This document shows, one piece after another, positions 1 through 23,297 of a stretch of DNA of 23,297 nt. The DNA is from Streptomyces sp. NRRL F-5123. Its GTDB lineage: Bacteria > Actinomycetota > Actinomycetes > Streptomycetales > Streptomycetaceae. The stretch is taken from contig NZ_JOHY01000080.1 in the NCBI RefSeq assembly GCF_000721495.1, forward strand, positions 1-23,297, read 5' to 3'. Below the pieces are notes generated by a model that had not been told where the DNA came from, made no database searches, and saw only the letters and a program-made list of their open reading frames with translations. The number at the start of each line of letters is the position of its first letter. The first letter of the stretch is position 1. The position numbers were made by a program, and so were the translations under genes.

Positions 1-2
1 TA

Positions 3-110
3 GCTTGCGGCGTCCGGTGCGGTGCGTCGCAAGGCGCCGGATCGGCCTCGTAGTGGGCCTACTCGGTCGATGCGGCAACGCAGCGAGGTGCCGTGCCGGA
101 CGCCGCAAGC
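3..110. repeat. Large imperfect inverted repeat (possible structured element)
   Basis: A perfect 15-bp pair GCTTGCGGCGTCCGG (3-17) and CCGGACGCCGCAAGC (96-110) bounds a GC-rich interior whose arms keep pairing imperfectly and end in a small apical GTAG/CTAC hairpin near 50-62. No gene-like reading frame with convincing codon bias is seen in 1-368. The element could be a folded RNA, the 3-prime hairpin of a gene lying left of the window, or a member of an intergenic repeat family. I cannot tell which from one copy. Confidence 0.55.
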
Positions 111-195
111 CGGTGAACCCTCCCGGTCACAGCACCAGGTCGTGTCTGACGAATGGCGTCGTCCGCCCGCAGGGCGGGGCCGGCGGTGTCCGGCG

Positions 196-228
196 CTCCC
201 CCAGAGCTTCGCCTGGGAGGTACCCCCG
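196..228 (-). repeat. Streptomyces-type intergenic palindromic repeat, copy 1
   Basis: Palindromic unit of the form CTCCCCCAG...CTGGGAGGTACCCCC, in inverted orientation to the two copies at 247-281 and 290-318. I recognise GGGGGCACCTCCC...GGGGGA units as abundant intergenic repeats in Streptomyces genomes (from memory). Confidence 0.6.
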
Positions 229-246
229 GATTGCAAGGCGGAGGGT

Positions 247-281
247 GGGGGCACCTCCCGGACCGCCAGGCCCAGGGGGAG
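247..281 (+). repeat. Streptomyces-type intergenic palindromic repeat, copy 2
   Basis: Unit GGGGGCACCTCCC followed after a short loop by CCAGGGGGAG. Same orientation as the copy at 290-318 and inverted relative to that at 196-228. Confidence 0.6.
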
Positions 282-289
282 AGAACGCA

Positions 290-318
290 GGGGGCACCTC
301 CCGCCGAAGGCAGGGGGA
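290..318 (+). repeat. Streptomyces-type intergenic palindromic repeat, copy 3
   Basis: Unit GGGGGCACCTCCC, loop GCCGAAGGC, then AGGGGGA. This is the shortest and cleanest of the three clustered copies, only 8 bp from copy 2. Confidence 0.6.
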
Positions 319-368
319 AAGCGTGCGTGCCGGACACCACCAGGCAGACGGGACTTGTCAGACACGGC

Positions 369-1793
369 CTAGGCCGCTGCCGCCGCGCCCGCGACCTGCT
401 CGGCGGTCGGCTCGATCCGCGGCGAGAGCAGCGAGACGGCGAAGGTGCCGGCCGCGATGACCGCCGCCACCAGCAGGCCGCGCTGGAAGCCCGCCACCAG
501 CGCGTCGGACCGCGAGGCGCCGGAGGCCAGTTCGTGCGCGGTGCGGGAGTTGGCCAGCGTCGTGACGACGGCGAGCCCGATCGCGCCGCCGACCTGCTGG
601 AAGGCGGTGAAGACGCCGGAGGCGGCGCCCGCGTCGTCGTGCCGCACCTCGGCGACCGCTGCGATCTGCGCGGGCACGGCCACCGCGATGAAGCCGAAGC
701 CGAACAGCACCGTTCCCGGCACGATCTGGCTCAGGTACGCGCCGGTGGCGTCGGCCCGTGAGAGCAGCAGCAGGCCGCCGACCGCGAGCACGCTGCCCGC
801 CGTCTGGATGGGGCGGGTGCCGAAGCGCGTGACGAGCTGGCTGGCCACGACCGCGGAGACGATCGCGGCGCCGCCCATCGGCAGGAACTCCACCCCGGTG
901 CGCAGCGCGCTGTCGCCGCGCACCTGCTGCAGGAAGATCGCGGTCAGGAAGAACATCGACAGGAAGGCCGCGCCGTTGAGCGCGATGGTCCCGCCCGCGG
1001 TGCTCAGGCTGCGCGAGCGCAGCAGCCGCATCGGCACCAGCGGGGCGTCGGTGCGGGTCTCGACGGCGAGGAAGGCGGCCAGCAGCACCACGCCCCCGGC
1101 CAGGCAGCCGACGACCTCGGCGGAGGACCAGCCGAGCGGTTCGGCACGCACCACGCCGTAGACGACGCCGAGCAGACCGCCGGTGGCGAGCACCGCGCCC
1201 AGCAGGTCGAAGGAGCGGTTGCCGCGCTGCGCCGGGATCGGGCGGACGAACAGCGGGGTGAGGACCACCAGGAGGACGACCAGGGGGACGTTGACGATGA
1301 AGACCCAGCGCCAGCTCAGCGCGTCGACGAGGAAGCCGCCGGCCACCACGCCGAGGGTGCCGCCCAGCCCGGCGAGGGCGCCCCACACGCCCATCGCGAT
1401 GTTGCGCTCCCTGCCGTGCGGGAAGGTCACGGTCAGGATGCCGAGCGCGGCGGGCGAGAGCAGCGCGCCGCCGAGGCCCTGGACGCTGCGGGCGGCGACG
1501 AGCAGGCCGGGAGAGTCGGCCAGGCCCCCGGCCAGCGAGGTGACGCCGAAGAGCACGAGTCCGGCGACGAAGATCCGGCGGGGGCCGAGCAGGTCGGCTG
1601 CGCGCCCGCCGAGCAGCAGGAAGCCGCCGAAGACCAGGGTGTAGGCGCTGATGACCCATTGCAGGCCGTCGGGGGTGAAGCCGAGGTCGGTCTGGATGTG
1701 CGGGAGGGCGACATTCACGATCGTGACGTCGAGCACCACGATGAACTGGGCGAGGGCCAGCACCGCGAGGGTGGCCCAGGGACTGCGTCGCAT
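369..1793 (-). CDS. MFS drug exporter, DHA2 (EmrB/QacA) family
   Basis: A 474-residue inner-membrane transporter expected to expel toxic compounds by proton antiport (family knowledge; substrate unknown). Residues 21-31 give the DHA2 signature LDVTIVNVALP in TM1. GGRAADLLGPRRIF (62-75) is the loop 2-3 motif A, and the Gly-rich stretch near 138-158 followed by WRWVF matches the antiporter motif C region and TM5. Hydrophobic segments continue to the end, and the length fits a 14-TM member. The start ATG at 1793 is preceded by GAGGT about 10 nt upstream. The gene is divergent from a TetR regulator with a 153-bp gap, the classic arrangement of a repressor controlling its own pump. Its stop codon lies inside the right arm of the repeat element at 137-370. 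Confidence 0.93.
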   Translation of the reverse strand: MRRSPWATLAVLALAQFIVVLDVTIVNVALPHIQTDLGFTPDGLQWVISAYTLVFGGFLLLGGRAADLLGPRRIFVAGLVLFGVTSLAGGLADSPGLLVAARSVQGLGGALLSPAALGILTVTFPHGRERNIAMGVWGALAGLGGTLGVVAGGFLVDALSWRWVFIVNVPLVVLLVVLTPLFVRPIPAQRGNRSFDLLGAVLATGGLLGVVYGVVRAEPLGWSSAEVVGCLAGGVVLLAAFLAVETRTDAPLVPMRLLRSRSLSTAGGTIALNGAAFLSMFFLTAIFLQQVRGDSALRTGVEFLPMGGAAIVSAVVASQLVTRFGTRPIQTAGSVLAVGGLLLLSRADATGAYLSQIVPGTVLFGFGFIAVAVPAQIAAVAEVRHDDAGAASGVFTAFQQVGGAIGLAVVTTLANSRTAHELASGASRSDALVAGFQRGLLVAAVIAAGTFAVSLLSPRIEPTAEQVAGAAAAA

Positions 1794-1821
1794 GGTTGCT
1801 ACCTCGGAAGGAGGGATGTTT

Positions 1822-1835
1822 ACAGCGTATGCTTA
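1822..1835. promoter_or_regulatory. Candidate TetR operator A
   Basis: ACAGCGTATGCTTA matches the ideal palindrome ACAGCGTACGCTGT at 11 of 14 positions. It sits about 30 bp upstream of the exporter ATG, where a bound repressor would block leftward transcription. The ideal palindrome is inferred by pairing this site with site B (1890-1903), which shares the half-site in inverted orientation. Confidence 0.4.
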
Positions 1836-1889
1836 CGGCACAACCATACATACCGCGCTTACACTGCAGACAACCGCGCGAGGACAGGC

Positions 1890-1903
1890 CGTGTGTACGC
1901 TGT
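1890..1903. promoter_or_regulatory. Candidate TetR operator B
   Basis: CGTGTGTACGCTGT matches the ideal ACAGCGTACGCTGT at 10 of 14 positions. It carries TACGCTGT (1896-1903), the exact reverse complement of ACAGCGTA at 1822-1829. It lies 43 bp upstream of the tetR start, consistent with autoregulation. Confidence 0.4.
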
Positions 1904-1946
1904 CGGCCGAGCGGGGGATCTGCGAGCGAAAGGTGCGGATGCGGAC

Positions 1947-2621
1947 ATGGCCGCACAGAAGCGTTTGAACCGCGAGGACTTGCTGACCACCGCGCTCGCC
2001 GTCGCGGACGCCGAGGGGCTCGAAGCGGTCACCATCCGCCGGGTCGCGCAGCAGCACGACGTCACCCCCATGGCGCTCTACCGGCACTTCCCCGACAAGG
2101 ACGGCCTGCTGCTCGCCCTCGCCGACCGGCTGCTGTCCGGCGCGGCGCTGCCCGAGCCGGACGACCGACCCTGGTACGACCAGCTCCGGGACGTGCTCGT
2201 GGCCTTCGCCGAGGCGTTGCGCCCGCACCCGAACGCGGCCGTCCTGGCGTTCCGCGGCATGGTCACGACCGAGGCCGGCCTGGAGATCACCGACCGGTCG
2301 CTCGCCCTCATGGCGGAGGGCGGGATGTCGATCGAGCACTGCGCGGAGACCGCGAGCCACATACTCGGCTCGCTGGTCGCCCTGGCCATCGTGGCTCCCG
2401 GGCCGCCGCCCGGCGCCGACCCGGAGGAGGCCGAGGACGCGGTGCGCGCCAAGCGCGCGACACTGCTCGCACTCTCCCCGCGCCGCTACCCGCACGTCGT
2501 CGCCGCCGCCGAGCCGCTGGCCGAATGCGCCGACACCGGGGTCTACTTCGACCGCGGCATCGAGATGATCATGAGCGGCATCCGGGACGCCGCCCGCGCG
2601 GAGACCGCCGCGTCCCGCTGA
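1947..2621 (+). CDS. TetR/AcrR-family transcriptional regulator
   Basis: A 224-residue DNA-binding repressor. Residues 1-55 form the TetR helix-turn-helix: an initial helix (REDLLTTALAVADAEG), then TIRRVAQQHDVTPMALYRHFPDKDGLL, where the RRVA...MALYRHF pattern is diagnostic. The remaining helices form the ligand and dimerisation domain, which looks like the TetR C-terminal type found beside efflux pumps. The ATG at 1947 follows AAAGGTG at roughly 11 nt; upstream extension of the frame has no start with better support. It very likely represses the divergent MFS exporter and itself, with ligand release inducing export. The inducer is unknown. The 3-prime end overlaps the first unit of a 42-bp tandem repeat, which therefore encodes the last residues. 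Confidence 0.93.
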   Translation: MAAQKRLNREDLLTTALAVADAEGLEAVTIRRVAQQHDVTPMALYRHFPDKDGLLLALADRLLSGAALPEPDDRPWYDQLRDVLVAFAEALRPHPNAAVLAFRGMVTTEAGLEITDRSLALMAEGGMSIEHCAETASHILGSLVALAIVAPGPPPGADPEEAEDAVRAKRATLLALSPRRYPHVVAAAEPLAECADTGVYFDRGIEMIMSGIRDAARAETAASR

Positions 2622-2720
2622 CCGGCAGCCGCCACCCGCGCGGAGACCCCCGCGCCCCGCCGGCCCGCAGCCGCCACCCGCGCGAAGACCCCCGCGCCCC
2701 GCCGGCCCGCAGCCGCCGCC
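2595..2720. repeat. 42-bp tandem repeat, three units, starting inside tetR
   Basis: Units 2595-2636, 2637-2678 and 2679-2720 each begin CGCGCGGAGAC (GCGAAGAC in unit 3) and end GCAGCCGCCACC (CGCC in unit 3). Units 2 and 3 are almost identical; unit 1 is more diverged and supplies the tetR C-terminus and stop. Since 42 is a multiple of three, each unit keeps frame, and units may have been gained at the gene end. No gene is seen in 2622-2960; the rest of that gap holds the palindromes described below. Confidence 0.85.
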
Positions 2721-2759
2721 CACCGCCCGGTGCCGGCCGGCCCCCGGGGCGCCTGGGGC

Positions 2760-2782
2760 GTACGTGACGCGCGGTCACGTAC
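2760..2782. promoter_or_regulatory. Palindrome upstream of nuclease gene, site 1
   Basis: Perfect 9-bp arms GTACGTGAC / GTCACGTAC around GCGCG. The core GTGAC-GCGCG-GTCAC recurs with one change at 2912-2926, so I read it as a protein-binding site. A hairpin role at the end of tetR is also possible, although no T tract follows. Confidence 0.5.
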
Positions 2783-2909
2783 CCGGAGCCGGACGTATCG
2801 GACGGTAAGCCGCGGGAGAGGCGGGCGGAACCCAGAATTCACCGGAAAACCCCTTCCCCGGTGGGTCTACGCGCGTATCTTGAGGCCCGACCGTGCGCGT
2901 ACCGCCTCG

Positions 2910-2928
2910 TGGTGACGCGCCGTCACCA
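2910..2928. promoter_or_regulatory. Palindrome upstream of nuclease gene, site 2
   Basis: Perfect 8-bp arms TGGTGACG / CGTCACCA around CGC, ending 32 bp before the nuclease GTG start. It shares GTGAC-N5-GTCAC with site 1; the two centres are 148 bp apart, close to 14 helical turns. The repeated core in a promoter region suggests a dimeric regulator. The half-sites resemble CRP half-sites, but the spacing is one base longer than the CRP consensus. Confidence 0.5.
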
Positions 2929-2960
2929 ACGACCGCTCCGCACGAAGGAGATACCCCCCG

Positions 2961-5447
2961 GTGTCGCACCCCTCTGAGGCCACCGAGACGTCACCACGTC
3001 CGGCGGGGCAGCTGCCCGCCGGCTTCCGCAAGCGCTTCCTGCCGATCGGCATAGCCGGCGCGATGGTGCTGGCCGGGGTCGGCGTGCACGCCGCCTTCGC
3101 CGCGCCCTCGGCCGACGCCCTGATCTCCGAGGTCTACGGGGGCGGCGGCAACTCCGGCGCCACGTACACCAACGACTTCGTCGAACTGGCCAACGCCGGC
3201 GGCGCGGCCGTCGACCTGAGCGGCTACAGCGTGCAGTACCTGCCCGGCACGCCCTCCGCCACCTCCAAGTGGCAGGCCACCCCGCTCACCGGCACGCTGG
3301 CCGGCGGTGGCCACTTCCTGGTCCTGGAGGCGGCGGGCGCCGGCGGCACCACCGTGCCGCCGGCCGACGTGACCGGCGGCATCAACATGTCCGGCACCAA
3401 CGGCACCGTCGCGCTGGTCTCCGGCGCCGACCCGCTGACCTGCCTGACGGCCGCGGACTGCGCCGCCGACCCGCGCGTCAAGGACCTGGTCGGCTACGGC
3501 ACCGCGCTCGTCCACGAGGGCAGCGGCGCCGCGGCGGGCGCGAGCAACACCGCGTCGGTCGCCCGCGGCGCGGGCCTGGCCGACACCGACGACAACGCGG
3601 CCGACTTCACCGCGGGCGAACCCACCCCGCAGGCCGCCGGACAGGGCGGCGGCCCGACCGACCCGCCCACCACGCCCCCGACGACTCCCCCGACCACCCC
3701 GCCGGTGACGGGCGTCGAGGCGAAGATCCACGACATCCAGGGCGACACCCGCAACAGCCCGCTGGCCGGCAAGGCGGTGACCGGCGTGACCGGCATCGTC
3801 ACCGGCGTGCGCGACTACGGCTCCTCGCGCGGCTTCTGGATGCAGGACCCGACGCCGGACGCCGACCCGCGCACCAGCGAGGGCATCTTCGTCTACACCA
3901 GCTCCAGCCCCACCGTCGCGGTCGGCGACAGCGTCACGGTGGCCGGCACGGTCTCCCAGTACTACCCGGGCGGCGCCGACACCGGCGTGCAGGCGGTCAC
4001 CGAGATCACCAAGCCCACCGTCACCAAGGTCTCGTCCGGAAACGCGCTGCCCGCGCCGGTCGTGCTGGACGACAGGGACGTTCCCGACGCCTTCGTGCCG
4101 AGCGCCGGCGGCGGCAGCATCGAGGACCTCCCGCTGCGCCCCGCGGACTACGCGCTCGACCTGTACGCCTCGCTCGAGGGCATGAACGTCCAGATCAAGG
4201 ACACCCGGGTGGTCGGCGCCACCGACCCGTACTCGGAGCTGTGGGTCACCGTCAAGCCCGACCAGGACCCGACCAAGCGCGGCGGCACCCTCTACACCGG
4301 CTACGACCAGCCCAACTCCGGCCGCCTGATGGTGCAGTCGCTGCTCCCGACCGCGACCTCGCCCTTCCCGGTCGCGAACGTCGGCGACACCCTGCGCGGT
4401 ACGACGTCGGGCCCGCTGGACTACAACCAGTTCGCCGGTACGTACGCGGTCCAGGCCCGCGAGCTGGGCACGGTGAAGAGCGGCGGCATCACGCCCGAGG
4501 TCACCGCCAGGGCCTCCGCCGACCAGGCGACCGTGGCCACGTACAACGTGGAGAACCTGGCGCCCGGCAACCCGCAGTCGAAGTTCGACGCGCTCGCCCA
4601 GGGCCTGGTGCACAGCCTGCGCTCCCCCGACATCGTCGCCCTGGAGGAGATCCAGGACAACAACGGGGCCACGGACGACGGCACGGTCGCCGCGGACCAG
4701 ACGCTGACGAAGCTGACGGACGCGATCGTGGCGGCGGGCGGCCCGCGCTACGAGTGGCGCAGCATCGACCCGGTCAACGACAAGGACGGCGGCCAGCCCG
4801 GCGGCAACATCCGCTCGGTCTTCCTGTTCAACCCGGAGCGCGTCGGCTTCACCGACATCCCCGGCGGCGACTCGACCACCGCGGTCGGCATCACCGGCAC
4901 CGGCTCCACGACCGCGCTGACCGCCTCCCCGGGCCGTATCGCCCCGAACGACCAGGCGTGGAACAGCAGCCGCAAGCCGCTGGTGGGCCAGTTCACCTTC
5001 CGCGGCAAGAAACTCTTCGTCATCGCCAACCACTTCGACAGCAAGGGCGGCGACCAGGGCATCGACTCGCGCTTCCAGCCCCCGGTGCGCAGCTCCGAGG
5101 TGCAGCGGGTGCGACAGGCGATCCTGGAGCACGACTTCGTGCAGCAGCTGGAGAGCGCCGACAAGAAGGCCGACGTCGTCGTCCTCGGCGACCTCAACGA
5201 CTACCAGTTCTCGCCCGCGGTGCAGAGCCTGACCGGCAACGGCTCGGTGCTGACCGACCTGGTCAACACCCTCCCGGCGCAGGAGCGCTACTCCTACGTC
5301 TACGAGGGCAACTCCCAGGTGCTGGACCACATCCTGGTCTCGCCGGACCTGGCCAAGCACGTGGACTACGACGTCGTCCACATCAACTCCGAGTTCGCGA
5401 ACCAGACCAGCGACCACGACCCGCAGGTCGTCCGGCTGCGCCCGTAG
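2961..5447 (+). CDS. Secreted nuclease with lamin-tail, OB-like and EEP domains
   Basis: An 828-residue exported phosphodiesterase, likely an extracellular DNase/RNase of the ExeM/NucH/YhcR-like group. The GTG at 2961 follows AAGGAG at 10 nt. A signal peptide spans 1-47 (basic FRKR, hydrophobic core, AFA-APS cleavage site). Residues about 52-160 are a lamin-tail domain (ALISEVYGGGGN...FVELAN). A Pro/Thr linker (about 232-248) leads to an OB-fold-like segment (about 252-345, GFWMQD). The C-terminal EEP catalytic domain shows TYNVEN (about 527), ALEEIQD (metal-binding Glu, about 560), NHFDSKGG (about 689), GDLND (about 741), DHILVS (about 789) and SDHDP (about 817), so all core catalytic motifs are present. 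Likely a nutrient or phosphate scavenging enzyme or a degrader of environmental DNA. It is a single-gene unit closed by a strong terminator. Confidence 0.93.
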   Translation: MSHPSEATETSPRPAGQLPAGFRKRFLPIGIAGAMVLAGVGVHAAFAAPSADALISEVYGGGGNSGATYTNDFVELANAGGAAVDLSGYSVQYLPGTPSATSKWQATPLTGTLAGGGHFLVLEAAGAGGTTVPPADVTGGINMSGTNGTVALVSGADPLTCLTAADCAADPRVKDLVGYGTALVHEGSGAAAGASNTASVARGAGLADTDDNAADFTAGEPTPQAAGQGGGPTDPPTTPPTTPPTTPPVTGVEAKIHDIQGDTRNSPLAGKAVTGVTGIVTGVRDYGSSRGFWMQDPTPDADPRTSEGIFVYTSSSPTVAVGDSVTVAGTVSQYYPGGADTGVQAVTEITKPTVTKVSSGNALPAPVVLDDRDVPDAFVPSAGGGSIEDLPLRPADYALDLYASLEGMNVQIKDTRVVGATDPYSELWVTVKPDQDPTKRGGTLYTGYDQPNSGRLMVQSLLPTATSPFPVANVGDTLRGTTSGPLDYNQFAGTYAVQARELGTVKSGGITPEVTARASADQATVATYNVENLAPGNPQSKFDALAQGLVHSLRSPDIVALEEIQDNNGATDDGTVAADQTLTKLTDAIVAAGGPRYEWRSIDPVNDKDGGQPGGNIRSVFLFNPERVGFTDIPGGDSTTAVGITGTGSTTALTASPGRIAPNDQAWNSSRKPLVGQFTFRGKKLFVIANHFDSKGGDQGIDSRFQPPVRSSEVQRVRQAILEHDFVQQLESADKKADVVVLGDLNDYQFSPAVQSLTGNGSVLTDLVNTLPAQERYSYVYEGNSQVLDHILVSPDLAKHVDYDVVHINSEFANQTSDHDPQVVRLRP

Positions 5448-5461
5448 TACGGGCAGGGCAA

Positions 5462-5500
5462 GGAGGGGGTGCGCGGGCCTGGGGCCCGCGCACCCCCTCC
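5462..5500 (+). terminator. Strong intrinsic terminator of the nuclease gene
   Basis: Perfect 18-bp arms GGAGGGGGTGCGCGGGCC (5462-5479) and its exact complement (5483-5500) around a TGG loop, followed by CCCTTTT. It begins 15 bp after the nuclease stop codon. Confidence 0.9.
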
Positions 5501-5616
5501 CCCTTTTCCCGGCCACCGCCGGGAGGAGCGCGGAAAAAGTCTTGGCACCGAGGGATTGTCCGCGCCGTCCCCCGCCTCTTTCCCGGGGGACGATCCCGCC
5601 CAGGAGAGGAACGCGC

Positions 5617-6183
5617 ATGCCCCCGGTACGCCGTCGGACGCCGCTGCGGCCACCGGACCCGCCCCGAGAACCCCGGGACGGGCCGTGGGTCGCGGCCGCC
5701 CCGCTGGTGCGGGCGGCCCAGGCCGGGGACGCCCTGGCCCTGGGCGACCTGCTGGACCTGCTGACCCCGTACGTCACCCGGCTGTGCACGCCGATCGCGC
5801 AACGGGACGCGCCCGACGCCGTCCAGGAGGCGCTCATCGCCGTCTTCCGCGGCATCGGCGGGCTCGACGACCCGCTCGCGCTGTACGGGTGGGTGCGCAC
5901 CGTCGCCGTCCGGGAGGCGGTGCGGGTGGCCGGGCGCGCGGCGCGCGAGACCCCGGTGGAGCACGTCGAGGGCCTGCCGGCCGCGGCGGGCCCGGAGTTG
6001 GCCGGCGACGTCCGCGACGTCCTGCGCCGGATGACCCCGGAGCACCGGGCGGTCCTCGTGCTCCGCGAACTGGAGGGCCTGGACGAGAAGGCCGCCGGCG
6101 AGGTGCTGAACGTCTCCCGCGGTACGGTCAAGTCCCGGCTGCACCGCGCCCGCAACAGCTTCCGGAAGGCATGGACCCGATGA
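5617..6183 (+). CDS. ECF-type RNA polymerase sigma factor (paralogue 1)
   Basis: A 188-residue two-domain sigma-70 factor that directs RNA polymerase to alternative promoters. Region 2 spans about 30-105 (DAVQEALIAVFRGI at 67-80 as region 2.2; YGWVRTVAVREAVR at 90-103 as region 2.4). Region 4 spans about 136-188, with the helix-turn-helix EKAAGEVLNVSRGTVKSRLHRAR (157-179, quoted in part here: VSRGTVKSRLHRAR). The ATG at 5617 has AGGAGAGG 7 nt upstream; an in-frame ATG at 5542 lacks one. It is translationally coupled (ATGA) to a START-like protein. No anti-sigma gene or extra C-terminal sensor domain is visible. Hand alignment gives about 61 percent identity to the sigma factor at 7719-8243. 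The trigger and target promoters are unknown. Confidence 0.9.
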   Translation: MPPVRRRTPLRPPDPPREPRDGPWVAAAPLVRAAQAGDALALGDLLDLLTPYVTRLCTPIAQRDAPDAVQEALIAVFRGIGGLDDPLALYGWVRTVAVREAVRVAGRAARETPVEHVEGLPAAAGPELAGDVRDVLRRMTPEHRAVLVLRELEGLDEKAAGEVLNVSRGTVKSRLHRARNSFRKAWTR

Positions 6184-6689
6184 ACAGCACGTGGCCCGCG
6201 GTGGACCTGGACCCCGTACGGCGGCTGCGCGTGATGGCCGCGGGCCTGCGCGCGGCCGTGTACGCCGAGGACCATGTGGACGCGCCCTTCGCCGAGGTGT
6301 GGTCGATGGCCTCGGACCTGCCGCACGAGCTTCCCCGGCTGGTGCCGACGATCCGGGAGTTCCGGCTCGTCGGCGGCGCGGAGGGTGCGGCGGGCGCGGA
6401 CGGCGCCGGCGAGCGCGCCGGGGCCTGGGCGTACGGGCCGCTGGGGCACCGTGCGTACTTCGAGGTGGTGCTGCGGCCCGGCTGGTGCCTGATGCAGAGC
6501 AAGGGTGTGGTGGGCGGGATGGCCGCGGTGCCCGAGGACGGCGGCACCCGGTTCGCCGTGCTGGGGGCCGCCCGGCACCGCGCCCTGCTCCCGGTGTCGC
6601 TGCTCGCCGCCCGTGGCTTCGGGCCGTACCGCGGGCGGAAGATGATCGAGCGGGCCCGGCGCCGTACCGAGGCCCGGCGCGGCGCCTGA
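6180..6689 (+). CDS. START/SRPBCC-like protein coupled to the ECF sigma gene
   Basis: A 169-residue protein. Residues about 27-60 (YAEDHVDAPFAEVWSMASDL) resemble the first strand and helices of polyketide-cyclase/START-like (SRPBCC) folds, which bind hydrophobic ligands. The middle (WAYGPLGHRAYFEVVLRPGW) alternates like the beta sheet, and the C-terminus is basic (RRRTEARRGA). The ATG at 6180 overlaps the sigma stop as ATGA, with GGAAGG 10 nt upstream; the ATG at 6171 is too close to that site. The coupling suggests it acts with the sigma factor, perhaps as a ligand-sensing partner in place of an anti-sigma factor, or as a target enzyme. Fold assignment is moderate and function is inferred. 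Confidence 0.7.
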   Translation: MNSTWPAVDLDPVRRLRVMAAGLRAAVYAEDHVDAPFAEVWSMASDLPHELPRLVPTIREFRLVGGAEGAAGADGAGERAGAWAYGPLGHRAYFEVVLRPGWCLMQSKGVVGGMAAVPEDGGTRFAVLGAARHRALLPVSLLAARGFGPYRGRKMIERARRRTEARRGA

Positions 6690-6693
6690 CCCC

Positions 6694-6720
6694 CGCCCGC
6701 GGGGGCGTCACCCGCGGGCG
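6694..6720. terminator. Shared bidirectional terminator hairpin between convergent genes
   Basis: Perfect 10-bp arms CGCCCGCGGG (6694-6703) / CCCGCGGGCG (6711-6720). The 7-nt loop GGCGTCA contains the stop codon of the leftward hydrolase (6708-6710). There is no T tract, as is common in GC-rich actinomycetes. It would end both the rightward sigma/START operon and the leftward hydrolase transcript. Confidence 0.7.
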
Positions 6721-7622
6721 AACAGCTCCAGGGCGGTGCGCACGACCACGTCGGGCCGCTCCTCGTGGACGAAGTGCCCGCAGTCCGGCACGACCTCGAT
6801 CCGCAGGTCGTCGGCCCGCCCGCCGGGGTGGGTCAGCACGCTCGGCGGCAGCGCGAAGTCCCGGTCACCGGAGAGGATCACCGTCGGTGTGGACAGGTGC
6901 AGCCCGCGGTACGTGCCGCGCACCAGTCCCGGGATGTCGCGCACCGCGTACTGCCGGAACATCGCCTCGGCCGCCCGCGCCCGGTCCGGCTCCGCGCTGG
7001 AGCGGACGAACTCCTCGGTCGCCGCGGGCTCCCGGGCGTCCCGGTCGGCGAGGCCCTTGCGCAGCAGGTAGCGGGTGAAGGCGGGGAGGCGGCGCAGCAC
7101 GGTGCGGCCGCAGAAGGGCAGCTCCAGCGGCGTGGTGTACCAGTAGCGCCACGCCTGCGGCAGCATCCGGCGGTGCAGCGGCCAGGGGTGGACGATGTTC
7201 AGGGCCAGGAAGTGGCTGAAGCGCCCGGGCGCGGTCAGGCACGCCATGAATCCCGTCCACGCCCCGAACTCGTGGGCGATCAGCCGGGCCCGCGGCACCC
7301 CGAGGGCGTCCATCACGGCCAGCACGTCGGCGACCCGGGTGGCGGTGTCGTAGCCGCGGGCCGGGGCGTCGGACCAGCCGAAGCCGCGCAGGTCCAGGCA
7401 GATCAGCCGGTGGTGCGCGGCGAGCGGCGGGATGATCCGCCGCCAGCCGTACCAGTGCTGCGGGAAGCCGTGCAGCAGCACGACGGGCTCCCCCGCGCCG
7501 GCCTCCGCCACGTGCAGGCGTACGCCGCCGGCCTCGACGAGGCGGTGCCGGACGCCGGGCACCTCGGGCATGTCCGGCAGGCCCGGCCACGCGGTGCCCG
7601 CCGCGGAAACGTCGCTGGTCAT
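6708..7622 (-). CDS. Alpha/beta hydrolase, epoxide hydrolase-like, with Glu at the nucleophile site
   Basis: A 304-residue cytoplasmic alpha/beta hydrolase of the epoxide hydrolase/haloalkane dehalogenase-like group. HGFPQHW (51-57) forms the oxyanion loop, GFGWSD (80-85) is typical, and a cap lies at about 145-225. The acid is in GDRDFALP (D255) and the catalytic His is in DCGHFVHEE (H283). The nucleophile elbow reads LIAHEFGAW, putting Glu118 where relatives usually have Asp in GHDWG; its codon GAG is one base from GAC. The enzyme may be altered in mechanism or be a non-hydrolytic relative. ATG at 7622 has GAGGAG 5 nt upstream. It lies 96 bp downstream of the second ECF sigma gene on the same strand, so it may belong to that sigma operon or regulon. 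Confidence 0.88.
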   Translation of the reverse strand: MTSDVSAAGTAWPGLPDMPEVPGVRHRLVEAGGVRLHVAEAGAGEPVVLLHGFPQHWYGWRRIIPPLAAHHRLICLDLRGFGWSDAPARGYDTATRVADVLAVMDALGVPRARLIAHEFGAWTGFMACLTAPGRFSHFLALNIVHPWPLHRRMLPQAWRYWYTTPLELPFCGRTVLRRLPAFTRYLLRKGLADRDAREPAATEEFVRSSAEPDRARAAEAMFRQYAVRDIPGLVRGTYRGLHLSTPTVILSGDRDFALPPSVLTHPGGRADDLRIEVVPDCGHFVHEERPDVVVRTALELFARG

Positions 7623-7718
7623 CTCGACTCCTCGGTCACGAGGGCCACCGCCGGTCCGGTACGGCCCTCTCTCCTGCCCCGTCAGGAGGAGCCGGAGCCC
7701 CGGAACGTTCCCCCGAGT

Positions 7719-8243
7719 TCAGTGCCAGGCGCGGCGGAAGGAGGCGCGGGCCCGGAAGAGCCGGGAGCGGACGGTGCCGACGGGCAGCCCCAGCGCGCGG
7801 GAGACCTCCTGCTCGTCCAGGCCCTCGATGTGGCGCAGCGTCAGGACGGCACGGTGCTCGGGCGACAGGCGGTGCAGCACGTCCGCGATGTCGGTGGCCA
7901 GTTCGGCGTCGGTTCCGGAGGGGAGGTCCTCGGTCCCGGTCCCGGCGGCGGTCCGTGCGCGCTGCCCGGCGGTCCGTACGGCCTCCCGGACGGCGATGGC
8001 GCGGACCCAGCCGAACAGCGCCGCGGGCGTCCGGAGCTGCCGGATGTTGCGGAAGACCGCCAGCAGCGCCTCCTGGGTGGCGTCCGCGCCGTCCTGGAGG
8101 GCGACCGCGCCGCAGATCCGGCCGACGTAGGGGGCGAGCATCCCGAGCAGCTCGTCCATCGCGAGCGCGTCGCCCCGCTGGGCGCCGTGCACGAGCCGGG
8201 CCAGCTCCGCCGGCTCGGCCGGCACGCGGTGCCCCTCCGCCAC
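7719..8243 (-). CDS. ECF-type RNA polymerase sigma factor (paralogue 2)
   Basis: A 174-residue ECF sigma factor. Region 2 is at about 17-95 (DATQEALLAVFRNIRQL, then FGWVRAIAVREAVR). Region 4 is at about 122-174, with helix-turn-helix GLPVGTVRSRLFRAR. The GTG at 8243 follows GGAGG at 9 nt. It is about 61 percent identical by eye to the sigma factor at 5617-6183, but lies on the opposite strand and is followed by a hydrolase rather than a START-like protein. No anti-sigma gene lies beside it, although a RsbW-like ATPase is the next gene upstream (8564-9076), separated by a hairpin. That neighbour could be a regulator of either sigma factor, but RsbW-type kinases classically act on sigma-B-type factors, so the link is weak. 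Confidence 0.9.
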   Translation of the reverse strand: MAEGHRVPAEPAELARLVHGAQRGDALAMDELLGMLAPYVGRICGAVALQDGADATQEALLAVFRNIRQLRTPAALFGWVRAIAVREAVRTAGQRARTAAGTGTEDLPSGTDAELATDIADVLHRLSPEHRAVLTLRHIEGLDEQEVSRALGLPVGTVRSRLFRARASFRRAWH

Positions 8244-8506
8244 CCGTCACCACCTCCCCCGGTTCCCGTTCCCACTCCCTACGGAATATTGGAAGACGGG
8301 AGGGCGAATTTTCCGCTGTTTGCAAGGTGGGTGGCGCACATCACCCCCAAAATGAGCGGCAATCTGTCCCATTTGGGCGATATGCCACGTAAAGGTGCTT
8401 GCTCAGCCCGCGGTCCGCGTGCGAGAGTCGGTCCAACGGCCGATCGACCCGAGCCCGGCCGTTCCACAAGCGCCGTGGACCACACCCCCCTGCTCCGCGG
8501 CGGTCA
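8244..8506. promoter_or_regulatory. AT-richer promoter region upstream of sigma paralogue 2
   Basis: No gene is seen in this gap. It is clearly less GC-rich than its surroundings at 8281-8400, as expected for a promoter region. It contains GGGTG-N8-CACCC (8329-8346) and the short palindrome CCCATTTGGG (8368-8377). TTTTCCGC (8309-8316) is the complement of GCGGAAAA, which also occurs about 80 bp upstream of the first sigma gene (5530-5537). No confident -35/-10 pair was assigned. Confidence 0.4.
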
Positions 8507-8555
8507 TGAAGAGGCCCTTCCTGCTGTCGTTACCCCGACGCGAAGGGCCTCTTCA
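8507..8555. terminator. Long hairpin between the ATPase and sigma genes
   Basis: Perfect 14-bp arms TGAAGAGGCCCTTC (8507-8520) / GAAGGGCCTCTTCA (8542-8555) enclose a 21-nt loop that itself can pair GTCG with CGAC. It starts 8 bp after the stop of the leftward ATPase gene and most likely ends that transcript, although no T tract follows. Confidence 0.7.
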
Positions 8556-8563
8556 CGTTGGGT

Positions 8564-9076
8564 TCACGCGCGGTCCTGCACCCGCAGTTCGAACCAGGTG
8601 GTCTTGCCGCGCGGCTGGAGGTCGACACCCCAGCGGTCGGACAGGTGGTCGACCAGGAAGAGGCCGCGCCCGCTGATGTCCAGATCCCGCACCGGGAGCA
8701 GGCAGGGCAGCGCCCGCGAGGGGTCGCGCACCTCGACGCGGATCCAGCCGCGCCGCCGCCGTAAGCGGATCCCGAAACTGCGCGCCCCGGTGTGCCGCAC
8801 CGCGTTGCCGACCAGCTCGGAGACCAGCAGCTCGACCGTCTCGCCGTACGCCGCCAGGCCCCATCCGCACAGCACGTCCAGCGCCATCCGGCGTGCGGTG
8901 GACGCCGACTCGGGCCGCGAGGTCAGATGGACCTCGGCCAGCGAGGGGTCGGCCGGCAGTACCGGCGCGCCGGCCTCCTCCGCCCTCTCGGCCCCGCCCG
9001 CGAGTACGGGTAAGGGGCCCGCCGCGGGACCGGACTCCACCCGCTGCGGCCGCTCGGATCCACCCCTGCCCGCCAT
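8564..9076 (-). CDS. RsbW/SpoIIAB-like ATP-binding regulatory protein with a TTA codon
   Basis: A GHKL-fold ATPase of the small serine-kinase/anti-sigma type, abundant in Streptomyces. From the ATG at 9076 it has 170 residues. SELVGNAVRH (86-95) is the N box with the Mg-binding Asn, VEVRDPS (114-120) is the G1 region, and GRGLFLVDHLSDRWG (136-150) is the G2 region. Such proteins phosphorylate anti-sigma antagonists or bind sigma factors. The start is uncertain: the ATG at 9181 would give 205 residues and has GGGGAA upstream, but codons between the two are less GC-biased. Leu105 is encoded by TTA (8762-8764), one of only two TTA codons found in genes of this window. That makes translation probably dependent on the developmental tRNA bldA. 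No adjacent partner gene is seen. Confidence 0.85.
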   Translation of the reverse strand: MAGRGGSERPQRVESGPAAGPLPVLAGGAERAEEAGAPVLPADPSLAEVHLTSRPESASTARRMALDVLCGWGLAAYGETVELLVSELVGNAVRHTGARSFGIRLRRRRGWIRVEVRDPSRALPCLLPVRDLDISGRGLFLVDHLSDRWGVDLQPRGKTTWFELRVQDRA

Positions 9077-9260
9077 GCCTTCATGATGGCCGCCCGGATG
9101 CCCCCGCGAGTGCCATCCCGGCGAATTACCCGGGAGGAACGCGGCGTTCCGCCCGTGTGTTTCGGCATATTCCACCGGCATGAATTCCCCGGAATCACGC
9201 CATTCGACCTGCGGCGTTGCCGAATGCAACCTTCCCGGTGATCGGTGGCGGCGCAAAAAC

Positions 9261-9290
9261 CCTTAAGGTTGGCATAAGCCTGCCTTAAGG
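9261..9290. promoter_or_regulatory. Paired CCTTAAGG palindromes upstream of the ATPase gene
   Basis: CCTTAAGG occurs at 9261-9268 and 9283-9290, 22 bp apart (about two helical turns). The whole stretch is an imperfect inverted repeat with half-sites TTAAGG and GGC / GCC and CCTTAA. It lies 185 bp upstream of the chosen ATPase start, in an AT-rich spot. It vaguely recalls actinobacterial iron boxes, but the match is poor. Confidence 0.4.
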
Positions 9291-9328
9291 AAAGGCCGCC
9301 ACCGGCGGGCTACCGATGTTCGAGTGAG

Positions 9329-9345
9329 TGTACGAGAATCGTACA
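9329..9345. promoter_or_regulatory. Operator-like palindrome TGTACGA-N3-TCGTACA
   Basis: Perfect 7-bp arms around GAA, followed at once by a second short palindrome ACCCGG-A-CCGGGT (9347-9359). The pair sits 7-21 bp beyond the stop of the enoyl-CoA hydratase gene and about 250 bp upstream of the ATPase start. The form suits a TetR-like or other dimeric regulator. The second palindrome may instead form a small hairpin ending the hydratase transcript. Confidence 0.4.
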
Positions 9346-9365
9346 GACCCGGACCGGGTAACGCC

Positions 9366-10133
9366 TCAGCGGAATTGTGCTTTCCCCGGCCCCTGCTCGA
9401 CGAAGCTGCGCATCCCGGTCTCCCGGTCCCGGGTCGCGAACAGGCCCGTGAAGAGCGCGCGTTCCAGTGCCAGGCCGCTGTCGAGGTCGGTCTCCAACCC
9501 CGCGTCCACCGCCTGCTTGGCCGCCCGCAGCGCGAGCGCCGGCCCGCGCGCCAGCCGCGCCGCCCAGGCGTGCGCGGTCCCGTACACCTCGGCGGCCGGC
9601 ACCACCTTGTCGACCAGGCCGATCGCGAGCGCCTCGGCGGCGCCCACCATGCGGCCGGTGAAGATCAGGTCCTTGGCCCGGGAGGGGCCGACGAGCCGGG
9701 CGAGCCGCTGGGTGCCGCCGGCGCCCGGGATGAGGCCCAGCAGGATCTCCGGCTGCCCGAGCCTGGCGTCCTCGGCGGCGATCCGCACGTCCGCGCACAG
9801 CGCCAGCTCGCAGCCGCCGCCGAGCGCGTAGCCGGTCACGGCGGCCACCACCGGCTTGGGGATGCGGGCGACCGCGGTGAAGGCCTCCTGGAGCGGGCCG
9901 GAGCGCAGCGCCATGTCCTCGTAGGACATGTCCTGCATCTCCTTGATGTCGGCGCCCGCCGCGAAGACCTTCTCGCCGCCCCACAGCACCAGCGCCCGCA
10001 CGTCGGACCGCGCGGACGCCTCGCGGGCGATCTCCGCGAGGCGGTCCTGCACGGCGCTGTCGAGCGCGTTCATGGGAGGCCGGGCGAGCGTCACGGTGCC
10101 GACGCCGTCGTCGACTTCGAAGGTCACAGTCAT
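9366..10133 (-). CDS. Enoyl-CoA hydratase (crotonase family)
   Basis: A 255-residue cytoplasmic crotonase that hydrates 2-enoyl-CoA to 3-hydroxyacyl-CoA in fatty acid beta-oxidation (family role; exact substrate unknown). AAGADIKEM (58-66) gives the first oxyanion-hole segment. ALGGGCELALCAD (103-115) supplies the second oxyanion Gly and catalytic Glu109. GQPEILLGLIPGAGGTQRL (126-144) supplies Glu129. Both Glu residues of true hydratases are therefore present, arguing against an isomerase or inactive homologue. The length is normal. No clear ribosome binding site precedes the ATG at 10133. The gene lies 37 bp downstream of an L,D-transpeptidase gene on the same strand and may be read through from it, though no functional link is evident. 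Confidence 0.93.
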   Translation of the reverse strand: MTVTFEVDDGVGTVTLARPPMNALDSAVQDRLAEIAREASARSDVRALVLWGGEKVFAAGADIKEMQDMSYEDMALRSGPLQEAFTAVARIPKPVVAAVTGYALGGGCELALCADVRIAAEDARLGQPEILLGLIPGAGGTQRLARLVGPSRAKDLIFTGRMVGAAEALAIGLVDKVVPAAEVYGTAHAWAARLARGPALALRAAKQAVDAGLETDLDSGLALERALFTGLFATRDRETGMRSFVEQGPGKAQFR

Positions 10134-10170
10134 GACGGCGAGACTACGGCGCCCGCCCGGTCGGGCCGCG

Positions 10171-11409
10171 TCAGGCCTTCCACTGCTCCCACGGCATGTT
10201 CCAGCCGTTCAGGCCGTTGTACCACTGCACGGTCTTGTCCTTGGAGTGCACGACCTCGACGACGTCGCCGATGATCGAGCTGTTGTAGAACCACGCCGCG
10301 GGGGTGTCCGGGTCGTGCGCGCCGCGCACGTCGTGCAGGCCGACGCAGCCGTGGCTGGTGTTGCTGTGCCCGAAGACCGAGTTCGCGGCCCAGTAGTTGC
10401 CGTGGATGAAGGTGCCCGAGGTGGTGAGCCGCATCGCGTGCGGCACGTCCTTGATGTCGTACTCCCCGCCGAAGCCGACCGTGTCGCCGTTCATCCGGGT
10501 GGTGACGTACTTCTCGGAGATCACCATCTTGCCGTTGTACGTGGTGTGCTCGGGCGCCCCGGAGGAGATCGGGACGGTCTTGATCACCTTGTTGTCGCGG
10601 TAGACGGTCATCTTGTGCTTGGCGGCGTCCACGATGCTCACCTGGCGGCGGCCGATGGTGAAGTGCACGGACTTCTGCTGCTTGCCGTAGACCCCGGCGG
10701 CGCCCTCGACGCCCTTGAGGTCCAGGCCCAGCGTGACCTTGGTGCCGGGCGTCCAGTAGTCGGCCGGGCGGATGTAGAGGTCCTGGTTGCCGTACCAGCG
10801 CGAGGCGACCTCGACGGACGGCGACGCGGAGACCGTCACGCCGGCCTCGACGGCCTTCTTGTGCGTGATCGGGTGGCTGAAGTGGAGGTAGACCTCCATG
10901 CCGACGCCGACGGTCGAGCCGTCCTCGGGCGTGAAGTAGCCGACGAAGGTGTCCTTGGGGGTCACCGTGGTGAAGGTCGCGTGCTTGTCGGACTCGCGGC
11001 CCTCGGCGTCCTTGGCGGTCGCGTCGACGGAATACTGCGTCGAGGTGTCCAGATGGCCGGTGGGCGACCAGCCCAGCCCGTCGGCGCTGATCTCGCCGGG
11101 CACCTCGGCACCCTTGTCGTCCTTGACGACGACGGTGGACAGCTTGCCGCCGCTCGCGGAGACCTTCAGCTCGCCGGTGGTGGCGACGCCGTCGGCGCCG
11201 TCCTTCGGGGTGATGGTGACGACCGCGGTCGAGGGCGCGGTGTCCGCCGAACCGCCGGCCGTGGCCGACACGGCCGGTTTGGACGGGCCGGACGCGGAGT
11301 CGTCACCGCCCCCGCCGCCCCCGCACGCGGCCGCCGCGAGCAGCGCGGCTCCCAGCACCAGCGCGGATATCTTCCTTCTGACCCCAGGCGCCACGCCTAT
11401 CGGCTTCAC
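10171..11409 (-). CDS. L,D-transpeptidase lipoprotein (YkuD domain), paralogue 1
   Basis: A 412-residue surface lipoprotein that forms 3-3 cross-links in peptidoglycan. I chose the GTG at 11409 because GGGGAG lies 8 nt upstream and translation then starts directly before the signal sequence (KPIG, then VRRK, a hydrophobic stretch and lipobox-like AAAAC with Cys29). Residues about 60-160 and 165-260 resemble the immunoglobulin-like domains of LdtMt2-type enzymes. The C-terminal YkuD domain has HGNYW and the catalytic SHGCVGL with Cys355. The C-terminal tail, with paired Trp residues, is typical of this group. It is clearly a paralogue of the protein at 11889-13100, on the same strand and separated from it by 479 bp that hold a tiny ORF. 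A sigma-E-like promoter lies upstream. Confidence 0.94.
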   Translation of the reverse strand: MKPIGVAPGVRRKISALVLGAALLAAAACGGGGGGDDSASGPSKPAVSATAGGSADTAPSTAVVTITPKDGADGVATTGELKVSASGGKLSTVVVKDDKGAEVPGEISADGLGWSPTGHLDTSTQYSVDATAKDAEGRESDKHATFTTVTPKDTFVGYFTPEDGSTVGVGMEVYLHFSHPITHKKAVEAGVTVSASPSVEVASRWYGNQDLYIRPADYWTPGTKVTLGLDLKGVEGAAGVYGKQQKSVHFTIGRRQVSIVDAAKHKMTVYRDNKVIKTVPISSGAPEHTTYNGKMVISEKYVTTRMNGDTVGFGGEYDIKDVPHAMRLTTSGTFIHGNYWAANSVFGHSNTSHGCVGLHDVRGAHDPDTPAAWFYNSSIIGDVVEVVHSKDKTVQWYNGLNGWNMPWEQWKA

Positions 11410-11469
11410 GTCCGTCTCTCCCCTTGCCCGCTTCCCGCACCTCAGCCCCGGACCTCCCCGGCTGGCGCA

Positions 11470-11492
11470 AGAAAACCACACCACGGGGGTTC
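11470..11492 (-). promoter_or_regulatory. Candidate sigma-E-type promoter of L,D-transpeptidase 1
   Basis: On the minus strand GAAC (11492-11489), then 16 nt, then TCT (11472-11470). This fits the GAAC-N16-TCT form I recall for the Streptomyces cell-envelope stress factor sigma-E, whose targets include cell-wall enzymes. The predicted transcript start is about 54 nt before the GTG. It is a single short match, so chance is possible. Confidence 0.4.
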
Positions 11493-11572
11493 TGAGCGGC
11501 CCGGGATTGTCACCGTTGCGTCCCAGATCGCCGCGGGTCCTGCCGGGTGCGGGCGGCGGGCGCCGCAGCGCG

Positions 11573-11665
11573 CTACTTGCGTGGGGTACCGGGCCGTGAC
11601 GACGGCCGCGGCTTCGGGTCGGTGCTGCATCCCATCTTCCGGCAGTCCGGGTTGGCGCAGGACAT
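11573..11665 (-). CDS. Small 30-residue Cys-containing protein, unknown function
   Basis: An ORF of 31 codons with an ATG at 11665 preceded by AAGGAG at 8 nt, one of the best ribosome binding sites in the window. The product starts MSCANPDCRKMGCS, giving Cys3, Cys8 and Cys13 spaced C-x4-C-x4-C, followed by a basic Pro/Arg/Ser tail ending in PRK. Third codon positions are mostly G or C. It may be a metal-binding peptide or a leader peptide. It lies between two L,D-transpeptidase genes on the same strand, 163 nt before the next start. I do not recognise the family, and its existence as a protein is inferred from the ribosome binding site and codon bias. Confidence 0.6.
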   Translation of the reverse strand: MSCANPDCRKMGCSTDPKPRPSSRPGTPRK

Positions 11666-11793
11666 CGAACTCACTCCTTGCTGTCGTGCAGGCGTATCCA
11701 CCGCGCGAACCGGGACCGCACACGGGTGCGGTTGCCGGAGGCGGTCGTGAAGACGGACGCACGGGAGAGCGATTCGGTTCCCGTACGGGTGAG

Positions 11794-11836
11794 TTCACAG
11801 CATTGCCGCAACAATTCACAGGCCCTTCACCGGAAT
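11794..11836. promoter_or_regulatory. TTCAC direct repeats resembling a PHO box
   Basis: TTCACAG (11794), TTCACAG (11815) and TTCACCG (11826) are spaced 21 and 11 bp apart in an AT-richer stretch. Streptomyces PhoP boxes are 11-nt direct repeats with a GTTCACC-like core. The first copy also forms the palindrome GTGAGTTCAC (11789-11798). The repeats read on the plus strand while the nearby genes run leftward, which weakens the case. Confidence 0.3.
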
Positions 11837-11888
11837 GCGCGCGCGGGCACATGTCCGGGGGAGGTGACCTGCACAATTGCCCGCGCAC

Positions 11889-13100
11889 TCAGAGTGCCGA
11901 ACCGGCCACCCATTGCCGCCAGTCGAGATTCCAGCCGCCCATTCCGTTGTCCGGCGCGACCGTTCCGTCATGGGAATTCACCACCCGGATCGGGTCGCCG
12001 ACGAGCGAGTGGTCGTAGAACCAGCCCGCCGGGGTGCCGGAGCCGCCGCCCTTGGTGTCGAGCAGCCCGATGCAGCCGTGGCTGACGTTGGTGCGGCCGA
12101 AGACGTCCGGCGCGGACCAGTAGTTGCCGTGCACGAACGTGCCCGACCGGGTGAGCCGCATCGCGTGCGGGACGTCGGGGATGTCGTACTCGCCGCCGAA
12201 ACCGACGGTGCGGCTGTCCATCCGGGTCACCGCGAACTTCTGGGCGATCACCATGACCCCGTTGTACGTGGTGTGCCCGGGTGCCCCGGCGGAGACGTCC
12301 AGGCTGCGCACCACCCGGCCGTCGCGCCGGACGGTCATGGTGTGGGAGGCCGCGTCCACTGTGCTGCGCTGGTCGCGCCCGATCGTGAAGTGCACGTCCT
12401 TGGACTGCGTGCCGTAGACGCCGGGCGCCGCCTCCACGTCCCGCAGCCGCAGGTGCAGCGTGACACGGGAGCCGGGCGCCCAGTACCCGGCGGGGCGCAG
12501 GTCGAGGCGCTGGTCGCCGAACCAGTGGCCGACGACCCGTACGGCGGGCTGCGCGGTGACGGTCACCGCGCGCTCGACCGCGGCCCGGTCGGCGACCGGG
12601 CGGCTGAAGGTCAGCGAGACGATCATGGCGTCGCCGACCGTGCTGCCCTCCTCCGGGCTGAAGAAGCCGATCACGGTGTGCTGCGGCACCAGCGTGGTGA
12701 AGGCGGTGTGCTTGGCGGCCTCCCGGCCCTGCCCGTCCTTGGCGAGCGCGTCCACCGTGTACTGCGTGGCCAGCGCGAGCTTCCCGTCCGGCCGCCAGCT
12801 GCGCCGGTCCGCCGCGAGCCGTCCCGGCACCGGCGTGCCGTCCGCCGCCCGCACCCCGACCTCGGTGAGCGTGCCCTGCGCGACGCGCACCGCGAGCGCG
12901 CCCTGCGCGGCGACGTCCCGTGCCCCGTCCCCGGGCTCGACGCTGATGACCGCCCGCGAAACCCGCGCGCCGGCCCCGCCCGCCGCATCCCCCTTCCCGT
13001 CCGGGCCGCCGCCACCGCCCGCCCCGCAGCCCACGGCGAGCACCGCGCCCAGTAGCACCCCCGCACCCGCGCGCACCGCGCGCCGCACTGCTTCTCTCAC
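11889..13100 (-). CDS. L,D-transpeptidase lipoprotein (YkuD domain), paralogue 2
   Basis: A 403-residue lipoprotein L,D-transpeptidase. The signal sequence ends in lipobox LAVGC with Cys25. A Gly-rich spacer is followed by immunoglobulin-like domains (about 45-245), and the YkuD domain has HGNYW and SHGCIGL with catalytic Cys343. GTG at 13100 is used; a second GTG four codons later is better placed relative to GAGAG and cannot be excluded. The domain order and motifs match the neighbour at 10171-11409, so the pair arose by duplication. It starts 61 bp after the stop of the giant TPR gene on the same strand with no strong terminator between them, so low-level read-through from the CHAT operon is possible. 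Confidence 0.94.
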   Translation of the reverse strand: MREAVRRAVRAGAGVLLGAVLAVGCGAGGGGGPDGKGDAAGGAGARVSRAVISVEPGDGARDVAAQGALAVRVAQGTLTEVGVRAADGTPVPGRLAADRRSWRPDGKLALATQYTVDALAKDGQGREAAKHTAFTTLVPQHTVIGFFSPEEGSTVGDAMIVSLTFSRPVADRAAVERAVTVTAQPAVRVVGHWFGDQRLDLRPAGYWAPGSRVTLHLRLRDVEAAPGVYGTQSKDVHFTIGRDQRSTVDAASHTMTVRRDGRVVRSLDVSAGAPGHTTYNGVMVIAQKFAVTRMDSRTVGFGGEYDIPDVPHAMRLTRSGTFVHGNYWSAPDVFGRTNVSHGCIGLLDTKGGGSGTPAGWFYDHSLVGDPIRVVNSHDGTVAPDNGMGGWNLDWRQWVAGSAL

Positions 13101-13161
13101 GCACCGTCAACGACGCACCGCCGCCGGGGAAACGCCGGGCCACCCGGTCACGGGAACGCCG

Positions 13162-16100
13162 TCAGCCGGGCAGCCGGGCCAGCACGTCGCGGGCGCGCTC
13201 GGCCGCGTCGGGCCAGGGGCCGTTCAGCGCGTGGACGTAGGCGGCGCGGGCGCCCTCGAGGTCGCCCTCGCGCAGCAGCAGGCCGCCGAGGTTGACGGCC
13301 GCCATACCGCTCTGCACGGGGTGGCCGGTCGCGAGGACGGAGCGGTAGGCCTCCGCGGCGCCCGCGGGGTCGCCGCGGGCGTCGAGGAAACCGGCGAGGT
13401 CGAAGGCCGCCGGGGGCGACAGGTGCGGGTGGCCGGCCTGGACGGCGAGCCGGTAGGCGGCCGTCGCGCCCGGGACGTCGTCCAGGGCGGCGCGCACCTG
13501 CGCCAGGTGCACCGCCGCCAGGCACGCCAGCTCGGCGTCGGCTGCGTCGAGGGCCTTGCGGTGGGCGGCTTCGTAGGCCGCACCGGCTCCTGCCGCGTCG
13601 CCGCGGGCCCTGCGGAGCACGGCCCGGCAGAAGAGCAGCAGCGCGCCGTCGTCCGGGCCCGCGAGGGCGACCGCCCGGCGGAAGACGTCGGCGCTCCGCT
13701 CGTCGGGGAGCAGCAGGGCCAGATGGAGCTGGGTGCGGGCGCGCGTGTCGCCCGCTGCCTGGGCGGCCCGCAGCGCCGCGACGCCCTCGGCCTCGGGCAG
13801 GTGGTGGCCGAAGTGCCGCGCGAAGTCGAACGGCGGCGGCTGCGGCCCGGTGGCGGGCGCGGGCGGTTCCAGTGCTGCCAGCCGGGCGCGGGCCTGCGCC
13901 GCGATCCCGGGCTCGGGACACTCCAGCGCGTGCCGGTAGGCGGCGCGGGCCTCGCCGGGGGTGAACTCGCAGACCAGCAGGTCGCCCAGGACGAGCGCCG
14001 CCATCGGGGCGCCGGGGCCGTCGAGGGCCCGCTCCAGCGCTTCCCGCGCGCCCGCCACGTCGCCCGCCTGGGCCCGGACGATGCCGACGATGCCGCCGAC
14101 CGCGACCTGCCCCGCCTCGTCGGTCCAGCGCATGAGGAGTTCGGCGAGGATCCGCGCCTCGGCGTACTCGGCGTCCTCGTAGAGCCGGGCGACGCCGTGC
14201 AGCATCGCCTCCGCGTCGCCGCCCGCGACAAGGGAGTTGGTGAGGCGGGCCGCCTCGGACCGGCGTTCCTCGGCAGTGGCGACGAGGTCCAGCCGCCCGG
14301 CCGCGTCGGCGTCGCCGAGGTCGGCCGCACGCTCGTAGGCGGCGCGGGCGCCGGCCAGGTCCCACGCGTCCAGCAGCAGGTCGCCGAGCGCGACCGCGGC
14401 GGCTGCGGCGTGGCCCACGCCGGTGGCGGCGGCGCGGGCGAAGGCGGTCCTGGCCTCGTCCGAGGCGCCGGCGTCCCGGAACGCCAGGCCGCGGCCCGTC
14501 TCGGCCGCTGCGACGATCCACGGGTCGTCCGCCTCGGCCAGTTCGTCCAGCACCGCGAGCATGCCGTCGACGTCCCCCGCCTCGCGCAGCTCCACGGCGC
14601 GCGCCAGTTCCGCCAGCAGGTCGGGGTCCGGGTCCGGGCCTGGTGCGGCTTCCGCGGCGTCCGGCGCGACGTCCTCGGTGGAGGCTGCGGCGAGCGCCTC
14701 CAGCTCGTCGCGTACGGCCAGCAGCCGGCCGGCGAGGTCCGCGTCGGCGGCGGCGACCTCGGCCAGGTCGGAGCGCAGGTCGAGGGCCCGGGACCACAGC
14801 ACGGCCCGGCCCTGCTCCAGGAATTCCACCGCCGCGGCGGGTTCGCCCGCGTCGAGGGCCAGCCGGGCCGTTTCCGCCGGTACACCGCCCTCCCCTGCGA
14901 GCCAGGACTCCTGGGCCTCGCGCGGGGAACCGGGCCAGGCCGCCAGGGCGAGCAGTTCGAGCAGCAGCCGGCAGCCGTCGAGGGTCGCCCGGCCGTCCTC
15001 CCGGTCGGCGACCGCGAGCCAGACCCGTACGGACCGGTAGCGCACCCTGGCCGGGGCGGTGGTGTCGGACGCCAGCCCGTACAGCACCCGCACGGCCTCC
15101 GCCCGGTCCCCCGGCCGCTCGCCGGCCGCGACGCGATGGGCGAGGCAGGTCCCCAACTGGAGGGCGGACAGGACCGATTCGGCCCCGCCCCGGCCCGCGC
15201 AGACGCGGAAGATCTCGACCGCCCGGTCCAGGTCGGGGGCGGCGCCGGTGCGCTCCCAGCGGTCGGCCAGCGCGAGGGCCGCGTTGTGGGCCATGTGCGT
15301 CCACTGCGGCCCCGCCGCCTCCGGGTCGTCGACGAGGGCCAGCACGCGGGCGAGCACGGCGTCGAACGCCGCCGGATCCCGCCGCTCGCCGACCATGTGC
15401 GCCCCGAGCAGTGCGGCGACGGCCTTGCGGTGCTGGGAGCTGCCGGGCGGCAGCTCCTCGACGGCGGTCTCCAGGTAGCCGACCGCCACCGCCAGGTCGG
15501 CCTCGGGGCTCGGCCGCCCGGCGCCGGGGTACGACCCGTGCTCGGCGTTGGCGCGGTCCAGCCGGGCCTGCGCCACGTTGACCAGCCGGGAGGTGTACGA
15601 GTGGTGGGTGCGCGGGGTGAGCTGCAGGACGGTGGTGAAGGCCTCGATCCCCTCGTCCAGGTCGGCGGGGACCGCGAAGAGCCGGTAGCGGGTGAGGAGG
15701 ACGCCGGCCAGGTTGTTGAGCAGCGTCGCCGTCTCCACCTCGGAGCCGTCGCCGTGCGCCGCGTCCGGTGCCGCGGCGTAGTCGTCGCGGACGGCGCGGT
15801 AGAGGTCGACGGCGCGCGAGAGGTCGGCGACGTCGCGGGTCGCCTGGAAGCGCTCGGTGAGGGCCGCGGCGAGGTGGGTGCGGGTGGCGTGGCCGCCGGG
15901 GTCGAGTTCCAGCGCGGCGGTGGCGAGGTCGACGGCGCTCGCCAGGTCGGCGGGCGCGCCCGTCTCCGCGTAGCGCTCGCGGTGGTGGGCCGACAGGTGC
16001 GCGAGCCGGTGGGCGCGGCCGGGGTCGTCGGGGCCGGTCGCGTCGAGGCCCTCGGTGCCGGCCTCGACCGCGCGGTCCAGGTCCGCGAGGGCCCTTGTGA

Positions 16101-18336
16101 AGCCGAACCGTATCCGGTGGCCGAGGCCGAGGGACGTCAGCATGTCCGCGCGGTCGGGGGCGCCGGGGCCCGCGGCGTCGAGTGCGGCCTCCAGGTGCGC
16201 GAGGGCCTGCTGGAGGTCGTCGCGCCGGTGGTGGCGGTGGTAGCGGGCCATGAGGGCGTGGTGCGAGGCCTGCCGGGTCGCGACGGAGATCTCCGTCCAG
16301 CCGTGCGCCGTGGCCCGGTCGAGCACGCGCTGCCAGGCGGGGAGGGCCAGGTCGAGGTGGGGGTCGCCGTCGTCGTGGCCGAGCAGGGTGGCGCAGACGA
16401 CGAGGAGGCGGGAGAGCGTGGCGTGCAGCAGGTCGGGATGCCCGTCGGGGGCGAGGGCCACCGCTTCGGTGAGGGCGTCGACGGCGGCGCGCAGGTCGGC
16501 GGGTGCGGTGGCGGCGTCCGGGCGTTCGGCGCGAAGGTGCAGCACCCTGCCGTAGTTGGCCAGGACCGCGGCGCGGCGGACGGGGTCGAGGGGCCGGGCG
16601 AGGGCCTGCCGGTAGCCGTCGACGGCGAGGTCGGCGGCCTGCGGGTCGTCGGCGTGCTCGGCGCGCTGGTGCAGCGCGCCGGCGAGGGTGAGCAGCGGAT
16701 CGGTCGCGCCGTCGCCCGCGTCGGCGGCGGCGCGGGCGTGGTCGAACGCCTCGTCCAGCAGGCCGGGTTCGGGCTCCAGCTCGTTCATGACCAGCAGCGT
16801 CCCGGCGAGGTCGCCGCGCATCCGCGGGTGGTCCGGGTCGTCGGGCGCGGTACGGGACAGGGCGCGGCGCAGCAGGTCCGCGGCCTCGGACAGCGCCGCG
16901 CGGTCCCGCCTCCTGGACCCGGCGTCGTGCAGGGCGTGGGCGAGGTTGGCCTCGAAGGGGGCGCGCCCGTCGCCCGGCGGCAGCAGGCCCAGGGCGGTGC
17001 GCCCGGCGGCGACCGCCTCGTCCAGGTGGGCCTCCTCCCCGGTGAGGCTCGCGGCCTCGGTCAGGATCCGGCCGAGCCGGTCCCAGCGCAGCGCGGTGAT
17101 GCCGCCGTCGCCGGGGCGGGTCAGCTCCTCGCGGGCCAGGGCGGCAAGGGCGAGGCAGTGCCCGGGCGTCGTGGGAGCGTCGTCGACCGATCGCAGCAGG
17201 GTGTGCCACAGGGCCTGTTCGACGGACGCCCGGTGCGGGGCGCGGGCGACCTCGGCACGGGCGAGCTCCGCCGCCTCGTCGACCTGCTCCTGCGACCGGG
17301 TGCGTATCGCGGCGTGCATCAGGGTGGCGGCGAGCGCGGCGGTGCACGCGGGCCGCTCGGCCGGGTCGAGCGCGGGCAGGGCGGCCCGGTACGCCGCGGC
17401 GGCCTCGGGCAGCGGTGCGTACGCGCCGGTCCGGCGTGCCAGGCCGGACAGCAGGTCGCCGCGGTGCCGGTGCAGCCGGCCGCGGTGCTCGGGCGCGGCC
17501 TCCTCGGCGGCGCGTTCGAGCAGGGCGACGGCCTGCTCCGTCTCCGCCGGGTCGCCGGTGGCGGCGGAGCGGCTGTCCAGCAATGGGGCGAGTTCGGCCG
17601 CGTACATCGCCCGCAGGCGGGGTTCGGCGGGGCTCTCGTGGAGCGCCGTCAGCAGGGTGATCGCCTCGTCCCGCGCGGCCGCGTCGCCGGTGGCGTCGTG
17701 CACGTCGCTCAGGGCGACAGCGAGGAGTGCGGTGTCCTCGTCGCGTTCGGCCCGCCTGCCGTACGGCGGCGCGCACAGCGCCCGGCAGACGTCCACGAGA
17801 TCGGCCCCGGCGTCCGGCCCGCCGGTGAGCCAGAAGAGGTCGGCCAGGATCTGCCGGTGGTGGAGGAGGCGCTCGCGCTCCCCGCTCCTGGCACGGATCC
17901 GTGTCCGGGCCCCGGCTGGACCCGCCGGGGCCAGCAGCCCCGGCACGTACGGCAGATCGCGTAACACCCCGGGATCGTCCCCGGCCGTGCCGTGCAGCAG
18001 CCGCCACGACTGCCGCAGCCGGTCGCGCCTGCGGTCGAGCTCCTCCCCCTCGAAGGCGTCGAGCCCGTGGGTGGCGTGCACGATCGCCTCCCGCAGGGTG
18101 TCCGGCTCCCGCGTGGTGTCCCACGTCTGCTGGAGCAGGAAGCCGAGGTTGGCGGAGTCGAGCGGGTCGCGCTCCGGGAGGCGGCGGCGGACGACGTCCC
18201 GCATGAGGTCGACGGCCTCGGCCAGCCGCCCTTCGCGGTGCAGCGCGGCCACCTTCTCGACGAGCGGGACCAGCAGGTCCGTGCCCGCGCCGGTGTCCTC
18301 ACCGGCGGCGGTGCCGGCCGCGTCGTCCGTGGTCAC
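13162..18336 (-). CDS. Giant TPR protein, the separated TPR half of a TPR-CHAT system
   Basis: A 1724-residue, almost wholly helical protein of degenerate TPR repeats. Residues about 1-1165 resemble the repeat array of actinomycete TPR-CHAT proteins (many ALAEAVDL...A.L-type helices). Residues about 1168-1200 hold the linker LEQGRAVLWSRALDLRSDL, which in those proteins leads straight into the CHAT protease. Here it is followed by a Pro/Asp-rich hinge and about 500 residues of further TPR/Sel1-like repeats, with no catalytic His or Cys. The protein is probably a sensor or scaffold for the protease at 19301-20557. The GTG at 18336 overlaps the preceding stop as GTGA with GAGGAG 5 nt upstream; the GTG at 18342 overlaps that site and is less likely. 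Leu125 is TTA (17962-17964), implying bldA-dependent translation. Confidence 0.85.
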   Translation of the reverse strand: MTTDDAAGTAAGEDTGAGTDLLVPLVEKVAALHREGRLAEAVDLMRDVVRRRLPERDPLDSANLGFLLQQTWDTTREPDTLREAIVHATHGLDAFEGEELDRRRDRLRQSWRLLHGTAGDDPGVLRDLPYVPGLLAPAGPAGARTRIRARSGERERLLHHRQILADLFWLTGGPDAGADLVDVCRALCAPPYGRRAERDEDTALLAVALSDVHDATGDAAARDEAITLLTALHESPAEPRLRAMYAAELAPLLDSRSAATGDPAETEQAVALLERAAEEAAPEHRGRLHRHRGDLLSGLARRTGAYAPLPEAAAAYRAALPALDPAERPACTAALAATLMHAAIRTRSQEQVDEAAELARAEVARAPHRASVEQALWHTLLRSVDDAPTTPGHCLALAALAREELTRPGDGGITALRWDRLGRILTEAASLTGEEAHLDEAVAAGRTALGLLPPGDGRAPFEANLAHALHDAGSRRRDRAALSEAADLLRRALSRTAPDDPDHPRMRGDLAGTLLVMNELEPEPGLLDEAFDHARAAADAGDGATDPLLTLAGALHQRAEHADDPQAADLAVDGYRQALARPLDPVRRAAVLANYGRVLHLRAERPDAATAPADLRAAVDALTEAVALAPDGHPDLLHATLSRLLVVCATLLGHDDGDPHLDLALPAWQRVLDRATAHGWTEISVATRQASHHALMARYHRHHRRDDLQQALAHLEAALDAAGPGAPDRADMLTSLGLGHRIRFGFTRALADLDRAVEAGTEGLDATGPDDPGRAHRLAHLSAHHRERYAETGAPADLASAVDLATAALELDPGGHATRTHLAAALTERFQATRDVADLSRAVDLYRAVRDDYAAAPDAAHGDGSEVETATLLNNLAGVLLTRYRLFAVPADLDEGIEAFTTVLQLTPRTHHSYTSRLVNVAQARLDRANAEHGSYPGAGRPSPEADLAVAVGYLETAVEELPPGSSQHRKAVAALLGAHMVGERRDPAAFDAVLARVLALVDDPEAAGPQWTHMAHNAALALADRWERTGAAPDLDRAVEIFRVCAGRGGAESVLSALQLGTCLAHRVAAGERPGDRAEAVRVLYGLASDTTAPARVRYRSVRVWLAVADREDGRATLDGCRLLLELLALAAWPGSPREAQESWLAGEGGVPAETARLALDAGEPAAAVEFLEQGRAVLWSRALDLRSDLAEVAAADADLAGRLLAVRDELEALAAASTEDVAPDAAEAAPGPDPDPDLLAELARAVELREAGDVDGMLAVLDELAEADDPWIVAAAETGRGLAFRDAGASDEARTAFARAAATGVGHAAAAAVALGDLLLDAWDLAGARAAYERAADLGDADAAGRLDLVATAEERRSEAARLTNSLVAGGDAEAMLHGVARLYEDAEYAEARILAELLMRWTDEAGQVAVGGIVGIVRAQAGDVAGAREALERALDGPGAPMAALVLGDLLVCEFTPGEARAAYRHALECPEPGIAAQARARLAALEPPAPATGPQPPPFDFARHFGHHLPEAEGVAALRAAQAAGDTRARTQLHLALLLPDERSADVFRRAVALAGPDDGALLLFCRAVLRRARGDAAGAGAAYEAAHRKALDAADAELACLAAVHLAQVRAALDDVPGATAAYRLAVQAGHPHLSPPAAFDLAGFLDARGDPAGAAEAYRSVLATGHPVQSGMAAVNLGGLLLREGDLEGARAAYVHALNGPWPDAAERARDVLARLPG

Positions 18337-18947
18337 GGGCACTCCTCGACCGGCTGGACGGTGAGGACCCGCGCCAGCTCCACCGCCGCGTCGCCGGCGG
18401 CGGTGTGCAGGGTGAGGGTGCCGCGGGCGACGCCCTCACTGCTCCCGCACAGCGTCGCGCCCGGCAACTGGACGCGCAGCTGCGGCGGTTGCTTCGGCGG
18501 GCCGTACCAGGTGGTGCCGACCGCCAGGACCAGGAAGGCGGCGCAGGCCACCGACCCGGCGATGCCGCGCCGCAGGTCGGCGAGGGCGGCGACGGCCCGC
18601 GCGTGGTCCTGGGTGAGCGGGCTGCCCGCGGCGGGCGGGGTGAGTCGGGGCGGGCCGTTGGCCGCGCGCAGCAGGCACAGGCCGCCCGCCGCACCGGCCA
18701 GCAGGGCAAGGAGCAGCAGCACGCCGATGACGACGTGCCAGGGTGGGGCGACCTTGTCGATCTCGGTGCGCCCCTTGACGAGGCCGAAGCCGACCAGGGC
18801 GGCGAGCAGCCCGGCGAGCCCGTTGCGCCAGGCGGCGGCCGCCGCGCGGACCCGGGGCAACTCCTCGCGCAGGGCCTGGTGCCGGTTGCGGGCGCGGGCG
18901 GCGTCGGCGGGCCCGGCGGGGGGTCCGGGCCGCAGCGGGGCGCTCAT
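18333..18947 (-). CDS. Three-TM membrane protein of the CHAT-TPR operon
   Basis: A 204-residue protein not assigned to a family. A Pro/Arg-rich cytoplasmic N-terminus with a helix at about 16-40 is followed by hydrophobic segments at about 41-58, 71-93 and 128-147. A C-terminal domain of about 55 residues is beta-like and contains two separated Cys residues. The ATG at 18947 overlaps the previous stop (ATGA), and the stop overlaps the TPR start (GTGA), so it is translationally coupled on both sides. That coupling argues for a fixed ratio with the TPR and Cys-rich proteins. It may anchor the complex to the membrane, or be a membrane effector acted on by the CHAT protease; both are inferences. 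No ribosome binding site is evident, as expected for coupled translation. Confidence 0.8.
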   Translation of the reverse strand: MSAPLRPGPPAGPADAARARNRHQALREELPRVRAAAAAWRNGLAGLLAALVGFGLVKGRTEIDKVAPPWHVVIGVLLLLALLAGAAGGLCLLRAANGPPRLTPPAAGSPLTQDHARAVAALADLRRGIAGSVACAAFLVLAVGTTWYGPPKQPPQLRVQLPGATLCGSSEGVARGTLTLHTAAGDAAVELARVLTVQPVEECP

Positions 18948-19255
18948 GACGCGGTGAGCCGCAGCAGCCAGTACGCGCCGCAGCCGACGCTGCCTTCCGG
19001 GCTGCCGGGGTGCTCGCCCTCGCACGTGCAGATGACCGGTTCGACACGCTCGGCGGGCGCGGGGGCGGCCGTCCGGCGGAAGAGCGGCAGGCTCTTGTAC
19101 GTGCCGGTGACCACGGGGACGTACATCAGCCCGCGGCAGCGCGGGCAGGGACCGGCCAGTTCGACCGTGCCGGGGCGTATCTCGGTGGCGGCGAAGGTCA
19201 CGGCGGCGTCCCGCGCGTAGTCGTCGTGGGTCGTCTCGTCGTACGCCTCACACAA
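18944..19255 (-). CDS. Small Cys-rich, zinc-ribbon-like protein with TTG start
   Basis: A 103-residue protein of unknown family. CPRC (37-40) and CTC (76-78), followed by His82 and Cys92, give a plausible zinc-ribbon pair. Between them lies a conserved-looking GLMYVPVVTGTYKSLPLF segment. The start is TTG at 19255: AGAAGGAGG is 7 nt upstream and no ATG or GTG fits the frame nearby. Its stop overlaps the ATG of the membrane protein. It lies 45 bp after the CHAT protease gene in the same operon. The likely role is a structural or adaptor subunit of the CHAT/TPR/membrane assembly; a substrate role is equally possible. The rare TTG start may limit its output. Confidence 0.78.
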   Translation of the reverse strand: MCEAYDETTHDDYARDAAVTFAATEIRPGTVELAGPCPRCRGLMYVPVVTGTYKSLPLFRRTAAPAPAERVEPVICTCEGEHPGSPEGSVGCGAYWLLRLTAS

Positions 19256-19300
19256 GGGGGCGCCTCCTTCTGCTCTCGGCTGGTGCGCGCTGGGGGCCGG

Positions 19301-20557
19301 TCAGGGGCCGGTGTGGGTGAAGGCCGCCCAGCGGCTGGGGCGTTCCGGTTCCGCGTCGCGCAGCCGGCGCAGCGCACCGGCCGCGGCGTCCGCGGTACGG
19401 GCGGGGTCGAGGCGGCCCGCGGTGACGAGCGCGGGGAAGAGTTCGGCGGCGAAGGCGGACGCGGCCTCGGCGTCCACGGACCACAAGGTCGCCAGGACGT
19501 GCCGGAATCCGGCGTAGTGCAGCCCGGCGCCGAGGGTGACGACCTCGTCGGCGAGCTCGATCCCGCCGGTCGCGGTCATGCAGGCCGACAGGAAGGCGAA
19601 GCCGCCGTCGAAGCGGTGCGCGCCGAGTTCGGCGACGGTGAGGACTCCGTCGGCGAGCAGCAGGCCGCCGTGCGAGGGGTCGAGCAGGCTCTGCCGCCCG
19701 TGGCAGCTGAAGTGGGCCCAGCGGTGGTCGCGCAGCTCGCACAGGACGCGCTCGCGGGTGGCGTCCGCGCCCTCGACGACGGTGAGCCGGTCCGGCGGCA
19801 ACAGCCGCCGCAGCAGATCGAGTTCGGCCGCGGCCTGGGGGAGCGGCGGGTCGGCTGCGGGGGCGACGGCCAGCATCCGGTCGGCGCCGCCGGACGGTTC
19901 GGTACGGGCGCGGGCCAGCGCCCGCAGCGTGGGCACCGACGACGGGACGGCGCGGTCGAGCACGCTGCGGCCGCTGCCGTCGTGGTGCCCGGCGGCGTGC
20001 AGCGGCAGGAAGCCGAGCGGACCGGTCGGGCACCACCAGACGCGATGCGAGGCCGCCGCGCGCAGCACCGGCGCGGCCACGGCCTCCCACAGCCAGCGCA
20101 GGTCGTCCAGCAACCGGGCGTCCAGGTCCTCCTCGGCCGCGCGCAGTTGCCGCTTGGCGGTGTGGTGGTCGTGGAAGCTGCCGAAGGACGGGCGGGCCAG
20201 GGCCCGCCGCTCGGTGCGGCGGACGCGTGCGGCGGCGTCGTCCACCTCGCCCAGCCGGCCGATGTGGCCGGCCACCCGCTCGCCCACCTCCTGTGCGTCC
20301 AGGTCCGGCAGCGGGAGCGTGCGCACGCCGGACGCCTCGACGAGCAGGGCGTCGCAGCGCCGGCCGGTGACGTTGACCATCGCCAGGGTGCCCGTGCCGA
20401 CGGCGGGGAGCAAGGACTCCAGCCGCGGCGGCCGGAGGAAGTCCGCGAAGCCGGGCCCGAGCGAGCGGACGCGCGCGACCAGCTCGTCCCACTCCCGCGC
20501 CCGCGCGAGCTGCCGGTCGACGGCGCTGCCGCGGCGGCCCGGCGGCTCAGCTGACAT
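19301..20557 (-). CDS. Stand-alone CHAT-domain (caspase-like) protease
   Basis: A 418-residue CHAT-family cysteine peptidase, related to caspases and separase. HFSCHG gives catalytic His286 and FLSACMTATGG gives catalytic Cys326, so the dyad is complete. The region before it (VWWCPTGPLGFLPLHAAG, then PTLRALARAR) is the usual N-terminal half of the CHAT fold. The first 60 residues (AREWDELVARV, ADFLRPP) match the segment that follows the TPR linker in single-chain TPR-CHAT proteins, so this gene encodes the protease half only. CHAT proteases cut specific partners, for example in CRISPR-linked Craspase and gasdermin systems. The ATG at 20557 has no ribosome binding site, and TACATT lies 7 nt before it, suggesting a leaderless transcript. 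It is the first gene of a four-gene operon. Confidence 0.9.
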   Translation of the reverse strand: MSAEPPGRRGSAVDRQLARAREWDELVARVRSLGPGFADFLRPPRLESLLPAVGTGTLAMVNVTGRRCDALLVEASGVRTLPLPDLDAQEVGERVAGHIGRLGEVDDAAARVRRTERRALARPSFGSFHDHHTAKRQLRAAEEDLDARLLDDLRWLWEAVAAPVLRAAASHRVWWCPTGPLGFLPLHAAGHHDGSGRSVLDRAVPSSVPTLRALARARTEPSGGADRMLAVAPAADPPLPQAAAELDLLRRLLPPDRLTVVEGADATRERVLCELRDHRWAHFSCHGRQSLLDPSHGGLLLADGVLTVAELGAHRFDGGFAFLSACMTATGGIELADEVVTLGAGLHYAGFRHVLATLWSVDAEAASAFAAELFPALVTAGRLDPARTADAAAGALRRLRDAEPERPSRWAAFTHTGP

Positions 20558-20564
20558 GGCGCCA

Positions 20565-20570
20565 AATGTA
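20565..20570 (-). promoter_or_regulatory. Candidate -10 element of a leaderless CHAT-operon promoter
   Basis: TACATT on the minus strand ends 7 nt before the A of the CHAT ATG, so transcription would start at or next to the start codon. This explains the missing ribosome binding site. A matching -35 is not obvious. Confidence 0.4.
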
Positions 20571-20608
20571 GCCGGGGGAACCGGTGGCCGGTAAGCCCCG
20601 GAAAGACC

Positions 20609-20641
20609 GGAATCCCGACGGAATGCCACCGGAATGCCACC
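20609..20641. repeat. 11-bp tandem repeat (three units) in the CHAT/glgX divergent promoter region
   Basis: GGAATGCCACC is repeated exactly at 20620-20630 and 20631-20641, with a diverged unit GGAATCCCGAC at 20609-20619. The period is one helical turn, so identical faces are presented to a regulator. The site lies 50-85 bp upstream of the CHAT start. The remaining part of 20558-20852 contains no gene that I can support. Confidence 0.5.
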
Positions 20642-20852
20642 GGACCGCGCGGCGCGGTGCCGCGCCAGGGCGCGCCGGGGGTGAGACCGGGCCGCGCGGG
20701 GGGAAGGAAGAGGGCAGGGACACGGCAGGCCGCCGGGCACGGGACGCCCGGTGCGCGGGTACCGTGCGGATCCGCGCGGGGCAGGCGACGCCGCGGGGAT
20801 CCGCCGGGCAGCCTGCGGGCCGCCGCCGTGCCCGAGCCGTGGGAGGGCGTAC

Positions 20853-23171
<2,319 letters not shown>

Positions 23172-23193
23172 GGGCGCGGAGCGCGCGACGGGC

Positions 23194-23230
23194 GGGCGGG
23201 GAAGGCAGGGCGGGGAAGGCAGGGCGGGGC
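23194..23230. repeat. 14-bp tandem repeat downstream of glgX
   Basis: GGGCGGGGAAGGCA at 23194-23207 and 23208-23221 is followed by a partial third copy (23222-23230). It is non-coding. Confidence 0.8.
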
Positions 23231-23236
23231 GCGATC

Positions 23237-23256
23237 CCGGCCGTTCCTCCGGCCGG
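23237..23256 (+). terminator. Weak hairpin downstream of glgX
   Basis: CCGGCC (23237-23242) / GGCCGG (23251-23256) with an 8-nt loop, 65 bp after the glgX stop and without a T tract. It is a possible terminator. Confidence 0.3.
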
Positions 23257-23283
23257 TCGGCCCGCCTCGACACGTGGCGGCTG

Positions 23284-23295
23284 CCCCCCCCCCCC
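23284..23295. other. Run of 12 C at the window end
   Basis: An uninterrupted C12 tract two bases before the end of the window. Such a homopolymer in a GC-rich genome often marks an assembly edge or a miscalled length. Confidence 0.6.
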
Positions 23296-23297
23296 GC

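Follow-up and report, generated by a model that had tools for sequence, protein, structure and literature searches.

Why should a caspase-like CHAT protease be encoded apart from the TPR array to which it is elsewhere fused, and why should two small proteins stand between them? The question is raised by a locus of the soil bacterium Streptomyces sp. NRRL F-5123, analysed here within a stretch of 23,297 nucleotides (the window; contig NZ_JOHY01000080.1). All four genes lie on the minus strand in the order CHAT-CYS-TM-TPR (Table 1), and their layout, as described in an earlier note on this DNA, agrees with the sequence base for base: ATGA at 18947-18944 holds the CYS stop and the TM start, and GTGA at 18336-18333 the TM stop and the TPR start.

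Table 1. Positions of the cassette genes and of their main features in the window.
Feature	Position	Strand	Description
CHAT	19301..20557	-	stand-alone clan CD caspase-like protease, 418 aa, ATG start; Pfam CHAT PF12770
Catalytic His286 codon	19700..19702	-	His in 96/96 aligned CHAT rows
Catalytic Cys326 codon	19580..19582	-	Cys in 96/96 aligned CHAT rows
CYS	18944..19255	-	zinc-ribbon-like small protein of 103 aa; TTG start preceded by GGAGG
TM	18333..18947	-	membrane protein, 204 aa
TPR protein	13162..18336	-	1724 aa
CHAT-specific linker region of TPR protein	14683..15072	-	LEQGR motif at residues 1173-1177
Extra C-terminal repeat region	13165..14649	-	about residues 1230-1724; where single-chain proteins have CHAT fused
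Stretch holding the insertion	13101..20852	.	flanked by ldt (start 13100, minus strand) and glgX (start 20853, plus strand)

The four-gene cassette and its setting

The CHAT protein consists of a REWDEL segment (about residues 10-130) followed by the CHAT domain (152-417; PF12770, 134.5 bits with the cut-off at 24, E 6.5e-39), and the His-Cys pair of this stand-alone, predicted protease is intact. The pair is common to Csx29, the CHAT protease of the type III-E CRISPR system (Craspase), whereas the window CHAT stands alone and alongside a membrane protein gene; its score with the NCBIfam Csx29 model NF041237, 25.3 bits where the cut-off is 300, rules out membership of type III-E. Borvo (BovA) is described in part of PMC10952713 as a CHAT anti-phage protein, and it has the catalytic core in common with the window CHAT. 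However, the match to the PADLOC BovA model was weak and local rather than full-length (17.9 bits, residues 283-375 only), and the window holds a cassette of four genes. A further, faint resemblance to the type III-E TPR-CHAT protein came from a sequence search of the PDB, with a weak match to 7zoq (E 0.072).

The co-occurrence of all four genes, which the earlier note had proposed to look for, was found as a conserved unit in 6 Streptomycetaceae loci (the window, L003-L006 and L088). Because the same succession of CHAT, CYS, TM and TPR genes is seen in L003-L006 and L088, where CYS and TM again overlap by 4 bases (5/5), the arrangement is not due to chance. The TM and TPR genes overlap by 4 bases in L003 and by 10 in L004 and L006, as judged from predicted starts, those of the TPR genes of L005 and L088 being uncertain.

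The distance between ldt and glgX is 7,756 bp in the window compared with 103-548 bp in 32/32 congeners measured, indicating that the cassette was inserted between these genes and acquired as one unit. Alternatively, the operon might regulate the actinomycete envelope as part of housekeeping or development, processing a regulatory membrane protein without a part in defence or cell death; the neighbours, read by eye, are not defence genes, and for CHAT PADLOC offered nothing beyond the weak local BovA match at 17.9 bits. This we consider very improbable, since the TM gene is patchily distributed (52/394 Streptomycetaceae genomes), the insertion separates conserved genes in one lineage, and the system is also present on a Streptomyces plasmid, all of which mark the cassette as accessory.

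No RNA element reached the Rfam gathering score, and an ARAGORN match at 14460-14557 (undetermined), inside the TPR gene, was taken as false. The scan for promoters and terminators, which carries no weight at the G+C content of the window, returned none. By eye, the neighbouring genes read as a transporter, regulators, L,D-transpeptidases and glgX, none of them a defence gene.

The joint between TPR array and protease

In single-chain actinomycete TPR-CHAT proteins (1363 aa in L009 from Lentzea; also L040, L041 and L043) a TPR array is followed by an LEQGR-type linker, a REWDE-type segment and CHAT, collinear with the parts in the window. Here, linker and segment are both present but in separate genes, and array and protease form two polypeptides (1724 and 418 aa) instead of one. 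With LEQGR and REWDEL contiguous in the fused proteins, LEQGR residing in the TPR protein and REWDEL opening the CHAT protein, the break falls exactly at the normal TPR/CHAT junction, as the earlier note had it, and the gene order is indeed reversed, the CHAT gene coming first and the TPR gene last. In contrast to the single-chain proteins, the TPR protein of the window runs ~500 residues past the linker, and a post-linker repeat region of 506-544 residues was found only in this clade among the loci examined, with the open frames of L023 and L042 as exceptions. The earlier note would have been undermined by a linker aligning to unrelated TPR families; in the 30 genomes searched, 48/48 linker matches had a CHAT domain no more than 6 kb away, ruling out there that the linker is a general TPR feature.

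The split is not unique to this strain. The 72 CHAT copies examined comprise 20 split, 42 fused and 10 long copies without linker, labelled by the linker itself, as labels based on length are wrong for L094, L042, L024_10322 and L142_9611. Two of the split copies are less sure: in L023 the linker frame overruns the CHAT frame and a frameshift is possible, and L047 is located at a contig start. The opposite possibility, that CHAT homologues occur without such a TPR gene, found no example among the 72, as no copy with a short N-terminus (0/72) was without a separate TPR gene carrying the linker in the stretch retrieved; in a plasmid copy beyond the 72 (L148), that part of the TPR gene is lost. 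The separate linker-TPR gene may lie up to about 7 kb from the split CHAT gene, and in 7/20 split copies the linker is found in two or three separate TPR genes. The CYS-TM pair is not within reach of 6/20 split copies.

The best CHAT tree holds 8 changes between split and fused forms (linker-based labels), and the well-supported branches alone force 4 (length-based labels). On these trees the split is not a single event, although the well-supported branches force fewer changes than the best tree. The database proteins in the tree were sampled as every fifth protein (24 of 120 listed, 23 after one was dropped), and the rows L026, L047, L142_9611, P0095, L097_14643 and L024_5073 were left out. 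The separation of sensor and protease recurs, always at the same precise point, and some proteases have more than one sensor.

CYS and TM beside clan-CD proteases

The earlier note regarded CYS and TM as two extra subunits of the split form, a view that does not hold. The pair is also found 3' of fused TPR-CHAT genes (L009, L040, L041, L043) and alongside the gene for a caspase-iHD-CE-HSP90-like-wHTH protein (L050, L104, L123), where a Peptidase_C14 is the protease and is combined with HSP90-like domains rather than with TPR-CHAT. This rules out that CYS and TM are consequences of the split and indicates an independent two-gene module that is not specific to it. In 394 genomes of the class, the CHAT protein of the window matches 105 and TM 13; most CHAT genes are without CYS-TM, and CHAT therefore does not need the pair.

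Among 55 TM places, CYS adjoins TM in 50, the window included (same strand), and the two share one reading frame in L052 and L135. A clan-CD protease is encoded within 6.3 kb of TM in 45/55 places, again with the window (CHAT 23, caspase 22), on the same strand in 34 and on the opposite strand in 11. The remaining 10 places are without CHAT or caspase nearby, 5 of them also without CYS; in one of the 10, L052, TM adjoins a gene for what looks like a protease of the trypsin type. These counts derive from six-frame profiles, the gene finder having missed genes in several loci, and the TM profile (A3) was made from 13 sequences, 12 beside CHAT and 1 beside a caspase, two of whose rows (the window and L050) belong to the 55 places as well. 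Some of the seeds of the CHAT and caspase profiles likewise came from these loci, an overlap that is avoided in a Pfam-based check covering 30 hand-picked genomes of the 52 that are TM-positive: here, 29/33 TM places lie within 5.7 kb of a match to PF12770 or PF00656, the exceptions being G101, G690 and single places in G657 and G677.

It might be argued that unrelated genes simply hitchhike in one transcription unit, as is always possible in general. Such chance co-localisation is hardly conceivable here and in the main refuted: the density of 106 CHAT and 44 C14 genes in 263.6 Mb amounts to 0.8% per 14 kb, so that a clan-CD protease is expected near TM in about 0.8% of places, compared with the 45/55 observed; moreover, 11 of those 45 proteases are on the strand opposite to TM, and short CHAT copies without a nearby linker-TPR gene number 0/72.

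Neither CYS nor TM matched a Pfam family at cut-off, and two fold searches gave no match at E <= 0.001. CYS has six conserved candidate metal ligands (C37, C40, C76, C78, H82 and C92). TM is composed of a conserved, charged N-terminal helix, two clear transmembrane helices and a weak one, and a C-terminal Sm-like beta-barrel in which C167 and C203 are invariant. Of the three transmembrane helices that the earlier note assigned to TM, the second and third are clearly hydrophobic and the first is weak (Kyte-Doolittle value above 1.6 in 0/57 rows, above 1.25 in 52/57). The Sm-like domain is predicted to be outside if there are three helices and inside if there are two, and the weak hydrophobicity of the first means that an outside location is not assured.

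Another close parallel is the EACC1-caspase pair, a two-gene membrane conflict system described in part of Kaur et al. 2020 (PMC7159879) as a small conserved membrane protein with a clan-CD protease and variable partners, prevalent in actinobacteria. There, as in the window, a small membrane protein adjoins the protease, but EACC1 as presented in that source has one transmembrane helix and is encoded 5' of the caspase, whereas the TM protein has two or three helices, an Sm-like domain and CYS as a companion, and CYS-TM is usually 3' of the protease, as TM is of CHAT in the window. EACC1 was absent among the 25 families shown for 57 TM proteins. In the open-licence PMC literature, which is weak evidence on this point, we found no account of CYS, TM or the split actinomycete TPR-CHAT. 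CYS and TM constitute a membrane module of two genes, neither of which reaches the cut-off of a Pfam family, and this module is common to two markedly different kinds of caspase-like protease in bacteria.

Possible roles of the module

Craspase provides a model of how the system in the window may be regulated. As set out in part of PMC9729208, the TPR-CHAT linker moves when a non-self RNA target is bound, and CHAT, whose substrate Csx30 is encoded next door, becomes active. Our preferred reading, which we place only just short of an even chance, is that CHAT, TPR and CYS-TM form a horizontally acquired protease module in which the TPR protein gates CHAT and CHAT acts on the membrane-bound pair. 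The TPR protein would serve as sensor and gate, docking on CHAT in trans through the linker and keeping it inactive, in the manner of the TPR region of Craspase, until a trigger releases the protease to act on CYS-TM. In the version we favour, a cytoplasmic, zinc-ribbon-like CYS would cap TM, and cleavage of CYS or of a cytoplasmic part of TM would alter the state of TM, leading to growth arrest or death. CYS-TM could then be the common output of proteases with different sensors, namely TPR arrays and HSP90-like ATPases.

The information may also flow in the other direction, with CYS-TM as input: an Sm-like domain on the outside would sense damage to the envelope, adsorbing phage or a signal from the cell wall, and the charged N-terminal helix and CYS would relay this to the TPR/CHAT protease, which would have its substrates elsewhere. 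The three-helix topology that places the two-Cys domain outside, the conservation of the N-terminal helix of TM, and the proposal of Kaur et al., in the part of PMC7159879 used here, that single-helix EACC1 is a membrane sensor for the caspase are in keeping with such a role. We nevertheless think it unlikely, as the first helix is weak (0/57 rows above 1.6) and the same CYS-TM is common to proteases with different sensor-like parts, TPR or HSP90-like ATPase, which makes the pair easier to explain as a shared output or anchor. That CYS-TM is a mere membrane anchor or scaffold for clan-CD proteases, neither sensing nor executing, would be consistent with its recurrence with several proteases on either strand, but is distinctly unlikely given that a plain anchor needs neither six conserved candidate ligands nor a domain with two invariant cysteines.

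Returning to the preferred reading, in which CHAT acts on CYS-TM, it can be extended to a general membrane executor, with a zinc-ribbon cap and a possibly ring-forming Sm-like barrel opened or altered by proteolysis, of TPR-CHAT, caspase-HSP90 and perhaps trypsin-type systems, the split CHAT being served by two or three TPR sensors, interchangeable and each with a CHAT-docking linker at its end. This extension is possible but doubtful; if true, it would amount to a membrane output in bacteria that is not a gasdermin and has combinatorial sensors. More generally, the occurrence of CYS-TM beside several kinds of caspase-family protease hints that signalling by these proteases is tied to the cell membrane in a common way. 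We infer that CYS and TM may be substrates, with TM equally able to be an input, and they are the first candidates as substrates or partners of the protease. The module and the split together offer testable handles on the trigger and the targets of caspase-clan proteases in multicellular bacteria.

The system may have a role in surveillance or cell death, as the earlier note envisaged. With PADLOC, the caspase partner in L104 matched the defence 'caspase' model (28.6 bits); the fused TPR-CHAT from L009, the L013 TPR protein and the trypsin-like gene in L052 matched nothing.

The cassette and the TPR/CHAT junction

The window's four-gene cassette encodes a caspase-like CHAT protease, a small zinc-ribbon-like protein (CYS), a membrane protein (TM) and a repeat protein (TPR). 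As read previously, CYS and TM share an ATGA and TM and TPR a GTGA in the window sequence. Pfam gave no match for CYS, a sole, sub-threshold match to cytochrome b561 for TM and only sub-threshold TPR models for the TPR protein. The His/Cys pair of CHAT (H286, C326) is kept in 96 of 96 aligned rows.

Features of the window discussed in this part
Feature	Position	Strand	Remarks
CHAT	20557-19301	minus	418 aa; Pfam CHAT 6.5e-39
CYS	19255-18944	minus	103 aa; TTG start
TM	18947-18333	minus	204 aa
TPR protein	18336-13162	minus	1724 aa
Big_10/L,D-transpeptidase genes	10171-13100	minus	tandem pair
ECF-sigma-like gene	5707-6183	plus	small
ECF-sigma-like gene	7719-8243	minus	small

In fused proteins, an LEQGR-type linker joins the TPR array to an REWDE-type segment and CHAT. 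The fused chain of locus L009 reads LEQGRGVSWSQLLDMRTDL..., then RRIAAAHEWEELVAQVR...; in the window, LEQGRAVLWSRALDLRSDL lies in the TPR protein from residue 1173 and RQLARAREWDELVARVR opens the CHAT gene. Parts contiguous in L009 are thus divided between two genes, and the break falls at the normal junction, as the earlier note proposed. A linker profile made from seven fused proteins only matched the window TPR gene at 2e-24, and a 15-row profile found two places in the window's genome, this gene and, on contig C13, a fused TPR-CHAT. Across 30 genomes, hand-picked from the 52 carrying TM for this and the Pfam check below, 48 of 48 linker places had a PF12770 hit no more than 6 kb away, which bears out a CHAT-associated linker rather than one of unrelated TPR proteins.

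Splitting of CHAT from its TPR partner is common among the loci examined. The linker shares a reading frame with CHAT in 42 of 72 copies and belongs to another gene in the stretch, up to ~7 kb away, in 20, the other ten being long CHAT proteins without this linker; these loci were partly picked by TM or CHAT similarity, so the counts are not a frequency in nature. The pairing of short CHAT with a TPR gene also stood, as no short CHAT among the 72 copies in the fetched loci was without a separate linker gene. On a quick CHAT tree with long branches, the window's protein is one of 11 members of an all-split clade (SH-aLRT 100); split/fused state changes eight times on the best tree (59 labelled rows), and starred branches alone force four changes with earlier length-based labels. 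A further repeat region of 506-544 residues follows the linker in the window's clade, and separate linker frames outside it stop 2-38 residues past the linker except in L042 (275) and L023 (562); the L023 frame continues across that of CHAT, perhaps through a frameshift. In 7 of the 20 split loci (L008, L010-L014, L102), one CHAT has two or three linker-TPR genes nearby. In the Frankia loci L012 and L013, two such genes flank one CHAT, the upstream one codirectional with it and the other convergent, and are candidate sensors for a single protease. L102 (6799-14667) has the order TPR-CHAT-CYS-TM-TPR, with a linker-TPR gene on either side of the split CHAT.

The CYS-TM pair and its proteases

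The CYS-TM pair recurs beside clan-CD proteases. TM profile A3 has 55 matching places, in 52 of 394 Streptomycetaceae genomes; CYS adjoins TM at 50, and a protease lies within 6.3 kb at 45 (23 CHAT, 22 caspase; 34 on the TM strand, 11 opposite), with protease-CYS-TM order at 33 of the 55. A Pfam-based check of the 30 picked genomes placed a protease near 29 of 33 TM places; as a density control, 106 CHAT and 44 Peptidase_C14 genes in 263.6 Mb correspond to 0.8% per 14 kb. The ten places lacking a nearby CHAT or caspase are L052, L105, L106, L124, L135, L134 and L136-L139, of which L134 and L136-L139 have no CYS either and rank with the weakest A3 matches. Among 394 genomes from the class, profile A1 matched 13. 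Its six strong matches (E < 1e-50; G000, G233, G251, G162, G016, G196) all adjoin a CHAT; of seven weak ones, four were inspected (G084, G119 and G214 were left out), lying by a caspase-HSP90-type protein (G225), a TPR-CHAT (G056) and a trypsin-like gene identified by eye (G101), or alone (G049).

Judged by domain content, the pair is also borne by a second protease class, unrelated to TPR-CHAT, the caspase-HSP90-like proteins. At L050 (9579-15737), L104 (9734-16042) and similar loci (minus strand), a caspase(C14)-iHD-CE-HSP90-like-wHTH protein of ~1,700 aa precedes CYS and TM; the Pfam scan covered three such partners (L050, L104, L123; 1,664-1,767 aa) and returned Peptidase_C14, iHD-CE and a wHTH-HSP90-associated domain. 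The partner at L132 is a caspase-helicase protein (C14 with AAA_11/12), and those of L112 and L118 appear interrupted or different in gene prediction.

Several arrangements depart from these. At L132 (10988-17608, minus), CYS-TM also adjoins a TPR protein that partly matches CHAT. CYS and TM form a single frame at L052 and L135; the gene convergent with it at L052 (3193-5149), which we take by eye to be an effector-associated domain with a trypsin-like protease, had no PADLOC match. At L044 (6643-11320), the pair faces a TPR-CHAT from the opposite strand, and its 161-aa TM stops short of the Sm-like domain. CHAT proteins of L091-L093 and L095-L098 have a long N-terminal part in which the TPR linker was not found, and CYS-TM is still paired.

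Proposed working

In Craspase (PMC9729208), TPR-CHAT is autoinhibited, the linker shifts on target binding to free CHAT, and a neighbour gene encodes the protease substrate. By analogy, we infer that the TPR subunit would dock on CHAT through the linker and gate it, with CYS-TM as membrane-side partner of the gated protease. The pair is common to proteases with different sensor parts, and is therefore more likely an output than an input, although input to the protease is a real rival, as is a membrane anchor.

Actinobacterial caspase conflict systems are already known, as are CHAT proteases and TPR-CHAT (PMC7159879, PMC8195603, PMC9729208 and PMC10952713). Searches of open-licence PMC papers turned up neither the CYS nor the TM family, and no account of CYS-TM common to CHAT and caspase-HSP90-like proteins or of split TPR-CHAT with several TPR partners. 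We assign the cassette to the TPR-CHAT kind; its accessory CYS-TM module appears to be new.

Insertion and spread

The cassette is a discrete insertion. The gap from ldt (13100) to glgX (20853), measured from their matches, is 7,756 bp in the window and 103-548 bp (median 340) in all 32 congeners whose ldt and glgX share a contig (G444 and G453, with the genes on different contigs, fall outside this set); together the four cassette genes take up 7,396 bp and thus make up nearly the whole insert. The glgX-side copy of the Big_10/L,D-transpeptidase pair adjoins glgX in all 32 congeners. The two ECF-sigma-like genes, identified by eye from sequence, are alike and ~1.5 kb apart.

A Streptomyces tendae plasmid (L148, 11344-15439; NZ_CP043960.1) carries a relative with CHAT, CYS and TM. 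Its TPR gene aligns to residues 1-792 only of the 1,592-residue TPR protein of L006, a relative with the window's gene order, and the linker was not found in this copy. The half-recognisable TPR gene overlaps a gene annotated uppS.

In the protein database, a length-limited search returned 341 CHAT proteins resembling the window's, the best 120 mostly stand-alone (410-450 aa), with 409 proteins matching TM and 252 matching CYS; the best 120 of each of the latter two had no precomputed Pfam domain. For at least 37 of the 120 listed CHAT proteins, the longest contig has exactly the same size as that of some TM or CYS protein in the lists; an offset control gave a mean of 1.1 and a maximum of 4. 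Genera among the matches listed include Streptomyces, Micromonospora, Nonomuraea, Actinomadura, Kitasatospora, Amycolatopsis and Frankia.
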